Assembly (NCBI RefSeq): GCF_013623775.1
Contig: NZ_JABFAM010000008.1
Location: 62,001 to 126,000 of the forward strand
Reading direction: 5' to 3'
Length of the DNA stretch: 64,000 nt
Source: Rufibacter sp. XAAS-G3-1
GTDB lineage: Bacteria; Bacteroidota; Bacteroidia; Cytophagales; Hymenobacteraceae
This document shows positions 1-64,000 of the stretch, one piece after another. How positions within the stretch are numbered: position 1 is the stretch's first letter; every line of letters begins with the position of its first letter. The notes below the pieces were generated by a model. That model saw only the letters and a program-made list of their open reading frames with translations. It ran no database searches and was not told where the DNA came from. The translations under genes and the position numbers were made by a program.

Positions 1-1
1 C

Positions 2-304
2 TATTCAGACGCGCACATCTTCCCGGTACTGTACAAAGAACTGGGCCTGGGTAAAACCGTGGGGATGCCCGTGGCCGGAACCGGTACCTTTGTGTGGTGG
101 GAAACCTTGATTGACCCCACCATGGTCTTCGGGATTCCGCAGATTGGGTACCGCACCTTAAGCGGTGGCAAGTTCCTGGAGAACTCCCAATTGGAGCCAG
201 ACTACCTAGTAGCCAACGACCCAGCCGTAGTAGCCCAAGGCCGCGACCAGCAACTGGAGAAAGCCGTGGAAGTGCTGCTGTCAGAATTGCCTGCCAAGAA
301 GTAA
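2..304 (+). CDS. S41-family peptidase, C-terminal part (truncated by window edge)
   Basis: The reading frame is open from the window edge to a stop at 304. About 100 residues remain (YSDAHIFPVLYKELGLGK, then GMPVAGTGTFVWWETL). This resembles the C-terminal part of the catalytic domain of tail-specific or tricorn-type S41 serine proteases, where the segment after the nucleophile carries the phrase 'SDAHIFP' and a glycine-rich MPVAGTG stretch. The nucleophile and any PDZ or propeller domains would lie upstream and cannot be seen, so the family call is from partial similarity. The last 60 residues include the family-like 'QLEPDYLVANDP' phrase. Members are usually periplasmic or exported, but no signal is visible in this fragment. 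Confidence 0.75.
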   Translation, partial: YSDAHIFPVLYKELGLGKTVGMPVAGTGTFVWWETLIDPTMVFGIPQIGYRTLSGGKFLENSQLEPDYLVANDPAVVAQGRDQQLEKAVEVLLSELPAKK

Positions 305-716
305 AAGATCTTTAGGCGAATTGGAAAGGCAAGCCGTGCGCCAGTATTTTATTGGATCACCCTACAATACCTGCGCGCAGCTCCTACGAGTGTCTACGCC
401 AATACTGTTTCAAGCCTGTTTTCCGCAGAACGGTTCTAAACCTGTGAGGTCTCCAAGACCTCACAGGTTTTCGCGTTTTACGCCCGTTTCCCGTAAAACA
501 GCCCCAAAACGCATCAGCGGGGCTGAGGTCTCCTGCGGAAGATGATGAATTGACCTGAAAGGTTCATGCAGCCCCTGGTCAGGTATTGAGTATAAACCCA
601 AGGAGAAGCCCACTTCCAGAAGAGTGGGTTTTCTGTTTTCTGCTTGTTTTTCCAAAAACAGGTAAAAAACGCAAGGCCGTTTTCACGTATAGCCTTTACC
701 ACCAATTTTGCAAACC
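305..716. repeat. Intergenic region with composite palindromes
   Basis: No gene is visible in these 412 bases. At 437-471 there is a palindrome built on AACCTGTGAGGTCT / AGACCTCACAGGTT, and directly after it at 473-512 an imperfect GTTTT-type palindrome. The same pair, in the same arrangement, recurs near 5398-5472 (opposite strand), 17527-17600 and 56760-56832. A further GTTTT-like hairpin lies around 640-680. The short ORFs here overlap these repeats and do not look like proteins. Confidence 0.7.
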
Positions 717-1940
717 ATGGCTATTGTGCAGAACAACATCACCGTCTTCGGGGAGGAAATCATTGACCAGAGTGCCATTGAGCAGCTGAAACGGTGCGTG
801 GGCGAAGAAGACCTGGGCGTGCTCACCGCCGATGCCCACTACGGGTACGCGCATCCCATCGGCGGGGCCGTGGCCTATAAAAACAAAGTCTCCCTTTCTG
901 GGGTAGGCTTTGACATTGGCTGCGGAAACAAAGCCGTGCGCACCGATATCAGGGCGGCCGATGTGAAAATCTCCCGGGTGATGGACGAGATCGTACGCAC
1001 CATCGGGTTTGGCGTGGGCAGACCTAATCCCCAACGCATTGACCATCCCGTGTTGGAGCATATCAAAAAAGCCGAGTTCAAGCCCCAGCGCGAACTCCGC
1101 AAAGTGGCCACCGAACAACTGGGCACCGTAGGCAGCGGCAACCACTTCGTTGATTTGTTTGAGGACGAGAAGGGCTATCTGTGGGTGGGCGTGCACTTCG
1201 GTTCCAGAGGGTTCGGGCATAAGACGGCCTCGGGGTTCATCGCGCTTTCGCAGGGGCTCAGCTTTTTTGACAAAGCCAAGGAAGGCTCCATGGATGCCCC
1301 TCCCATTCTGTTTGACATTGATTCTGCGCTTGGGCAGGACTACATCGCCGCCATGCATCTGGCGGGCGAGTACGCTTATGCCGGACGGGATGTGGTAGTG
1401 GAGCAGGTCTTGGGCATCTTAGGGGCCAAGGCTACCGAAGTCATCCACAACCACCACAATTTCGCGTGGTTTGAAAAACACCAGGGCGAAAATTACTGGG
1501 TGGTGCGCAAAGGCTGTACCCCCGCGTTCCCCGGCCAGAAAGGCTTCATCGGGGCCAATATGTTTGACAATTCCGTCATTATTGAAGGGGTGGAGAACGA
1601 ACTTTCCGTCCGGGGGTTGTATTCCACCGTGCACGGAGCGGGTCGTTTGCTTAGCCGGAGGGCCGCCGCCGGTAAAACCAAGTGGATCAGAGACAAGAAA
1701 GGCGTGAAGCGGAAAACCGTCGTCTCGCCGGGGCTGGTAGATTTTGAGGCCGTTCAGCAGCGCATGAAAGCCAGAGGCATAGAACTCCGGGGCGCCGGGG
1801 CCGATGAGGCTCCCGAGGCCTACAAGAAACTGGAAGACGTACTCAAGTACCAAGGCAACACCATCAAGATTCTGCACACGCTTAAACCCTTGGGCGTGGC
1901 CATGGCCGGGGAAGATGTGTATGACCCTTACAAAGATTAA
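717..1940 (+). CDS. rtcB: RtcB-family RNA-splicing ligase
   Basis: RtcB proteins join RNA 2',3'-cyclic phosphate or 3'-phosphate ends to 5'-OH ends using GTP and Mn2+, in RNA repair. The 407-residue product has the family signatures in order: GVGFDIGCG (metal ligands D66, C69), GNHF (H143), HFGSRG (H160), HNHHN (244-248) and HGAGR (H306), the histidine that is guanylylated in characterised members. Length is normal for the family's compact bacterial form. An in-frame TTG lies three codons earlier at 708; ATG at 717 is preferred because the conserved N-terminal region begins right there. No archease or RtcA gene lies alongside, so it appears to be a stand-alone gene. Function is well supported by motifs; the RNA substrate is unknown. 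Confidence 0.93.
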   Translation: MAIVQNNITVFGEEIIDQSAIEQLKRCVGEEDLGVLTADAHYGYAHPIGGAVAYKNKVSLSGVGFDIGCGNKAVRTDIRAADVKISRVMDEIVRTIGFGVGRPNPQRIDHPVLEHIKKAEFKPQRELRKVATEQLGTVGSGNHFVDLFEDEKGYLWVGVHFGSRGFGHKTASGFIALSQGLSFFDKAKEGSMDAPPILFDIDSALGQDYIAAMHLAGEYAYAGRDVVVEQVLGILGAKATEVIHNHHNFAWFEKHQGENYWVVRKGCTPAFPGQKGFIGANMFDNSVIIEGVENELSVRGLYSTVHGAGRLLSRRAAAGKTKWIRDKKGVKRKTVVSPGLVDFEAVQQRMKARGIELRGAGADEAPEAYKKLEDVLKYQGNTIKILHTLKPLGVAMAGEDVYDPYKD

Positions 1941-1975
1941 GATCGGCGAAGGTAACCACCCCCAACTCCTCCTAA

Positions 1976-2134
1976 GAGCATGTTTAAATTTCATTTTTGC
2001 GCTACAAACGGCCATAAAAAGAACCTGCGTTCGCCTTTTTCTCGCCCCGTAGCGCTGCTACGCGGCTCAAAAAACGCTTCCGCAGAACCTTTCTCTGGCC
2101 ATTTTCGCCGGCAAACCTGAAATTTAAACAAGCT
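1976..2134 (+). mobile_element. MITE-like element, copy 1 (complete)
   Basis: A 159 bp element with near-perfect terminal inverted repeats (GAGCATGTTTAAATTTCA at the left, its complement with one mismatch at the right). It is flanked by CTAA on both sides (1972-1975 and 2135-2138). A related uninterrupted sequence (TCCTAAAGTAGGAGGGGAGC) is present at about 30690, where the CTAA occurs once, so an empty-site comparison supports insertion with target duplication. A second copy in the opposite orientation is at 58222-58378 and a truncated one at 50377. It encodes no transposase; CTAA duplication recalls IS5-type elements, which is an inference. Confidence 0.75.
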
Positions 2135-2138
2135 CTAA

Positions 2139-2599
2139 AGTAGGAGGGGAGCTTTTGCGCAGCTTCACCCAAAAAAGCTGTTTTGGGCATATTTTTCAGA
2201 AAACGTGCCCAAAACGTCCCCCATCCCTGCCAAGCTAATTTTGTAGGGAATTTTAAAAAGTTGCTGTTCGGGATTTCCAATCCCTGACTACGCCGTTAGC
2301 AAAAGTTTTCCTATAAGGGGAGCCTTCAAAGTGCCTGCCCTGTTCTAGCCTTTCCTTTGATCTCAGAATTACAAGTTCCTATTTCCCCAGGGGCGGTGAA
2401 GGGTTCCCCTCGCCTTGGGCAAGGCAGCGGCTAGGGGTAGGTGGGTATGGTATTTTTCTTATATTTTTAACCTATACGCGTGCAAATGAGTAAATATAAA
2501 GAGGGGCTTTGCAGGAAATGAAGGTGGCTTACCGCTTTCGCAGAGGAGGGAAGCAAATCCTCATCCTCGCCCCTTGTCTACTTTACCAAAACATGTACG
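2139..2599. other. Intergenic region upstream of the trehalose gene
   Basis: Together with the MITE this makes a gap of about 660 bases. It holds a GTTTT-type palindrome at about 2168-2215 (CTGTTTTGGGCA / TGCCCAAAAC) inside longer G/C-rich flanking arms. From 2440 to 2599 it is A/T-rich and probably carries the promoter of the downstream gene, but no clear TAnnTTTG box with a spaced TTTG is visible. No RNA gene was recognised. Confidence 0.5.
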
Positions 2600-4783
2600 A
2601 TGCCTAAAACGATCATCATCTCTAACCGACTTCCCATCAAAGTTCAGCGCACCGAAAACGGATTGGCCTACGAGACCAGCGAAGGAGGCCTGGCTACGGG
2701 GTTAGGTTCCATCTATAAAACCGATGACAACATCTGGATTGGCTGGCCCGGTACTTTCTTCACCGATGCCGCCGAGCAAGACCAGGTCACCAAAGACCTG
2801 TCTGAACAAAGCATGCAACCGGTTTTCCTGACGGAAAGTGAGATCCGGGATTTCTACGAAGGATTTAGCAACGAGACCCTGTGGCCCTCTTTCCATTACT
2901 TCAGCCAATACGCGGTGTATGATGATTCTTACTGGGAGGCGTACCAGCAGGTGAACCGCAAGTTCTGCCAGGCCGTGATGGAGCACGCCCAGCCCGGTGA
3001 TACCATTTGGGTGCACGACTACCAATTGCTCCTTTTGCCAGCCCTGGTCAGGGAGAAGTTGCCAGACAGCACCATCGGCTTTTTCCAGCACATTCCGTTC
3101 CCGTCGTTTGAGGTGTTCCGGCTGCTGCCTTGGCGCGAGCAGATCTTACTAGGCATGCTGGGTGCCGACCTGGTGGGTTTCCACACCTATGACGATGCCC
3201 GGCACTTCCTGAGTTCGGTGAGCCGCATTGTGGGCTGGAGCATCACGCAGAGCCTTATAGACAACGGCAACCGCCAGATCATGGTAGATGCCTTCCCCAT
3301 GGGCATTGACTACGAAAAATACGCTTCCCTGGCCGCTTCTGAAGAGATGAAGGAAAAACTGACCGAGTACCGTGAAGCCCTGCATGACCAGAAAGTGATG
3401 CTGTCCATTGACCGCCTGGATTACTCCAAAGGCATTCCGCAGCGCCTCAGAGCCTTTGAATTACTGTTGCACGAGCATCCAGAGTTCCGGGAGAAAATAA
3501 CGTTGTTCATGCTGGTAGTGCCCTCCCGTGACCAGGTGGAGAAATACCGGGAGTTAAAGGAAACCATTGACGAACTGGTGGGCCGCATCAACAGCTCTTA
3601 CCGTACCATCACCTGGAACCCCATCCAGTACTTTTATCGCTCGTTCCCCATTGAGGAGCTATCGGCGTTGTACGCCCTGGCAGACATCGCCCTGGTGACG
3701 CCCATGCGCGACGGCATGAACCTGGTCTGCAAAGAATTTGTGGCCAGCAAGCTAGACCAGAAAGGCGTCTTGATTTTAAGCGAGATGGCCGGTGCCGCCC
3801 GTGAATTGTCAGATGCCCTTCTCATTAACCCCAATGACTTGGGCAAGTTGGTGCAGGCCATGCGCGAGGCCATGGTAATGCCAGAGGAGGAACAGAAACT
3901 CAGAATACAGCACATGCAGGCCATTATCAAGCACTATGACATACACCACTGGGTGAACATTTTCATGAACCGGCTGGAGTACATCAAGCTGAAGCAGATG
4001 AGCATGGCCACCCAATACTTGTCTGCGGAAGAACGGGACGAGCTTCTGGAGGCGTACCGCAAGGCCAACCAGCGCATTCTGTTCCTGGATTACGATGGCA
4101 CGCTTACCTCTTTCACCAACAATCCCCAGCACGCCAGCCCAGATGAGGAGTTGCTGCAGGTGCTGGGGTGCCTGGCCCAGGAAGAAAACAACAAGGTCGT
4201 CATCATCAGTGGCCGGGACCGGGCTACGCTGGAAGAATGGCTGGGGCACCTGGACGTGGACATCATCGCGGAACATGGGGTATGGGGCCGGGCGCGCGGG
4301 AAGGAGTGGCAGATGCTGCATCAGCTCTCCAGCGGCTGGAAAAAAGAAATCAGGCCTATTCTGGAACTGTTGGTCAGCCGCACGCCGGGTTCTTTCATTG
4401 AAGAAAAAGACTACTCCCTGGTGTGGCACTACCGAAAAGTAGACCCGGGCCTGGGCGAGTTGCGTGCCCGGGAACTGAGCAACCATTTGCAGTACCTGGC
4501 CTCCAACATAAACCTGCAGGTCATGGAGGGCAACAAGGTGCTGGAGATCAAGAACGTGGAGGTGAACAAAGGGCTGGCCGCCTTGAACTGGCTGGAAGAG
4601 CACCCGCCTGGGTTCCTGCTGGGCATTGGCGATGACCGCACCGATGAGGATATGTTCAAGATAATGCCGAAGGAGGCCTACACCATTAAGGTAGGGAGCA
4701 AACGCTCCCTGGCCCGTTTCAATGTGGACAACACCAAAGAGGTGCGCCTGCTCTTACAGGCCATGTGTGCTGTGGAAGAGTAA
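2600..4783 (+). CDS. otsAB: Bifunctional trehalose-6-phosphate synthase / trehalose-6-phosphate phosphatase
   Basis: The 727-residue protein joins the two steps of trehalose synthesis: transfer of glucose from UDP-glucose to glucose-6-phosphate, then dephosphorylation. Residues 1 to about 470 are a GT20 glucosyltransferase (GLATGLGSIYK, WIGWPG, VHDYQLLLLP, GFFQHIPFPSFE, SIDRLDYSKGI, TPMRDGMNLVCKEF). From about residue 490 follows a HAD phosphatase with DYDGTLTS (nucleophile Asp near 496), ISGRD and GDDRTDEDMF near 676. Both halves look intact, and the linear order synthase-phosphatase is that of known fusions. Trehalose normally protects against drying, salt and heat. The convergent downstream GH15 gene may act on the product or a related glucan. 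Confidence 0.95.
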   Translation: MPKTIIISNRLPIKVQRTENGLAYETSEGGLATGLGSIYKTDDNIWIGWPGTFFTDAAEQDQVTKDLSEQSMQPVFLTESEIRDFYEGFSNETLWPSFHYFSQYAVYDDSYWEAYQQVNRKFCQAVMEHAQPGDTIWVHDYQLLLLPALVREKLPDSTIGFFQHIPFPSFEVFRLLPWREQILLGMLGADLVGFHTYDDARHFLSSVSRIVGWSITQSLIDNGNRQIMVDAFPMGIDYEKYASLAASEEMKEKLTEYREALHDQKVMLSIDRLDYSKGIPQRLRAFELLLHEHPEFREKITLFMLVVPSRDQVEKYRELKETIDELVGRINSSYRTITWNPIQYFYRSFPIEELSALYALADIALVTPMRDGMNLVCKEFVASKLDQKGVLILSEMAGAARELSDALLINPNDLGKLVQAMREAMVMPEEEQKLRIQHMQAIIKHYDIHHWVNIFMNRLEYIKLKQMSMATQYLSAEERDELLEAYRKANQRILFLDYDGTLTSFTNNPQHASPDEELLQVLGCLAQEENNKVVIISGRDRATLEEWLGHLDVDIIAEHGVWGRARGKEWQMLHQLSSGWKKEIRPILELLVSRTPGSFIEEKDYSLVWHYRKVDPGLGELRARELSNHLQYLASNINLQVMEGNKVLEIKNVEVNKGLAALNWLEEHPPGFLLGIGDDRTDEDMFKIMPKEAYTIKVGSKRSLARFNVDNTKEVRLLLQAMCAVEE

Positions 4784-4857
4784 ACCTGGCTACAAGCCTG
4801 TTTTTAGCCTGTTTTTGTGAAAAGTAGGCGAAAACAGTGATGACTCATACCCTTTGT

Positions 4858-5192
4858 CAGTTCCTTTCTGCACTTTGGCTTCTGCCTGGGTCTAACTTCT
4901 TTAGAGCGATTGGTTGGAGCACGCCTTACGGTGTTCCCTTGGGTTGGCCGCTTGTTGCGTAGGTATTGGTGGGCGCTTGGAATATGCTGTTCCCTTGGCT
5001 TTTCTGTTTGTTCCGTGGGTGCAAATACTGTATTGTTTCATCTTTGGCGGTATGCGCTCACGGCCGCGGGGCCCCGTCTTCCCCTCTCGCACTGCCCTTT
5101 CGGCCTGAGGAGTCTGTTCTTCTTAGTAGAAGTCTATCCATGGCCAAAAGCGAGGCGCGCTCGGGGAAGACTGGAACTGGCGAAAGTAGCAG
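4858..5192 (+). repeat. Dispersed structured element, copy A
   Basis: A noncoding block starting 75 bases after the otsAB stop. It matches 25947-26210 over its whole length, most strongly in CTCACGGCCGCGGGGCCCCG-TCTTCCCCTCTCGCACTGCC (5058-5097) and GGCCAAAAGCGAGGCGCGCT (5142-5161). GTCTTCCCC can pair with GGGGAAGAC and CTTTCGGCC with GGCCAAAAG, giving a long stem whose loop differs between the copies. Copy A also carries an internal duplication of about 65 bases (TGTTCCCTTGG at 4932 and again at 4988), which explains its greater length. It has no coding capacity and no relation to a known RNA family was recognised. Confidence 0.7.
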
Positions 5193-5397
5193 CAGTTTGC
5201 AGGTGGGTTCTTGTTATTTTAATTGGACTTCCGCGCCATAGTAGGTATAGCCCTATTCTCCTGCAGAGGCGTAGAGGTGTGGGTACTCCTCCGCCATTTC
5301 CCGCTAAGTCGCATACCATCCAATAACTGTAATAAACCACTGACCTTCCGCAGGAAATAGCCTAACTCCCTTCCCCGAAGAGAGGAGCCCCACTGAT

Positions 5398-5545
5398 GCG
5401 TTTTGGGCCTGTTTTGCGGAAACCAGGCCGGAAACGCAGAAACCTATGAGGTCTTGGAGACTTCACAGGTTTAGAGTTAACTGGCGCAAGACTCCAGTCT
5501 CGTGACAAAGGATGAAGCGAGTCTCCAGACTCGCCGGGAACCACC
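5398..5545 (-). repeat. Composite palindromic repeat
   Basis: Contains a GTTTT-type palindrome (5398-5437), the ACCTxTGAGGTCT palindrome (5441-5472) and a further inverted segment (CTGGCGCAAGACTCCAGTCT and GCGAGTCTCCAGACTCGCC). The whole block recurs in opposite orientation at about 56685-56832, and its first two parts recur at 437-512. Confidence 0.65.
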
Positions 5546-5571
5546 GGCCGGATGGTGTAAGGTTGGTAAAT

Positions 5572-5610
5572 AACAGAAAGGGCCCGCCAATTGGCGAGCC
5601 CTTTCTGTTA
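5572..5610 (-). terminator. Hairpin terminator of the GH15 gene
   Basis: AACAGAAAGGGCxCGCC and GGCGxGCCCTTTCTGTT form a stem of about 17 pairs with an AATT loop, 15 bases beyond the stop of the minus-strand GH15 gene. The arm ends in TTTCTGTT on the transcribed side, so it fits an intrinsic terminator, possibly working in both directions between the convergent genes. Confidence 0.7.
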
Positions 5611-5624
5611 GAGTGCTACTGCTT

Positions 5625-7409
5625 TTATAACAGGAACGATGGTTTGTCCAGCCGTTTGGAGATGCGGTAGGCGGCGTTCAGCAAACCCACGTGGCTGTAC
5701 GCCTGCGGGAAGTTACCCCACTGGCTGCCATCTTTGGAGTCTACGTCTTCGCTGAGCAGGCCTAAATGGTTGGTGTACTGCAAGATGTTCTCAAACTCTG
5801 CGGTGGCTTCCTCTACGCGGCCCACGCAAGCCAGCGCCTCAATGTACCAGAAGGCACAGATGAGGAAGGTGCTTTGCGGCACGCCGAAGTCATCGGCGTG
5901 TTTGTAACGGTAGAAGAGTCCCTCAGGGGTTTTGAGTTCTTTCTCCATAGCCTCCAGGTGGGTTTTGGCTCTTTCCGAGGCAGGATCCAGGTAGTGCATC
6001 ATAATCAACTGCAGCGTACTGGCGTCCATGTGGTTTTTCCCGATGGCCTGCGTGTACACGCCTTGCGCGGGGTCAAAGCATTCCTCTATCTTGGCGGCGG
6101 CTTCGTCCATGAGTTTGGTGGCCAATTGGCCCAGTTCCTCGTCGCCCATGTAGCGGGCCGCGCTGGCGGCCGCCGAGGCTCCGGCCCAGTGGAAGAGGTA
6201 GGTGTAGCAATGGTACTGCGCAAAATCCCGGAACTCCCACAAACCGGCATCGGGCTCGTGCATGGTGTCGCGAATTTTGTACAGCGTCTTGTAGATGAGT
6301 TTCTGTGACTCAATCCGTTCGGCGTCATTGAAGCGTCGGTCTACATAGAGCGGGAGCAGGGCTACCAGAATCTGGCCGTAGACATCGTTCTGAATGTGCG
6401 TGTAGGCATCGTTCCCGATGCGCACGGGTTTGTTGCCCAGGTAGCCGTCCAGTTCCAGTTCAATCTCGGTGAGTTTGCTTTGGGCACTGATGGAGTAGAG
6501 CGGTTGGTAGCGCTGCGTGTCTTTGGCCGTGATGTTGGCAATGAAATGGAAATACCGCTCCATCTCCTCAAAGTGCCCGATGTTGTTGAACGCATTGAGG
6601 ATGTAGTACGTGTCGCGCATCCAGCAGAAGCGGTAATCCCAGTTCCGGCCGCTACCGGGGTGTTCCGGTAAACTGGTGGTAGGCGACGCAATGATGGCGC
6701 CGGTGTCTTCGTACTGATGGATTTTCAAGGCCAAGGCACTCCGGATGACCTGCTCCTGGAAGAAGTTGCTGATGCTGGTGTTTTTCACCCACATGCGCCA
6801 GTAGCGGGTAGTCTGGCGCAGGAATTCCTCTGAGGTGCTTTCCAGGTTGGCCTCCAGCGGCGCGCCGTAGGTCACCACAAAGTACAGCGTCTCGTTCAGC
6901 ACAAATGGCTGGTCTTCCAGAATATAGCTCAAAGAAGCGTTGGTCGTCAGGCGCACTTCCTCGTCCAAGCCCAAGAACGCGATGTGGTTGCTGCTGCGGC
7001 GGCGCTTTAATTCCAGTTGCCCATAATTGCCCACCGGTTGGCAAATAGCTTTGATACGCGGAGAACCGGACATCGGCTCCACTTTCCTGATGAGCATCAA
7101 GGGCTTGTAGTAGCGCTGGTGCTGCCTGAAACGAGGGGCGAAGTCGGTGACGCGGTAAGAACCTTCCTGGCACGTGATCTCGGTGCACAGAATGTTGGTG
7201 TTCTCCACGTAATACTGGTGCGACGTAAAGTCCTCGGCATCGGGTTTCAGGGAGAATTCGCCGCCCTTCTGCCGGTCCATCATGGGGCCGAATACAAAAC
7301 TGCTGTCAAAGCGGGGCCAGCAGAGCCATTCAATATTGGTGTCTTTGTGGATGAGGGCAAGATAGGCGCAGTTGCCAATCAGCCCCATGTCATAGGTATG
7401 TTTCGCCAT
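5625..7409 (-). CDS. Glycoside hydrolase family 15 protein (glucoamylase/trehalase-like)
   Basis: The 594-residue protein begins with the typical bacterial GH15 N-terminal beta domain (DMGLIGNCAYLALIHKDTNIEWLCWPRFDSS) and continues with an (alpha/alpha)6 barrel. GRNWDYRFCWMRDTYY near residue 253 is the conserved sugar-binding stretch, and LLSEDVDSKDGSQWGNFPQAYSH near 550 holds the region of the second catalytic acid. There is no signal peptide, so it acts in the cytoplasm. GH15 covers glucoamylases, glucodextranases and, in mycobacteria, trehalases; the convergent otsAB neighbour makes a role in trehalose or storage glucan turnover likely, but the sequence alone does not settle the substrate. 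ATG at 7409 is the natural start. Confidence 0.9.
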   Translation of the reverse strand: MAKHTYDMGLIGNCAYLALIHKDTNIEWLCWPRFDSSFVFGPMMDRQKGGEFSLKPDAEDFTSHQYYVENTNILCTEITCQEGSYRVTDFAPRFRQHQRYYKPLMLIRKVEPMSGSPRIKAICQPVGNYGQLELKRRRSSNHIAFLGLDEEVRLTTNASLSYILEDQPFVLNETLYFVVTYGAPLEANLESTSEEFLRQTTRYWRMWVKNTSISNFFQEQVIRSALALKIHQYEDTGAIIASPTTSLPEHPGSGRNWDYRFCWMRDTYYILNAFNNIGHFEEMERYFHFIANITAKDTQRYQPLYSISAQSKLTEIELELDGYLGNKPVRIGNDAYTHIQNDVYGQILVALLPLYVDRRFNDAERIESQKLIYKTLYKIRDTMHEPDAGLWEFRDFAQYHCYTYLFHWAGASAAASAARYMGDEELGQLATKLMDEAAAKIEECFDPAQGVYTQAIGKNHMDASTLQLIMMHYLDPASERAKTHLEAMEKELKTPEGLFYRYKHADDFGVPQSTFLICAFWYIEALACVGRVEEATAEFENILQYTNHLGLLSEDVDSKDGSQWGNFPQAYSHVGLLNAAYRISKRLDKPSFLL

Positions 7410-7644
7410 ACGGGTTCTACAGATAGGTGGATTGCCAGTGGGTGTCTGAAATTACATGTACCGTATTAAACGTATAGAGGTTTCCTGATTTTTACTTGCC
7501 TCGGGTTTTAGGCTCCGTTTTAAGCATGTTTCTCAATAAACAAGCTTGAAACGCTCCTTCTTTTAGTAGGTAGTCTGCTGAACACCTAATGACTGTTCAC
7601 ACCCCCAAACCTTGCACCTATTTCAATTAGTCTTGCATTCCTTC

Positions 7645-8958
7645 CTATGAATTAGATGCTATTTGCTCCACAATGGTCGCAAAATCAGGCCGGTTCTGAA
7701 CCTCTGGTTGCATACAATCCTGCTTTAATAGGAGAAGGTTTTGAGCCCGTTCCTGCGCCATGTCCTGAGGAGTGAGATGATCAAGCAACTCTTCCAGCAA
7801 ACACCCAAAGGCACGAACTTCCAACCGTTCCAAAGCAGAAGCTAAGGCCGTATTGTCCTGGTTATAGACCGTGGCAGCCCCAAAATCTCCAAAAAGCGGA
7901 TGACCAGTCGCATCTACCAAAGTGTTGTGCGCATAAAGGTCGCCGTGCGAAATGCCGCGGGCGTGCAAATGCGCTGCCGCGGAAGCAATGCCTGCCGAAA
8001 TGCTGATAGCTTCTTCCAGCGTGAATACCGTACCTTCGGCATAGACATCACGGGTGCAGGATTCAAAACTGGGCGAGCCTCCCAAGTTGCGGTATCCGGC
8101 CGGGATCAACCCTAACACCAAGCCTTGCTTCTGCGCGGGGTGCTGCGTGATTTTGCCTAGCACCTGCACCAGGTTGGGGTGCGCTCCGGCCCGCAGACAC
8201 GCCTGCATCTCATCTTCAGGCAACCCATCACTGGTTACTTCGCCTTTGAAAACTTTCACTGCCACCTGTTGGGTAGAATTTGCCTGGTTTTGCCAATGAG
8301 CCCGCGTAATGATACCAGATGCGCCTTCGCCCAATTGCTCCTCCAGCACCAAGTCTTGCCAAGGAATTTCGGATAATTCTGTAGCGGTGGGAACCGGTGG
8401 GTTGCAGGGATTCCCCGACATAGCCAGCCAGGAAAGGCGTGGAAGCGCGAGCAACCAATCTGGGAGATGGGTAATCTGGTTAGCCGATATCCTGAAAAGC
8501 TCCAGGTTCTGGCAGGAAGCCAACTCTGGGGTAAGGGATTTCAATTTGTTTCCGGCCAGCATCAGTTTTTGCATGCGGGCACACTTGCCAATAGAGGCTG
8601 GTAATTCGGCAATCTGGTTGTTGGTCAAAATAAGCCAACGGGTGGTGGGGGGAATTGCGTCTTCGGCTATGTGGCTAATCTTGCAGGCTTTGAACCCAAT
8701 CATTTCCAGGCGGGGAAGTTTGCCCAGCGCCTCGGGGAACACGGTGAAGTCATTGTCTGAGAAAAACGCGATGCGCAGGTGCTGCAGGCGGGTAAAGGCA
8801 TTGGGCAGGCAGGTCAGGTGGTTGCCGGAAAGGTCCAGGATCTCCAGGGTTTCGGCTAGGTCAAAAATCGCTGAGGGAACCTCGGTTAAACCGCAGGAAA
8901 GTTTTACTCTGGTGGCGCCTGCCAGTTCACCGGCCTGTAATTGTTCTAAGGTGTGCAT
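7645..8958 (-). CDS. Leucine-rich-repeat protein with C-terminal protein kinase domain
   Basis: Residues about 15-190 form some seven leucine-rich repeats (for example LEILDLSGNHLTCLPNAF, LILTNNQIAELPASI, LMLAGNKLKSL). From about 200 to the end is a eukaryotic-like kinase: glycine loop GEGASG (210-215), VAVKVF with lysine 235, catalytic loop HGDLYAHN (338-345) and DFGAA (358-362). The usual HRD is HGD, as in RD-negative kinases, but Asp340, Asn345 and the DFG Asp are all kept, so activity is plausible. There is no membrane segment. The LRR-kinase order recalls the LRR-ROCO-kinase family but no GTPase domain is present. Substrate and signal are unknown. It lies between GH15 and the divergent cysteine operon, with no obvious functional tie to either. 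Confidence 0.85.
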   Translation of the reverse strand: MHTLEQLQAGELAGATRVKLSCGLTEVPSAIFDLAETLEILDLSGNHLTCLPNAFTRLQHLRIAFFSDNDFTVFPEALGKLPRLEMIGFKACKISHIAEDAIPPTTRWLILTNNQIAELPASIGKCARMQKLMLAGNKLKSLTPELASCQNLELFRISANQITHLPDWLLALPRLSWLAMSGNPCNPPVPTATELSEIPWQDLVLEEQLGEGASGIITRAHWQNQANSTQQVAVKVFKGEVTSDGLPEDEMQACLRAGAHPNLVQVLGKITQHPAQKQGLVLGLIPAGYRNLGGSPSFESCTRDVYAEGTVFTLEEAISISAGIASAAAHLHARGISHGDLYAHNTLVDATGHPLFGDFGAATVYNQDNTALASALERLEVRAFGCLLEELLDHLTPQDMAQERAQNLLLLKQDCMQPEVQNRPDFATIVEQIASNS

Positions 8959-9277
8959 GAAAACAGAAGATATCCGGCTGTGAAGGTAGCCATTGCGGCG
9001 GTATGTATTTTATCTGCAAGGGCAGATTTATAGCCTTTTAATTATTTACAAGTAGGTACATATAAAGCTGCTTATAGGGAAACTTTTCAGGGAGGTGGAT
9101 TGGTTTTATTCATGAAGCAGGCGTTTTCGCGTTCCTTTAAGGAAATTAGCCTAAAAAAGAAACTCAGTAATTGAGATTGCGTTAATGCTTTAGATTGTTC
9201 GTTAGTAGATGCGTAACAATAGGCAGGGAAACCTGCTGATTTTTAATTGGTAAACTCTACTAAATTGATAGGGAAAC

Positions 9278-9307
9278 TTGATTTGTAAAATTCGGCCCCT
9301 ATCTTTG
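9278..9307 (+). promoter_or_regulatory. Promoter of the cysteine (sulfate assimilation) operon
   Basis: TTG at 9278-9280, 19 bases, then TATCTTTG at 9300-9307 match the Bacteroidota primary-sigma consensus (TTTG-N19-TAnnTTTG). Transcription would start near 9313, about 29 bases before the leader peptide ATG and about 174 bases before cysH. Confidence 0.7.
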
Positions 9308-9341
9308 CGTCATCTTTTAAAACAGCCAGATATCAGACTAC

Positions 9342-9410
9342 ATGGTCTATTCTTCTCACATAAAGCGAATGCGCTTCTGCTGTTGCAGCTCCTGCTGCTG
9401 TTGTTGCTAA
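9342..9410 (+). CDS. Probable cysteine-rich regulatory leader peptide
   Basis: An ATG at 9342 opens a 22-codon frame, MVYSSHIKRMRF followed by CCC-SS-CCCCC and TAA (9408-9410). Eight of the last ten codons are cysteine, and both TGC and TGT are used. The frame lies wholly in the 5' leader of the sulfate assimilation operon, in the cysH direction, and a promoter sits just upstream. Runs of the regulated amino acid in a short leader ORF are the hallmark of ribosome-mediated attenuation (as in trp, his and leu leaders), and polycysteine leader ORFs have been described in mycobacteria; I do not know a described case for this group of bacteria. It should sense charged tRNA-Cys. Translation is not proven. 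Confidence 0.7.
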   Translation: MVYSSHIKRMRFCCCSSCCCCC

Positions 9411-9424
9411 TCCTTAGCTTCAAC
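9400..9424 (+). promoter_or_regulatory. Hairpin overlapping the last cysteine codons and stop of the leader
   Basis: GTTG-TT-GCTAA, loop TCC, TTAGC-TT-CAAC: four plus five base pairs around a symmetric UU/UU internal loop. The 5' arm covers the last Cys codons and the TAA, so a ribosome at or near the end of the leader would keep it open. There is no U-run after it, so it is not a plain intrinsic terminator; it may control an alternative fold, ribosome access or Rho. Further down, GGCA (9444-9447) could pair either with TGCC at 9435 or with TGCC directly before the cysH ATG. Confidence 0.5.
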
Positions 9425-9486
9425 AAAATTCTATTGCCTATACGGCACCCTCTAATTCAATTCTTCTTACTTAGTACTTTCTTGCC

Positions 9487-10236
9487 ATGGCCTCTTCATC
9501 ACAAGAGCAGGTGTCTCAACTTATACAAGAGACAGAAGGCTTAACCATAGACCAGACTTTCGCGCTGCTGGTGAGCCGTTACCCCAGTGAGGTGACGTTC
9601 TCTTCCAGCTTCAGCTTTGAGGATCAGGTGATTTCCCACCAAATCCTGGAGAACCATTTCCCCATCAGTATCTTTACGTTAGATACCGGCCGCCTTTTTC
9701 CAGAGACCTATTCTGTGTGGAGCAGAACCAATGAGGCGTACAACACCCGCATCAAGGCGTACTACCCCAACAATGAGCAACTGGAGGATTTTGTGCACAA
9801 CACCGGCCCTAACTCCTTTTATGAGTCTCCCCAGAACCGCAAAGACTGCTGCCATATCAGAAAAGTAGAACCCTTGAAGCGGGCGCTGGCTGGTAACGCT
9901 GTCTGGATTACCGGCCTCCGGGCCGAGCACTCCCAGGGCCGCAGCGATTTGCCTAAGTTTGAGTGGGACGAAGGGAACCAACTCATCAAGTTTCACCCGC
10001 TGTTGTATTGGACTACCCAGGAAGTGATGGCGTTCATCAAGCAACACAATATCCCTTACAACAAACTACACGACAAAGGCTTCATCAGCATTGGCTGTGC
10101 CCCTTGTACCCGCGCCATCCAGCCGGGCGAAGATTTCCGGGCCGGCCGTTGGTGGTGGGAAGATGCCAGCAAAAAAGAGTGTGGCTTGCACGTATCTGAA
10201 TCGCCGGCTCCGGTTGCCCCGGAACTGGTTAAGTAG
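9487..10236 (+). CDS. cysH: Adenylylsulfate (APS/PAPS) reductase, iron-sulfur type
   Basis: Reduces activated sulfate to sulfite with thioredoxin. The 249-residue protein has the fold of the PAPS reductase family with the cysteine pairs C121-C122 (DCCHIRK) and C204/C207 (CAPC), which bind a [4Fe-4S] cluster in enzymes that accept APS directly. The catalytic C-terminal cysteine is C232 in ECGLH. Presence of the cluster cysteines, together with the lack of a cysC kinase domain in the locus, suggests APS rather than PAPS as the substrate. It is the first enzyme gene after the putative cysteine leader, and cysD follows 20 bases later. Confidence 0.95.
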   Translation: MASSSQEQVSQLIQETEGLTIDQTFALLVSRYPSEVTFSSSFSFEDQVISHQILENHFPISIFTLDTGRLFPETYSVWSRTNEAYNTRIKAYYPNNEQLEDFVHNTGPNSFYESPQNRKDCCHIRKVEPLKRALAGNAVWITGLRAEHSQGRSDLPKFEWDEGNQLIKFHPLLYWTTQEVMAFIKQHNIPYNKLHDKGFISIGCAPCTRAIQPGEDFRAGRWWWEDASKKECGLHVSESPAPVAPELVK

Positions 10237-10256
10237 AAAGAATAGACATAGTACCT

Positions 10257-11165
10257 ATGAGTTCATATAAATTAGATTACCTAGATCAGCTGGAATCAGA
10301 AGCGATCCACATCTTCAGAGAAGTAGCAGGGCAGTTTGAGCGTCCGGCTCTCTTATTTTCCGGTGGAAAAGACTCTATCGTGTTGGTGCATCTGGCGCTG
10401 AAAGCCTTTAGACCCGGCAAGTTTCCTTTCCCGCTGGTGCACATTGACACGGGCCATAACTTCCAGGAAGCCCTTGCCTTCAGAGATTACCTGGCCCATA
10501 AGATTGGCGAGAAGCTGATTGTGCGCCACGTGGAAGACACCATCAAAGCCAAAGGCCTCACCGAGCAGAAAGGCAAGTTGCCCAGCCGCAACGGGTTGCA
10601 GACCTACACCTTGCTGGATACCATTGAGGAGTTTGCCTTTGACGCCTGTATTGGCGGTGCCCGCCGGGACGAAGAGAAAGCCCGCGCCAAAGAGCGTATC
10701 TTCTCGGTGCGTGACGAGTTCGGCTCCTGGGATCCTAAGTTGCAGCGCCCAGAGTTGTGGAACACCTACAACGGCAAAATCAACAAAGGCGAAAACGTGC
10801 GCGTGTTCCCCATCAGCAACTGGACTGAGCTAGACATCTGGAACTACATCCGTCGCGAGAAAATCGAACTACCCTCCATCTATTTCGCCCATGAGCGCGA
10901 GGTGCTGGAGTTTGAAGGCCGCCTGGTAGCCACCAACGAGTTTGTGCAACTGCACGACGACGACGTGATTGCCCGCAAGGTAGTCCGTTACCGCACCGTG
11001 GGCGACATGACCTGTACCGCCGCCGTTGAGTCCAGAGCCTCTACCCTGGATGACATCATCAACGAAATCATTGCCACCAACACCAGCGAACGCGGCCAGA
11101 CCCGCATTGACGACCGCGCCTCTGAAGCTGCCATGGAAGACCGCAAGAAAAATGGGTACTTCTAG
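10257..11165 (+). CDS. cysD: Sulfate adenylyltransferase subunit 2
   Basis: The small, catalytic subunit of ATP sulfurylase, which makes APS from ATP and sulfate. The 302-residue protein has the PP-loop SGGKDS at 35-40, the family stretch IDTGHNFQEALAFRD, GGARRDEEKARAKER and the ending EDRKKNGYF. Length and ending are those of full-length CysD. It starts 20 bases after cysH and works as a complex with CysN, whose gene is 314 bases downstream beyond a long inverted repeat. Confidence 0.96.
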   Translation: MSSYKLDYLDQLESEAIHIFREVAGQFERPALLFSGGKDSIVLVHLALKAFRPGKFPFPLVHIDTGHNFQEALAFRDYLAHKIGEKLIVRHVEDTIKAKGLTEQKGKLPSRNGLQTYTLLDTIEEFAFDACIGGARRDEEKARAKERIFSVRDEFGSWDPKLQRPELWNTYNGKINKGENVRVFPISNWTELDIWNYIRREKIELPSIYFAHEREVLEFEGRLVATNEFVQLHDDDVIARKVVRYRTVGDMTCTAAVESRASTLDDIINEIIATNTSERGQTRIDDRASEAAMEDRKKNGYF

Positions 11166-11166
11166 G

Positions 11167-11300
11167 ACCTCACCCCCAGCCCCTCTCCCACGGAGAGGGG
11201 AGCCCCGCAGATGCGTTTTCGGCCTGTTCTGCGGAAAAGGGCTGAAAACGGTAAAGTAGAATTCCCCCTCTCCGTGGGAGAGGGGGCCAGGGGGTGAGGT
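11167..11300. repeat. Nested inverted repeat between cysD and cysN
   Basis: Outer arms ACCTCACCCCCAGCCCCTCT (from 11167) and its near-complement ending GGGGTGAGGT at 11300 begin two bases after the cysD stop. A GTTTT-type palindrome (11213-11250) sits at the centre. Another GTTTT palindrome follows at 11402-11438, and heptad-like ACTCAAG/ACTCAGA repeats at 11440-11475. The rest of the 314-base gap shows no gene. Confidence 0.75.
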
Positions 11301-11479
11301 GTTCATGCAAACTAGGAAGGCAGCAGCCAAACAGTAAAAAAAGAATTTCGGCGCAGCCGATACATGAAATATAGAAGAAATGGAGGCCCGTGCTTAAAAG
11401 CTGTTTTTAGCTTGTTTTCAAGAAAACAGCCCTAAAACAAACTCATGACTCAGCACTCAAGACTCAGAACTCATTTAAA

Positions 11480-12757
11480 ATGGATATTTTAAGATTTTTA
11501 ACCGCCGGGAGCGTAGACGATGGCAAAAGCACGTTGATTGGACGTTTGTTGTATGACAGCAAATCCATCATGGTAGACCAGCTGGAAGCCATGGAACGGA
11601 GCACCAAGAACCGCGAAGAAGGTCAGGTGGATTTGGCTTTGTTGACCGACGGTTTACGCGCAGAGCGGGAGCAGGGCATCACCATTGACGTGGCCTACAA
11701 ATACTTCTCTACGCCTAAGCGCAAATTCATCATCGCAGATACGCCGGGCCACATCCAGTACACCCGCAACATGGTGACGGGTGCGTCTAACTCAGACCTG
11801 GCCATTATCTTGATTGATGCCCGCCATGGGGTGGTGGAGCAAACCCGCCGTCACTCCATCATTGTGTCGTTGCTGAACCTGCCGCACGTGGTGGTCGCCA
11901 TCAACAAGATGGATTTGGTGAAGTACTCAGAAGAAATCTACAACAACATTGTGATTGACTACTCACAGGTGGCTAAATCTCTGGGTTTGAAAAATGTGAC
12001 CTACATTCCCATCAGTGCGCTCAACGGCGACAACATTGTGGAGAAAGCCCAGACCATGCCGTGGTTCGAAGGCGAATCGCTGTTAGGTTTGCTGGAAACG
12101 GTGGAGGTACACGAAGACATCAACCTCACCCAGGGCCGTTTCCCGGTGCAGTACGTCATCCGTCCCCAGACCGAGGAATTGCCTGATTACCGTGGGTACG
12201 CCGGTAAAATCATCAGTGGCATTTACCGCAAAGGCGACAAAGTGGTGGTGCAGCCCTCGGGCGTAGAGAGCACCATTTCAGCCGTGGAAGTAGGCGGCGA
12301 GGAAGTGGAAGAGGCCTTCGCGCCGCAGAGCGCGGTGTTGCACCTGCAAGACGATGTGGACATCAGCCGCGGTGACATGCTTGTGAAGCAGGACGCCCCG
12401 GTGCAGGTGGCCCAGGAATTTGAAGTGGTCTTGTGCTGGATGAGCAGCACGCCGCTGGCGCCCCGTAACCGCTACCTGCTCCAGATCAACAGCCGCAACG
12501 TACGCTGCGTGGTGAAAGAACTGCACTACAAACTGAACGTGAACACTCTGGAAAAAGAACTATCCCCGGTGTCGGCTGGTTTGAATGATGTGGTGAAAGC
12601 GGTCATCAAAACCGCGTCGCCTATTGCGTTTGATTCCTACAAAAAACTGAGGGCCAACGGCGGGGCCATCTTAATTGATGAAACCAGCAACGTGACCGTA
12701 GGCGCGTGTATGATCACCACCGAACCCCAGGAGAAGCCTTTCTGGCCTGAAATCTGA
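11480..12757 (+). CDS. cysN: Sulfate adenylyltransferase subunit 1 (GTPase)
   Basis: The regulatory GTPase subunit that couples GTP hydrolysis to APS formation by CysD. The 425-residue protein is EF-Tu-like: P-loop GSVDDGKST (10-18), DTPGH near 90 and NKMD near 142, followed by the two beta-barrel domains. It ends at TEPQEKPFWPEI, with no fused CysC (APS kinase) domain, and no cysC is present in the locus. This fits direct reduction of APS by the upstream iron-sulfur CysH. Confidence 0.95.
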   Translation: MDILRFLTAGSVDDGKSTLIGRLLYDSKSIMVDQLEAMERSTKNREEGQVDLALLTDGLRAEREQGITIDVAYKYFSTPKRKFIIADTPGHIQYTRNMVTGASNSDLAIILIDARHGVVEQTRRHSIIVSLLNLPHVVVAINKMDLVKYSEEIYNNIVIDYSQVAKSLGLKNVTYIPISALNGDNIVEKAQTMPWFEGESLLGLLETVEVHEDINLTQGRFPVQYVIRPQTEELPDYRGYAGKIISGIYRKGDKVVVQPSGVESTISAVEVGGEEVEEAFAPQSAVLHLQDDVDISRGDMLVKQDAPVQVAQEFEVVLCWMSSTPLAPRNRYLLQINSRNVRCVVKELHYKLNVNTLEKELSPVSAGLNDVVKAVIKTASPIAFDSYKKLRANGGAILIDETSNVTVGACMITTEPQEKPFWPEI

Positions 12758-12762
12758 GAAAG

Positions 12763-12964
12763 ACCTCACCCCAACCCCTCTCTGCGGGAGAGGGGTTGGT
12801 GGAATTGGTTCTTCCTGCCTATATAGCGTTTTGGGCCCTTTTTCCCGAAAGTAGAAGGAAAACGCTGCTCGGCTAAAGTTTGTGAAAGCTCTTGGCAAGC
12901 GATAAAAGTAATTAGCAACTTAAACAAAAAGCCCCTCTCTGCGGGAGAGGGGTTGGGGTGAGGT
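12763..12964. repeat. Nested inverted repeat between cysN and the methyltransferase gene
   Basis: Perfect 19-base outer arms, ACCTCACCCCAACCCCTCT (12763-12781) and its complement (12946-12964), the second ending only three bases before the next ATG. The arms also contain small hairpins (CCTCTCTGCGGGAGAGG). A GTTTT-type palindrome lies inside at 12828-12867. In mRNA this fold would close next to the start codon. Confidence 0.8.
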
Positions 12965-12967
12965 CTT

Positions 12968-13780
12968 ATGCCACAGAAAGGAAAAGTGATCATAGCAGGC
13001 GCCGGCCCCGGCGATCCTGATTTGATCACCGTGAAGACGGTAAAAGCGTTGCGGCAGGCCGAGGTAATTCTGGTAGACCGCTTGGTAAGTGCCGAAATCC
13101 TGCAAAGCTATGCGGCGCCATCGGCGGAGATCGTGTACGTGGGCAAACAATGCCGCAGCCATGGTACCACGCCGCAGGCCACCATCAATGAACTGTTGGT
13201 GGAATATGCCCTGTTGGGAAAACAAGTACTGCGGTTGAAAGGCGGCGATGTTTCCATCTTCTCCAACGTACTGGATGAGCTGCAAAGCCTGGTAGCGCAC
13301 GGGATTGAGTATGAAATCATACCGGGCATTACGGCAGCGTTGGGAGCGGCGGCGTACGCAGGCATTCCGCTCACGGCGCGGCAGCATTCTACCGCCGTAC
13401 GCTTCTTGACTTACTACACCTACAGCAAGCTTACTGAGGAATACTGGCAAGAGTTAGCCCAAACCGAAGACACGCTGGTGTTTTACATGTCCAGTGAGCG
13501 GCTGGCCGAGGTGGTGGAAAAGCTCACGCGCCACGGCATCTCAGAAGAGAAACAACTGGCGGTAGTGGAGCAGGCTACCACGCCCTTGCAGCACGTGCAA
13601 ACCAGCAGCCTGTATGCCTATGAAAAGAACCTGGGTGGAAAGGCGTTTGTATCGCCCTCGCTCGTGATCATAGGCAAAGTGGTGAGCCTGCACCAGGAAT
13701 TCAAGTGGTTCACCAACAACCCAAGTAGAGAACATTACTTCAAGCCGGTCTCTGAACAGATGGGTTTGGTACTTCAATAA
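12968..13780 (+). CDS. cobA: Uroporphyrinogen-III C-methyltransferase (SUMT)
   Basis: Adds two methyl groups from S-adenosylmethionine to uroporphyrinogen III to give precorrin-2, the first step to siroheme, the cofactor of sulfite reductase. The 270-residue protein has the SUMT signatures GAGPGDPDLITVKT (11-24), LRLKGGDVSIF and EIIPGITAALGAAAYAGIPLT. It is the methyltransferase half only; the oxidation and chelation step is supplied by the fused gene at the end of the operon. cysJ starts 10 bases after its stop. Confidence 0.93.
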   Translation: MPQKGKVIIAGAGPGDPDLITVKTVKALRQAEVILVDRLVSAEILQSYAAPSAEIVYVGKQCRSHGTTPQATINELLVEYALLGKQVLRLKGGDVSIFSNVLDELQSLVAHGIEYEIIPGITAALGAAAYAGIPLTARQHSTAVRFLTYYTYSKLTEEYWQELAQTEDTLVFYMSSERLAEVVEKLTRHGISEEKQLAVVEQATTPLQHVQTSSLYAYEKNLGGKAFVSPSLVIIGKVVSLHQEFKWFTNNPSREHYFKPVSEQMGLVLQ

Positions 13781-13790
13781 TATCAATATT

Positions 13791-15506
13791 ATGTTAGCAG
13801 AAGCTAAATTAAAGGCCTTGCAAGAACTGGTGAATCAGTCCTCCAAAGATGAATTGATTTGGATGAGCGGTTATTTGTCGGGGCTTATTTCATCACAGGG
13901 CGTAATGGCCTCGGCTCCCGCGGCGGGTGCAGTGGCCGAAGCCCCGAAACCTGCCGTGGGCCGAATCACGATTACCTACGGTACTGAGACTGGTAACTCC
14001 AAGCGCGTAGCCACAGATCTGGCAAGCAAAGCCAAGAAATCTGGTATCAACGCCAAGGTGGTCAGCCTAGACCAATACCGCCTGAACGACCTGGAAAAGG
14101 AGGAATACTTCTTAACCGTCATCAGCACGCAGGGCGAGGGAGATCCGCCCGCCGGGGCCCAGAAGTTCTACGACTACGTGCACCAAACCGATAAAAAGCT
14201 GCCTAAACTGAAGTACAGCGTGCTGGCTTTGGGTGACACGGCCTACCCGCTGTTCTGCAAAGCCGGCGAAGACGTTGATACTCAACTGCAACGCTTAGGC
14301 GGCAGCCCCTTGGTGCCCATCCAGAAGTGCGACGTGGATTACGAAGATGAAGCCAATGCCTGGTTCCAGAGCGTATTGCAGACGTTGAACCAGACGGCCA
14401 CTCCAGCTTCGGCCCCGGCCGCCGCACCGGCTCCCGTCAAAAAAGCGGGCAAGAAAATCTACAACGGCACCATTCTCACCAATATCATCCTGAACGATGT
14501 GGGCTCCAACAAACTCACGCACCACATTGAGATGGAGGCCGAGGATTTAGCCTACGAGCCCGGCGATGCCTTGGGCGTGGTTCCAAAGAACCGGCCGTTT
14601 ACCATTGAGGCCATCCTGAAAGTCACCGGTATTTCGCCGGACGAAAAAGTGACGCACCGCAACAGTGAATCTACCGTACGCGAGCTGCTGCACGACAAAC
14701 TGAACATCACGTTCCTGCCAGAGCGCGTAGTAAAGAAATACGCCGAGGTAGTGGAACAAGACATTCCGGCTACCCGCATTGACCTGTTGGATTTGCTTAG
14801 AATTTACCCGGTAAAGGACACCGAGCAGTTCAAAGAAGTACTGCAAATTCTGGAACCAATCGCGCCCAGACTATATTCCATCTCTTCCTCGTTGGAGGCG
14901 CACTCCGGTGAAATTCACGTGACGGTGGCTCGCGACGAGTTCAGAATCAACGAGGAGTTGCTGTGCGGCCATTGCTCAGATTACCTGTCAGAGCAGAAAG
15001 AAGGCCAACCATTGGAATTCTACATCCACAAGAACAGTCAGTTCAAGTTGCCGGCCGCAGAGAAAGACGTAATCATGATCGGGCCGGGCACCGGCGTGGC
15101 CCCGTTCCGTTCGTTTTTGGCCGAGCGCGATGCCACCGGGGCCGAGGGCCGCAACTGGCTTTTCTTCGGCGACCAGCATTTCGCAACGGATTTCTTGTAC
15201 CAGACCGAAATCCAGAACTGGTACGAGACCGGTACCCTCACCAAATTCAACGCCGCCTTCTCCCGCGACCAGCAAGAGAAAGTATACGTGCAGCACAAGA
15301 TGCTGGAAAACGCGACAGAGTTCTACCAGTGGCTTACTTCGGGCGCGTACGTGTACGTGTGCGGGGCCAAAGACCCCATGAGCGTAGACGTAGAAAACAC
15401 CCTGTTGCAAATCATCGGGCTAGGTGCCGGTTCTTCCCCCGAGGAAGCCGCCGTGTACCTGGAGCAAATGAAAGAAGAAGGCCGCTACCTGAAAGACGTG
15501 TATTAA
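13791..15506 (+). CDS. cysJ: Sulfite reductase (NADPH) flavoprotein alpha-component
   Basis: Carries electrons from NADPH through FAD and FMN to the sulfite-reducing hemoprotein. The 571-residue protein has an N-terminal helical stretch, an alanine/proline linker, a flavodoxin domain from about 60 (ITYGTETGNSKRVA, STQGEGDPPAGA), a second Ala/Pro linker near 205-220, an FAD-binding domain (RLYSISSS) and the NADPH domain (GPGTGVAPFRSFLAERD). It ends with the typical YLKDVY. Its partner cysI follows 332 bases later, after another inverted repeat. Confidence 0.95.
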   Translation: MLAEAKLKALQELVNQSSKDELIWMSGYLSGLISSQGVMASAPAAGAVAEAPKPAVGRITITYGTETGNSKRVATDLASKAKKSGINAKVVSLDQYRLNDLEKEEYFLTVISTQGEGDPPAGAQKFYDYVHQTDKKLPKLKYSVLALGDTAYPLFCKAGEDVDTQLQRLGGSPLVPIQKCDVDYEDEANAWFQSVLQTLNQTATPASAPAAAPAPVKKAGKKIYNGTILTNIILNDVGSNKLTHHIEMEAEDLAYEPGDALGVVPKNRPFTIEAILKVTGISPDEKVTHRNSESTVRELLHDKLNITFLPERVVKKYAEVVEQDIPATRIDLLDLLRIYPVKDTEQFKEVLQILEPIAPRLYSISSSLEAHSGEIHVTVARDEFRINEELLCGHCSDYLSEQKEGQPLEFYIHKNSQFKLPAAEKDVIMIGPGTGVAPFRSFLAERDATGAEGRNWLFFGDQHFATDFLYQTEIQNWYETGTLTKFNAAFSRDQQEKVYVQHKMLENATEFYQWLTSGAYVYVCGAKDPMSVDVENTLLQIIGLGAGSSPEEAAVYLEQMKEEGRYLKDVY

Positions 15507-15585
15507 AGCACATGCTGTACATGCTTCAAGGTTGAGACTTGGAGCAACCATGGCGCAAGTTTGCAACTTGCGAAAACACGCGTTT

Positions 15586-15782
15586 CGTCCCCCTTTGAGG
15601 GGGTAGGGGGATGACAAAGGCGCTGGAAGAACTCCAAAGCAGTTGTTTCATAGCAACGGATAATGATCTCGGGGAACGCCATGATCAGCACGCGTAATCA
15701 TCCCCCTACCCTCTTCAAAGGGGGACGAAGAAGTAGTTCATAATTGTGGTTTTAGGCCTGTTTTCCTGAAAACAGACCTAAA
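15586..15782. repeat. Inverted repeat and GTTTT palindrome between cysJ and cysI
   Basis: Arms CGTCCCCCTTTGAGGGGGTA (from 15586) and its near-complement ending at 15727 enclose about 85 bases of unique DNA, followed by a GTTTT-type palindrome (TTTTAGGCCTGTTTTCCTGA, 15748-15782). A small palindrome CGCAAGT/ACTTGCG lies just before at about 15554-15573. No gene is seen in the 332-base gap. Confidence 0.7.
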
Positions 15783-15838
15783 GCAGAAAATCAGAACTCA
15801 ACAGGGGCAATCCTGTTCCACCATAAACACCAGTTACC

Positions 15839-17518
15839 ATGTCAACTGAGAAAAAGAACTTATCTCCTATAGAGAAAATAAAAGAGATCAGCCAAGGCTT
15901 GCGCGGCACGCTGAAGGAGAGCCTGAAAGACGAAATCACCGGGGCAATCCGGGAAGATGATACGGCGCTGGTGAAGTTCCACGGCATGTACATGCAGGAC
16001 GACCGCGACCGGCGCGAGGAACGGGCCAGCAAGAAACTGGAGCGTCTATACTCCTTCATGATCCGGTTGCGGTTGCCCGGCGGTTTCCTGACCCCAGAGC
16101 AGTACATTGCCACGCACAACATTGCGGGCGAGAATTCTACGGGCGTGATCAAAATCACCACGCGGCAGACCTTGCAGTTGCACGGCATTGTGAAGTCAAA
16201 AACCAAACCCACCATCAAAGCCTTCAACCAGGTGGGGCTTGATTCTATTGCTGCCTGCGGCGATGTGAACCGGAACGTGGTGGCCAGTGCGAACCCCCTG
16301 GAGTCGCCGCTGCACGAAAGAATCTACCAGTACGCCGACCGCATCAGTGAGTACCTGTTGCCTAAAACCAGATCTTACTATGACGTTTGGCTGGATGAGG
16401 AGAAAATCTACGACAAGGTAGAGGAGGAAGACCCGTTGTACCAAGACCGGTACCTGCCCCGCAAGTTCAAGATTGGCCTGGTGATACCGCCTAACAATGA
16501 TTCAGACGTGTTCGCCCAGGATCTGGGGCTAATTGCCATCATTGAGAACAATGAACTGCAAGGCTTCAACTTTGCCGTTGGCGGTGGGCTGTCCTTTACC
16601 CACGGCAACGCAGAAACTTATCCGCGGCTGGCTACGGAGATCGGGTTTGTGAGCACCCAGGAATCTGACGAGAAGCTGTTCAAAGCCGTGTATGAGGTGT
16701 TGACCGTGCAACGCGATTTCGGGAACCGGGCAGACCGTAAATTGGCCCGCCTCAAATACACCGTAGATAACATGGGGCCAGACGTGTTTCGCCAGGAGGT
16801 AGAGAAACGCACCGGTTTCGCCTTGGAGGCGGCACGTCCGTATGAATTGAAGACCCGTATTGACCACTATGGCTGGGCGCAGAGTTACAATGGCCTGCAC
16901 CATTACACGGTGTTCGTAGAAAACGGCCGCATCACAGACCTAGACAACGTGGCCCTGAAAACCGCTATGTTGGAGGTTGCCCAGACCGGCAAAGCCAACT
17001 TCCGGTTTACCTGTAACCAGAACGTGATCCTGAGCGACATCACCGCCGAAGACAGAGCCGAAATTGAGCAGATTTTGGTAAAACACCAGGTAATCCCGCA
17101 CACCCAGGCGGCTTCCCCGGTGCGTAAAAACGCGATGGCCTGCGTGGCGCTGCCAACCTGCCCGCTGGCCTTAGCCGAAGCCCAACGGTATATGCCGGAA
17201 TTGATCACCAAGATTGACGGAGTACTGGCGAACCACGGCTTGCAAGAGGAGGAAATCATCATCAGAATGACCGGCTGCCCTAACGGTTGCGGCCGCTCGG
17301 TTCTCTCTGAAATCGGGTTTGTGGGTACCGCCCCGGGCCGTTACAACCTGAACCTGGGTGGTGATGAGCAAGGCCAGCGCCTGAACAAACTCTACAAAGA
17401 AAACCTGGACGAAGCCGAGATTCTACAAGAGCTTGACACCGCTTTCGCGTCTTTCAAGCAAAACCGAGTAGCAGGTGAGCGTTTTGGAGATTTCGCGTAC
17501 CGCACGTTATTGAATTAG
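15839..17518 (+). CDS. cysI: Sulfite reductase (NADPH) hemoprotein beta-component
   Basis: Reduces sulfite to sulfide with six electrons, using siroheme coupled to a [4Fe-4S] cluster. The 559-residue protein has the two duplicated sulfite/nitrite reductase halves. The cluster/siroheme cysteines are in CVALPTC (near residue 436) and GCPNGCGRS (near 478). Arginines typical of the sulfite site occur in TTRQTLQLHG. Length is close to that of enterobacterial CysI. Position after cysJ makes sulfite rather than nitrite the substrate. Confidence 0.95.
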   Translation: MSTEKKNLSPIEKIKEISQGLRGTLKESLKDEITGAIREDDTALVKFHGMYMQDDRDRREERASKKLERLYSFMIRLRLPGGFLTPEQYIATHNIAGENSTGVIKITTRQTLQLHGIVKSKTKPTIKAFNQVGLDSIAACGDVNRNVVASANPLESPLHERIYQYADRISEYLLPKTRSYYDVWLDEEKIYDKVEEEDPLYQDRYLPRKFKIGLVIPPNNDSDVFAQDLGLIAIIENNELQGFNFAVGGGLSFTHGNAETYPRLATEIGFVSTQESDEKLFKAVYEVLTVQRDFGNRADRKLARLKYTVDNMGPDVFRQEVEKRTGFALEAARPYELKTRIDHYGWAQSYNGLHHYTVFVENGRITDLDNVALKTAMLEVAQTGKANFRFTCNQNVILSDITAEDRAEIEQILVKHQVIPHTQAASPVRKNAMACVALPTCPLALAEAQRYMPELITKIDGVLANHGLQEEEIIIRMTGCPNGCGRSVLSEIGFVGTAPGRYNLNLGGDEQGQRLNKLYKENLDEAEILQELDTAFASFKQNRVAGERFGDFAYRTLLN

Positions 17519-17526
17519 TAAATAAC

Positions 17527-17600
17527 CGTTTCAAGGCTGTTTTCTGTAAAACAGCCCCGAAACGTAAACCTGTGAGGTTTCTAAAACCTCACAGGTTTAA
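17527..17600. repeat. GTTTT palindrome plus ACCTGTGAGGT palindrome after cysI
   Basis: CGTTTCAAGGCTGTTTT...AAAACAGCCCCGAAACG (17527-17564) starts 9 bases after the cysI stop, and AAACCTGTGAGGTTT-ctaa-AACCTCACAGGTTT follows at 17566-17598. This is the same two-part unit as at 437-512. Confidence 0.75.
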
Positions 17601-17700
17601 AAAAACATAAGCCTGAGTTAGGAGACTTGTGCCTATGGATGAGATTACAACTAAGGCATCTATGGCGCGGAAGTAAGAAATAATTATGTATCCATTCTCC

Positions 17701-17790
17701 TTGTCCTCCTGAAAGGATCTCGGTGGCGAACGGCAAGGGCGTTTATGACAGATTTTCCAGTCCGCCCACAAGATCCTTTCAGGAGGACAA
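17701..17790. repeat. 90 bp element with perfect 20-base inverted ends
   Basis: TTGTCCTCCTGAAAGGATCT at 17701-17720 is exactly mirrored at 17771-17790, with 50 bases between. It lies in the gap before the siroheme synthase/permease gene. It could be a MITE-like insertion or a regulatory hairpin; no second copy was found in this window. The remaining gap shows no gene. Confidence 0.7.
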
Positions 17791-17986
17791 AATAGATAGC
17801 CTCATTTGTCCCGCTACTTAATTTCGGGGTATAAATGTTTTTCAAGGATCTAACAGATGAACACTCCCCATGCTTCTGTTAGACAGATTCGGCTACCCCG
17901 AAGAAGTACGCACCACAGCCCAGGAACATTTGATTAGGTCTTCCCCTGAGTTTCCATCGTTCATACTACCACCACCACCACCATTT

Positions 17987-19492
17987 ATGACCACTACCAC
18001 TACTAAAGAGCAAAATGAATTGTTTCCGGTTTTTCTGAAGCTGGAGCATTTGTGCGTGTTGGTAGTTGGGGGAGGCAACGTGGGCCTGGAGAAACTGACG
18101 GCTTTGCTGCAGAATTCCCCCAGAACCACCATCAAAGTAGTGGCTATCCAATTCAATGAGGCGGTGCTGCAGTTAGCCCAGGAAAACCACAACATTGCCT
18201 TAATCCCTAAAGCCTTCAGTGCGGAAGATGTGGCCGGGGCCGATCTTGTGATTGTTGCCGTGAACGACCGTGAAGCTAGCCGAGCCATCAGCCTGGAAGC
18301 CAAACGCCAGGGCAAACTGGTGAACGTCGCCGACACCCCCGATCTCTGCGATTTTTACCTGAGTTCCGTTGTCCGGAAAGGCAACCTCAAAATCGCGATC
18401 TCCACCAACGGCAAATCGCCCACCATGGCCAAGCGCCTGAAAGAGACGTTCAATGAAACCCTGCCTGAGGAATTGGATCAGGTGCTGGACAACCTGCAGC
18501 AAATCAGGAACCGCCTGAAAGGGGATTTCGCGGCCAAGGTGACCCAACTCAATGACATTACCAAAGTGATGGCGGCCAAGCCCGGCAAGCCGAAACAAAG
18601 CATAGCCAATGGCCCCAAAAAGTTAGTGGCGCTGGGCGTTGTACTCGCTCTTGTCTTTACGCTGCTGGGTTTTGTACTTTCCTCTTTTGTGCCGGTGCAG
18701 GAGGCCGTAGGGCAAGCGGTTCACCTTTCCCAAAGCCTAGACCCGCTTTTCTACTGGATGATTGTGGCCGGTTTTGCCGCCCAGATGGTAGACGGGGCAC
18801 TGGGCATGGGCTACGGCGTTACCTGTACCACCATTCTAATGTCATTGGGGGTGAACCTGCCCGCCATCAGCGGCAGCATCCATACCGCCGAGGTGTTCTC
18901 CAGCGGGGCTTCGGGGTACAACCACTACAAGGTAGGGAACGTGAACAGGAAGCTCTTCAAAGTATTACTGATTCCGGGGGTAATAGGAGCGGTGCTGGGC
19001 GCCTATCTGCTGTCGGTGGTGGGGGAGGAGTACGCGGGGTATGTGCGGCCTATTCTGGCTTGTTACACGCTTATTCTGGGGGGGAGAATCCTTTACACCG
19101 CCTTCCGGAAGAACAAAGAGCGGAAGAAGATTAAAAAAGCGGGTTGGCTGGCCGGGGCCGGCGGTTTCCTGGATTCTTTTGGCGGCGGCGGTTGGGGGCC
19201 GCTAGTGACCAGTACGCTAATTTCCAAAGGCCGCACCCCGCGGTTTGTGATCGGTTCCGTCAGTATCACCGAGTTCTTTGTGGCCCTGGCCAGTTCCATC
19301 ACGTTCTTCGCCATGCTGGGCATGAGTCACCTGCACATCATTCTGGGGCTGATTGTAGGCGGCCTGATGGCGGCCCCTATAGCGGCCCGTCTGGCCGGGC
19401 GGCTGCCCATGAAAACCATGTTCATTGCCGTAGGTTCGCTGGTCATCATTTGGAGCCTCCGGATTCTGCTGAAGGCGGTAGGGGTGTTTTAA
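17987..19492 (+). CDS. Siroheme synthase (precorrin-2 dehydrogenase/ferrochelatase) fused to TSUP (TauE/SafE) permease
   Basis: Residues about 10-200 form a CysG-N/Met8p-like domain (LCVLVVGGGNVGLEKL, NVADTPDLCDFYLSSVV, STNGKSPTMAKRLKE) that oxidises precorrin-2 and inserts iron to make siroheme. From about 215 to 501 follows a hydrophobic TSUP permease with the duplicated signature MVDGALGMGYGVTCTT and GGFLDSFGGGGWGPLVTS; such proteins move sulfite, sulfate or organosulfonates. So one polypeptide joins cofactor supply for CysI with likely transport of its substrate. The frame is open back to an ATG at 17870, which would add 39 residues ending in SFILPPPPPF; ATG at 17987 fits the start of the conserved domain better, but the longer form cannot be excluded. 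It is the last gene of the sulfate operon. Confidence 0.88.
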   Translation: MTTTTTKEQNELFPVFLKLEHLCVLVVGGGNVGLEKLTALLQNSPRTTIKVVAIQFNEAVLQLAQENHNIALIPKAFSAEDVAGADLVIVAVNDREASRAISLEAKRQGKLVNVADTPDLCDFYLSSVVRKGNLKIAISTNGKSPTMAKRLKETFNETLPEELDQVLDNLQQIRNRLKGDFAAKVTQLNDITKVMAAKPGKPKQSIANGPKKLVALGVVLALVFTLLGFVLSSFVPVQEAVGQAVHLSQSLDPLFYWMIVAGFAAQMVDGALGMGYGVTCTTILMSLGVNLPAISGSIHTAEVFSSGASGYNHYKVGNVNRKLFKVLLIPGVIGAVLGAYLLSVVGEEYAGYVRPILACYTLILGGRILYTAFRKNKERKKIKKAGWLAGAGGFLDSFGGGGWGPLVTSTLISKGRTPRFVIGSVSITEFFVALASSITFFAMLGMSHLHIILGLIVGGLMAAPIAARLAGRLPMKTMFIAVGSLVIIWSLRILLKAVGVF

Positions 19493-19552
19493 GGCTGTTT
19501 TTGGGAAAACAGGCGCAAAACGCTTTTCAGGTTTTTATAAACATTGTTGACT

Positions 19553-19699
19553 CGTAGGGACAGGTCGCGACCTGTCCAAGGGCGCTGGCGAAGAAAGCTG
19601 CCGCCGCTATGAAAAAATGCAGCATGCAACACTATTGATTAGGAGAAAAGGTATTGGTAGCTGGAACCGGATTAGGGCAGGTAGCGACCTGTCCCTACG
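19553..19699. repeat. Inverted repeat overlapping the end of metX
   Basis: CGTAGGGACAGGTCGC (19553-19568) is mirrored by GCGACCTGTCCCTACG (19684-19699). The right arm contains the metX stop codon (19695-19697), so the repeat supplies the end of that gene. The left arm carries its own small palindrome GGACAGGTCGCGACCTGTCC. A similar GTAGAGACAAGG/CCTTGTCTC palindrome is at about 26230-26260. A GTTTT-type palindrome lies at about 19491-19522, at the stop of the permease fusion. Confidence 0.65.
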
Positions 19700-20750
19700 C
19701 CGTTAAAAAGGCACCAGATACCGGATTGGCTTTCACTACCTCTGCGAGCCAAGCAGCGTAGTGCTGCGAAATTTTCTGCCCTTCAATAATGAACCCGTCA
19801 TGGCCATAGTCTGAGTCGATTTCCACGTAAGTGGCGTTAGGCAGATGCTGCGCCAGAAATTGCTGCTCCTGCACCGGACAAAGAATATCGCTGCTGATGC
19901 CAATGATCAACGTTTTTTGCGGTATTTTCTGTAAAACAGGCTCTAAACAGCCACCTCGGCCACGGGCCAGATGGTGGCTGTCCAGCGCTTTGGTCAGAAA
20001 CCAGTAACTGTACGCGTTGAAACGGGCCACCAGTTTGTCGCCCTGGTATTCTAAGTAAGAAGACACGCGGTAATTGTCCAGCTTCTCGGGATCAGGGTCG
20101 GTTTGGTTCTGGGCCAGGATTTGGTAATTGCGGTAGGTGAGCGTGCCCAGGGCGCGGGCGGCTTTGAGGCCTTTGCTGCCGGCGGTGGGGCTTGGTTCGC
20201 CCCAGGTGCCATCTGCCTCCAGCATGAGGCGCTGCGTGGTGTGGATACCGATGCTCCAGGTGCTTTCGGCCGCCGAGGTGGCCAATAGAAACAGGTTTTC
20301 CACTACCTCCGGTTCGGCAATAGCCCATTCCAATACTTGGAAACCTCCCATGCTGCCTCCGGCCAAGATATGAATTTTCTCCAGCCCCAGATGCTCGCGC
20401 AGCAGCGTGTGTGCCTTCACCATGTCCCGGATGGTGACCTGTGGGAAAGTTGTATAATAAGATTCCTGGGTCTCAGGGTTAATACTTAGAGGGCCGGTGC
20501 TGCCGTAGCAGGAGCCCAGAATGTTGGCGCAGACAATAAAATGTTGTTCAGGATCAATGACCTTACTTTCCCCTACTATACCGTCCCACCAGTCCAACAC
20601 GTTAGAATTAGCGGTAAGAGCATGGCAAATCCAGACCACATTGCTTTTATTTGCGTTGAGGGTACCAAAGGTGTGGTAGGCAACGGTGATTTCTGGAAGT
20701 ATTTGCCCCCCTTCTAATTCAAAAGGTTGGGTGTATTGAAAATAATTCAT
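19695..20750 (-). CDS. metX: Homoserine O-acetyltransferase
   Basis: Activates homoserine for methionine synthesis by acylation (acetyl-CoA in most family members; some use succinyl-CoA). The 351-residue alpha/beta-hydrolase has the nucleophile elbow GGSMGG (Ser133), LGSCYGSTGP and, near the end, ISSDILCPVQEQ and DYGHDGF with the catalytic Asp and His. It faces the end of the sulfate operon and, together with the sulfhydrylase at 21638, leads from homoserine and sulfide to homocysteine. The ATG at 20750 sits 56 bases from the divergent OsmC gene. Confidence 0.93.
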   Translation of the reverse strand: MNYFQYTQPFELEGGQILPEITVAYHTFGTLNANKSNVVWICHALTANSNVLDWWDGIVGESKVIDPEQHFIVCANILGSCYGSTGPLSINPETQESYYTTFPQVTIRDMVKAHTLLREHLGLEKIHILAGGSMGGFQVLEWAIAEPEVVENLFLLATSAAESTWSIGIHTTQRLMLEADGTWGEPSPTAGSKGLKAARALGTLTYRNYQILAQNQTDPDPEKLDNYRVSSYLEYQGDKLVARFNAYSYWFLTKALDSHHLARGRGGCLEPVLQKIPQKTLIIGISSDILCPVQEQQFLAQHLPNATYVEIDSDYGHDGFIIEGQKISQHYAAWLAEVVKANPVSGAFLTA

Positions 20751-20806
20751 GTAGTACCTTTATCTTTTACAAAGTAAAGGTTCAAAGGCGTAAAACCGTA
20801 ATAAAA

Positions 20807-21229
20807 ATGATAAGAATTGAGATGAACCGCGTGGGCGGCGACTATGGCTTCGAGGCCCGAGACGCGAACGGCCACGTCATCACCACTGATACCAGCCCCG
20901 AGAGCGGCGGCATAAACTTTGGCGTACGCCCCATGCAAATGCTGTTGATGGCCTTAGGCGGTTGCAGCGGCATTGATGTAGCCATGATCCTGAAAAAGCA
21001 GCGGCAAGAGCTGACCGGCTTTAAAATGGTCATTACCGGCGAACGCGAAACCGGCAAAGAACCAGCCTTGTGGACGAAAATACACGTGGTGTTTGAGCTG
21101 CAAGGCCCCCATGACTTACCCAAAGCCGAACGGGCCTGTGAACTTTCCATGGAGAAATACTGCTCTGTGGCCGAGACGCTGAGAAGGGCCGGAGCAGAGA
21201 TCACGTGGGAGGTTAGAGTTACTGCGTAA
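20807..21229 (+). CDS. OsmC/Ohr-family protein
   Basis: A 140-residue protein with the OsmC fold: an N-terminal beta region (RDANGHVITTDTSPESGG), GVRPMQMLLMALGGCSGIDVAMIL with the first conserved cysteine, and MEKYCSVAETLRRAG with the second. In OsmC/Ohr these two cysteines reduce organic peroxides. The sequence resembles the YhfA-like subgroup, whose function is less clear. It is divergent from metX with a very short shared promoter region. Confidence 0.88.
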   Translation: MIRIEMNRVGGDYGFEARDANGHVITTDTSPESGGINFGVRPMQMLLMALGGCSGIDVAMILKKQRQELTGFKMVITGERETGKEPALWTKIHVVFELQGPHDLPKAERACELSMEKYCSVAETLRRAGAEITWEVRVTA

Positions 21230-21637
21230 CTACGTCCTGAGTTTTTAGTTCTGAGTCCTGAGTTGGGAAAATGAAACCCACCCCTAGCCCTTCCCAAGAG
21301 GGGAATTCCTATGAAGGGTTTATAGGCTATCTTTGGGAAATCAGGCTGAAAACAGGAATGTATTCAGACCTCACAGGTTTCCAAAACCTGTGAGGTCTCC
21401 CTAAGGCCGCTCATCCCAAAGACCTCGTAGCGTCTTTAGGCCTGCGAGCGTCTGCGCCAGTAGCTTCTGAACTGCGTGCCCCGCAGGTGTGAACATCCCC
21501 CTCCGCCCCTGCAGAGGGGAAGTATCTTCTAGCGTAGAAAAGGGAAGCTAGAGTAGCAAAAAAAGCACCAAATAGTTGGCGCTGAGGTGATCCCTAAAAG
21601 AGCACATGAGCACATCAAAAAATTAGCACATTACAAA
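21230..21637. other. Intergenic region with palindromes before the sulfhydrylase gene
   Basis: No gene or known riboswitch was recognised. It holds ACTCAGGA/TCCTGAG-type heptads after the OsmC stop, a GTTTT-like hairpin (21318-21350) and an AGACCTCACAGGTTT/AAACCTGTGAGGTCT palindrome (21366-21398). A G/C-rich inverted stretch lies near 21500-21525, and GAGCACATGAGCACAT-type repeats lie directly before the start codon. Confidence 0.5.
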
Positions 21638-22807
21638 ATGGACTACCATCCGCTTACCAAGGCCATAAGAATACAGACAGCGCGCACCAATGAGATGGAG
21701 CACGCCACGCCCATGTTCCTGACCAGCAGTTTCCAGTTTGAGAACGCCGAGGACATGCGCGCCGCCTTCGCCGATGAGACCGATGACAACATCTACAGCC
21801 GGTTCAGCAACCCCACGGTGCAGGAGTTTACTGATAAGATGTGTGCCCTGGAAGGTGCCGAGGCCGGATACGCAACCGCCTCGGGGATGAGTGCGGTGTT
21901 CGCCTCCTTTATGGCTTTGCTGAAAGCGGGAGACCATTTGCTGGCCTGTAACTCCATCTTCGGGAGTACGCACACCATCATTACCAAGTACCTGCCCAAG
22001 TACGGCATTGAGTACAGCTACGTTAGCGCAGACAAGCCCGAGGAGTGGGAAGCGGCCATCAGGCCCAATACCAAGATGTTCTACCTTGAAACGCCCACCA
22101 ACCCGGGGCTGGACATCATTGACCTGGAAGCGGCGGGTAAACTCACCAAGCAGCACAACATCATCTTCAACGTAGACAACTGCTTCGCCACGCCCGTAAA
22201 CCAGCTCCCCATCCAGTACGGCGCAGACCTTATCGTACACTCGGCCACCAAGTGGATTGACGGGCAAGGGCGCGTGTTGGGCGGGGTAGTGGTAGGCAAA
22301 AAAGAACTGATCAAAGACATTTACCTGTTCTGCCGCAGCTCAGGCCCCGCTTTATCGCCGTTCAATGCCTGGGTGCTGAGCAAAAGCCTGGAGACGCTGG
22401 ATGTACGCATGGAGCGCCACGCCGCCAATGCCCTTTCCATCGCCACCAAACTGCAAGACCACCCCAAACTCTCCTGGGTGAAGTACCCGTTCCTGCCCTC
22501 GCACAAAAGCTATGAAATAGCCAGAAAGCAGATGAAAAACGGTGGCGGTCTTTTCTGTTTTGAACTGAAAGGCGGTCTGGAAAGCGGACGCAAATTCCTG
22601 GACAGCCTGCAACTCATGTCGCTCACCGCCAATCTGGGAGACACCCGCAGCATCGCCTCGCACCCCGCCAGCACCACCCACGCCAAGCTCACCGAAGCAG
22701 AACGGCAAGCCGTCAGCATCACGCCCGGCTTAATCAGAATCTCCGTGGGGCTAGAGTACGCTGATGATATCCTGAGCGATATCTTACAGGCGCTAGAGAA
22801 GTGCTAG
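21638..22807 (+). CDS. metZ: O-succinyl/acetylhomoserine sulfhydrylase (trans-sulfuration PLP enzyme)
   Basis: A 389-residue Cys/Met-metabolism PLP enzyme. Motifs include YSRFSNPTVQEF, ASGMSAVFASF, ETPTNPGLDIIDL, FNVDNCFATP and HSATKWIDGQGRVLGG with the PLP-binding lysine. The wording around these motifs, especially the WIDGQGR stretch, is that of the MetZ-type enzymes that combine acyl-homoserine with sulfide to make homocysteine. The frame is open upstream to 21587, but ATG 21638 gives the usual N-terminus (MDYHPLTKAIRIQTARTNEM). The nearby metX makes the substrate and the upstream operon makes the sulfide. The exact acyl donor is not certain. Confidence 0.88.
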   Translation: MDYHPLTKAIRIQTARTNEMEHATPMFLTSSFQFENAEDMRAAFADETDDNIYSRFSNPTVQEFTDKMCALEGAEAGYATASGMSAVFASFMALLKAGDHLLACNSIFGSTHTIITKYLPKYGIEYSYVSADKPEEWEAAIRPNTKMFYLETPTNPGLDIIDLEAAGKLTKQHNIIFNVDNCFATPVNQLPIQYGADLIVHSATKWIDGQGRVLGGVVVGKKELIKDIYLFCRSSGPALSPFNAWVLSKSLETLDVRMERHAANALSIATKLQDHPKLSWVKYPFLPSHKSYEIARKQMKNGGGLFCFELKGGLESGRKFLDSLQLMSLTANLGDTRSIASHPASTTHAKLTEAERQAVSITPGLIRISVGLEYADDILSDILQALEKC

Positions 22808-23085
22808 GCTGTAGTTGTTAGTTGTCAGTTTTTAGTAAAAAAGCGTTTCGGGCCTGTTTTTCAGAAAATAGGCCCGAAACGCTTTTTAATTTCAAAAAGG
22901 GATTGTTTGCTTATGGCGCGGATTTACTTCTGCGCCATAAGTGGGCTTTAGACTGTCCCAAAGCTTAAAAGCCTGATTCTGGCCTGTTTTCCAAAAAACA
23001 ATCCAGAATCAGGCTTTACTTTTTATCCTAACAACTAATAACTGACAACTACAAACTGGTAATAACTGACAACTACAGCCTAGAA
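22804..23085. repeat. Inverted repeat enclosing two GTTTT-type palindromes between convergent genes
   Basis: The outer arms CTAGGCTGTAGTTG...GTTGTCAG and CTGACAACTACAGCCTAG contain the stop codons of both convergent genes (metZ and the deacetylase). Inside lie AAAAAGCGTTTCGGGCCTG...AGGCCCGAAACGCTTTTT (22839-22887), which could stop transcription both ways, and AAAAGCCTGATTCTGG...CCAGAATCAGGCTTT (22967-23017). Confidence 0.75.
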
Positions 23086-23976
23086 GCTGTTCACAATGCT
23101 GTTGTGCAGGCCTTTGGTACTCCAATAGCCACTGGCAATAATGCGCCGGATGGTGAATAACGGGTCTTGCGGATCGCGTTTGGTAGCTAGAATATACGCC
23201 GCGTCAAACCCGCGCTTCTTCAGCTCAGGAATGGCTTCTGGTCTCCATAACCCAAACGGGTAGGCGAAGTATTTGACAGGCTTTCCGGTGATGGCTTCCA
23301 GTTGTTTGGTAGGTTTCTCAATCTGCGTGATCCAGTCTTTGTCTTCGTACTTCTTCACGTTGTGGTGGTCGTAGGTGTGCGACCCGATCACGTGGCCGGC
23401 ATCTGACAGTTCCTTGATTTGGGCCTTGGTCATGTAGTTGGGCCTCCCTATGGAAACCGTCATGATAAAGAAGACGCCTTTGAAGCCGTATTTCTCCAAC
23501 TCAGGTTTAGCCACGGTGTACTGGTCTAGCTTGGTGTCATCAAAGGTGAGCATGATAGGCTTGGAGGGCAGCGGCGTTCCTTTGGTGAGGTAATCCTGAA
23601 GCTGGTCGGGTAAAATGGTATGATAGCCGCTGTCGGCGAGCATCTTCAGCTGCGCCTTGAAATCGGCCACTTTCACAATGTAGTCCTTTCCCACTTTGCC
23701 GTCGCTTGCTTTCCATTCCCGTATTTGGTGGTAACACAGAATGGGAACCTGCTTACGGGCCAGAATGGCTTCGGCGGACGCCGGAACCGCCTCCTCAATG
23801 GCGGTTTTGGTCACAGGAGTAGAGGCTGGCGGAGTATTGGCGGCGGCCTCTACCACGGGGGTAGACGAGGCCTCAGCGGCACGTTCTGTTTTCTTTTCTG
23901 GCGTAGAACAGGCAAATAGACCTAGGCTGAGGGCAGCGAGCACAAAACACCGGCCGCCTAAATTGGTAAAGGGCAT
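23080..23976 (-). CDS. Polysaccharide deacetylase family lipoprotein
   Basis: The 298-residue protein starts with a lipoprotein signal (hydrophobic stretch, then LGLFACS) and a long Thr/Ala/Pro-rich linker. The NodB-type deacetylase domain follows: ILCYHQI, LTFDD (near 145), SHTYDHH (near 200) with the metal-binding histidines, and FAYPFG. Such enzymes remove acetyl groups from N-acetylglucosamine-containing polymers such as peptidoglycan or exopolysaccharide at the cell surface. The substrate cannot be told from sequence. The gene stands alone, convergent with metZ. Confidence 0.88.
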   Translation of the reverse strand: MPFTNLGGRCFVLAALSLGLFACSTPEKKTERAAEASSTPVVEAAANTPPASTPVTKTAIEEAVPASAEAILARKQVPILCYHQIREWKASDGKVGKDYIVKVADFKAQLKMLADSGYHTILPDQLQDYLTKGTPLPSKPIMLTFDDTKLDQYTVAKPELEKYGFKGVFFIMTVSIGRPNYMTKAQIKELSDAGHVIGSHTYDHHNVKKYEDKDWITQIEKPTKQLEAITGKPVKYFAYPFGLWRPEAIPELKKRGFDAAYILATKRDPQDPLFTIRRIIASGYWSTKGLHNSIVNSF

Positions 23977-24219
23977 ACGTACTAAAAAAGGAATGTCTGT
24001 TACGGGTAAAGCCTGCCCGTCTTCTGAGGCTCTCTGGAAGAGGCTGACGGCACCAGGCTTATTTTACTTGTAAGCTACTGAATCTGGCCGAATCTGGCCT
24101 CTGTTTTACCTCTGTTTTTCGGAAAACAAGCCGAAAAGGAAGACGCCAAAGGGGTGGGCAGATTAGATGAGCCGCAGGAAGCACAGGTTTGTTTGGCTTC
24201 CGCCAGAGTTACATCAAAC

Positions 24220-24251
24220 AAAAAGGGCCTCACTTCAGGTGAGGCCCTTTT
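24220..24251 (-). terminator. Terminator of the cold-shock gene
   Basis: AAAAGGGCCTCAC-ttcag-GTGAGGCCCTTTT forms a 13-pair stem with U-rich end on the minus strand, 23 bases beyond the cold-shock gene stop. Confidence 0.85.
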
Positions 24252-24274
24252 GGAGGACTGATGTATATTAAAAC

Positions 24275-24466
24275 TTAAGCAAGTTTCACATTCACCGCGT
24301 TCAAACCTTTGCGGCCTTCTTTCAGCTCAAAAGTTACTTCATCGTTTTCTCTGATTTCGTCCACTAGGTTAGACACGTGTACGAAATACTCCTCATTGGA
24401 GTCTGCGTCTTTGATGAAACCAAATCCTTTGGAATCATTAAAGAATTTTACTTTACCGTTTTTCAT
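24275..24466 (-). CDS. Cold-shock domain protein
   Basis: A 63-residue single-domain CspA-type protein that binds single-stranded RNA and DNA. RNP1 is seen as KGFGFI (residues 14-19) and RNP2 as YFVHVS. It starts KNGKVKFFNDSKGFGFIK, as is usual in Bacteroidota, and length matches the family. A TACATTTG box on the minus strand at 24490-24497 would place the transcription start close to 24483. A strong terminator follows, so it is monocistronic. Confidence 0.93.
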   Translation of the reverse strand: MKNGKVKFFNDSKGFGFIKDADSNEEYFVHVSNLVDEIRENDEVTFELKEGRKGLNAVNVKLA

Positions 24467-24489
24467 TAATGTGATAATATTATAATAAA

Positions 24490-24497
24490 CAAATGTA
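24490..24497 (-). promoter_or_regulatory. Promoter -7 box of the cold-shock gene
   Basis: TACATTTG on the minus strand matches TAnnTTTG, about 24 bases upstream of the start codon. No clear TTTG 19 bases further up. Confidence 0.45.
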
Positions 24498-24865
24498 GCG
24501 ATTTAAATCTACATTCTGATCTTTTAGATAAAGTATATTTACGCTACTATGTGTCTGAATGTTCACCAGAGGCCTGAATTCAAGTAAAAGGGAGACTTGG
24601 AAGCAAGGTTGAAATTGTAAGATTTTAAAATCAAAAGGCTGTAAATAAGATATTTGATTTTAGGTTTTGCTCTAATTTCATTCTAAACTATTCAATAATA
24701 GAAGAAGATTAGCCGCACCAGTACAACTTTGATAGAGATGTAAGGCTTTTGTCATCTTGCCACAAAAAGCACGCATTGGTGCTGTATATGAAAATTCTGG
24801 TAAGTACTAAATTGGAATAAAATGTCAAAAAGAGTACTATCCCATTCATTTAAGAAGCAAAGTAC
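24498..24865. other. A/T-rich intergenic region
   Basis: Divergent promoter region of the cold-shock gene and the oxidoreductase gene. No gene, repeat or RNA was recognised; composition is more A/T-rich than the surroundings. Confidence 0.4.
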
Positions 24866-25936
24866 ATGAGTGAAACACAGAAAACCATTAAAGTAGGGCT
24901 CATTGGGTTCGGGATGGCTGGTAAAATATTCCATGCACCTTTCATTCATCTGGTGGACGGCCTGGAACTGGTGAAGATACGGGAGTCACGGGAAGAGAAC
25001 CTCCAGATTGCCCGTAACCGCTACCCGCAGGCGCAGATCACCAGCCAGGCCAATGACATCATCCATGACCCGCAAATTGAATTGGTGGTGGTGGCAACGC
25101 CCAATACCTCGCACTATTCTTTGGCAAAACAGGCGCTGCTGGCCGGCAAGCATGTAGTGGTAGAGAAACCGTTTACCCCTTCGGTGGCTGAGGCCGATGA
25201 ACTGATCCAACTGGCGCAGCAGCAACAGAAACTGCTCACGGTCTACCAGAACCGCCGGTGGGACAGCGATTTCAAGACGGTGCAGAAAGTGCTCGCCAGC
25301 GGAGTGCTGGGCCATGTGGTAGAGTACCAAGCGCAGTTTGACCGGTTCCGTCCGGCACTCAAAGGGAATACCTGGAAAGAGGAAGCCGCACCCGGCGCGG
25401 GCATTGTCTATGACTTGGGTTCGCACCTGATAGACCAGGCGCTCGTCCTGTTCGGATTGCCCCAGGAAATCTCCGCCGATGTCAGAATCCAGCGGCCGGA
25501 AAGTCCCGTAGCCGATAAATTTGAGGCGACGCTGTACTATGACAACCTGCGGGTGACGTTGTCGGCGGGGTTGCTGGTGCGGGAGTTAAGTCCCCGGTAC
25601 ACCCTGCACGGAAACCAAGGCTCCTTCCTGAAATACGGACTAGACGTGCAGGAAAAAGCCCTGAACGATGGATTGCTTCCGCACCAGACCCCAAACTGGG
25701 GCGTGGAGCCGGAAGACATCTGGGGCCATCTAAATACGGAACATCAGGGTCTCCATTTCATGGGCAAGATTGAAAGCGAGACTGGCCACTACCGCAGTTT
25801 CTATGAAAACGTGAATCAAGCGATCAGGGGAGAGGTAGCTCTGGCCGTAAAACCCGAACAAGCCCGTGACGTGATCAAGGTGGTGGAGTTAATTATGCAA
25901 AGCAGCCAGGAAAAACGAACGATTCCTTTTGGTTGA
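24866..25936 (+). CDS. Gfo/Idh/MocA-family oxidoreductase
   Basis: A 356-residue NAD(P)-dependent dehydrogenase. The Rossmann start IKVGLIGFGMAGKIFHAPFI (8-27) has the GxGxxG variant with KxFHAP that is typical of the YdgJ/YhhX-like subgroup. VVATPNTSHYSLAKQALLAGKHVVVEKPFT holds the EKP motif with the catalytic-region lysine, and YDLGSHLIDQAL holds the histidine/aspartate of the active site. The substrate is some sugar, inositol or related polyol and cannot be set from sequence. The gene has no co-directional partner. Confidence 0.9.
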   Translation: MSETQKTIKVGLIGFGMAGKIFHAPFIHLVDGLELVKIRESREENLQIARNRYPQAQITSQANDIIHDPQIELVVVATPNTSHYSLAKQALLAGKHVVVEKPFTPSVAEADELIQLAQQQQKLLTVYQNRRWDSDFKTVQKVLASGVLGHVVEYQAQFDRFRPALKGNTWKEEAAPGAGIVYDLGSHLIDQALVLFGLPQEISADVRIQRPESPVADKFEATLYYDNLRVTLSAGLLVRELSPRYTLHGNQGSFLKYGLDVQEKALNDGLLPHQTPNWGVEPEDIWGHLNTEHQGLHFMGKIESETGHYRSFYENVNQAIRGEVALAVKPEQARDVIKVVELIMQSSQEKRTIPFG

Positions 25937-25946
25937 TATCCTTCTT

Positions 25947-26210
25947 GGTTCCTTTCTGTGCTTCAAACTGGCTTCTCTGGGGTAATGGCAGGTGCATGCA
26001 GTTTGCTGTTCCTTTGGCTTGGCTGCTTTTTGCGTGGGTGCAAGTGCTGTATTGTTTCATAGCTTCCGCTAAGCGCTCACGGCCGCGGGGCCCCGTCTTC
26101 CCCTCTCGCACTGCCCTTTCGGCCTGTGAGGTCTGCCTCTCTTAGTTGGTGTTTATCTAGGGCCAAAAGCGAGGCGCGCTCGGGGAAGACTGGAACTGGG
26201 AAAGTAGCAG
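25947..26210 (+). repeat. Dispersed structured element, copy B
   Basis: Second copy of the 4858-5192 element, again just after a plus-strand stop codon (11 bases). The paired stems (GTCTTCCCC with GGGGAAGAC; CTTTCGGCC with GGCCAAAAG) are kept while the loop at about 26125-26160 differs, and the ~65-base internal duplication of copy A is absent. Confidence 0.7.
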
Positions 26211-26633
26211 AAGCGGTGATAATAGAACCCGTAGAGACAAGGCATGCCTTGTCTCTATCACGCATTCCTTTCCCCTGCAAAGGCGTATTCCCCTCCTAAC
26301 GGAAAGATGAATGCTTCGCCTAAAACCGATAGTCTTGAATTAGCTGTAAACAGTGGTTTTAGATAGATGCACGAAGGACGCGTGGAACGTAGCCAATATT
26401 TCCCTGAGCTCCTAAGAGGAGACTATTATGAGCGAAAGTACCCCTTCTGGAAAGGGAATAACCCCTGGCGTTGAAGATGAATCCTGGAAAGGAGGAGAAA
26501 CATTACCCCCGTTTTCATCACGTTTTAGGCCTGTTTTCCTGAAAACGACCCTGAAACAGAATGCATCCTTTAGAAGGCTAGCGGGAGTGAGAGGCGGCTT
26601 TTCGCTCCTTTTTCTAAAAAACAGGTCGAAAAC
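26211..26633. other. Intergenic region after the structured element
   Basis: Holds a GTAGAGACAAGGC/GCCTTGTCTC palindrome (26229-26260) and two GTTTT-type palindromes (26522-26560 and about 26597-26634). The ORFs here are short and overlap the repeats. No gene supported. Confidence 0.5.
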
Positions 26634-26669
26634 AAAAAGGCCTTACCGCTATAGCAGTAAGGCCTTTTT
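26634..26669 (-). terminator. Terminator of typA
   Basis: AAAAAGGCCTTAC-loop-GTAAGGCCTTTTT, 13 pairs with A/T-rich ends, 24 bases beyond the typA stop. Confidence 0.85.
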
Positions 26670-26692
26670 ATATTATCAGAGAATTCTAGTCC

Positions 26693-28492
26693 TTAGTTGT
26701 TTCCCCAGCGCTTACGCTCGTTCTCATCCAGGTAGATTTTCCGCATTCTGATGCTCTTTGGCGTGATCTCCAACAGCTCATCTTTCTGGATGTACTCCAT
26801 GGCTTCTTCCAGCGAGAATTGTTTCTTAGGAACAATCTTCACGTTGTTGTCAGAACCAGAGGCCCGCATGTTGGTCAACTGCTTGCCTTTCTGGATGTTC
26901 ACCGTTAAGTCATTCTGACGAGAGTGCTCGCCAATTACCTGACCCATGTACACCTCTTCGCCGGGCTCCACAAAGAACACGCCTCTGTCTTGCAGTTTGT
27001 CAATAGAGTAAGCAGTACCAGGGCCAGTCTCCATGGCAATCAAAGAACCGTTGATGCGGCCCGGGATAGCGCCTTTGAACGGCTCATAGGCTTGGAAACG
27101 GTGGTTCATGATGGCCTCACCAGCGGTAGCAGTCAAGACGTTGTTACGCAGGCCAATCAAACCACGGGCCGGAATGTTGAACTCCAGGTGCTGCAAGTCG
27201 CCCTTCGGCTCCATGATGGTCAGGTCACCTTTACGCTGCGTTACCAGTTCAATCACTTTACCGGCAGATTCCTCAGGAACATCCACTACTAAGTGTTCCA
27301 TTGGCTCATGTTTCTGGCCGTCAATTTCTTTGAAGATCACCTGCGGCTGGCCTACCTGTAATTCGTAGCCCTCGCGGCGCATGGTTTCAATCAAGACAGA
27401 CAAATGGAGAATACCACGTCCGTATACTAAGAAGGTATCTTCCTTATCAGTTTCGTCTACCCGCAGCGCCAGGTTTTTCTCCATCTCTTTGAACAAACGG
27501 TCACGTAAGTGACGCGATGTTACAAATTTGCCCTCTTTCCCGAAGAAAGGAGAGTTGTTGATGGTGAACAGCATGTTCATGGTAGGCTCATCAATAGAGA
27601 TGCGCTCCAACGGCTCTGGGTTCTCGAAGTCAGCCAGGGTATCGCCAATCTCGAAGCCTTCAATACCCGTTACGGCGCAGATTTCACCAGCAGATACAGC
27701 GGGAACACTCACGCGGCCCAGGCCTTCAAACACCTGAAGTTCTTTGATTTTCACTTTCTTGATAGAACCGTCGCGCTTGCAAAGGCTCATGTTGGCACCT
27801 TCGGTGATGGTACCGCGTTTTACGCGCCCGATCGCGATACGGCCCACAAAAGAAGAGTAGTCCAGAGAAGTGATCTGCATCTGCGGCGTGCCTTCTTCTG
27901 AAGGGGCCGGCGGAATCACGTCAATGATCGCATCTAAAAGAGGCGTGATGTTATCGGTTGGTTTCTGCCAGTCGGTGCTCATCCAGCCGTTTTTGCTGGA
28001 ACCATAGATCGTCACGAAGTCCAACTGGTCTTCCGTAGCGTCCAGGTTGAACATCAGGTCGAAGACCATCTCGTGTACTTCGTCCGGACGGCAGTTTTCT
28101 TTGTCTACTTTGTTTACCACCACAATCGGCTTAAGGCCTAACTGTACGGCTTTGCCTAGCACGAAACGGGTCTGGGGCATAGGGCCTTCAAAGGCATCTA
28201 CCAACAAAAGAACCCCGTCGGCCATTTTCAGTACGCGCTCCACTTCCCCTCCAAAGTCGGCGTGACCAGGCGTGTCAATGATGTTGATTTTTACATCTTT
28301 GTAACGCACCGATACGTTTTTGGAAACGATGGTGATGCCGCGCTCCCGCTCCAGGTCATTGTTGTCCAGGATGAGGTCGTCGAAGTGTTGGTGGGCGTCA
28401 AAAATTTTTGAGGCGTGGATAATTTTGTCTACCAGCGTGGTCTTACCGTGGTCCACGTGGGCAATAATCGCGATGTTGCGGATACTTTGCAT
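26693..28492 (-). CDS. typA: Translational GTPase TypA/BipA
   Basis: Ribosome-associated GTPase of the EF-G class, involved in 50S assembly and growth under cold or stress. The 599-residue protein has P-loop AHVDHGKTTL (10-19), RGITI, DTPGHADFGGEVER, NKVDKENCRP, followed by domain 2, EF-G-like domains and the BipA-specific C-terminus. Length is typical. A TACCTTTG box on the minus strand at 28515-28522 gives a likely promoter. Confidence 0.96.
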   Translation of the reverse strand: MQSIRNIAIIAHVDHGKTTLVDKIIHASKIFDAHQHFDDLILDNNDLERERGITIVSKNVSVRYKDVKINIIDTPGHADFGGEVERVLKMADGVLLLVDAFEGPMPQTRFVLGKAVQLGLKPIVVVNKVDKENCRPDEVHEMVFDLMFNLDATEDQLDFVTIYGSSKNGWMSTDWQKPTDNITPLLDAIIDVIPPAPSEEGTPQMQITSLDYSSFVGRIAIGRVKRGTITEGANMSLCKRDGSIKKVKIKELQVFEGLGRVSVPAVSAGEICAVTGIEGFEIGDTLADFENPEPLERISIDEPTMNMLFTINNSPFFGKEGKFVTSRHLRDRLFKEMEKNLALRVDETDKEDTFLVYGRGILHLSVLIETMRREGYELQVGQPQVIFKEIDGQKHEPMEHLVVDVPEESAGKVIELVTQRKGDLTIMEPKGDLQHLEFNIPARGLIGLRNNVLTATAGEAIMNHRFQAYEPFKGAIPGRINGSLIAMETGPGTAYSIDKLQDRGVFFVEPGEEVYMGQVIGEHSRQNDLTVNIQKGKQLTNMRASGSDNNVKIVPKKQFSLEEAMEYIQKDELLEITPKSIRMRKIYLDENERKRWGNN

Positions 28493-28514
28493 TCAAGAGG
28501 TTATTTTCAGTCCG

Positions 28515-28522
28515 CAAAGGTA
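28515..28522 (-). promoter_or_regulatory. Promoter -7 box of typA
   Basis: TACCTTTG on the minus strand, 23 bases upstream of the start codon, matching TAnnTTTG. The -33 part is unclear. Confidence 0.45.
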
Positions 28523-29023
28523 GGGGATTTCTTAGTTTTTTCTATACTTTTTATGAAAAAGCCCTTTTGCCCAACCACTTACGGGTATTTGATTATTTGA
28601 TGCAACAGAAGGGTAGTCCACTAAGTTCCTGTGAAGGCGTTCGGCGCGGTAGAAGTAGGAGGGAAAGCAACAGAAAGCAGTTCCTATTCCTTGCCGTTTG
28701 CTCAAACCAAAAACCTCACTTCTTGCCCTTTTCTTAGAAGCGGCCTTCTGCCTGCACAGGACTCAAGCATCTTCTGTGCTGCTAGATTTCCTGGCTCATT
28801 TCTGCCGGTTTTTCGCCTTGAAACCCCAAAGAAAGCAAGAACGGTTGCTAGGACTATATTAGATAAAATAAGATTAAAACGAACGTCTGTTTTCTGCGTA
28901 ATCTCCGGTTCCAGGCGTACCTTTACTTGCTGAAAGAATTCTGCGGGAGAAGTGATGTTTGGAGGCCTGTGCAGGAAAATCCGCGGTGTACTTGTCTATA
29001 CTTAAAACGATACCCATACTACT
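28523..29023. other. Intergenic region between typA and the DUF3050 gene
   Basis: About 500 bases without a convincing gene, RNA or clear repeat; contains the divergent promoters only by inference. An open frame at 28631-28933 has no protein-like features. Confidence 0.4.
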
Positions 29024-29848
29024 ATGCCTGTCATTTTGGAGAAAACCGGATTCTCACCCACGCTTCTGCCTTTTTATCAGGAAAAAATAAAAGGACTGCA
29101 GCAGGAGTTACGCCCGCACCGTGAGGCGCTCATGCAACACCCCCTCTATGAGTCCATCTATGACCTCGCCGACCTGCGGGTATTTATGGAGCACCACATC
29201 TTCGCCGTGTGGGATTTCATGAGCCTGCTCAAGAGCCTGCAACGCCACCTTACCTGCGTAGACGTGCCCTGGACACCCCACGGCAGCCCTGCCAACCGCA
29301 GGCTCATCAATGAGATTGTGCTGGAAGAAGAAACCGACGTGGACCCCGAGGGAAACCCCATCAGCCACTTTGAGCTCTACGTGCGGGCCATGGAAGAGTG
29401 CGGCGCCGATACCCGCCTGATTCATGAGTTCATGGCCGGCCTGCACCAGGGCAAATCAGTGTTTACCCAACTGGAGACTCTTCCGGTGCCGGGCCACACC
29501 AAAGAGTTCGTCAGCCATACGTTTCAGATCATAGAGAGCGGGCAGGCGCACCGCATCGCCGCCGCCTTTACCTTCGGGCGCGAAGACGTGATTCCAGACA
29601 TGTTCCGCTGCCTCATTGGAGACATGAACCGCCGTTACCCGGGCACGTTAGACACGTTCCAGTATTACATGGATCGCCACATCCACCTAGACGATGAGGT
29701 GCACTCGCCGCTGGCCATGAAAATGGTAGCCGAACTGTGCGGCCAGGACGAACATAAGTGGGAAGAGTGCCGTCAGGAAGCCGTGGCCTGCCAGAAGATG
29801 CGTCTACACCTGTGGGATGGCATTCTCGCTAAGATCCGGCGCTACTAA
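29024..29848 (+). CDS. DUF3050 domain-containing protein
   Basis: A 274-residue soluble protein with no signal peptide. It matches the DUF3050 pattern from memory: HPLYESIYDLADLRVFMEHHIFAVWDFMSLLK near the start, DVPWTPHGSP, NEIVLEEETDVDPEGNPISHFELY, and a histidine-rich C-terminal half ending with DRHIHLDDEVHSPLAMKM. It is mostly helical and related by pattern to the haem-oxygenase-like/TENA fold, with conserved His and Glu that could hold metal, but no reaction is known to me. Two small genes follow in the same direction. Confidence 0.8.
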   Translation: MPVILEKTGFSPTLLPFYQEKIKGLQQELRPHREALMQHPLYESIYDLADLRVFMEHHIFAVWDFMSLLKSLQRHLTCVDVPWTPHGSPANRRLINEIVLEEETDVDPEGNPISHFELYVRAMEECGADTRLIHEFMAGLHQGKSVFTQLETLPVPGHTKEFVSHTFQIIESGQAHRIAAAFTFGREDVIPDMFRCLIGDMNRRYPGTLDTFQYYMDRHIHLDDEVHSPLAMKMVAELCGQDEHKWEECRQEAVACQKMRLHLWDGILAKIRRY

Positions 29849-29911
29849 GCGGCTTAAATCCTTTACCTGTGGGTTGCGTACTGTAAAACACAGACCTTAA
29901 CCCACACAACT

Positions 29912-30217
29912 ATGGATTTAGAGAACCTTAGCTCCAACAGCGAGAACATTGAGAACACCGGCTACCTTATTCTGAAAGCCTTCAAAACCAAAGGCACCCA
30001 AGCCGAGGAAGTACTAGGCTGGAACGAGATCTACCCGTTCCTGCACCAGGAAGACGAAAAGCTCCACTACCAAGACGTACAGAAACGGGCCGAAGAACAT
30101 TTGCGCAACCAAGGCTACGCCACGCCAGACCCCGCCGGCCTGCGGTTAACCCCCGTAGGCTACAAGGCGGTGCAGGAGTTGGAAGATGAAGATTTAAGCC
30201 AAAGCAACGCCAGATAA
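29912..30217 (+). CDS. Small acidic hypothetical protein
   Basis: A 101-residue soluble, acidic protein, not recognised. The middle (AEEVLGWNEIYPFLHQEDEKLHYQDVQKRAEEHLRNQGYA) and LRLTPVGYKAV look like a small winged-helix-type unit, which is a weak inference. It sits 63 bases after the DUF3050 gene in the same direction, and the codon usage is like that of its neighbours. Confidence 0.65.
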   Translation: MDLENLSSNSENIENTGYLILKAFKTKGTQAEEVLGWNEIYPFLHQEDEKLHYQDVQKRAEEHLRNQGYATPDPAGLRLTPVGYKAVQELEDEDLSQSNAR

Positions 30218-30227
30218 GCCATAGACC

Positions 30228-30581
30228 ATGCAGACGTTTTGGAGGAGTTTTGAGAAAAAGGGGCGGAAAACGTCTGTCATGGTGAGTTGCTTTCTATGGG
30301 GCGCTTTGGCCGTGGCCTGTACCTCATCCAGAGACAGCCCGGCTTTGGAAGTGACCGAACCGCAACGCACGTACCGGGTCACGCCCACCGCGCGCGACAT
30401 GAACAACCAGTCCAGCCAGGTGAACCAGAAAAAGAACATAGAAGACCGTAACCCCAACTCGCCCGGTAACCATACCCCAGCCGTGAGAAGCCAGAAAATA
30501 CTTCCCGGAAGAGCACCGGTAGCACCAGATACCATCCGGCGCCCGCCCATGCCACCAACAGTAGGTACCACCGGGCAATAA
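30228..30581 (+). CDS. Small hypothetical lipoprotein
   Basis: A 117-residue frame starting 10 bases after the previous stop. It has a basic N-terminus, a hydrophobic stretch (VMVSCFLWGALAVACTSS) with a lipobox-like AVAC, then a polar, proline- and asparagine-rich tail without domain signs. Export to the cell envelope as a lipoprotein is likely; function is unknown. The opposite strand is also open here, so coding on the plus strand is only moderately sure. Confidence 0.55.
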   Translation: MQTFWRSFEKKGRKTSVMVSCFLWGALAVACTSSRDSPALEVTEPQRTYRVTPTARDMNNQSSQVNQKKNIEDRNPNSPGNHTPAVRSQKILPGRAPVAPDTIRRPPMPPTVGTTGQ

Positions 30582-31058
30582 GAGGAGAGCCGTTTCAAGG
30601 CTGTTTTCTGGAAAAGACCATCAAACCACCACTGTCTTCTAAAAGACGGTGGTGGTTTGTTTTATAGCTGTGTAACCACCCCCAGCCCCTCCTAAAGTAG
30701 GAGGGGAGCTTTTTCTCCCACTGCGTTTCCGCCATGATTTTCAGATAGCAGCCTGGAAACAACCCACCCCATCCCCTCCTGGGAGGGGATTCTCCCATAA
30801 GCCATCCTTTTAGCCAATCAACTTATCCGTTTCGCCAATCAGGAGTATTGGCCGTCCACGAAGTGCGTAGAGTTAGCGGCAGCGCTCTACGCACAGCAAA
30901 AGTATAATGCCTTGTGATGGATGGAAGAGCGAATTCAGAATAACTCGAATAACAAAGAAGTACAGCGGCAAGCACAGCGTATAAATCCAAGCCTTCTTCT
31001 GAGCCGCAGCCGTATAGAGTAGGAAAACAAGCGAAACAAAACCTCCCTGCATTTTCGC
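30582..31058. other. Intergenic region with palindromes upstream of metG
   Basis: A GTTTT-like hairpin (30591-30622) follows the lipoprotein stop. CCCCTCCTAAAGTAGGAGGGG (about 30687) and CCCCTCCTGGGAGGGG (about 30773) enclose another hairpin; the first of these is the empty-site form of the sequence interrupted by the MITE at 1976. TGCGTAGAG/CTCTACGCA (30864-30893) is a further small inverted repeat. No gene supported. Confidence 0.5.
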
Positions 31059-31066
31059 TATATTTG
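31059..31066 (+). promoter_or_regulatory. Promoter -7 box of metG
   Basis: TATATTTG matches TAnnTTTG and lies 18 bases before the metG ATG. It overlaps an upstream TTG (31064), which argues against that codon as the start. Confidence 0.5.
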
Positions 31067-31084
31067 CCTCTTCAAAGAAAGAAT

Positions 31085-33130
31085 ATGGCCCAGACAACCT
31101 ACCCACAGAGATATACCATTACCGCGGCCTTGCCCTACGCCAACGGCCCTGTGCACATTGGGCATTTGGCCGGCGTGTACATTCCCGCCGATATCTATGC
31201 GCGGTATCTGCGTTCGCGCGGCCGCGACGTGAAGTTTGTCTGCGGGTCAGACGAGCACGGCGTTCCTATCACCATCAGAGCGAAGAAGGAAGGCATCACG
31301 CCGCAACAGGCCGTAGACAAATACCACGAACTGATTAAAAGCTCCTTTGCAGATTTCAACATTTCCTTCGATATCTATTCCCGCACGTCGTCCAAGACGC
31401 ACGCCGAGATTGCCTCCGGCTTTTTCCGTAAGCTGTATGACGAAGGAAAATTCATTGAGCAAACCACGAAGCAGTACTTCGATGAGAAAGCCCAGCAGTT
31501 CCTGGCTGACCGCTACATTGTGGGCACCTGCCCCAAGTGCGGCAACGAGAATGCCTACGGCGACCAATGCGAAAGCTGCGGAACGTCTCTGAACGCCACC
31601 GACCTCATCAACCCAAAAAGCACTTTGAGTGGCGAGCCACCCGTGCTGCGTGAAACCAAACACTGGTACCTGCCCTTAGACCAGTATGAGCCTTGGCTGC
31701 GCGAGTGGATTGTGGAAGGCCACAAAGGCGATTGGAAAACCAACGTGTACGGCCAGTGCAAAAGCTGGATTGACCAGGGCCTGCAGCCCCGCGCCGTCAC
31801 CCGTGACCTGAACTGGGGCGTGCCCGTGCCGGTAGAAGGTGCCGAGGGAAAAGTCCTCTACGTGTGGTTTGATGCGCCCATCGGGTACATCTCCGCTACC
31901 AAAGACCTGACACCCGACTGGGAAACCTACTGGAAAGACAAAAACTCCAAGCTGGTGCATTTCATTGGCAAGGACAACATCGTGTTCCACTGCATCATCT
32001 TCCCGGCCATGCTCAAGGCCCACGGCGACTACGTGCTCCCCGACAACGTACCGGCCAACGAATTCCTGAACCTGGAAGGCAACAAAATCTCCACCTCCCG
32101 CAACTGGGCGGTGTGGCTGCACGAGTACATGCAAGACCTGCCCGGCAAAGCCGATGTGCTGCGTTACGTGCTCTGCGCCAATGCCCCAGAAACCAAAGAC
32201 AACGACTTCACCTGGAAAGACTACCAGGCCCGCAACAACAACGAGCTGTTGGCCATCTTCGGGAACTTCATCAACCGCGCGGTGGTGCTCACCCACAAAT
32301 ACTACAACGGTGCTGTTCCGCAGCGCGGTGCCTTAGCCCCGTATGATGAGGAAGTGTTGGCCCAGTTGGCTGATTTCCCCGAGAAGATTGCGCTCTCCCT
32401 GGAACTGTACCGCTTCAAAGAAGCCTTAGGTGAACTGATGAACCTAGCCCGCCTCGGGAACAAATACCTCGCCGACACGGAGCCCTGGAAACTGATCAAG
32501 ACCGATGCCGCGCGGGTGGAAACCATTATGAATATCGCGCTGCAGATCTCTGCTAGTTTGGCTATTCTGTCTGAACCGTTTTTACCGGAAACAGCCAATA
32601 AACTGGCCAACATGCTACAGTACACCGCCGGTAAATGGAACGAAGCCGGTTCTCCAGACCTACTCCCGGCTGGGCACACCATCGGCGAAGCCGCGCTTCT
32701 GTTTGAGAAGATTGAAGATGTCGTGATGGAGGCGCAGGTGCAGAAACTATTGGATACCAAGAAGGAAAACGAACTGGCCAACGCCGTAGCCGCGCCCGCC
32801 AAAGAAGACATCACCTTTGAGGATTTCTCTAAAATTGACATCCGGGTAGGGACTATTCTGGAAGCGGAGAAAGTTGCCAAAACCAAAAAGCTGCTAAAAT
32901 TAAAAGTAGACACCGGCCTTGACCAGCGCACCATTGTGAGCGGTATTGCCGAGCACTTCAACCCCGAGGAGATTATTGGGCAGCAAGTAAGTGTGCTGGT
33001 GAACTTAGCCCCGCGCGAGATAAAAGGAATCGTGAGCCAAGGCATGCTCCTGATGGCCGAGAACGCCGATGGTTCTTTGGCGTTTATGCAACCCTCCAAA
33101 CCGGTGGTGAACGGGGGCGGAGTGTCGTAG
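31085..33130 (+). CDS. metG: Methionyl-tRNA synthetase
   Basis: Charges tRNA-Met. The 681-residue protein has a class I core with [16 protein letters not shown] (HIGH motif), a zinc knuckle region ([18 protein letters not shown]), and KISTSRNW (KMSKS equivalent) near 339. An anticodon-binding helical domain follows, then a C-terminal tRNA-binding (EMAP/Trbp111-like) domain ([14 protein letters not shown] ... MLLMAEN), which allows dimer formation. ATG 31085 is chosen over the upstream TTG because of the promoter box. Confidence 0.96.
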
Positions 33131-33148
33131 GAATTAAAGAATTAAGGT

Positions 33149-33394
33149 GCGTTTTCAGCGTGTTTTGGTAAAAATGGGCTGAAAACGCATTTCGTGCCGT
33201 GGTTGGTGTTCCGTGCCGTTGTTGGTGTTATCACCAACAATCCTTTAGCGGTTCCCCTCTCAAAACTACCATTAAACTGAACGGAGTAGAAAAAGCACCA
33301 GCAACGGCGAATACGAAAAAAGACCAATCAGGGTAATTGGGTGTGAAATGCGTTTTCAGCCTGTTTTGGTAAAAATGGGCTGAAAACGCATTTT
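33149..33394. repeat. Two nearly identical GTTTT palindromes between convergent genes
   Basis: TGCGTTTTCAGCGTGTTTTG...GCTGAAAACGCA at 33149-33189 and the same sequence with one change at 33350-33390, separated by 160 bases. Their near identity contrasts with the diversity of other copies in the window and suggests a recent duplication or conversion. They may end transcription of metG and the convergent gene. Confidence 0.7.
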
Positions 33395-33398
33395 GCTT

Positions 33399-34277
33399 TT
33401 AGCCTTTACCTTCAATGAACACTTGTTCTTTAGGCGGAAACAGGCGGTCAATGACATTGATTAACCGGGCACGGGTTTTCTTGTTGCGCTTACGCAAGGC
33501 CAGATGCTTGTACTCAAACTCCTGGATGCGGGCTATTTCCTGCGCTACGGTACATTTTTTCAGGTGCGATTCCAGGAAGAACTGGCTAATGTGTTCGTTC
33601 CACTCGTCCTTATTGCCCCAATAGTGCGCCAGCCAGGGTTTGGCCTCCTGCAACTTATAGGTTTCCTCCAAGGCAACAGAAAGAGCGAATTGCTCTATCA
33701 GGCGGGGCGTCACTTCCTGGGCGCACATTTTGTCGCAGACTTCCAGGGCCAAGGTAACGGCCGCCAGGTTTTGTTGGGGAGGAAGCGCGACCACCCCGGC
33801 ATTCCACATCTGGTGACGCTCGGTTATCATGAATCTGCCGAAGTCCATGCCTTTCACCTGCTGCCACATCCGTTTTTCGGTCTTGCTTTTCAAGGCCGAG
33901 AGTTTGCCTTCCATCTGGTGCATGAAGGCGGCCCCTTGCATCAATTGTACCCGTAAATTCTGAGGGTTCTGGTACAGGAAAACGTCAGAGTCTAAGTACA
34001 TGACCGCATGGTCTGGGTGCTGCCGGATCAATTGTTCAATGGCTTTGATCTTCACGCGCCAGAAGAAATTGTGCGGGCCTTTCCAGGCGGTGAGCTGCTC
34101 CTCAGAAATGCTGATGATCTGTACCTGTTGCGCTAAATGCTGGTAATACTGCGGATAATCTGTGAAGACGTAGATAGAAGACAGTTCCTTTTGGTGCGGC
34201 AAAAACGACAGAATAGCGAAGTTCGCCTGGTAGTGGTTTTTGATGTTAGGGCCAAACGTAAGGAACAGTAGATTCAT
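33399..34277 (-). CDS. Glycosyltransferase-like protein (GT-A fold, DxD motif)
   Basis: A 292-residue soluble protein. MNLLFLTFGPNIKNHYQANFAILSFL at the start and AVMYLDSDVFLYQNP around residue 108 (DxD-type DSD) fit a nucleotide-sugar transferase of the GT-A fold. It ends in a basic tail (ALRKRNKKTRARL). The frame is open 28 codons further upstream with a TTG-type start, but the ATG at 34277 begins exactly at the family-like start. The sugar and acceptor are unknown, and no polysaccharide cluster surrounds it. Confidence 0.7.
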   Translation of the reverse strand: MNLLFLTFGPNIKNHYQANFAILSFLPHQKELSSIYVFTDYPQYYQHLAQQVQIISISEEQLTAWKGPHNFFWRVKIKAIEQLIRQHPDHAVMYLDSDVFLYQNPQNLRVQLMQGAAFMHQMEGKLSALKSKTEKRMWQQVKGMDFGRFMITERHQMWNAGVVALPPQQNLAAVTLALEVCDKMCAQEVTPRLIEQFALSVALEETYKLQEAKPWLAHYWGNKDEWNEHISQFFLESHLKKCTVAQEIARIQEFEYKHLALRKRNKKTRARLINVIDRLFPPKEQVFIEGKG

Positions 34278-34365
34278 GCAACGAAGGTACAAAAAGGAAT
34301 AAGTTAGACGATAGGCCCAGAAAGTAAAGCGGCGTGCCCAGGCACTACCGGCACAAACCAAAACC

Positions 34366-34415
34366 CCTTTCTGGTTTTAGGCTGATTTTCCAAAAACCGG
34401 CCTAAAACCAGAAAG
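34366..34415. repeat. GTTTT palindrome
   Basis: CCTTTCTGGTTTTAGGC...GCCTAAAACCAGAAAG, a long-armed copy beyond the end of the quinone oxidoreductase gene (minus strand). Confidence 0.7.
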
Positions 34416-34442
34416 CGTTCTTTCTCTACTCTATCTCTGGAC

Positions 34443-35435
34443 TTAGGGTTTAGAACTGCCGCCCTCGCTTACCTTCAGCACGATTTTTCCAATGTGCTCG
34501 CTGCTTTCCATGAGCGCATGGGCTTGCGCGGCCTGTTCTAAATCAAATACTTTGTACAGCACGGGGGTAAACTTTCCGGCTTGTAGCAGGGGCCAAACGC
34601 GCTGTGCTATGTCGGCGGTGAGGGAGGCTTTGAAGTTTGGGTCGCGGGGGCGCAGGGTGCTGCCGGTAATAGTGAGGCGCTTCTGCATGACCTGCCGTAC
34701 ATCAAACGTACCCTGGGTGCCGTGCATGGCGTTGATGAACACCAAACGACCGTCTGGTTTGAGCAGGTTCAGGTTTTTGGGGATGTAGTCGCCGCCCACC
34801 ATGTCCAGAATCACGTCTATGCCCTCGGCTTTCAGTTCTTCCTCAAAGTCCTGGGTTTTGTAGTTCAGGCACCGGTCAGCGCCCAGTTTCTCGCAGGCTT
34901 GGCACTTTTCTGCGCTGCCCGCCGTCGCGAACACTTTTGCGCCCCAGGCCTTCGCCAACTGAATGGCCGTAATCCCGATGCCGCTGCTTCCGCCGTGCAC
35001 CAGCAGCGTCTCGCCGGGTTGTAGGTGGCCTCTCTGGAAGACGTTGTGCCAGACGGTGAAAACGGTTTCGGGCAGCGAGGCGGCTTCCTCAAAGCTCCAG
35101 CCCTGGGGCAGAGACAGACAGTGCCGGGCATCTACCACCGCATATTCGGCGTAGCCACCACCGGGCAACAAGGCACAGACGGCATCTCCGGGTTTCCAGC
35201 TTTCCACCTCTTTTCCGCTGGCTTCAACAATGCCCGCTATTTCTAAGCCAGGTATATCAACGGGAGCCCCGGCGGGCGGCGGATAATGGCCTTTGCGCTG
35301 CGCCACGTCGGGACGGTTGATTCCGGCGGCGTGCACCCGCACCAACACCTGGTGGGCCTCTGGCGAAGGAGTGGCGCGTTCCTGTATCTGTAGCACTTCC
35401 GGCGTGCCGGGTTGGGTAATGACTACTGCTTTCAT
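34443..35435 (-). CDS. NAD(P)H-quinone oxidoreductase, zinc-free MDR family
   Basis: A 330-residue medium-chain dehydrogenase/reductase of the quinone oxidoreductase/PIG3 type. It has the GroES-like N-terminal domain (VHAAGINRPDVAQRKGHYPPPAGAPVDIPGLE), the nucleotide-binding VHGGSSGIGITAIQLAKAWGAKVFATAGS near 140-170 and LDMVGGDYI. Zinc-binding cysteines are missing, as is normal for this group. It probably reduces quinones or enones with NADPH in the cytoplasm. The lactonase gene ends 5 bases upstream, suggesting one transcript. Confidence 0.9.
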   Translation of the reverse strand: MKAVVITQPGTPEVLQIQERATPSPEAHQVLVRVHAAGINRPDVAQRKGHYPPPAGAPVDIPGLEIAGIVEASGKEVESWKPGDAVCALLPGGGYAEYAVVDARHCLSLPQGWSFEEAASLPETVFTVWHNVFQRGHLQPGETLLVHGGSSGIGITAIQLAKAWGAKVFATAGSAEKCQACEKLGADRCLNYKTQDFEEELKAEGIDVILDMVGGDYIPKNLNLLKPDGRLVFINAMHGTQGTFDVRQVMQKRLTITGSTLRPRDPNFKASLTADIAQRVWPLLQAGKFTPVLYKVFDLEQAAQAHALMESSEHIGKIVLKVSEGGSSKP

Positions 35436-35440
35436 AGCGG

Positions 35441-36616
35441 TTATGGCCTGGGGGTTTCTGGAAAAACGGGTACCACCTGCACGTACACCGGTGAAGGAAC
35501 TGGGGCCGAGTTTCCGGTATAAGTCAGTTTGCCGGTCTGCGTGTCTACCTTGAAGGTGGTGATGTTGTGGGAGCGTTGGTTGGCCACCAACAGAATTTTG
35601 CCCGACGGGCTGAAGGTGAAATTACGGGGCCAATTGCCTTGGGTGCTCACGTGCTCCACCAGCGTCAGTTTGTTTGTGGTGGGGTGAATGGCGAAAACCA
35701 CAATGCTGTTGTGCCCGCGGTTAGAACCGTACAGGAATTTACCATCGGCGGAAACATGCACATCGGCGCAGGCGTTTTCACCGGTGTAATCTGCGGGAAT
35801 GGTGGAAACGGTTTCTATCTGGGTTAAGGTGCCGGTTGCCGGGTGGTAGGTGAACGTGGTAAGCGTAGCATTCAACTCGTTGATGACGTACGCAAAGCGC
35901 TTGTTGGTGGGGTGGAAGGTGAGGTGCCTTGGCCCGGCCCCTGGTTGGGCTTTGAACGCCGGTTGCGCCTGCCGCTCCAGCTTGCCGTTCTGGTTGTCTA
36001 GTTTATAGCTGATGATCTGGTCAATACCCAAGTCTACCGCCAGCGCGAATTGGTTGTTTGGGTCAGGAATAATGCAGTGGGCATGGGCCGCGTCTTGCTG
36101 CGGGCGGGGGCCTTTGCCCTGGTGCTGGCCTATGTCTGAGGAAGCTCCTAAACGGCCATCAGACTGCACCGGAAAAGCGCTTACGTTGCCCCCCATGTAG
36201 TTGGCCACCAAGGCTACTTTGTTTTTATGGTCTAGGCTGATGTAGCAGGGAGCGCCGCCCAAAGAGGGTTGCCGGTTCAGAAAAGTAAGGTCGCCGGTTT
36301 TTTGGTCGATGGCAAACGCGCTCACCGCCCCGCTTTTCTGGCCTTCGTACTCGGTGGTTTCGTTCACCGCATACAAGAATTTGCGGTCTGCGTCTAAGGT
36401 GAGGAACGAAGGGTTCTCGCCGCCTTTCACGGCCAGCACCCTGGTTAACGCGCCCGTCTCTTCGTTCAGCCGATAGGCGAAAATGCTTTCGGCATCTGGT
36501 TTGGCATAAGTCCCTACGTAGACCATCATTTCTTTGTCTGTTGCCCTTTGCTTAACGGAAGTACAGGCCCAGAAGGTTAGAGAAAGTAGAAGAACGAAAG
36601 AATACAGTAGTTTCAC
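35441..36616 (-). CDS. Lactonase-family beta-propeller lipoprotein (6-phosphogluconolactonase-like)
   Basis: Seven-bladed propeller of the YbhE/Lactonase_7 family: YVGTYAKPDAESIFAYRL at the start, then repeated blades and HAHCIIPDPNNQFALAVDLG, GAGPRHLTFHPTNKRFAYVINE, CADVHVSADGKFLYGSNRGHNS and NWPRNFTFSPSGKILLVANQ. A GTG at 36616 gives a perfect lipoprotein signal (KLLYSFVLLLSLTFWACTS); a TTG at 36640 is the longer choice. Export makes a true pentose-phosphate role doubtful; a periplasmic lactone hydrolase or sugar-related function is more likely. Confidence 0.85.
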   Translation of the reverse strand: MKLLYSFVLLLSLTFWACTSVKQRATDKEMMVYVGTYAKPDAESIFAYRLNEETGALTRVLAVKGGENPSFLTLDADRKFLYAVNETTEYEGQKSGAVSAFAIDQKTGDLTFLNRQPSLGGAPCYISLDHKNKVALVANYMGGNVSAFPVQSDGRLGASSDIGQHQGKGPRPQQDAAHAHCIIPDPNNQFALAVDLGIDQIISYKLDNQNGKLERQAQPAFKAQPGAGPRHLTFHPTNKRFAYVINELNATLTTFTYHPATGTLTQIETVSTIPADYTGENACADVHVSADGKFLYGSNRGHNSIVVFAIHPTTNKLTLVEHVSTQGNWPRNFTFSPSGKILLVANQRSHNITTFKVDTQTGKLTYTGNSAPVPSPVYVQVVPVFPETPRP

Positions 36617-36671
36617 CGTGTGTAGGGTTTTGTTTTGCAAAAGTTGCTGAAAAGAATGGAAAGGCCTTGCT

Positions 36672-36707
36672 GTTTTAGGTCTGTTTTCAGGAAAACAGAC
36701 CTAAAAC
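36672..36707. repeat. Perfect GTTTT palindrome
   Basis: GTTTTAGGTCTGTTTTC-ag-GAAAACAGACCTAAAAC: 17 perfect pairs around a two-base centre. It shows the arm structure of the family most clearly, with GTTTT repeated twice in each arm. Confidence 0.8.
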
Positions 36708-36797
36708 GCCAATGGTTTTGGTAGAGACGCAATACCTTATGTCTCTTTGGCGGAAAAGAGTTATACGGGATATTTGCTGAAAAGCGGCGGAAGGAAA

Positions 36798-38003
36798 CTA
36801 CAACTTCCGCACCACCAGGTAGAACCCCACGGCGGCCACCACGCACAAGACGCTGCTCCCCCACCACAAGGTGTCAAACCCGTAGTTGACGATGGTGGTA
36901 GTGCCCACGAACGGGCCAATGATGTGCGCGGCAGAGTAGGAAAGGCTGTAGAGCCCCATGTAAGCGCCCCGGTTGTGCGGGCCGGAACGCTGCACGGTGA
37001 GCGTGCTCATGAACGGCATGGCCAGAATCTCGGAAAGGCTCATGAGCAACACTGACAGAGCCAGCACCGGGAACCCTTGGGCCACGTTAAGTAAGACAAA
37101 GGCCAGCGCCAGCAGAAGCAGGCCAATCACAATCATCTTCCAGAGGGCGTGTTTGTCGCCAATGAGGTACACAATAATCATCTCCAGCAGAAACACCATC
37201 AGTCCGTTAAAAGCCAGCAGCGCACCAATCTGCAGCTCAGACAAGCGGTATTCCTGACGCCAGTACAGCGGCATGGTGGAGAAGAACTGAAAGAAGGCTA
37301 CCGCATAGCAGCAGCAAAGCACGGTGAACAGCAGAAACAACCCGTCACGGTAAGGGGAACGCGTAGCTGGTGCCGGAGCAGCTGTTCCTGGCATAGTTTC
37401 CTGGGAGGGTGCGTGGCCTTGCTTGTGCCGGAAGTAAAAGAAAAACAACACGCCGGCGCTCAGGCAGGTAATGCCATCTGCCATGAACAACCATTGGTAA
37501 GAAACGGTAGCCAGCACCCCGCCCAGAGCCGGGCCTATGGAGAAGCCCAGGTTGATGGCCATGCGGTTGAGGGAGAAGGCGCGGGTCACGTTCTCGGGGC
37601 GGGCATAGGAACTCACCGAAGACGCATTGGCTGGGCGCAGGCACTCTGTTAAGAGACTCAGCAGGAAAATTCCTCCGGCAAAAAGCTCAAACCGCTCCAG
37701 CGTGAGCATCACAAAGAACCAGCTGCCGCCCAGAATGAGACTGAAGAACTGCACCTTGAAATGGCCTACTTTGTCGGTGAGCCAGCCGCCCAGGAAGGTG
37801 CCGCACATGGAACCCACCCCAAACAGGCTCAGCAGCAATCCTACCTGTTTCAGGCTGAAGCCCAGGGCCTCCGTCAGGTACACGCTCAGGAACGGCACCA
37901 CCATGGCCCCGCTGCGGTTTATGAACATGACGGCCGCCAGAAACCAGGCTTCTCTGGAGAGGCCGCCAAACGCGTTCCGGTACAGGGTGAAGATGCGGTT
38001 CAT
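36798..38003 (-). CDS. MFS transporter
   Basis: A 401-residue membrane protein with about 12 hydrophobic segments. GVGSMCGTFLGGWLTDKVG after the second segment is the MFS loop motif, and the N-terminal domain has RSGAMVVPFLSVYLTEALG. It resembles the MdtH/YfcJ-like drug-type exporters, but the substrate is unknown. The frame extends to a TTG at 38033; the ATG at 38003 is preferred (MNRIFTLYRNAFGGLSREAWFL). Confidence 0.88.
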   Translation of the reverse strand: MNRIFTLYRNAFGGLSREAWFLAAVMFINRSGAMVVPFLSVYLTEALGFSLKQVGLLLSLFGVGSMCGTFLGGWLTDKVGHFKVQFFSLILGGSWFFVMLTLERFELFAGGIFLLSLLTECLRPANASSVSSYARPENVTRAFSLNRMAINLGFSIGPALGGVLATVSYQWLFMADGITCLSAGVLFFFYFRHKQGHAPSQETMPGTAAPAPATRSPYRDGLFLLFTVLCCCYAVAFFQFFSTMPLYWRQEYRLSELQIGALLAFNGLMVFLLEMIIVYLIGDKHALWKMIVIGLLLLALAFVLLNVAQGFPVLALSVLLMSLSEILAMPFMSTLTVQRSGPHNRGAYMGLYSLSYSAAHIIGPFVGTTTIVNYGFDTLWWGSSVLCVVAAVGFYLVVRKL

Positions 38004-38195
38004 GGGAGAAATCTGGCGCACAAAAGTAGCCAAATGCGCGCTAGAGAAAAGCTTTCATCCAGAAAAGGAGAGTTTTAGCCTCTACAGGAGCAAGATGATC
38101 AAGGGCCACTTTTTCTCATAAGTAGTTCAGGGTTTAGGGGCCGTTTTCAAGAAAGTAGCCTCTAAACCCTGATTCGTTTTACCGGAGAATAGAAC

Positions 38196-38756
38196 CTATT
38201 TGTTAAAAAAGTTCATGGTGCGCTCCAGCCCAATCGTCCCGAAGGAAAGGCACATCTCGGCGGCTTTTTCAATGTGGGTGGACAAATCAATCTGCTCATC
38301 GGCAGAGAAAGGACTGAGTACATAGTCTACCTGCCTTCCTTTAGAAAACTGCGAGTCTACCCCAAACCGCAGGCGCGGGTATTCATTGCTGCCCAAGGTC
38401 TCCTCAATGTGCTTGAGGCCGTTGTGCCCCCCGGCGCTGCCTTTGGCCCGCATGCGCAGTTTTCCGTAAGGCAAGGCCAGGTCATCGGTAATCACCAGCA
38501 TCTGTTGGGCCGGTATTTTCAGAACGCTCAACCAATGGGCCACGGCTTTGCCGCTCAGGTTCATGTACGTGGTAGGTTTCACCAGGGTGAAGTGCTTTCC
38601 CTTGATCTTAAACTCCGTCACAAACGAATGTCGGCTGGTGTCAAATGACACGTCATGCTTTTTAGCCAGGTGATCCAGCACCATAAACCCAATGTTGTGG
38701 CGCGTATCGGCGTATTCGGGGCCAATGTTGCCCAGGCCCACCAGTAAATATTTCAT
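38196..38756 (-). CDS. pth: Peptidyl-tRNA hydrolase
   Basis: Releases tRNA from peptidyl-tRNAs that fall off the ribosome. MKYLLVGLGNIGPEYADTRHNIGFMVLDHL holds the conserved Asn and His of the active site, with KPTTYMNLSGKAV, ITDDLALPYGKLRMRAKGSAGGHNGLKHI and RLRFGV in order. The frame reaches an ATG at 38828, which would add 24 residues (MFTRLVNWFGGKE...). A TACCTTTG box at 38834-38841 (minus strand) would put the transcript start at that codon, so the shorter 186-residue form, the usual length, is chosen. Confidence 0.9.
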   Translation of the reverse strand: MKYLLVGLGNIGPEYADTRHNIGFMVLDHLAKKHDVSFDTSRHSFVTEFKIKGKHFTLVKPTTYMNLSGKAVAHWLSVLKIPAQQMLVITDDLALPYGKLRMRAKGSAGGHNGLKHIEETLGSNEYPRLRFGVDSQFSKGRQVDYVLSPFSADEQIDLSTHIEKAAEMCLSFGTIGLERTMNFFNK

Positions 38757-38833
38757 ATCAGTTGAAGTGTCATCTGCTGGCCTGGAAGTCTCTTTCCCGC
38801 CAAACCAATTGACTAAACGTGTAAACATGCGGC

Positions 38834-38841
38834 AAAGGTAA
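38834..38841 (-). promoter_or_regulatory. Promoter -7 box of pth
   Basis: TACCTTTG on the minus strand. Transcription would begin near 38827, giving a leader of about 70 bases for the 38756 start. Confidence 0.45.
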
Positions 38842-38845
38842 GGGT

Positions 38846-38948
38846 GTTAGTGGTTAGTTATTAGTTGTTAGTGTTTAGTAATGGATGATTAAGGTTTTCA
38901 AACAAGGGCCTTTCCTCCAATACTAATAACTAAACACTAACAACTAAA
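38846..38948. repeat. Heptad (TTAGTTx) inverted repeat
   Basis: GTTAGTGGTTAGTTATTAGT and continuing 7-base repeats (38846-38878) are mirrored by CTAATAACTAAACACTAACA (38924-38945). The second arm overlaps the end of the trans-sulfuration gene (stop at 38944-38946). Confidence 0.65.
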
Positions 38949-40071
38949 TAGCGGCTAAACCTTTTTCCAGATCAGCGATCAGCTCTTCTACTTCTTCAAT
39001 GCCTACGGATAAACGAATTAAACCTACCGTGATGCCCATGTTCTCCTGCTGCTCTTTGGTGAGGCCCCGGTGTGAGGTGCCCAACGGGTAAGAAATGGAA
39101 GTGGTGACCCCGGCCAACGACGGGGCAAACGGAATATGCGACAACGCCTGCATGAACTGGTTCACGGCCTCTGCATCATCGGCAATTCTGAAGGATAGCA
39201 TACCCCCGCATTTGCCGTTTCCCTGCGTTTGCGCCAGGGCATGCTGCGGATGTTCGGGCAAGCCCGGATAGAAAACGGCCTGTACTTTGGGGTGCTGCTG
39301 CAGAAACTCGGCTATGGTCTGGGCGTTTCGGGAGTGCTCGCGTATTCTAAGTTTGAGGGTTTTCAGACCTCTAGCCCCCAGCCAACTTTCAAACGGACTC
39401 AGGTTCAGGCCCCAGGTGCGCATGATTTGAGCGGCGCGGTTTGCGTCTGCTTCAGCTTTAGCGATTACAACGCCCGCTGTCACGTCGCTGTGGCCCGAGA
39501 GGTATTTGGTGACGCTGTGGATGACCAGATCTGCGCCTAACTGCAAGGGCTGGGTAAGGGCAGGTGAGGCGAAGGTGTTGTCTACCACCAGTTTTAGGCC
39601 GTTTTTTAAGCAAACCTGCGCTAAACGGCTTAAGTCCATCACCATCATCATAGGATTGCTGATGGTCTCGGCTAACATCAGTTTGGTGTTTTCCTGCACA
39701 TAGCTTTCCAGCGAATAACTATCGGCTGTAGGCACATAGGTGACCGAGATGCCTAACCGCGAAAGTTCATTGGAGAGGAGGGAAGAAGACCCGCCGTAGA
39801 TCTCTTCGGCACACAGCACGTGATCCCCCGCCTTCGCGTACACCAGCACCGCCGTCAGAATCGCCGACATGCCGGAGGAAGTGACTACGGCACCCTGCCC
39901 GTGTTCCAGCTGGTTTATTTCCTGGGCCAATTCCTCGCTGTTGGGGTTTCCGTAGCGGGTGTACATGTAATGCTTGCCCGGTTCCTGGAAATACGTCTCC
40001 AGCGCATTGAGATCCTCAAAGGTGAAAACCGAGGTTTGGTAGATGGGCGTTACTTTAGGCGAGATAGACAC
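38944..40071 (-). CDS. Trans-sulfuration PLP-dependent enzyme (cystathionine synthase/lyase type)
   Basis: A 375-residue Cys/Met metabolism PLP enzyme: YMYTRYGNPNSEELAQEI, SSGMSAILTAVLVYAKAGDHVL, ETISNPMMMVMDL, VDNTFASP and HSVTKYLSGHSDVTAGVV with the PLP lysine. The SGHSD stretch is that of cystathionine gamma-synthase/lyases rather than the MetZ type at 21638. It could act as a cystathionine synthase, a lyase or a methionine gamma-lyase; sequence alone does not decide. GTG at 40071 is the only possible upstream start, as TAA lies three codons before it. Confidence 0.85.
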   Translation of the reverse strand: MSISPKVTPIYQTSVFTFEDLNALETYFQEPGKHYMYTRYGNPNSEELAQEINQLEHGQGAVVTSSGMSAILTAVLVYAKAGDHVLCAEEIYGGSSSLLSNELSRLGISVTYVPTADSYSLESYVQENTKLMLAETISNPMMMVMDLSRLAQVCLKNGLKLVVDNTFASPALTQPLQLGADLVIHSVTKYLSGHSDVTAGVVIAKAEADANRAAQIMRTWGLNLSPFESWLGARGLKTLKLRIREHSRNAQTIAEFLQQHPKVQAVFYPGLPEHPQHALAQTQGNGKCGGMLSFRIADDAEAVNQFMQALSHIPFAPSLAGVTTSISYPLGTSHRGLTKEQQENMGITVGLIRLSVGIEEVEELIADLEKGLAAI

Positions 40072-40257
40072 GGTGTATTAATTAGGAATTAAGAATCTAA
40101 GATGCACTTAAATACAATAATTGGGCAATCAGCAATTGAACAATCAACAGTTGAACAACCAGCAATCAACCACTAGCAATTCTAAAGGTAAGCAGAAAGG
40201 AGTGAAAGTTGAAACTGCGTTTTTGCCCTGTTATTCAGAAAACAAGCTAAAAAGCGA

Positions 40258-40291
40258 AAGCCCGCCTTCTGGGTAGAAGAACGGGCTTTCA
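40258..40291 (-). terminator. Terminator of the atpD-atpC transcript
   Basis: GAAAGCCCG-TTCTTCT-accc-AGAAGG-CGGGCTTTC on the minus strand, about 20 bases beyond the atpC stop, followed by TTTTT. Confidence 0.8.
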
Positions 40292-40311
40292 ACATGAAAA
40301 CAGGAAAGAAT

Positions 40312-40560
40312 CTAGGCGATGACAGCTTCGGCCAGGACAATGATTTTGTTGTCCAGAACTTCCACCACTCCCCCGTCAATCTGGAACACCAGTTGAGCAC
40401 CGGTGGCAGGCGTGATGCGAACCGGTCCGTTAGCCAGGGCACTGATGAGGGCGGCGTGGTTGTTCAACACTTCAAACCCACCATTGATGCCCGGAAACTT
40501 TACCGAGGTCACGTCGCCTTCAAATACTCTTTTATCTGGGGTGATGATTTCTAAATACAT
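40312..40560 (-). CDS. atpC: ATP synthase F1 subunit epsilon
   Basis: An 82-residue protein (MYLEIITPDKRVFEGDVTSVKFPGINGGFEVLNNHA) equal to the N-terminal beta-sandwich domain of epsilon; it binds the rotor near gamma. The C-terminal helical hairpin, which inhibits the enzyme in longer homologues, is missing, as is known for Bacteroidota. The frame runs on upstream through heptad repeats, which would add 16 nonsense-like residues (TQDSRLRTQNSELRI), so the ATG at 40560 is chosen. Confidence 0.93.
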   Translation of the reverse strand: MYLEIITPDKRVFEGDVTSVKFPGINGGFEVLNNHAALISALANGPVRITPATGAQLVFQIDGGVVEVLDNKIIVLAEAVIA

Positions 40561-40731
40561 TATTCTGAGTTCTGAGTTCTGAGTTCTGAGTCTTGAGTCT
40601 TGAGTCAATTTTGGTCAACTCATATTCTGGACTTAGAAGGAATAAAACCTAATTATATTCTGAGCCTTAAACTCTGAATTAAAGTCATTTACAGACTCAG
40701 GACTCAGAACTCAAGACTCAGAACTCAAAGT
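40561..40731 (-). repeat. Heptad-repeat hairpin between atpD and atpC
   Basis: TTCTGAG/TCTTGAG heptads at 40563-40605 run up to the atpC start, and complementary CAGAACT/CAAGACT heptads at 40690-40730 begin at the atpD stop. In the mRNA the whole 171-base spacer can fold into one hairpin. It may set the ratio of beta to epsilon or protect the atpD end. Confidence 0.7.
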
Positions 40732-42246
<1,515 letters not shown>

Positions 42247-42285
42247 TTATAATTATTTAGATAGATACTCACTTCTTTCAGGCTG

Positions 42286-42293
42286 CAAAAATA
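42286..42293 (-). promoter_or_regulatory. Promoter -7 box of atpD
   Basis: TATTTTTG on the minus strand, 49 bases upstream of the atpD ATG, matching TAnnTTTG. Confidence 0.4.
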
Positions 42294-42567
42294 GGGCATT
42301 CTTCCCTCATTTCCATAGAAGTAGGAAAAAAGTTTCATGGGTAATTCTGTCTTGTAAAGATGGCGGGGTAAAGGCGCTAAATATTAGCCTATGCCTGTTT
42401 TTGGTCTGTTTTCTAAGAATCTGCCTAAAACCAGAAAGCGGGGTAGTTACTTTCTCTGTAATGTGGAACAGGTAATACCAGTAGGGAATCTCCGTTTTAA
42501 AGGTGTTTTCTGGAAAGAAGGCCCAAAATGATCTCAAAAGAGGGCCGCTGCTTCTCAAAGAAATCTT
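42294..42567. other. Intergenic region between atpD and purL
   Basis: Divergent promoter region. It holds two GTTTT-type hairpins (42392-42432 and about 42492-42530), the second overlapping the first ATG of the longer purL frame. No gene supported. Confidence 0.45.
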
Positions 42568-42575
42568 TATTTTTG
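42568..42575 (+). promoter_or_regulatory. Promoter -7 box of purL
   Basis: TATTTTTG matches TAnnTTTG. It lies inside the longer open frame, so transcription from here would leave only starts after about 42582. Confidence 0.45.
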
Positions 42576-42602
42576 CCCTGTCTTACCAAATACCTATCCG
42601 TC

Positions 42603-44822
42603 TTGGAAACCCAGACCCTGACTACTGTAGATACCGCCCAGAAACTGGGCCTTTTGCCTGAAGAATTTGACCGCATTAAAGAAATCCTGGGCCGCACGCC
42701 TAATTTTACCGAGCTGAGCATTTTCTCGGTGATGTGGTCTGAGCACTGTTCTTACAAGAATTCAATTGTTTGGCTGAAGACTTTGCCCAAAGACTCGCCG
42801 CGTATGCTGGCGAAAGCCGGTGAGGAAAACGCGGGTCTGGTAGACATTGGCGGCGGTTTGGCCTGCTCCTTTAAGATAGAGTCCCACAACCACCCCTCGG
42901 CGCTGGAACCTTACCAGGGCGCGGCTACCGGCGTGGGCGGCATCAACCGTGACATTTTCACCATGGGGGCCCGGCCCATCGCGCAGCTGAACTCCCTACG
43001 TTTCGGGAACCCGAACTCAGATAAAACCAAGCGCCTTTTAAGAGGGGTAGTGAAAGGAATAGGGGACTACGGCAACGCTTTCGGAATCCCGACCGTGGGC
43101 GGCGAGCTGTTCTTTGACGATTGCTACAACGTGAACCCCTTGGTAAACGCTTTCTCGGCGGGTATTGTGGAAGTAGGCAAAACTGCCAGCGCCACTTCGC
43201 ACGGCGTGGGCAACCCGGTGTTCATCATCGGCTCTGCCACCGGGAAAGACGGAATCCACGGCGCGGCCTTCGCGTCTAAAGACATCACCGAAGACTCCGT
43301 GAACGACTTGCCCAGTGTACAGGTAGGCGACCCGTTCCAGGAGAAATTGCTTTTAGAGGCTACGTTGGAGATTCTGGCCACAAACCGAGTGGTGGGTATG
43401 CAGGACATGGGTGCCGCCGGTATCACGTGCTCAACCTCTGAGATGAGTGCCAAAGGCGAAAGCGGCATGGAAATCTGGCTGGAAAAAGTACCCATGCGCC
43501 AAGCCAACATGCAACCGTTTGAAATATTGCTTTCCGAAAGCCAGGAGCGGATGTTAGTGGTGATGGAGAAAGGTTCTGAAGACCTCATCTACCAAATCTG
43601 CGACAAGTGGGACATGTCCTGTGCCCAGATTGGCGAGGTAACCGATACCAAACGCCTACGCTACTACGTGAAAGGTGAATTGGTAGCCGATGTGCCCGCT
43701 GATGACTTAGTATTAGGTGGCGGTGCCCCCGTGTACCACCGCGAATACCGCGAGCCAGCGTACTACCAGGAAGCGAAGAAGTTTACCATTGACGCTGTAC
43801 AGGAGCCAACCGATTATAAAGCCGTAGCCGAATTCCTGGCCACGCACCCCAACATCGCCTCCAAACGCTGGGTCTACAAACAGTATGACTCCATGATTGG
43901 CACCGCTACCTTGACCACCAACCGTCCCGCCGATGCGGGGATCGTGAAGGTGAAAGGTTCTGACAAGGCCATTGCCATCACCGTAGACTGCAACAGCCGC
44001 TACGTGAACGCCGACCCGGAAGAAGGGACTGCCATTGCCGTGGCCGAAGCCGCCCGTAACATCGTGTGCGCGGGTGGTGAGCCCGTGGCCATCACCAACT
44101 GCCTGAACTTCGGGAACCCGTACGTGCCCGAGGTGTACTGGCAGTTTGTGGGCGCCATCAAAGGCATGGGCAAAGCGTGTACTGCCTTCGGGACACCGGT
44201 AACGGGCGGTAACGTGAGTTTTTACAACCAGTCCTCAGACGAAGGGCCGGTTTTCCCTACGCCAACCATTGGCATGCTGGGCATTCTGGAAGACAAAGCC
44301 AACGCCATGACGTTGGCTTTCCAACAGGAAGGTGATGCCATTTATCTATTAGGTGACCCTGCCAATGACATCGCCTCCAGCGAATACCTGTATTCGTACC
44401 ACGGTGTGAAACTGTCTCCGGCCCCGGCCTTTGACATGGAGAAAGAACTGCTGTTGCAGAAAACCGTGAAAACGCTGATTGAAGATAGACTGATCCAGTC
44501 GGCCCATGACTGCGCCGATGGCGGACTGTACATCACGTTGCTGGAATCGGCCATGCCGAATGAGCTGGGCTTTGCCATCACAACAGATACTGATTTCCGG
44601 AAAGACGCGTATTTATTTGGCGAGAGCCAGGGCCGCGTGGTGGTGAGCGTTTCACCGGCGCAGCAGGAGGCGTTTGAGAAACAGGTCTCTGGTAACAACC
44701 TGACTTTCAAAAAAATTGGCGATGTCACTGCCCGCTACTGTGAGATAGACGGTGAGGTGTTCCATGCCATTCAAGTAATTAAAAACAGCTATGACACCGC
44801 GCTGGAGCGGATTATGGAATAA
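42603..44822 (+). CDS. purL: Phosphoribosylformylglycinamidine synthase subunit PurL
   Basis: Converts formylglycinamide ribotide to the amidine in purine synthesis, together with PurQ and PurS. The 739-residue protein is the small, unfused type: SVMWSEHCSYKNS (near 42-54), SHNHPSALEPYQGAATGVGGINRDI, MQDMGAAGITCSTSEM, and the second AIRS-like half with LNFGNPYVPEVYW, GTPVTGGNVSFYN and HDCADGGLYI. No glutaminase domain is present. The frame is open back to ATG 42528, but a promoter box at 42568 and the homology start favour TTG at 42603 (ETQTLTTVDTAQKLGLLP); the start is uncertain. Confidence 0.92.
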   Translation: METQTLTTVDTAQKLGLLPEEFDRIKEILGRTPNFTELSIFSVMWSEHCSYKNSIVWLKTLPKDSPRMLAKAGEENAGLVDIGGGLACSFKIESHNHPSALEPYQGAATGVGGINRDIFTMGARPIAQLNSLRFGNPNSDKTKRLLRGVVKGIGDYGNAFGIPTVGGELFFDDCYNVNPLVNAFSAGIVEVGKTASATSHGVGNPVFIIGSATGKDGIHGAAFASKDITEDSVNDLPSVQVGDPFQEKLLLEATLEILATNRVVGMQDMGAAGITCSTSEMSAKGESGMEIWLEKVPMRQANMQPFEILLSESQERMLVVMEKGSEDLIYQICDKWDMSCAQIGEVTDTKRLRYYVKGELVADVPADDLVLGGGAPVYHREYREPAYYQEAKKFTIDAVQEPTDYKAVAEFLATHPNIASKRWVYKQYDSMIGTATLTTNRPADAGIVKVKGSDKAIAITVDCNSRYVNADPEEGTAIAVAEAARNIVCAGGEPVAITNCLNFGNPYVPEVYWQFVGAIKGMGKACTAFGTPVTGGNVSFYNQSSDEGPVFPTPTIGMLGILEDKANAMTLAFQQEGDAIYLLGDPANDIASSEYLYSYHGVKLSPAPAFDMEKELLLQKTVKTLIEDRLIQSAHDCADGGLYITLLESAMPNELGFAITTDTDFRKDAYLFGESQGRVVVSVSPAQQEAFEKQVSGNNLTFKKIGDVTARYCEIDGEVFHAIQVIKNSYDTALERIME

Positions 44823-44848
44823 ATTTTTTGAAAATATTTCGCCGGAGG

Positions 44849-44879
44849 TTTGCGCTGAAAGAATTCTTTTCTACCTTTG
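44849..44879 (+). promoter_or_regulatory. Promoter of tRNA-Gln
   Basis: TTTG at 44849-44852, exactly 19 bases, then TACCTTTG at 44872-44879: a full match to the Bacteroidota consensus. Transcription should start near 44886, 31 bases before the tRNA. Confidence 0.85.
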
Positions 44880-44916
44880 CAACACCAAACGGCAACAACT
44901 AGTTGTCAGCGGAGAT

Positions 44917-44989
44917 TGTCCGATGGTGTAACTGGCAACACGTCTGATTTTGGTTCAGAAGAGTCCAGGTTCGAAACCTGGTCGGACAA
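44917..44989 (+). tRNA. tRNA-Gln (anticodon TTG)
   Basis: Acceptor arms TGTCCGA (44917-44923) and TCGGACA (44982-44988) pair fully. The D arm, the anticodon stem TCTGA/TCAGA with loop TTTTGGT (anticodon TTG) and the T arm CCAGGTTCGAAACCTGG are all present. The discriminator is A at 44989 and no CCA is encoded. The gene is single, with its own promoter and terminator. Confidence 0.97.
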
Positions 44990-44995
44990 CTTAGA

Positions 44996-45027
44996 AAGCC
45001 TCTTAGAGAAATCTGAGAGGCTTTTTT
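44996..45027 (+). terminator. Terminator of tRNA-Gln
   Basis: AGCCTCTTAGA-gaaa-TCTGAGAGGCT followed by TTTTT, directly after the tRNA. Confidence 0.9.
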
Positions 45028-45559
45028 GTGCCCAATTGGCAAGTTCCTTGAAGACTACGCTGCATTGAGGTGCAGCCCTGGCAACAGGATTTCCATTGCT
45101 TCTCCTTTCTATAGCTTTTGGTTTAGAGATCTCCCGGCCTCGTAGCGCTGTTCCTTTCTCCTCAAATCACTGCACCAAGAATAAGGCATATTATACCCAC
45201 TTGCATAAAGTGTCTTCCATTACCGGTTACATACCTCCTGTCGCAAGCAGATGCTGCGCCAGTGTACAAATAAACCCCTTGTTTTGAGGCTGTTTTCATA
45301 AAAACAGCCTCAAAACGGACGCTCACGCCAAAGGAATTGCTTTAAATGCAGGTTAATGAAAAACTCTAAGCAGGTTCAACGTGAAAATACTCAGGACAGA
45401 GCAGGATACTTGTGGCGGTGGATTGTGTCATTTTCGGGTTTGACAGAAGATGGAAACAGAGCGGAAAAGCTTCCAGCCTAAAGAAAAAGAAAACTGCTTC
45501 CAAGTAAGTTCCCAGGAACCCTTGTCAACCTCATGCAAGATTGAGTTACCTGCTACCAT
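45028..45559. other. Intergenic region upstream of the BNR-protein gene
   Basis: No gene supported. A perfect GTTTT palindrome (GTTTTGAGGCTGTTTT-cata-AAAACAGCCTCAAAAC) is at 45281-45316. The block 45245-45388, including GCGCCAGTGTACAAATAAAC and AATGAAAAACTCTAAGCAGG, is repeated at about 53803-53948 upstream of the GH35 gene. Confidence 0.6.
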
Positions 45560-46924
45560 ATGATTTGCCATTTTAATAGTAAACGCCAAAAATCCTTCAG
45601 CACGATCACCCTTGCGCTGTTGCTGGGACTCAATGCCTGTAACTCTTTAAGGATTGGGGCAGATGCAGGGGCAAACAAGCCAAAGATAACCCAGGTGGCG
45701 GAGGGCGGATGGGCGGACAACTCGGTGAACGTGGTGGCCTTCCGCAAGAACTCGCTGGTCACTTTCAAAGGAACCCAATACACCGGCTGGTATGATGCCG
45801 ACCGTACCATGGTGCTGGCCAAAAGGAAGGCCGGGGCAGAGGCTTGGGAGATGCTAAAGACCAATTTCAAGGGAAATGCCGCAGATGCCCACAATACCAT
45901 CAGCCTGATGGTAGATGGCAAAGGATTCCTGCACGTCTCCTGGGATCACCATAACAACCAACTGAATTACGCCCGCAGCGTGAGCCCCGGTTCTCTGCAA
46001 CTGACCAACAAAGTGCCCATGACGGGTTTGAACGAGAAAGCAGTCTCTTACCCCGAGTTCTACCGGTTGCCCAACGGGAACCTGATGTTCTTTTACCGCG
46101 ACGGCGGCTCGGGGCAGGGCAACATGGTCATCAACAGCTATGACACCAATTCCCGGCAATGGACGCAGGTGCACAGCAACCTCATCAACGGCGAGAAAAA
46201 GCGCAACGCGTACTGGCAAGCCTACCTTGACAAGAAAGGGACTGTCCACGTCTCATGGGTGTGGCGCGAGAGCCCCAACGTGGCCAGCAACCATGACCTG
46301 GCCTACGCGCGCTCGTTAGACGGAGGCAAAACCTGGGAGAAGTCTACCGGCGAAAAGTATACCTTGCCCATTACCGAAGCCACGGCCGAGAAAGCCCTGG
46401 CCATTCCGCAGAACAGCGAATTGATCAACCAGACCTCTATGGCGGCCGATGAGAAAGGCAACCCTTTCATTGCCACCTACTGGCGCGAGGCCGGTTCCAC
46501 CATTCCCCAGTACCATCTGGTGTACCATGACGGCAAGGCTTGGCAGAAACTGCAGCTTGATTTCCGGAGAACGCCCTTCAGCCTGAATGGGGTGGGTACC
46601 AAGCGCATTCCCATTGCAAGACCGCAGGTGTTGGTGAAAAACTCGGCCGAAAATGCCTCGGTGCTTCTGGTTTTCAGGGATGAGGAAAGAGGAAGCAAAG
46701 CCTCGGCACTGATCATCAACAGAATCTCAGACCCCAAGTGGTCTATCATTGACCTCACACCGGAGTCGCTGGGTTCCTGGGAGCCCACCTATGACACCGA
46801 ACTCTGGAAGGAGAAACAGGTGCTGAATCTGTTTATCCAGAAAGTTGACCAGGTAGACGGAGAGGGACGCTCCAGCATTGGTTCCCAGCCCATACGGGTG
46901 GTGGAGTGGAAGCCAAAATTCTAA
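45560..46924 (+). CDS. BNR-repeat lipoprotein (BNR_4-type propeller, probable polysaccharide-active)
   Basis: A 454-residue protein with a lipoprotein signal (ITLALLLGLNAC, Cys27). The rest is a beta-propeller with BNR-like blades (LAYARSLDGGKTWEKSTGEKY, HVSWDHHNNQLNYARS, PSPT-type turns). Proteins of the BNR_4 family include ulvan and related polysaccharide lyases (PL24/PL25) and many unassigned members in polysaccharide loci. The surrounding GH105 genes, which remove unsaturated uronic acids left by lyases, make a lyase role plausible. It is the first gene of a likely three-gene run. Confidence 0.75.
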   Translation: MICHFNSKRQKSFSTITLALLLGLNACNSLRIGADAGANKPKITQVAEGGWADNSVNVVAFRKNSLVTFKGTQYTGWYDADRTMVLAKRKAGAEAWEMLKTNFKGNAADAHNTISLMVDGKGFLHVSWDHHNNQLNYARSVSPGSLQLTNKVPMTGLNEKAVSYPEFYRLPNGNLMFFYRDGGSGQGNMVINSYDTNSRQWTQVHSNLINGEKKRNAYWQAYLDKKGTVHVSWVWRESPNVASNHDLAYARSLDGGKTWEKSTGEKYTLPITEATAEKALAIPQNSELINQTSMAADEKGNPFIATYWREAGSTIPQYHLVYHDGKAWQKLQLDFRRTPFSLNGVGTKRIPIARPQVLVKNSAENASVLLVFRDEERGSKASALIINRISDPKWSIIDLTPESLGSWEPTYDTELWKEKQVLNLFIQKVDQVDGEGRSSIGSQPIRVVEWKPKF

Positions 46925-46994
46925 AAGGCCGTTTTTCGCCTGTTTTTCGCAAAGTACCTATAAACTGGGGTGATCCTCCCGCATATTGTATACC

Positions 46995-48146
46995 ATGATT
47001 CAGAAGAAAGCCTCTTTTACATTCCTCCTGCTACTGCTCGGCTTTTGGGTAGTAACTGCCGTTGCCAAGCCAAAGCATCCGTTGTTGCCCAATTCAAAGA
47101 AAGAAGTGGCCAACCAACTGAACAAGGCAAACACGTACTGGCAAACTACCAACCCAAACCCCGGCTGGGCTTTCTGGGACATCGCCGCTTACCACACGGG
47201 CAACATGGAGGCCTACAAGGTGACCAAAAACGAGCTCTACCGGGAGTATTCTGAGGCCTGGGCCGAGAAAAACCAGTGGATGGGCGCCCAGTCCACCGAT
47301 AAATCTAAGTGGAAATACACGTACGGCGAGAAGGAGGACTACGTGCTGTTCGGGGATTGGCAGATCTGCTTCCAGACGTACATTGACCTCTACTGCCTGG
47401 AGGGTGCGAAGGACGACAAAAAGATCGCCCGGGCCCGGGAGGTGATGGAGTACCAGATGAGCACGCCCAACCACGATTACTGGTGGTGGGCCGACGGGCT
47501 GTACATGGTCATGCCCCTGATGACGAAGCTCTACCGGGTAACCGGGAACAAGCAGTATCTGGCGAAACTGCATGAGTACCTGACCTACGCCAACTCCATC
47601 ATGTACGACCAGGAGGAGAAACTCTACTACCGCGATGCCAAATACGTCTACCCCAAACACAAGAGCGCCAACGGCAAGAAAGACTTCTGGGCGCGGGGCG
47701 ATGGTTGGGTATTTGCCGGTTTTGCCAAGGTTTTGCAGGATCTGCCCAGAAACGACCCGCACCGGAAAGAGTACGAGCAGCGGTTCAGAGACATGGCCAA
47801 GGCGATTGCCCGCGCCCAGCAGCCGGAAGGTTATTGGACTCGCAGTATGCTGGATCCCATGCATGCTCCAGGGCCCGAGACCAGCGGCACCGCGTTCTTT
47901 ACCTATGGCTTCCTCTGGGGTATCAACAATGGTCTACTGGACAAAAAGGGATACCTACCGGTTGCCGCCAAAGGGTACCATTACCTTTCCAACACAGCCC
48001 TGCAGCCGGACGGAAAAGTAGGCTACGTGCAACCCATAGGGGAGAGAGCCATTCCGGGGCAGATAGTGGATGTAAACTCTACCACCGCGTTCGGAGTTGG
48101 AGCCTTTCTGCTGGCCGCCTCTGAGATGTACCGTTTCTTAGACTAA
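46995..48146 (+). CDS. Glycoside hydrolase family 105 (unsaturated rhamnogalacturonyl/glucuronyl hydrolase), first copy
   Basis: Removes the 4,5-unsaturated uronic acid from the end of oligosaccharides made by lyases. The 383-residue protein has a signal peptide (FTFLLLLLGFWVVTAVA) and an (alpha/alpha)6 barrel. The catalytic Asp is expected in DYWWWADGLYMVMPLM, and FWARGDGWVFAGFAKVL and SGTAFFTYGFLWGINNG are family landmarks. TTG at 46986 is possible, but ATG 46995 starts the signal peptide. It is only distantly similar to the second GH105 at 61363, so the two probably act on different linkages. Confidence 0.88.
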   Translation: MIQKKASFTFLLLLLGFWVVTAVAKPKHPLLPNSKKEVANQLNKANTYWQTTNPNPGWAFWDIAAYHTGNMEAYKVTKNELYREYSEAWAEKNQWMGAQSTDKSKWKYTYGEKEDYVLFGDWQICFQTYIDLYCLEGAKDDKKIARAREVMEYQMSTPNHDYWWWADGLYMVMPLMTKLYRVTGNKQYLAKLHEYLTYANSIMYDQEEKLYYRDAKYVYPKHKSANGKKDFWARGDGWVFAGFAKVLQDLPRNDPHRKEYEQRFRDMAKAIARAQQPEGYWTRSMLDPMHAPGPETSGTAFFTYGFLWGINNGLLDKKGYLPVAAKGYHYLSNTALQPDGKVGYVQPIGERAIPGQIVDVNSTTAFGVGAFLLAASEMYRFLD

Positions 48147-48163
48147 GAATTTTTGTCTCATAT

Positions 48164-48201
48164 CGTTTCGGGGCTGGTTTCCAGAAATCAGCCCCGAAAC
48201 G
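48164..48201. repeat. GTTTT palindrome in GH105-DUF2264 spacer
   Basis: CGTTTCGGGGCTGGTTTCC...AATCAGCCCCGAAACG: both arms differ from the family average in a matched way, so pairing is kept. Confidence 0.75.
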
Positions 48202-48290
48202 AGGGGAGCGTATTGGCTTTCCATGACATCAGTATCAGGCATCCTGCGGCTTGCTTGTATTTCTCCAGTTATCTCAATCTGCATTTCTCC

Positions 48291-50336
48291 ATGAAGTACC
48301 TCCCTAAAGCTCTTTTGTTGTCTGCTTTCCTGCTCGCGGGTAATCTGCTGAAGGCGCAGTCTGAGGCCAACCCAGTCAAGGCAGAGGCCGGTCAGAAAAT
48401 CTTCCAAATTGTAAATCCTGATTTCAAGACCAGTCCGCACACAGGCATGGCCAGAAAGCATTGGAAAGACGCGGCGCACTACCTGCTGGCTGGGGCTTTC
48501 AGCTACATCAAGACGCTGGATGATCCTATGGTGTTTCCCAAACAGCCGGGCAAGAGCTATCCGCGCGACGGCGTGCACACCAACACTGAAATGCTGGAAG
48601 GTCTGTGCCGTACCCTGTTCATGGCGGTTCCCCTGCTCAAGGAAAACCCGAACCTGCAGATCAACGGCATCAAAGTGGCAGACTATTACCGGCATCAGTT
48701 GGTAAGATTGACTGATCCCACCAGCCCCACCTATGTGAAACCGCGGGCGAGCAACGGTGGGCCCAACCAGATTCTGGTAGAGTTTGGGGCCTTGGCGATG
48801 TCCTTTTTCGGTGCGCCGGAAGTGCTTTGGGAGCCGCTTCCCCCCACGCAGAAGGAAGCCCTGGCCAAAACCATGCTCAGCTACGGCGACGGGCCCACAA
48901 TAGCGTCAAACTGGCGGTTCTTCAATATTTTCGTGCTGAGCTTTTTCAAAGAGCAGGGCTATACAGTGAATGAAAAGCTGCTGCTGGAGTACCTGGATAA
49001 GTCACTGGAGCAATACCGGGGCCAAGGCTGGTACCATGACAGCCCCGCCTACGATTACTACAGCATGTGGGCATTTCAGACGTATGGGCCGCTGTGGTCA
49101 GAGTTCTTCGGCAAGAAGCACTACCCAGAGTACGCCGCCAGGCTCATGGCCAACTTCAAAGAGGTGAACGACAACTATCCCTACCTGTTTGGCCGGGACG
49201 GAAAGATGATCATGTGGGGCCGCAGCATTGCCTACCGTTTTGCCGCTGCCGGGCCCTTCCCGCTGATGGGCCTGGCCCAGGAGCCGGGCACCAATCACGG
49301 CTGGATGCGCAGAATCGCCTCTGGGGCCATGCTTCAGTTCCTGCAGAACCCAGACTTCATAGCGACTGATAATATTCCCACCTTAGGTTTTTACGGGGCG
49401 TTTGAGCCCGCCGTGCAAATCTACAGCGCCCGCGCGAGCGTGTTCTGGATGGGCAAAGCGTTCCTGGGCCTGGTGGTGCCAGAGGGTAACCCGTTCTGGA
49501 CGGAGAAAGAAAATGAGGGTGCCTGGGGAAAAGAACTGGACAAAGGAAAGGTGTACAACAAATTTCAGGAGGGCTCCAAGATCCTGATCACAAACTACCC
49601 TAACATTGGGGCCGCCGAGGTACGCGCCTGGTGCCATGAAACGGTAGCCAAAGACTGGCAACTGTTCAGGTCTACCGAGAACTACAACCGCCTCTCCTAC
49701 AACAGTGCTTTCCCGTGGCAAGCCGATGGGGCCAAGGGCGAGGTGGCCATGAACTACGTCTTTAAAAACAAGAAGAATGAGTGGGAAGCCCTGCGGCTCT
49801 ACATCTTCAAGAAGTTTGAGGACGGCATCTATTACCGCGACGTGGTGCTGGAAACCAGCGATAAAATCAAGCTGAACCTCGCCGACATCACCCTACCGAA
49901 CGGCATTCTGAGAATAGACCGAAACATAAGCACCCAAGCCATACAGGTGCGGCTGGGCCACTATTCATTGCCCCAGAAGAACCAACCCATCAAGGAGGAA
50001 TCAAGAAAAGTGAAAGGCCACCAAGTACAGATCATCGACAATGGGGAGTACCAGCTCGCCATGGTTTCCCTCAAGGGGTGGGACGGAATGGAAATTGTCA
50101 AGGCCACGGGGCTTCACCCGGTCAGCCAGGAAAGCTCCGTGATCAACGTGACTGATAGTTTCCAGCCGCAGCAACAGGCTGAAGTTTATGCCACCCTTAT
50201 GCTCTGGAAGAAATCTGGGGAGAAATGGTCGGATAATGAGTTGGTGCCCGTGAAAAAGCTGGAACACTCCACGAACGATAAGACCGTTACGGTTTCCTTC
50301 AGGAAAGGCGAGAAGAAGATGGTGCGGTTTGAATAA
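48291..50336 (+). CDS. DUF2264 domain protein (possible GH154-type glucuronidase)
   Basis: A 681-residue exported protein with a signal peptide (MKYLPKALLLSAFLLAGNLLKAQS). The N-terminal two thirds is an (alpha/alpha)-type domain with WKDAAHYLLAGAFSYIKTLDDPMVFPKQPGKSYPRDG, YHDSPAYDYYSMWAFQTYGPLW and LFGRDGKMIMWGRSIAYRF; the rest is beta-rich. This is the DUF2264 pattern; some members have been placed in CAZy GH154 as beta-glucuronidases (from memory). The open frame extends 46 codons upstream through a palindrome, but the signal peptide fixes the ATG at 48291. Likely acts on uronic-acid side chains of the polymer handled by the locus. Confidence 0.78.
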   Translation: MKYLPKALLLSAFLLAGNLLKAQSEANPVKAEAGQKIFQIVNPDFKTSPHTGMARKHWKDAAHYLLAGAFSYIKTLDDPMVFPKQPGKSYPRDGVHTNTEMLEGLCRTLFMAVPLLKENPNLQINGIKVADYYRHQLVRLTDPTSPTYVKPRASNGGPNQILVEFGALAMSFFGAPEVLWEPLPPTQKEALAKTMLSYGDGPTIASNWRFFNIFVLSFFKEQGYTVNEKLLLEYLDKSLEQYRGQGWYHDSPAYDYYSMWAFQTYGPLWSEFFGKKHYPEYAARLMANFKEVNDNYPYLFGRDGKMIMWGRSIAYRFAAAGPFPLMGLAQEPGTNHGWMRRIASGAMLQFLQNPDFIATDNIPTLGFYGAFEPAVQIYSARASVFWMGKAFLGLVVPEGNPFWTEKENEGAWGKELDKGKVYNKFQEGSKILITNYPNIGAAEVRAWCHETVAKDWQLFRSTENYNRLSYNSAFPWQADGAKGEVAMNYVFKNKKNEWEALRLYIFKKFEDGIYYRDVVLETSDKIKLNLADITLPNGILRIDRNISTQAIQVRLGHYSLPQKNQPIKEESRKVKGHQVQIIDNGEYQLAMVSLKGWDGMEIVKATGLHPVSQESSVINVTDSFQPQQQAEVYATLMLWKKSGEKWSDNELVPVKKLEHSTNDKTVTVSFRKGEKKMVRFE

Positions 50337-50376
50337 GCCTGAAACGGGTGAGTGCTCTGTACTTCTTACTGCCTAA

Positions 50377-50477
50377 GAGCATGTTTGAACTTTGTCTTTC
50401 GTGCTGGAAGCGGCCATAGAGAGAACCTGCGTTCGTGCTTTCCTCGCCTTCGTAGCGTTGCTACGAGGCTCAGAAAC
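50377..50477 (+). mobile_element. MITE-like element, copy 2 (truncated)
   Basis: Begins GAGCATGTTTGAACTTTGTC after CTAA (50373-50376) and follows copy 1 through ACCTGCGTTCG and GTAGCGTTGCTACGAGGCTC. It ends at about 50477, where the right half is missing. Confidence 0.65.
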
Positions 50478-50568
50478 ATTAGATTAACTAAAAGCCCCAT
50501 GTTTTCAGTTTAAAATTGAAGACAAAGGGCTTTTAGTTTGTGCCAGGCAAGATCAAAAGTGAGCTATT

Positions 50569-50625
50569 GACAGAAAGCCGAGTAGCGAGTAGTGGAGTTC
50601 CCTTCTCGCTACTCGGCTTTCTGTC
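50569..50625 (-). terminator. Terminator of the TonB-type receptor gene
   Basis: GACAGAAAGCCGAGTAGCGAG and its exact complement, 21 pairs around a 15-base loop; the arm overlaps the receptor stop codon (50624-50626). A second hairpin with CTAAAAGCCC/GGGCTTTTAG lies at 50488-50536. Confidence 0.8.
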
Positions 50626-53467
50626 ATCCTCCGTTTCTGCCGCCGCGCTGGCCACCCTGACGCATGTTGCCTCTTTCACCAGGGCCTCTTTGGCCGGGGC
50701 CTCTCTCGCCTGGCATAGGGCCGTTGAACGTGCGGATGTTGTAAGAGAAGGTTAGCATGAAGAAGCGCTGCAACACGGTAGACTGCACATCTTGCACATA
50801 CGCATCAGAGATACTCCGCTGAACGCTGGTGTTCTGCTCTAACAAGTCATTTACACTTAAGCTGACTTCGCCTTTCTGGCTTTTGAACACCTTCCTGCTG
50901 ATGCTCATGTTCAGGAGGGTATAACTACCGTTGGGTAAATTGCTATTCAATTGGTTGTTAAGCTCAGTGCGGTACACAAAGCCATTCCAGAACCGCAGAT
51001 TAGCCCGCAGTTGAGTAGACTGATTGAAAAAGTCATTGTTTCGTGCTGAACCTAGCGTAGTAGTGATAACATTGTAGTTGCCGTTGGTGGAAAAATTGAA
51101 GTCTACGTTCTGGCTGATATTACTACTGAGGGAAACTCCTAGTCCCAGGTTAGCCGAGGTGGAGAAGAACATTTCGTTGTTTAATAAACCGGGGGTTCTG
51201 TTATACCCCACTGAGCCGGTGAAGTTAATGTTAGATTTGAGTAAGTTTAGGGGTTGGCCATAGCTCACAAAGGTTCGGGCGTTCCAGTTACCATCCAAAT
51301 TCACCGGCCTGATAAACTGGGCTCCCCGGCGTATCTTGAAACCTTCCAACAAGGGCTCACCCCGGGGATCGTCTTCCTTCAGTTCTAACGTGCTGTTTGT
51401 AATGTAGTTATTGGTTTGGGCAGCAGTGACAAAGAACGAGAAAACATGGTTGTTCTCGGTATTAAAGGATCTGTAGCGTACGTTCACTGAGTTCTGGTAC
51501 GCCTGCACCAAGCCTGCATTCCCCGTCCTGAACCGGAGTTGGTTGGTATTATCCACTACCTCTTGCAACTGGGTAACGGAGGGAGCGTTGGTATTGGTGC
51601 GGTAGTCTATCTGAAGGTTCTTTGTTTTGGTAAACTTGTATTCAAACTGGGCCGTAGGCAGCAGATTATGGAACGTGCGGTTTACCTGGTAAAACCTGGG
51701 GAACTCCTGTTCGTTCTGCAGGTTCGCAAACTGGTACTGGGCTTCCAGCTGCACGCGTATTTTGTCTGAGTTGTACTGATAACTGGTTTTTGCCTGCTGG
51801 GTGAGATAATCGCTTTCCAGAGCGTTACTCAGGCGGGAGTTAAAGTTAGTGTACGCCACCTCTTCCTTGTCATAGGCCAAACGCTCAGAGTCTTCTATCC
51901 GGTTGCCAATACTGTACTCTGCCTGCACCCGGGCTTTCTCTCCCACCCGTTCCCCAAAAGACACGTTCCCGCGCCAGTTTAGCCCGGTTCTGTCTGCCTT
52001 AATCAGTTGGTCAAGGTAATCACTCGCGTCATTGTCATCTGGCGTTCCATAATCAATCACGTTATTGATCCGGTAGGTGTCACCGTTGTTGAGGTTGTAA
52101 CCAGTATTTAAGTTTACGGAAAACGTACGTCCTGGCTTGTTAAACCGATGGCTGAAATTAATGTCGTTGCTCAGGTTATAAGAGTAATTATCTGTGTTAG
52201 AAAGAATTTCAGAGGTGTTTAAGAGTGCCAAGTCATAGAAGGCAGTGGTACTATCAGCGTCAAAGACAGATCTGCCTACACTGTTGGAGTAAGAATCTCC
52301 TTTCTGCATAGAAAACCTGGGGGTGATCAAAAGTCTGTTTCGGTCATTGATTTTGTAATCCAGCCTGAAATTAAATTGATGGTTTTCGTTTCGGTTGGTA
52401 TTGTAGCTGCTGTCATTGGTTTGCTGGTGGAAGAAGATAGACTTTGAGTAATCCCGGAACACCAGGCGGGTGTTCTCGTTCTTGTTGTTGTTGTAATTGT
52501 AATTGCCGCTTACCTCTATCTTCTTTCCCCAGAAGTCTGAGTAGTTCAGCCCGAAATTGTTGGTGGTAGTGATGCCGCTACCGCCACCCGAGCCGCGGCG
52601 TCCGCGCATGCCTCCCCCGGGAGCCTCGCCCACTGAGAAGTCCTGCATGTTAATGTTGTTGGTAAGCCCGTTAACGGTGAAACGCCGGTCGCCTTTGAAG
52701 ATGTTCAGGCTGGTGCCCGCCATGAATTTCCTGTCTGGCCCCACACCCACCGACACCTTCCCGAACTGGCCTTGGCGGCGGTTGGGTTTGGTCACAATGT
52801 TGAGGGTCTTGGCGCGGTTGCCGTCATCAAAACCGCTGAACTCTGCCTGGTCGCTTTTCTTGTCAAACACCTCAATGTTCTCAATCACCTCGGCGGGCAG
52901 GTTCCGGAGGGCGGTGTTCGCGTCTTCCCCAAAGAACCGTTTTCCGTCCACCAACACCTGCCGTACCTCTTCGCCCTGCGCCTGTATTTTGCCGTCCACC
53001 ACGGTCACGCCCGGCAATTTGGTAACCAAGTCCTCGGCACTCGCGTCCGCCGCTACTTTGAAAGCCCCGGCATTGAACACCGTGGTGTCGCCTTTCTGGC
53101 TCCCCAGCGGTACTTTCCCCACTATCTGAATTTCCTGTAAGGTGTTTGTCGCCTCGGCCAGCAGTAATTGGCCCAGATGAACGGCTGCGTTCTGCACCTG
53201 TACCGTTCGGGTCAAGGTTTTAAAGCCCAGGTAGTTCACCTGTAACGAATACTGCCCCGGCCTTACCGCCTGAAACCCGAAGTTCCCGTCTTTGTCGGTT
53301 CCAACCGCCGTCCGCACCGAATCAGGGAGCCTGATCAACTGCACCGTGGCACCGGGCAGCGTCTCCTTGTTCTGGGCACTATGGACAGCACCAGTAACCA
53401 AATAGCCCTGTGCCTGCGCATAGGTAATGCTTGCCAAGAACAGCAAGAGGAGTACTGGTGTTTTCAT
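50624..53467 (-). CDS. TonB-dependent receptor-like outer membrane beta-barrel protein
   Basis: A 947-residue exported protein: signal peptide (KTPVLLLLFLASITYAQAQ), a carboxypeptidase-regulatory-like domain (GAVHSAQNKETLPGATVQL...VNYLGFKT, about 25-110), a plug domain (SAEDLVTKLPGVTVVDGKIQAQGEEVRQVLVDGKRFFGED) and a long barrel rich in aromatic and Asn residues. It is of the 'outer membrane beta-barrel family 3' type rather than a classical SusC, as no TonB-box-rich SusC phrases and no SusD gene are seen. The C-terminus is an unusual Arg/Gly-rich tail (PGERGPGQRGPGERGN...), about 30 residues. It lies on the opposite strand to the glycosidase genes on both sides. Confidence 0.85.
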   Translation of the reverse strand: MKTPVLLLLFLASITYAQAQGYLVTGAVHSAQNKETLPGATVQLIRLPDSVRTAVGTDKDGNFGFQAVRPGQYSLQVNYLGFKTLTRTVQVQNAAVHLGQLLLAEATNTLQEIQIVGKVPLGSQKGDTTVFNAGAFKVAADASAEDLVTKLPGVTVVDGKIQAQGEEVRQVLVDGKRFFGEDANTALRNLPAEVIENIEVFDKKSDQAEFSGFDDGNRAKTLNIVTKPNRRQGQFGKVSVGVGPDRKFMAGTSLNIFKGDRRFTVNGLTNNINMQDFSVGEAPGGGMRGRRGSGGGSGITTTNNFGLNYSDFWGKKIEVSGNYNYNNNKNENTRLVFRDYSKSIFFHQQTNDSSYNTNRNENHQFNFRLDYKINDRNRLLITPRFSMQKGDSYSNSVGRSVFDADSTTAFYDLALLNTSEILSNTDNYSYNLSNDINFSHRFNKPGRTFSVNLNTGYNLNNGDTYRINNVIDYGTPDDNDASDYLDQLIKADRTGLNWRGNVSFGERVGEKARVQAEYSIGNRIEDSERLAYDKEEVAYTNFNSRLSNALESDYLTQQAKTSYQYNSDKIRVQLEAQYQFANLQNEQEFPRFYQVNRTFHNLLPTAQFEYKFTKTKNLQIDYRTNTNAPSVTQLQEVVDNTNQLRFRTGNAGLVQAYQNSVNVRYRSFNTENNHVFSFFVTAAQTNNYITNSTLELKEDDPRGEPLLEGFKIRRGAQFIRPVNLDGNWNARTFVSYGQPLNLLKSNINFTGSVGYNRTPGLLNNEMFFSTSANLGLGVSLSSNISQNVDFNFSTNGNYNVITTTLGSARNNDFFNQSTQLRANLRFWNGFVYRTELNNQLNSNLPNGSYTLLNMSISRKVFKSQKGEVSLSVNDLLEQNTSVQRSISDAYVQDVQSTVLQRFFMLTFSYNIRTFNGPMPGERGPGQRGPGERGNMRQGGQRGGRNGG

Positions 53468-54240
53468 AAGAAAAGGTGGTGGATTTTCAAGTTAGACTAA
53501 GGAAGGAGCCCAAGGTTTATTTGCTTTATAGAAAGATTGGATATTTATTTTTAAGTTTTCATTCAAAGAGCAGAATTGTAATGCACTTGCTACTGCCAGG
53601 CAGTAACAAGTGCTGGTGTCTATGCGTTTTCGGCCTGGTTTGTGGAAAGAACAGCAGAAACGTGTATTGCTAGAAAGGAAGCTGGGAAGAGGCAGGTGCA
53701 AATCTCAACCAGTATATTGATCGTTCTACCCTGTATATTGAAGCTGTTACAGTTTTGCGCCTGTTTTCATAAAAGTAGCCTGAAAACGGGGTACCAGCGG
53801 ACGCTTGCGCCAGTGTACAAATAAACCTCTCGTTTTTGGCCTGTTTTCATGAAAATAGCCTAAAAACGACGGTAAAAGCGGGCACTTGCCCCAGAGGAAT
53901 TGCTTTTAATACCGGTGAATGAAAAACTCTAAACAGGTTCATCTTACGCTAAAGCCCTCATTGGGTATCAGCAAAATTCTGTTCTTTGACGAAATACCTT
54001 CTAAGCATTAAGATGCCTAGTGAAATTTGTTTTGAAGGCGGTTTCACAAAAAGAGGCTAAAAACGTTCCCTCAGACTAGGTAGATTTTTTAGCTCTTTTG
54101 CGGAAATGAAGGCAATTAGAAGTAGTTTCACCTACAATGAAAATCAAAATAAGGGTTTGTAAGCAGAAGAAGGCTTAAACAAGCCCGCTGAGCTTACCCA
54201 AGTGTCCGTCCCCCCCCCTTTAGCTACCATCTATTCACCC
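53468..54240. other. Repeat-rich intergenic region upstream of GH35
   Basis: Contains GTTTT-type palindromes at about 53621-53660, 53752-53787 and 53831-53868, with CGGACGCTTGCGCCAGTG and GGCACTTGCCCCAG following them as a loose tandem unit. The part 53803-53948 repeats 45245-45388. No gene supported. The last 300 bases are A/T-rich and probably hold the GH35 promoter. Confidence 0.6.
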
Positions 54241-56583
54241 ATGCGAAAACTTTATTTTCTAGTACTTCTTCTGCTGCTTACCCTAACAAGCCAGGCACAG
54301 CAGATTGGAGGAAAGCCCGGGGACTTCACCCTCGGCAACAAGGAATTCCTGCTCAACGGCAAGCCCTTTGTGATTAGGGCGGCAGAACTGCATTATCCGC
54401 GTATTCCGCGCGAATATTGGGAGCACCGCATCAAGTTGAGCAAAGCCATGGGCATGAATACCATCTGTATTTACCTTTTCTGGAACCTGCATGAGCAAAA
54501 GCCGGGGGAGTATGACTTCAAAGGCCAGAACGATGTGGCGGAGTTTGTGAAGCTGGCCCAGAAGAACGGCATGTACTGCATTGTGCGCCCCGGGCCGTAC
54601 GTGTGCGCGGAGTGGGACATGGGCGGATTGCCCTGGTGGCTCCTGAAAAAAGAAGATGTGCAGGTGCGTACGCTGCAAGACCCGTATTTCATGGAGCGTA
54701 CCAAACTATTCCTGAAAGAAGCGGCCAAGCAGTTAGCGCCCATGCAGATACAGAACGGCGGCAACATCATCATGGTGCAGGTAGAGAATGAGTACGCCAC
54801 GTTCGGCAACGAGCAGGCCTACATGGAAGCCACCCGTGATGCCGTGCGCCAAGCCGGTTTTGACAAGGTGCAGCTTTTCCGCTGCGACTGGCCCTCCAAC
54901 TTCAACAAATATAAACTGGACGGCGTGGCCACCACCCTCAACTTCGGGGCTGGTACCAACATAGACAACAGCTTCAAGGCATTTCAGGAAGCGTACCCTA
55001 CGGCGCCGCTCATGTGCAGTGAGTACTGGTCGGGCTGGTTTGACCACTGGGGGCGTCCGCATGAGACCCGCTCCGTCAGCAGCTTTATTGGGAGCCTCAA
55101 AGACATGATGGATCGCAAGATTTCCTTCAGCCTGTACATGGCGCACGGCGGTACCTCGTTTGGGCAGTGGGGCGGAGCCAACGCGCCTCCGTACTCGGCC
55201 ATGGCCACTTCCTATGATTATAATGCGCCCGTGGGGGAGCAGGGCAATACCACCGAGAAGTTCTTCGCGGTACGCGACCTGCTCAAGAACTACCTGCAGG
55301 AAGGCGAAACCCTGGGGGAGATCCCGGCCCCGAAAACAGTGATTACCATTCCTGCCTTTACCTTAGAGAAGAGTGCCGCCCTGTTCTCCAACCTACCCAA
55401 GGCCCACAAAACCGAGCGAATCCAGCCCATGGAAAACTTTGACCAGGGCTGGGGGCGCATCCTGTACCGCGGTACCGTGCCGGCATCGGCATCTGGGCAA
55501 AGACTGGTGATCACTGACGTGCATGACTGGGCCACGGTGTTCGTGAACGGGAAACCGATAGGAAAGCTGGACAGACGCAGGGGCGACAGTTCGCTAAAAC
55601 TGCCCACCTTTACGGGTGCTGCGCAGCTCGATATTCTGGTGGAGGCCACCGGCCGGGTAAACTACGGCAAGGCCATCATTGACCGCAAGGGCATCACAGA
55701 GAAAGTGGAAGTATTTGATGGTAGTAAGACAACAGAACTCAAGAACTGGCTTGTCTACAATTTTCCGGTAGAATACGATTTCCAGAAGAAGGCCAGATTC
55801 AGAAAAGGAATGCCGCAAGGGCCAGCTTGGTACAGAGGAACGTTCAAGCTAGACCAGACCGGCGATACGTTTCTGGACGTAAGCAAGTGGGGCAAAGGCA
55901 TGGTGTGGGTGAACGGGCAGAACCTGGGCCGGTTCTGGAAAATTGGGCCGCAACAGACGCTGTTTGTGCCGGGCGTATGGCTTAAAAAAGGCAAAAACGA
56001 AGTTATTGTGCTGGATGTGGACAAGCCTGAGGCACTCACCATGGCCGGTTTAAAAGAACCCATCCTGGATGCGCTTCGGCCAGACGAATCCCTCCTGCAC
56101 CGGGCCAAAGGCCAGCAATTGGATTTAACCGGCGAGGAACCGGTGCTCACGGCCTCCTTCCCAGCGGTAAGTGCCTGGCAAGAGGCGAGGTTTGACAAGG
56201 TGGTGCAGGGACGCTATTTCTGCTTTGAGGCGTTGAGCGCGCAGAAACCAGACGATCCGTTTACCTCCGTGGCAGAGCTGGAGCTGCTGGACGAGAAAGG
56301 AAACCCCATCTCGCGCCTCAAATGGAAAGTAGTCTATGCTGACAGTGAGGAAGTAACCTCCTCCAATAACGCCGCTGACCGTGTCTACGACCAGCAGGAA
56401 TCCACCTTCTGGCATAGCCAATACGGCGCGGCCAAGCCCAAGCACCCGCACCACTTAGTGCTGGATCTGGGCGAACATGTAACAGTGAAAGGTTTCCGCT
56501 ATCTGCCCCGCTCAGACAAAAACACGGCCGGTATGGTAAAGGATTACCGCATTTATATGAAGAGCAGTCCTTTTAAGATGTAA
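54241..56583 (+). CDS. Glycoside hydrolase family 35 beta-galactosidase
   Basis: A 780-residue secreted enzyme: signal peptide (RKLYFLVLLLLLTLTSQA), a TIM barrel with the GH35 start FLLNGKPFVIRAAELHYPRIPREYWEHRI, acid/base Glu in VQVENEYATFG (near 183) and nucleophile Glu in MCSEYWSGWFDHWG (near 260). GTSFGQWGGAN and beta-sandwich domains follow (AWYRGTFKLD, VWVNGQNLGRFW), and a C-terminal discoidin-like module (FWHSQYGAAKPKHPHHLVLDLGEHVTVKGFRYLPR). It should remove terminal beta-galactose, as found on pectic galactan and arabinogalactan. The longer frame to 54202 is not used because the signal peptide starts at 54241. Confidence 0.93.
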   Translation: MRKLYFLVLLLLLTLTSQAQQIGGKPGDFTLGNKEFLLNGKPFVIRAAELHYPRIPREYWEHRIKLSKAMGMNTICIYLFWNLHEQKPGEYDFKGQNDVAEFVKLAQKNGMYCIVRPGPYVCAEWDMGGLPWWLLKKEDVQVRTLQDPYFMERTKLFLKEAAKQLAPMQIQNGGNIIMVQVENEYATFGNEQAYMEATRDAVRQAGFDKVQLFRCDWPSNFNKYKLDGVATTLNFGAGTNIDNSFKAFQEAYPTAPLMCSEYWSGWFDHWGRPHETRSVSSFIGSLKDMMDRKISFSLYMAHGGTSFGQWGGANAPPYSAMATSYDYNAPVGEQGNTTEKFFAVRDLLKNYLQEGETLGEIPAPKTVITIPAFTLEKSAALFSNLPKAHKTERIQPMENFDQGWGRILYRGTVPASASGQRLVITDVHDWATVFVNGKPIGKLDRRRGDSSLKLPTFTGAAQLDILVEATGRVNYGKAIIDRKGITEKVEVFDGSKTTELKNWLVYNFPVEYDFQKKARFRKGMPQGPAWYRGTFKLDQTGDTFLDVSKWGKGMVWVNGQNLGRFWKIGPQQTLFVPGVWLKKGKNEVIVLDVDKPEALTMAGLKEPILDALRPDESLLHRAKGQQLDLTGEEPVLTASFPAVSAWQEARFDKVVQGRYFCFEALSAQKPDDPFTSVAELELLDEKGNPISRLKWKVVYADSEEVTSSNNAADRVYDQQESTFWHSQYGAAKPKHPHHLVLDLGEHVTVKGFRYLPRSDKNTAGMVKDYRIYMKSSPFKM

Positions 56584-56606
56584 GGTGTAGAATGGGATTT
56601 TAGTTG

Positions 56607-56632
56607 AAAGGGAGGCAGTTGCCTCCCTTTTT
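56607..56632 (+). terminator. Terminator of the GH35 gene
   Basis: AAGGGAGGCA-gt-TGCCTCCCTTTTT, 10 pairs plus U-run, 24 bases after the stop. Confidence 0.9.
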
Positions 56633-56684
56633 ATTTGGCAAATATCTTGAAAGCGACTTGGTGATGACGCTACGCAAACGTGCT

Positions 56685-56832
56685 GGTAGTTCCCGGCGAG
56701 TCTGGAGACTTGCTTCATCCTGTATCACGAGGCCTTAGTCTCTCGCCAGTTTACTCTACACCTGTGAGGTCTTCAAGACTGCACAGGTTTGCACGTTTTG
56801 GGCCCGTTTTCCGCAAAACAGCCTCAAAACAG
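56685..56832 (+). repeat. Composite palindromic repeat, second copy
   Basis: GTTCCCGGCGAGTCTGGAGA and GTCTCTCGCCAGTTTACTCT, then the ACCTGTGAGGTCTTC palindrome (56760-56790) and a GTTTT palindrome (56795-56832). It corresponds to the reverse complement of 5398-5545. The rest of the gap to 57108 shows no gene. Confidence 0.65.
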
Positions 56833-57108
56833 GTGAATGGGGTTTATGCCTGGCGGATTACTTGTTTCATTGATTAATCTAAGCCATGAAGGTTTCCTGC
56901 ATCATCCCACTGAACGGAGCAGATAAAAAGCCCACTAGAGCCGTGAAACAATCTTCTTTCTCTCTATTCATGTGCTTGACTGAATTTCCCTCTTCACCGG
57001 ATACAACAGGATAGTTCCATGCATAGGTTATGGTAGTTTCAGGCAGAGATAATCCTGACAAATACCATTTTGCCAGCTATCTAAAGTAGAACATGCAATG
57101 GAATATTT

Positions 57109-58221
57109 ATGGACAGACGCAGATTCTTGAAACTAAGCACTATCTCCCCTTTGCTATTTTCCTGTGCCGGACAACTGGTGTATGCGGGTAGCGGGCATGT
57201 CATAGGGGATGATACGGTCTCTGATTTCAGTAAAAGGCTGAAACCTATGGGACGGATACTGGAGACCCAGGGATATTACGTGTGGGGCACCAGTCCTATC
57301 ATAGGGCCAGATGGGAAAGTGCACGTATTCTACTCCCGGTGGAAGGCAGACAAAGGGATGGGCGGCTGGATAAACCGATCTGAAATTGCCCATGCCGTTG
57401 CGGCCACCCCTGAATCACCTTTTGAGTACGTATCTACCGTATTTGCGCCAAGGGGACAAGGATTCTGGGATGGTACCACTTGCCATAATCCGCACATCCA
57501 GTTTGTAGATGGCCAATACTGCCTTTTCTACATGGGCAACTCCAATGGAAAGACCGATACCAAACGAATAGGCCTGGCAATTGCCGATTCACCTTATGGG
57601 CCATGGAAAAGGCCAGACCAGCCACTGCTAGGGGCGGGAGAACCCGGTGCCTGGGATAATCACTGCACTACCAATCCTGCTTTCCTGAAACATTCCAGCG
57701 GCAAGTACTGGCTCTATTATAAATCCTGGAACACGTATGAGTACGCGAACTACACAGATCCTAAAATAAGGGGCAACCGCAAGTATGGGTTAGCCACCTC
57801 AGATTCCTTGCAGGGCCCTTACCAGCGGTATAAAGGCAATCCTATCATTGATTACTCTAGCAAAGGGAACAACATACAAGCCGAAGACGGCCACGTATGG
57901 TACGAAGGCGGTAAGTATAAAATGCTGATGCGCGACATGGGCATTTTCAATCACCAATACGGGCTGTACGTAGAGTCCAAAAACGGAGTTAACTGGGGTG
58001 AGCCTAAAATTGCCTACTACAACACAGATCATTACTTTGCCCAACCTCCGGCCCCCAAGCATCTGTCCAAATATGGTAGGTTTGAGAGACCGCAGCTCCT
58101 GTTCCAGAATGGCCGGCCAACGCACTTGTTTCTGGCCTCCCAAGGCGGAAAGTACATGACGTCAAGCCCTTTTATTTTTCAGATTTCCCCTGAAAGTAAC
58201 ACGCCAAAGAATAAAAGCTAA
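57109..58221 (+). CDS. Five-bladed propeller glycosidase, GH43-like
   Basis: A 370-residue exported protein with a twin-arginine-like start (MDRRRFLKLSTISPLLFSCAG). The body has GH43-type propeller features: GTSPIIGPDGKVHVFYSRW, FWDGTTCHNPHIQFVDGQYCLFYMGNSNG, RIGLAIADSPYGPWKRPDQPLL and WDNHCTTNPAFLKHSSGKYWLYYKSW. It could belong to GH43, GH117 or a neighbouring family of the same fold; exact family and substrate (arabinose, galactose or other side chain) remain open. Its stop codon TAA is part of the CTAA target of the MITE that follows. Confidence 0.75.
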   Translation: MDRRRFLKLSTISPLLFSCAGQLVYAGSGHVIGDDTVSDFSKRLKPMGRILETQGYYVWGTSPIIGPDGKVHVFYSRWKADKGMGGWINRSEIAHAVAATPESPFEYVSTVFAPRGQGFWDGTTCHNPHIQFVDGQYCLFYMGNSNGKTDTKRIGLAIADSPYGPWKRPDQPLLGAGEPGAWDNHCTTNPAFLKHSSGKYWLYYKSWNTYEYANYTDPKIRGNRKYGLATSDSLQGPYQRYKGNPIIDYSSKGNNIQAEDGHVWYEGGKYKMLMRDMGIFNHQYGLYVESKNGVNWGEPKIAYYNTDHYFAQPPAPKHLSKYGRFERPQLLFQNGRPTHLFLASQGGKYMTSSPFIFQISPESNTPKNKS

Positions 58222-58378
58222 GCGCTTGTTTAAAATTGAGGTTTGCCTGCGAAAATGACCAGAGAAGGGTTCTGCGGAAGGGTTTTTAGAGCAGCGCAGC
58301 AGTCTACAGGGCTAGAAAAGGCGAACGCAGATTCTTTTTATGGCCGTTTGCAGCGCAAAGATGAAATTCAAACAAGCC
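58222..58378 (-). mobile_element. MITE-like element, copy 3 (complete, reversed)
   Basis: A 157 bp copy of the 1976-2134 element in opposite orientation, flanked by CTAA on both sides (58218-58221 and 58379-58382). Conserved blocks include TTTGCGCTGCAAACGGCCAT on the minus strand and TTCCGCAGAACCCTTCTCTG. The left CTAA includes the stop codon of the preceding gene. Confidence 0.75.
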
Positions 58379-58382
58379 CTAA

Positions 58383-59073
58383 TGACAACATTCTGCTCAT
58401 AAGCTTAAACCCACTTCTGAAATGAAAACGGGGAAGTCCACTAAAAGTAATGATAAACGAAAAAAGCACTCGCTTGCCTCAGACGCGTATGAGCAATCCG
58501 CGGCCGCTGGCTGTGTTATAGGTTGGCCCTGTTTGGGGCCTGTTTTTCCAAAAACAGGCCCCAAACAGGGCCTGCAAGTCTTTGTGCTGTTTGAAAGGAA
58601 AGTCATCCGTAATGTTCTGCCTAGCGGCCAGAGGTCGTGAGTAGCCCATACACGTCCGAGAAGCGAGCGAGTGAAATCATCACTTTTTAAGGACTACCGA
58701 AAACTGTACCGTTCAGGTGCAGTTTTTTTGCTTCATTTTCAAAATATAGCCTATAAACGGAAATATTCAGCTACTTAACAGGATACGGCAGGATAATATC
58801 TGCCCCTGTACTTTTTATGTTTAGGTCTGTGATAAAGTAGTTGGTCTCGGCTGGAAGAGAAGACTGAAAGCACAAAGGGGGAATTCATTAGTACAATAAG
58901 TATTGCCCCTGTTTTGAGCATAATTTCCTGAAAACGGCTTAAAAACGGAGGTTCCTGTTAGAGGGCTTGGGTTGTGAAGTAATAAACAGCAAAGAGGCTG
59001 GCTTGTGTAGCGCAGTAGAGATTTAGCCTGGCGCAATGGGGTACAACATCAAACCTAAAGTAAATAGTAGTAC
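58383..59073. other. Intergenic region with a long palindrome and a lone terminator
   Basis: GGCCCTGTTTGGGGCCTG... at 58525-58572 is a 23-pair perfect palindrome of the GTTTT group. AACTGtACC-gttca-GGTgCAGTT followed by a T-run at 58705-58734 looks like an intrinsic terminator but no clear gene precedes it. A small frame at 58422-58640 (MKTGKSTKSNDKRKKHS...) runs through the palindrome and is not supported. Another GTTTT-like hairpin is at 58912-58950. Confidence 0.55.
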
Positions 59074-61281
59074 ATGAAGACACCGTTTATCAAGGTCATT
59101 TGGGCCAGCACCACAAAATTTGCCTTTGTAGCAGCCGTTACGGCAGGCCTTTTTAGTTGCAGCGCCTCAGATAATACGACTGGTACCAGCAACAGTTCTG
59201 GAAAAATAGACCGCAAAGCCTTGGTCACGCGGCACAATGTAGCGCTTACCCGGCCAGATACGTTGGCCTCCCTTTCGGTAGGGAACGGTGATTTTGCCTA
59301 TACCGTAGATGTGTCTGGATTACAGAGCTTTCCGGAATTCTATGACAGAGGGGTGTCCTTGGGTACTCAGTCTCAGTGGGGCTGGCATGTGATCCCTACT
59401 AACCAGAACTACACCATCCAAGACGTAGCCCGCTATGATACCGCCGCCAACGGGAAAGTGATTCCGTTTCCGGTGCAGCACAAAGGAACCGGCCGAAAAG
59501 TGGATGCCATGAACTGGCTCCGGACGAACCCGCACCGTTTGCATCTGGGCGTGGTAGGGTTGGTTTTATTAAAAGAGAACGGCCAGCAGGTGCAGATACA
59601 AGACCTACAGCAGGTTCAGCAAAAGCTGGATCTCTGGTCAGGCAAAATAGAAAGCAAGTATGTGGTAGAAGGGGTGCCGGTAACCGTAGAGTTGTTCGGG
59701 CATCAGGAACAGGACGGCATCTCTGCCCGTGTTACGTCACCACTCATCACCAAAGGCAGGCTGAAAGTATCCTTGAAGTTCCCTTACGGAGCCACTTGCC
59801 ATGTCTGCCCGGGGTACGACTGGCAGAACCAGGACAAGCACACCACTACACTCGCCCGTTCTGAGGCGAACCCCAACCAGGTACAATTAGCGCGAAAGTT
59901 GGACTCTACCGTTTATTACACCAGTGTGCAATGGAACGAAGACGGCCAATTCAGCGAGAAACAGAAACATCAGTTTGAACTGGTGCCCTCGGCTAAAGAA
60001 GGAAGCTTGGAGTTCAGCGTGCTGTTCACGCAACGGCAGGCGAAAGATGTTCCTGACTTCAAAGAAACGCAGGCCAGCAGCGAAGAAGAGTGGAAAAAGT
60101 TTTGGATGGAAGGCGGGGTTATTGATTTCTCCGGTTCCACCGACCCTAGGGCAAAAGAACTGGAGCGCCGCGTCGTGCTGTCACAGTACCTGACCAAAAT
60201 CCAGTGCACCGGAGACCTTCCGCCGCAAGAGACTGGCCTCACTTTCAACAGTTGGTACGGCAAACCTCACTTAGAAATGCACTGGTGGCACGGCGTACAC
60301 TTTGCTCTTTGGAACCGTTTAAGACTGCTGGAGAAAAGCTTGCCTTGGTATACCAAAGTGATAGACAAAGCGAGGGCTACGGCCAAGTGGCAAGGCTACG
60401 ATGGCGTAAGATGGCAAAAGATGACCGACCCGAACGGAAACGAAAGCCCGTCCAGCGTAGGGCCTTACTTGGTGTGGCAGCAACCGCACATCATCTATTT
60501 CGCAGAATTGGTGTATCGTCAAAATCCTACCAAAGAGACGCTGGAGAAATACCAGAACCTGGTATTTGAGACGGCAAAGTTTATGGCCTCTTTCCCTACG
60601 TACAGCGAGAAAGATAAAAAGTACCACTTAGCATCGCCTATCATTCCGGCGCAGGAACTGTTCCCGGCCAAAGAAACCAATGATCCGCCGTTTGAGCTGG
60701 CCTACTGGTATTATGGATTGACCACGGCGCAGGAGTGGCGCAAGCGCATGGGCTTGCCAGCCGATAAGAAGTGGCAAGACGTGATTGATAAACTGGCGCC
60801 GTTGGCTATCAAAGATGGTTTATACCTGCCAAGTGCCACGCATCCGCAGGCTTACACCAATGACTTTTACCGTCGTGACCACCCGGCGGTGGTGGGAGCC
60901 TACGGTTACCTGCCCCTCAGCAACAAGGTTGACACTACCATCATGCAGAACACCTATAATGAGATTCTGAAGAAGTGGCAATGGGATACTACCTGGGGCT
61001 GGGATTATCCGCTAATGGCCATGAGTGCCGCCCGCCTTAATTCGCCTGAAAAAGCGGTAGATGCGTTGTTCATGGATGCCCAAAAGAACACCTACCTGCC
61101 CAACGGCCATAATTACCAGGATGAGCGCCTGCGCATTTACCTGCCGGGCAACGGTGGGCTGCTCACCGCGGTAGCCATGATGGCCGCCGGATGGGATGGG
61201 GCACCAAACCGACCTACACCGGGCTTCCCTACTAATGGCAAGTGGAAAGTGAGGTGGGAAGGCTTGCATAAAATGCCTTAG
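59074..61281 (+). CDS. Exported (alpha/alpha)6-type glycosidase-like lipoprotein, family uncertain
   Basis: A 735-residue protein with a lipoprotein signal (AAVTAGLFSCSAS). The N-terminal part is a beta-sandwich with SVGNGDFAYTVDVSGLQSFPEFYDRG; the second half is helical, with FNSWYGKPHLEMHWWHGVHFALWNRLRLLEKSLPWY, DGVRWQKMTDPNGNESPSSVGPYLVWQQPHIIYFAELVYR, FELAYWYYGLTTAQEWRKRMGLP and WGWDYPLMAMSAARL. This order is like GH65/GH95-type enzymes, and EMHWW plus WGWD look like sugar-binding or catalytic spots. I cannot assign a family. Its place between the GH43-like and GH105 genes supports a carbohydrate role. Confidence 0.7.
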   Translation: MKTPFIKVIWASTTKFAFVAAVTAGLFSCSASDNTTGTSNSSGKIDRKALVTRHNVALTRPDTLASLSVGNGDFAYTVDVSGLQSFPEFYDRGVSLGTQSQWGWHVIPTNQNYTIQDVARYDTAANGKVIPFPVQHKGTGRKVDAMNWLRTNPHRLHLGVVGLVLLKENGQQVQIQDLQQVQQKLDLWSGKIESKYVVEGVPVTVELFGHQEQDGISARVTSPLITKGRLKVSLKFPYGATCHVCPGYDWQNQDKHTTTLARSEANPNQVQLARKLDSTVYYTSVQWNEDGQFSEKQKHQFELVPSAKEGSLEFSVLFTQRQAKDVPDFKETQASSEEEWKKFWMEGGVIDFSGSTDPRAKELERRVVLSQYLTKIQCTGDLPPQETGLTFNSWYGKPHLEMHWWHGVHFALWNRLRLLEKSLPWYTKVIDKARATAKWQGYDGVRWQKMTDPNGNESPSSVGPYLVWQQPHIIYFAELVYRQNPTKETLEKYQNLVFETAKFMASFPTYSEKDKKYHLASPIIPAQELFPAKETNDPPFELAYWYYGLTTAQEWRKRMGLPADKKWQDVIDKLAPLAIKDGLYLPSATHPQAYTNDFYRRDHPAVVGAYGYLPLSNKVDTTIMQNTYNEILKKWQWDTTWGWDYPLMAMSAARLNSPEKAVDALFMDAQKNTYLPNGHNYQDERLRIYLPGNGGLLTAVAMMAAGWDGAPNRPTPGFPTNGKWKVRWEGLHKMP

Positions 61282-61362
61282 TGGGATGGTCTCCTGCTCT
61301 TAGGTGGCTAAGCAAGCTCAAGGCAGAATCACTATTTGATTTAGATAACCAGGTATTCATTA

Positions 61363-62574
61363 ATGGTGAATTTTAGAAGAATGCGGAAACAGAGTCTACT
61401 AGGGCTTTTGCTAGCGCTGCTGATGATGATAACAACATCCAGCATACCTCCTGCAAACAAGATTCCTGCCTCGCTCAAGTGGTCTGAACGGATGGCGTTG
61501 TCCATCAAGAAAAACAACCCGGAGCCTTGGATGATTGAGTTCTCACAGAAGCCGGTTTGGAGTTATCCGCAAGGCTTGGTGCTGCATTCCATGGAAAAAA
61601 TCTGGCGGCAAAACCCGAAACAGAACCAACAATACCTGGACTACATCAAAGCCTACGCAGACCTGATGATCGATGAGAAAGGAAACATCAAAACCTATGA
61701 TGTCTATACCTTCAACCTTGACATGATGAACTCGGGTAAGATCCTTTTTAACCTGTACGAGCAGACCAAAGACGAAAAGTATAAGAAAGCGATTGTCACG
61801 CTGCGGAACCAGTTGCAGTGGCAGCCCCGCACCACCCAGGGCGGCTACTGGCACAAACTGCGCTATCCGTGGCAAATGTGGCTGGACGGGGCGTACATGA
61901 GTGCTCCTTTTCTGGCCCAGTACGGCAAAACTTTCCATGACAACCAAGCCTTTGAGATAGTAGCCAATCAGTTGATTTTACTGGAACAGCACACGCGTGA
62001 TCCTAAAACGGGCTTGCTCTACCATGGCTGGGATGAAAGTAAACTGCAACCTTGGGCCAACAAGCAAACCGGCACCTCACCTAACTTTTGGGGTCGCGCA
62101 ATAGGTTGGTACGCCATGGCTTTGGTAGATGTGTTGGATTACTTTCCGCAGGATCATTCCAAACGAAGCGGCATTATAGGCATTCTGCAACGCCTGGCTC
62201 CGGCCCTGCAAAAATACCAGGATGCGGAAAAAGGACTCTGGTACCAGGTGGTAGACCAAGGCCAGCGGAAAGGTAATTACTTGGAGGCCTCGGCCTCCAG
62301 CATGTTTGTGTACGCTTTGGCGAAAGGAGCCAACAAAGGGTACTTAGACAAGTGTTTTAAAAAAGTAGCCGAAAAAGGCTACCAAGGTATCATAGACCAC
62401 CTGATACAAGTGAAACCGGACGGTGAAGTAAACCTGACGCAGGTGTGCGCGGTGGCTGGCTTAAGTTCCGACCGGGATGGTTCTTATGAGTACTATGTGA
62501 ACGAAAAGATCAGAATAGATGACCCCAAAGGAACAGGCCCCTTTATCTTGGCAAGTCTGGAGTTAAACAAGTAA
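61363..62574 (+). CDS. Glycoside hydrolase family 105 (unsaturated rhamnogalacturonyl hydrolase, YteR-like), second copy
   Basis: A 403-residue exported protein with signal (RKQSLLGLLLALLMMITTSS). GH105 landmarks in YteR-like order: WSYPQGLVLHSMEKIW, YPWQMWLDGAYMSAPFLAQYG (catalytic Asp), LYHGWDESKLQPWANKQTGTSPNFWGRAIGWYAMALVD and the ending YEYYVNEKIRIDDPKGTGPFILASLEL. It should remove the unsaturated galacturonyl residue from rhamnogalacturonan lyase products. A second in-frame ATG lies at 61381. The GH28 gene starts 11 bases after the stop, so both are probably on one transcript. Confidence 0.92.
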   Translation: MVNFRRMRKQSLLGLLLALLMMITTSSIPPANKIPASLKWSERMALSIKKNNPEPWMIEFSQKPVWSYPQGLVLHSMEKIWRQNPKQNQQYLDYIKAYADLMIDEKGNIKTYDVYTFNLDMMNSGKILFNLYEQTKDEKYKKAIVTLRNQLQWQPRTTQGGYWHKLRYPWQMWLDGAYMSAPFLAQYGKTFHDNQAFEIVANQLILLEQHTRDPKTGLLYHGWDESKLQPWANKQTGTSPNFWGRAIGWYAMALVDVLDYFPQDHSKRSGIIGILQRLAPALQKYQDAEKGLWYQVVDQGQRKGNYLEASASSMFVYALAKGANKGYLDKCFKKVAEKGYQGIIDHLIQVKPDGEVNLTQVCAVAGLSSDRDGSYEYYVNEKIRIDDPKGTGPFILASLELNK

Positions 62575-62585
62575 CCCACACCCGT

Positions 62586-64000
62586 ATGCGACTACCTTTT
62601 ATAAAGCTTCAATCACTTCAACTATTTTTCGCGCTGGTGGCGTTCGCCTGCCTGGCTACCGGTTGTGCGAGTAAAACCGCCCAGAAAGAAGCCGAACAAG
62701 ACCCCTGGAAGGAAATGGAAAAACTGAGAAAGCAGATCAAAGCCCCAACGTTCCCTAACCGTGACTTCCTGATCACTAATTACGGAGCCGTGGAAGGCGG
62801 AAAAGTGAAGAGCACCGAGGCTTTCCGGAAAGCCATTGAAGCCTGCAACAAAAGCGGCGGCGGACGGGTGATCGTACCCACCGGTACTTTTCTGACCGGG
62901 GCCATCCACCTGAAAAGTAACGTGAACCTGCACCTACAGGACAACGCCACCATCCTGTTCAGCCGTGACACCCTCGACTATCTGCCCGTGGTGTTCACCC
63001 GCTGGGAAGGGATGGAACTGATGAATTATTCACCCTTCATCTATGCCTACGAGCAGGAAAACATTGCCATTACCGGGAACGGAACGCTAGACGGAAACGC
63101 CAACAATGAGTACTGGTGGCCTTGGTGCGGGGCAAAGAAATATGGCTGGGTAGAAGGTACCCCCAAGCAGACACCTGACCGCAACCTGCTTCATGAGCAG
63201 AACCGTCAGCAACTAGACCCAACCAAGAGAATCTATGGGCCCGGTCATCGTTTGCGCCCCCAGTTTGTGCAGCCGTACAAGTGCAAGAACGTGCTCATCA
63301 GCGGGGTGAAACTCATCAATTCACCTATGTGGAACCTGCATCCGGTATTGTGCGAGAACGTGACCATTGAGAACGTGAAAGTGGTCACGCTAGGGCCTAA
63401 CAACGATGGCTGCGACCCAGAGTCCTGCAAAAATGTACTCATCAAAAACTGCTACTTTGATACCGGTGACGACTGCATCGCGATCAAATCTGGCCGTAAC
63501 GAAGATGGCCGTAGAATTGGTAAACCCTCCGAAAACATCATCATTGACGGTTGCGAGATGAAAGAAGGACACGGAGGGGTAGTGATAGGAAGCGAGATCT
63601 CGGGCGGAGCCCGCAACATTTACGCCGTCAACTGCACCATGGACAGCCCTAATTTAGACCGAGTGTTGCGCATTAAGACCAGTTCGCAACGGGGTGGTAT
63701 CATAGAGAATATCTTCATGAAGGATGTGAAAGTAGGCACCTACAAAGAAGCCGCCGTGAAATGCAACATGTTCTATGAAGAGCCAGGCAACCACATGCCC
63801 GCCATCCGGAATGTGTTGGTGGAAAACCTGTACGTGGAAAACGGCGGCAAATATGCCGTGATGGTGAAAGCCTACGAAGAGTCACCGGTAGAGAATCTAA
63901 GATTGGTGAACTGTGTCATCAACGGGGTTGACGAGCCACTCAATGTAGACCATGTGAAAGGCATGAAGCTGATCAACACCAAGATCAACGGCAAAGGCTA
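62586..64000 (+). CDS. Glycoside hydrolase family 28 (polygalacturonase-like), 3' end beyond window
   Basis: The frame is open from ATG 62586 to the window end (471 codons). It begins with a lipoprotein signal (QLFFALVAFACLATGCAS) and then a right-handed beta-helix of GH28: ITNYGAVEGGKVKSTEAFRKAIEACNKSGGGRVIVPTG, NNDGCDPESCKNVLIKNCYF, TGDDCIAIKSGRN (catalytic Asp pair), GHGGVVIGSE (His) and RVLRIKTSSQRGG (RIK). All core residues are present. It should hydrolyse galacturonic acid linkages in pectin or rhamnogalacturonan, in line with the GH105 gene before it. Confidence 0.93.
   Translation, partial: MRLPFIKLQSLQLFFALVAFACLATGCASKTAQKEAEQDPWKEMEKLRKQIKAPTFPNRDFLITNYGAVEGGKVKSTEAFRKAIEACNKSGGGRVIVPTGTFLTGAIHLKSNVNLHLQDNATILFSRDTLDYLPVVFTRWEGMELMNYSPFIYAYEQENIAITGNGTLDGNANNEYWWPWCGAKKYGWVEGTPKQTPDRNLLHEQNRQQLDPTKRIYGPGHRLRPQFVQPYKCKNVLISGVKLINSPMWNLHPVLCENVTIENVKVVTLGPNNDGCDPESCKNVLIKNCYFDTGDDCIAIKSGRNEDGRRIGKPSENIIIDGCEMKEGHGGVVIGSEISGGARNIYAVNCTMDSPNLDRVLRIKTSSQRGGIIENIFMKDVKVGTYKEAAVKCNMFYEEPGNHMPAIRNVLVENLYVENGGKYAVMVKAYEESPVENLRLVNCVINGVDEPLNVDHVKGMKLINTKINGKG

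Follow-up and report, generated by a model that had tools for sequence, protein, structure and literature searches.

In the tna leader of Escherichia coli, the state of a ribosome on a short open reading frame (ORF) decides Rho termination downstream, and what is sensed is free tryptophan; the Rufibacter leader described here would instead sense charged tRNA through its codons. Polycysteine leaderless short ORFs of mycobacteria are reportedly the subject of Canestrari et al. 2020. Excerpts of three further papers describe such ORFs as leaderless, placed 5' of cysteine-related genes and working as a cysteine-responsive attenuator (PMC9031893, PMC9094748, PMC13236596), in agreement with an earlier note on this DNA that had called polycysteine leader ORFs known in mycobacteria. 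Cysteine leader peptides were also predicted in Actinobacteria in 2005, where the available portion of the paper proposes Rho and names the tna operon leader as its precedent (PMC1262725). A third case is uORFC-8-2 before cysS in Rhodobacterales, presented in extracts of PMC8632094 as an upstream ORF (uORF) with Cys codons for which ribosome-mediated attenuation was proposed; its Cys codons form a tandem pair, as a rule at positions 14 and 15, and it has a terminal U-run. For Bacteroidota we found no described cysteine leader in the open-licence literature, as the note had also stated. Two transcriptome papers hint, in the sections available, at unnamed leader-peptide-like attenuators in Flavobacterium psychrophilum (PMC9723704) and at unnamed leader-peptide-like elements in Bacteroides thetaiotaomicron (PMC7366714), with cysteine named in neither of these sections.

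Our locus is in Rufibacter sp. XAAS-G3-1, within a window of 64,000 nucleotides, by which we mean the whole stretch of DNA that was analysed. Direct reading confirms the proposed 22-codon ORF with a terminal Cys run, MVYSSHIKRMRFCCCSSCCCCC followed by a stop, in which eight Cys fall within the last ten codons and after which the ATG of cysH comes 76 nt past the stop (Table 1). The second in-frame ATG could be the ORF start instead of the first. We think it likely that the sulfate-assimilation operon is preceded, at positions 9278-9486, by a leader that responds to cysteine, with the ribosome serving as the sensor of Cys-tRNA, and very likely that the sign of the response would be a rise in operon expression when cysteine is short. 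The Rufibacter leader is real and functional-looking; it belongs to a known kind of regulator, and it is the phylum and the architecture that are new.

The comparison with the described systems is as follows. At the sequence level the locus has the conserved short ORF, rich in codons for the pathway product, of a leader-peptide attenuator, and it shares with the mycobacterial ORFs, as far as the excerpts describe them, a Cys run near the stop and a place 5' of a cysteine/sulfur operon. The mycobacterial ORFs are leaderless in those excerpts, whereas the Rufibacter ORF, judged from its promoter, has a short 5' leader, for which base-pairing with the Cys codons is predicted; it also has a predicted hairpin over the stop codon and comes from a different phylum. 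The available portion of PMC1262725 reports no conserved terminator hairpins for the Actinobacteria, unlike the conserved predicted fold found here, again in a different phylum. Relative to uORFC-8-2 as extracted, the Rufibacter leader has eight C-terminal Cys codons, no U-run, and cysH rather than cysS after it, so that neither the tandem Cys before cysS nor the terminal U-run of that family is found.

Table 1. Positions of the leader features and of the genes that follow, in window coordinates.
Feature	Position	Strand	Basis and details
Conserved motif TCTACTAAATTGATAGGGAAA, candidate transcription-factor operator	9256..9276	+	adjoins promoter on its 5' side
Putative promoter TTG-N19-TATCTTTG	9278..9307	+	TTG 9278-9280, 19 nt, TATCTTTG 9300-9307
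Helix 1: 5' element AACAG-C-CAGA (consensus AACAG-N-CAGA), pairs with 9376-9384 over the first Cys codons	9321..9330	+	predicted
Helix 2: hairpin around the uORF start codon, first ATG at loop	9335..9348	+	predicted; 95.7% of cells paired
Leader ORF MVYSSHIKRMRFCCCSSCCCCC, then stop	9342..9410	+	ATG 9342, stop TAA 9408-9410
Helix 3: small hairpin, second ATG at loop	9364..9375	+	predicted; 98.2% of cells paired, 3/4 pairs never vary
Alternative in-frame start ATG (codon 10), giving MRFCCCSSCCCCC, then stop	9369	+	sequence
Cysteine-codon block	9378..9407	+	Cys at codons 13-15 and 18-22; Ser at codons 16-17
Helix 4: hairpin GCAGC-TCCT-GCTGC, then TGTTGTTG	9385..9398	+	predicted; terminator-like flag
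Helices 5-6: stop-codon hairpin, 5' arm with last three Cys codons and stop	9399..9425	+	predicted
C-rich, G-poor spacer, candidate Rho-loading region	9426..9486	+	base composition
Helix 7: small spacer hairpin	9435-9447	+	predicted; 87.5% of cells paired
cysH, APS/PAPS reductase, first operon gene	9487..10236	+	NCBIfam NF002537 and TIGR02055 above cut-off
cysD, cysN, uroporphyrinogen-III methyltransferase, cysJ, cysI, siroheme-synthase N-domain fusion	10257..19492	+	NCBIfam, ORFs

A short ORF of this kind might be due to chance, to a low-complexity (CTG)n stretch, or to an RNA element with an accidental Cys reading. The codons of the block do form a TGC/TGT-rich stretch, described earlier as CTG-rich and of low complexity, and other (TGT)n tracts are present in the genome. 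However, no ten codons in any of the six frames of the window hold more than eight Cys, and in 100 first-order Markov simulations of it the highest number was six (0/100 reached eight), which bears out the view of the earlier note that such a density is not expected by chance. Cys was also the outlying residue among ORFs that close with a run of a single amino acid before 94 non-Rufibacter cysH loci, a set from which L031 was left out because it was judged a duplicate of L006 (Rufibacter, same peptide, both contigs of 13,456 bases). Eight of these ORFs ended in Cys (0.05 expected, none on the reverse strand), compared with five in Leu (1.25 expected, reverse strand 4), two in Ala (0.1, reverse 0), two in Ile (0.55, reverse 2) and one in Lys (0.55, reverse 0); the reverse strand also gave one terminal run each of Gln and Ser. 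The enrichment of Cys is well over that of Ala or Leu, the leaders found elsewhere have mainly the Cys run in common, and no frameshift occurs among the 14 Rufibacter sequences. We give this explanation hardly any credence.

A CysH match turned up in 40 of the 59 related genomes searched and in 14 of the 16 from the same genus. All 14 Rufibacter cysH loci, including that of the window, have the leader ORF in the same length and frame, its stop lying 73-82 nt before cysH, so that the expectation of a Cys-rich short ORF kept without frameshift in relatives was borne out across the genus. The two genomes without a CysH match had no leader; only TGT-repeat tracts fitted the Cys-block pattern in them, and the longer pattern was unmatched. 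Among the 14 sequences codons 1-9 are variable (156/819 pairwise amino-acid differences), codons 10-12 never vary, and the amino acids RMRFCCC are invariant. The last Cys codon is still Cys in 10/14 and the fourth in 13/14 (Gly in one), and the other Cys codons are always Cys. Synonymous differences, counted over pairs that are not independent, number 13/669 in the leader Cys codons versus 164/455 in the Cys codons of cysH, with 6282/18751 for all synonymous cysH codons and 112/572 for the first nine uORF codons. The near freezing of the Cys codons at synonymous positions implies that the RNA is constrained as well as the peptide code, and from these alignments both look to be under constraint.

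This bears on the possibility that the product is a functional small Cys-rich peptide, acting in trans through metal or thiol chemistry and merely located before cysH. Its high Cys content would suit such a role, as would the invariance of RMRFCCC in Rufibacter and the return of MR[FLM]C in the metY and PhyH leaders described below. On the other hand, synonymous sites are frozen, the peptides of different families differ outside the Cys run and MR[FLM]C, and they recur directly 5' of different Cys genes. We consider a peptide working in trans very unlikely and prefer the reading of the ORF as a cysteine-sensing leader.

The sequence TTG-N19-TATCTTTG, read ahead of the ORF as the earlier note had it, is what we take to be a putative promoter of the Bacteroidota type. 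It ends 34 nt before the first ATG in the window, and TTG-N19-TAnnTTTG is found 31-40 nt 5' of the uORF ATG in 14/14 Rufibacter leaders, which argues against a leaderless ORF.

The leader RNA from 9313 to 9486 is predicted to fold at -39 kcal/mol, versus -26.5 for shuffles (z = -3.80). A consensus fold made with RNAalifold on the 14 Rufibacter sequences gave the helices of Table 1. In helix 1, 100% of cells are paired in the 14 sequences; six of the nine pairs never vary and there are three one-sided G-U changes. The consensus has a hairpin over codons 15-19, and helix 4 is invariant in the 14 sequences and is therefore neither supported nor contradicted by variation. A nine-pair hairpin at 9400-9424, covering the last Cys codons and the stop, had been proposed; a hairpin is indeed predicted there, although it is slightly longer, with ten pairs (9399-9403/9421-9425 and 9406-9410/9414-9418). 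It is predicted in all 14 Rufibacter sequences, with the stop wholly in the stem in six and partly in eight, and one of its pairs is changed on both sides in three sequences. A terminator scan confirmed that no U-run comes after it. Over the whole consensus 97.1% of cells pair versus 26-63% with the partners slid, a test that is generous to any structure built from the sequences on which it is scored. The observed percentage paired was reached by 12/500 shuffles and the covariation score by 21/500; covariation itself is weak, with one pair changed on both sides, a number reached by 385/500 shuffles. What the alignment shows is conservation of the predicted fold, not proof of it by covariation. 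Against the Rfam 15 covariance models, 8000-11000 gave a single hit, to a miRNA at 9019-9072, which is at chance level and falls far short of the gathering score.

The step from ribosome position to operon output is where our preference is most tentative: Rho-dependent termination is the option we lean to, translational control seems rather doubtful, and some other means more doubtful again. The 77 nt before cysH contain 7.8% G and 28.6% C, and the C/G ratio of the spacer exceeds that of each of 21 control regions, which lie upstream of the window's uncurated ATG ORFs of at least 250 codons. The composition of the spacer is compatible with Rho but no more than that, and we treat the spacer as a candidate Rho site. 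In none of the 14 Rufibacter spacers was an intrinsic terminator found, in a scan that ran from 95 nt before cysH, so that helix 4 lay outside it, and that had no shuffled control. When a ribosome was placed at Cys1, Cys2, Cys4 or the stop in the 14 modelled RNA ensembles, there was no consistent change in the accessibility of the cysH start, and masking of the cysH start codon was set aside as unsupported by these models. Taken together, the lack of an intrinsic spacer terminator and of modelled start masking, with the C-rich, G-poor spacer, weakly favours Rho attenuation.

The start region of cysH, TTTCTTGCCATGG, is strongly conserved, and this, the distance of 73-82 nt from the uORF stop in all 14 loci and the failure to find an intrinsic terminator in the spacer would all fit translational attenuation or reinitiation, in which the stalled or terminating ribosome alters cysH translation without early transcript ends. 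The mycobacterial polycysteine cases are likewise described, in excerpts, as acting on translation (PMC9031893, PMC13236596). However, the modelled accessibility of the cysH start does not shift consistently under ribosome masking, and strong terminators are seen in other leaders. Among the 29 non-Rufibacter leaders scanned (no shuffled control), hairpins with T tracts lie between leader and gene in L147 (-17.7 kcal/mol) and in the doubtful L110 (-23.1 kcal/mol), whose Cys block is not at the ORF end and which failed the strict rule given below; weaker candidates are present in L016, L020, L136, L071 and L140. The strong intrinsic terminator of L147 is what would be expected of transcription attenuation there. 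A purely translational output thus seems unlikely to us, if less so than the other alternatives weighed in this section.

Termination might also be intrinsic and lie within the leader itself, with helix 4 and the adjoining TGTTGTTG ending transcription unless a ribosome covers them. This hairpin is invariant in the 14 sequences and was flagged as terminator-like, one of three such sites in 9200-9520 on both strands versus 0.1 expected. Nevertheless its stem has five pairs, its T tract is interrupted by a G, and it sits inside the ORF, ahead of the end of the Cys run. We attach little likelihood to it.

With Rho as the tentatively preferred output, the leader would work in the following way, translation of the ORF and stalling on it being inferred from the sequence. 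Transcription would start shortly after 9307 and a ribosome would translate the short ORF up to the last ten codons with their eight Cys. If Cys-tRNA is plentiful, the ribosome would reach the stop, open the stop-codon hairpin and depart, exposing the C-rich, G-poor RNA beyond, and the exposed spacer would keep cysH and the genes after it low, most likely via Rho. If Cys-tRNA is scarce, the ribosome would stall on the Cys run and open the 5' pairing of helix 1; the stop-codon hairpin would then be left intact beside the spacer, with read-through into the operon.

Outside Rufibacter the leader before cysH was sought with a strict rule (ATG start, at most 60 codons, at least five Cys in 12, cysH no more than 400 nt away). 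It was found in 14/14 Rufibacter loci, 4/16 relatives and 6/78 named loci (7/79 with the Rufibacter locus L031), a count that excludes L077, where cysH is at the contig start. The reverse strand gave 0, 0 and 0 in these three groups, and the Markov means were 0.0, 0.04 and 0.12. Eight further distant CysH loci gave 0/8, so that 38 of 41 CysH places were scanned (30 plus the eight distant ones). Looser inspection adds L024-L026, which have GTG starts, and weaker cases such as L019, L021, L032 and L110. The earlier expectation of a Cys-rich ORF at cysH in related genomes therefore held throughout the genus and only here and there further away; distant cysH loci are mostly without a leader, which indicates that it is lineage-restricted there. 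Near cysH in Flavobacterium we also observed a short reverse-strand frame ending in a sequence like SCxC[IV]xC[CSG][IV]N (L090, L099, L105, L107, L108). These ORFs, ending in SYSCCCIRCCIN-like sequences, and L109 were not counted as leaders, since no gene stands in a leader-like position within their stretches.

Cys-run leaders were also looked for before other genes. A search of 395 genomes of the phylum found five Cys codons followed by TAA or TAG at 41 places, in 34 genomes; a reversed control gave 28 matches (counted by eye), which means that most hits to the bare pattern can be put down to chance. By rule 14 of the 41 places are leader-like, and eight of these 14, a fraction obtained without a control set, precede Cys/sulfur genes: two cysS, two cysH (one being that of the window), metY, SUMT (after L147), a sulfate-binding protein gene (after L154) and a serine acetyltransferase gene, the last (after L156) above the cut-off for the EpsC model and below that for cysE. 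The other six stand before genes without an evident Cys role, namely four for a PhyH-type dioxygenase, one for an ATP-grasp protein and one for a short protein. metY was identified after the leader by reading at L071, and through BLAST at L139 and at a further 14 Hymenobacter-like loci. The cysS leaders are L134, L135 and L211, all of family f23, the CysS of L134 being named by its likeness to that of L135. In a survey of 30 cysS loci out of 176 matches, 27 were readable and one of these had a leader (L211), while three gave no motif hit; no Cys-run leader was found at the cysS of the window's own genome. A general cysS leader was thus rejected on one of 27 readable loci, to which the phylum pattern search adds L134 and L135.

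That Cys runs stand before genes for the synthesis, uptake or charging of cysteine speaks for ribosomal sensing of Cys-tRNA, and their presence before other Cys/sulfur genes in other families lends support, from sequence comparison, to the earlier suggestion that charged tRNA-Cys may be sensed here. We tentatively suggest, and would not put the chances quite as high as evens, that Bacteroidota hold a dispersed cysteine-codon regulon. In it Cys-run leaders, evolved repeatedly or patchily retained, would sense Cys-tRNA before cysH, metY and cysS, before genes for serine acetyltransferase and sulfate uptake, and before a few genes where none was expected (PhyH-type dioxygenase, ATP-grasp protein). 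The output would differ between lineages, being of Rho type in Rufibacter and the Hymenobacter-like genus, where a stop-codon hairpin lies beside a pyrimidine-rich stretch that is a candidate Rho site, and intrinsic termination in the others. If true, this would give Bacteroidota a cis-acting cysteine sensor for sulfate assimilation and several other cysteine genes, and leader-bearing genes without an obvious cysteine role could be assigned to a cysteine regulon. It would also be a tractable case of leader-peptide control, with a stop-codon hairpin beside a candidate Rho site, in a group in which Shine-Dalgarno sequences are rarely used.

A pattern built on the Rufibacter core had no control match and hits in 35 of 204 genomes of the family: 13 Rufibacter, 21 of one Hymenobacter-like genus (name inferred) and one of another genus; the fourteenth Rufibacter, G012, is missed owing to its Gly. 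The single match outside these two genera (G581, MRFCCCCICC and stop) has no sulfur gene after it. All 21 Hymenobacter-like leaders end in Cys-rich runs (CCS in L190), and in 15 of the 21 loci metY comes directly after the leader (BLAST). These metY leaders resemble the Rufibacter layout in having a Cys run, a stop in a predicted stem and a pyrimidine-rich stretch. In the 20 that were aligned (L199 left out) the stop codon is wholly or partly in the predicted stem in 20/20, and the consensus has four pairs changed on both sides and is followed by the pyrimidine-rich stretch. In the other six loci (L185, L193, L194, L195, L198, L201) a peroxiredoxin-like gene, named by reading, lies between the Cys leader and metY, which comes after it in five of the six, L195 being the exception within its stretch. 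This arrangement suggests that a thiol peroxidase is part of the cysteine-controlled unit in those six loci.

Leaders L143-L146 end in MRMCCCCCC and a stop, with 51-53 nt from stop to gene. They stand before a gene for a PhyH-type dioxygenase, identified through Pfam at L143, and one that reads as CDP-alcohol-phosphatidyltransferase-like. At L140, in a Hymenobacter-like genome, an ATP-grasp (RimK-like) gene follows the Cys-run leader, and its product is possibly a thiol-related ligase.

The operon behind the Rufibacter leader had been described as a seven-gene route to sulfide starting with cysH. Seven genes do follow, with gaps of up to about 350 nt in this putative operon, and CysH (92% identical to that of R. 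ruber), CysD, CysN, uroporphyrinogen-III methyltransferase and CysI reach their NCBIfam cut-offs; the description has to be qualified for CysJ, a best match that stays below its cut-off, and for the seventh gene, a fusion whose N-terminus reaches the siroheme-synthase domain cut-off and whose C-terminus reads as TauE-like. Beyond the operon lie metX (19695-20750, minus strand) and a Cys/Met-metabolism PLP enzyme (21587-22807, plus strand), both named from their sequences. Two of the operon gaps, 11163-11300 and 12760-12968, contain palindromic CCCCTCTCC..GGAGAGGGG repeats, long inverted repeats that we assume to be REP/MITE-like.

The motif TCTACTAAATTGATAGGGAAA next to the promoter may be an operator at which a regulator of sulfur genes binds, perhaps one of Rrf2/CymR type. 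Its close form CTACT-AA-NN-TGATAGG-N-AAA is present in 9/14 Rufibacter loci by an exact expression, with variants in others (L009, for example). At up to three mismatches it has one match in the window versus 0.04 expected; at up to two it has one match in its own genome, and the reversed control likewise has one. Strings like TCTACTAATTCGATAGA or TAGACTAAT were seen by eye near leaders L143-L146 and L037, L038, L042 and L063. Further 5' of the promoter, at 9222-9237, is a hairpin, GGCAGGGAAACCTGC, then a T run, terminator-like on both strands, which by eye seems to be retained with changes in some of six readable Rufibacter rows.
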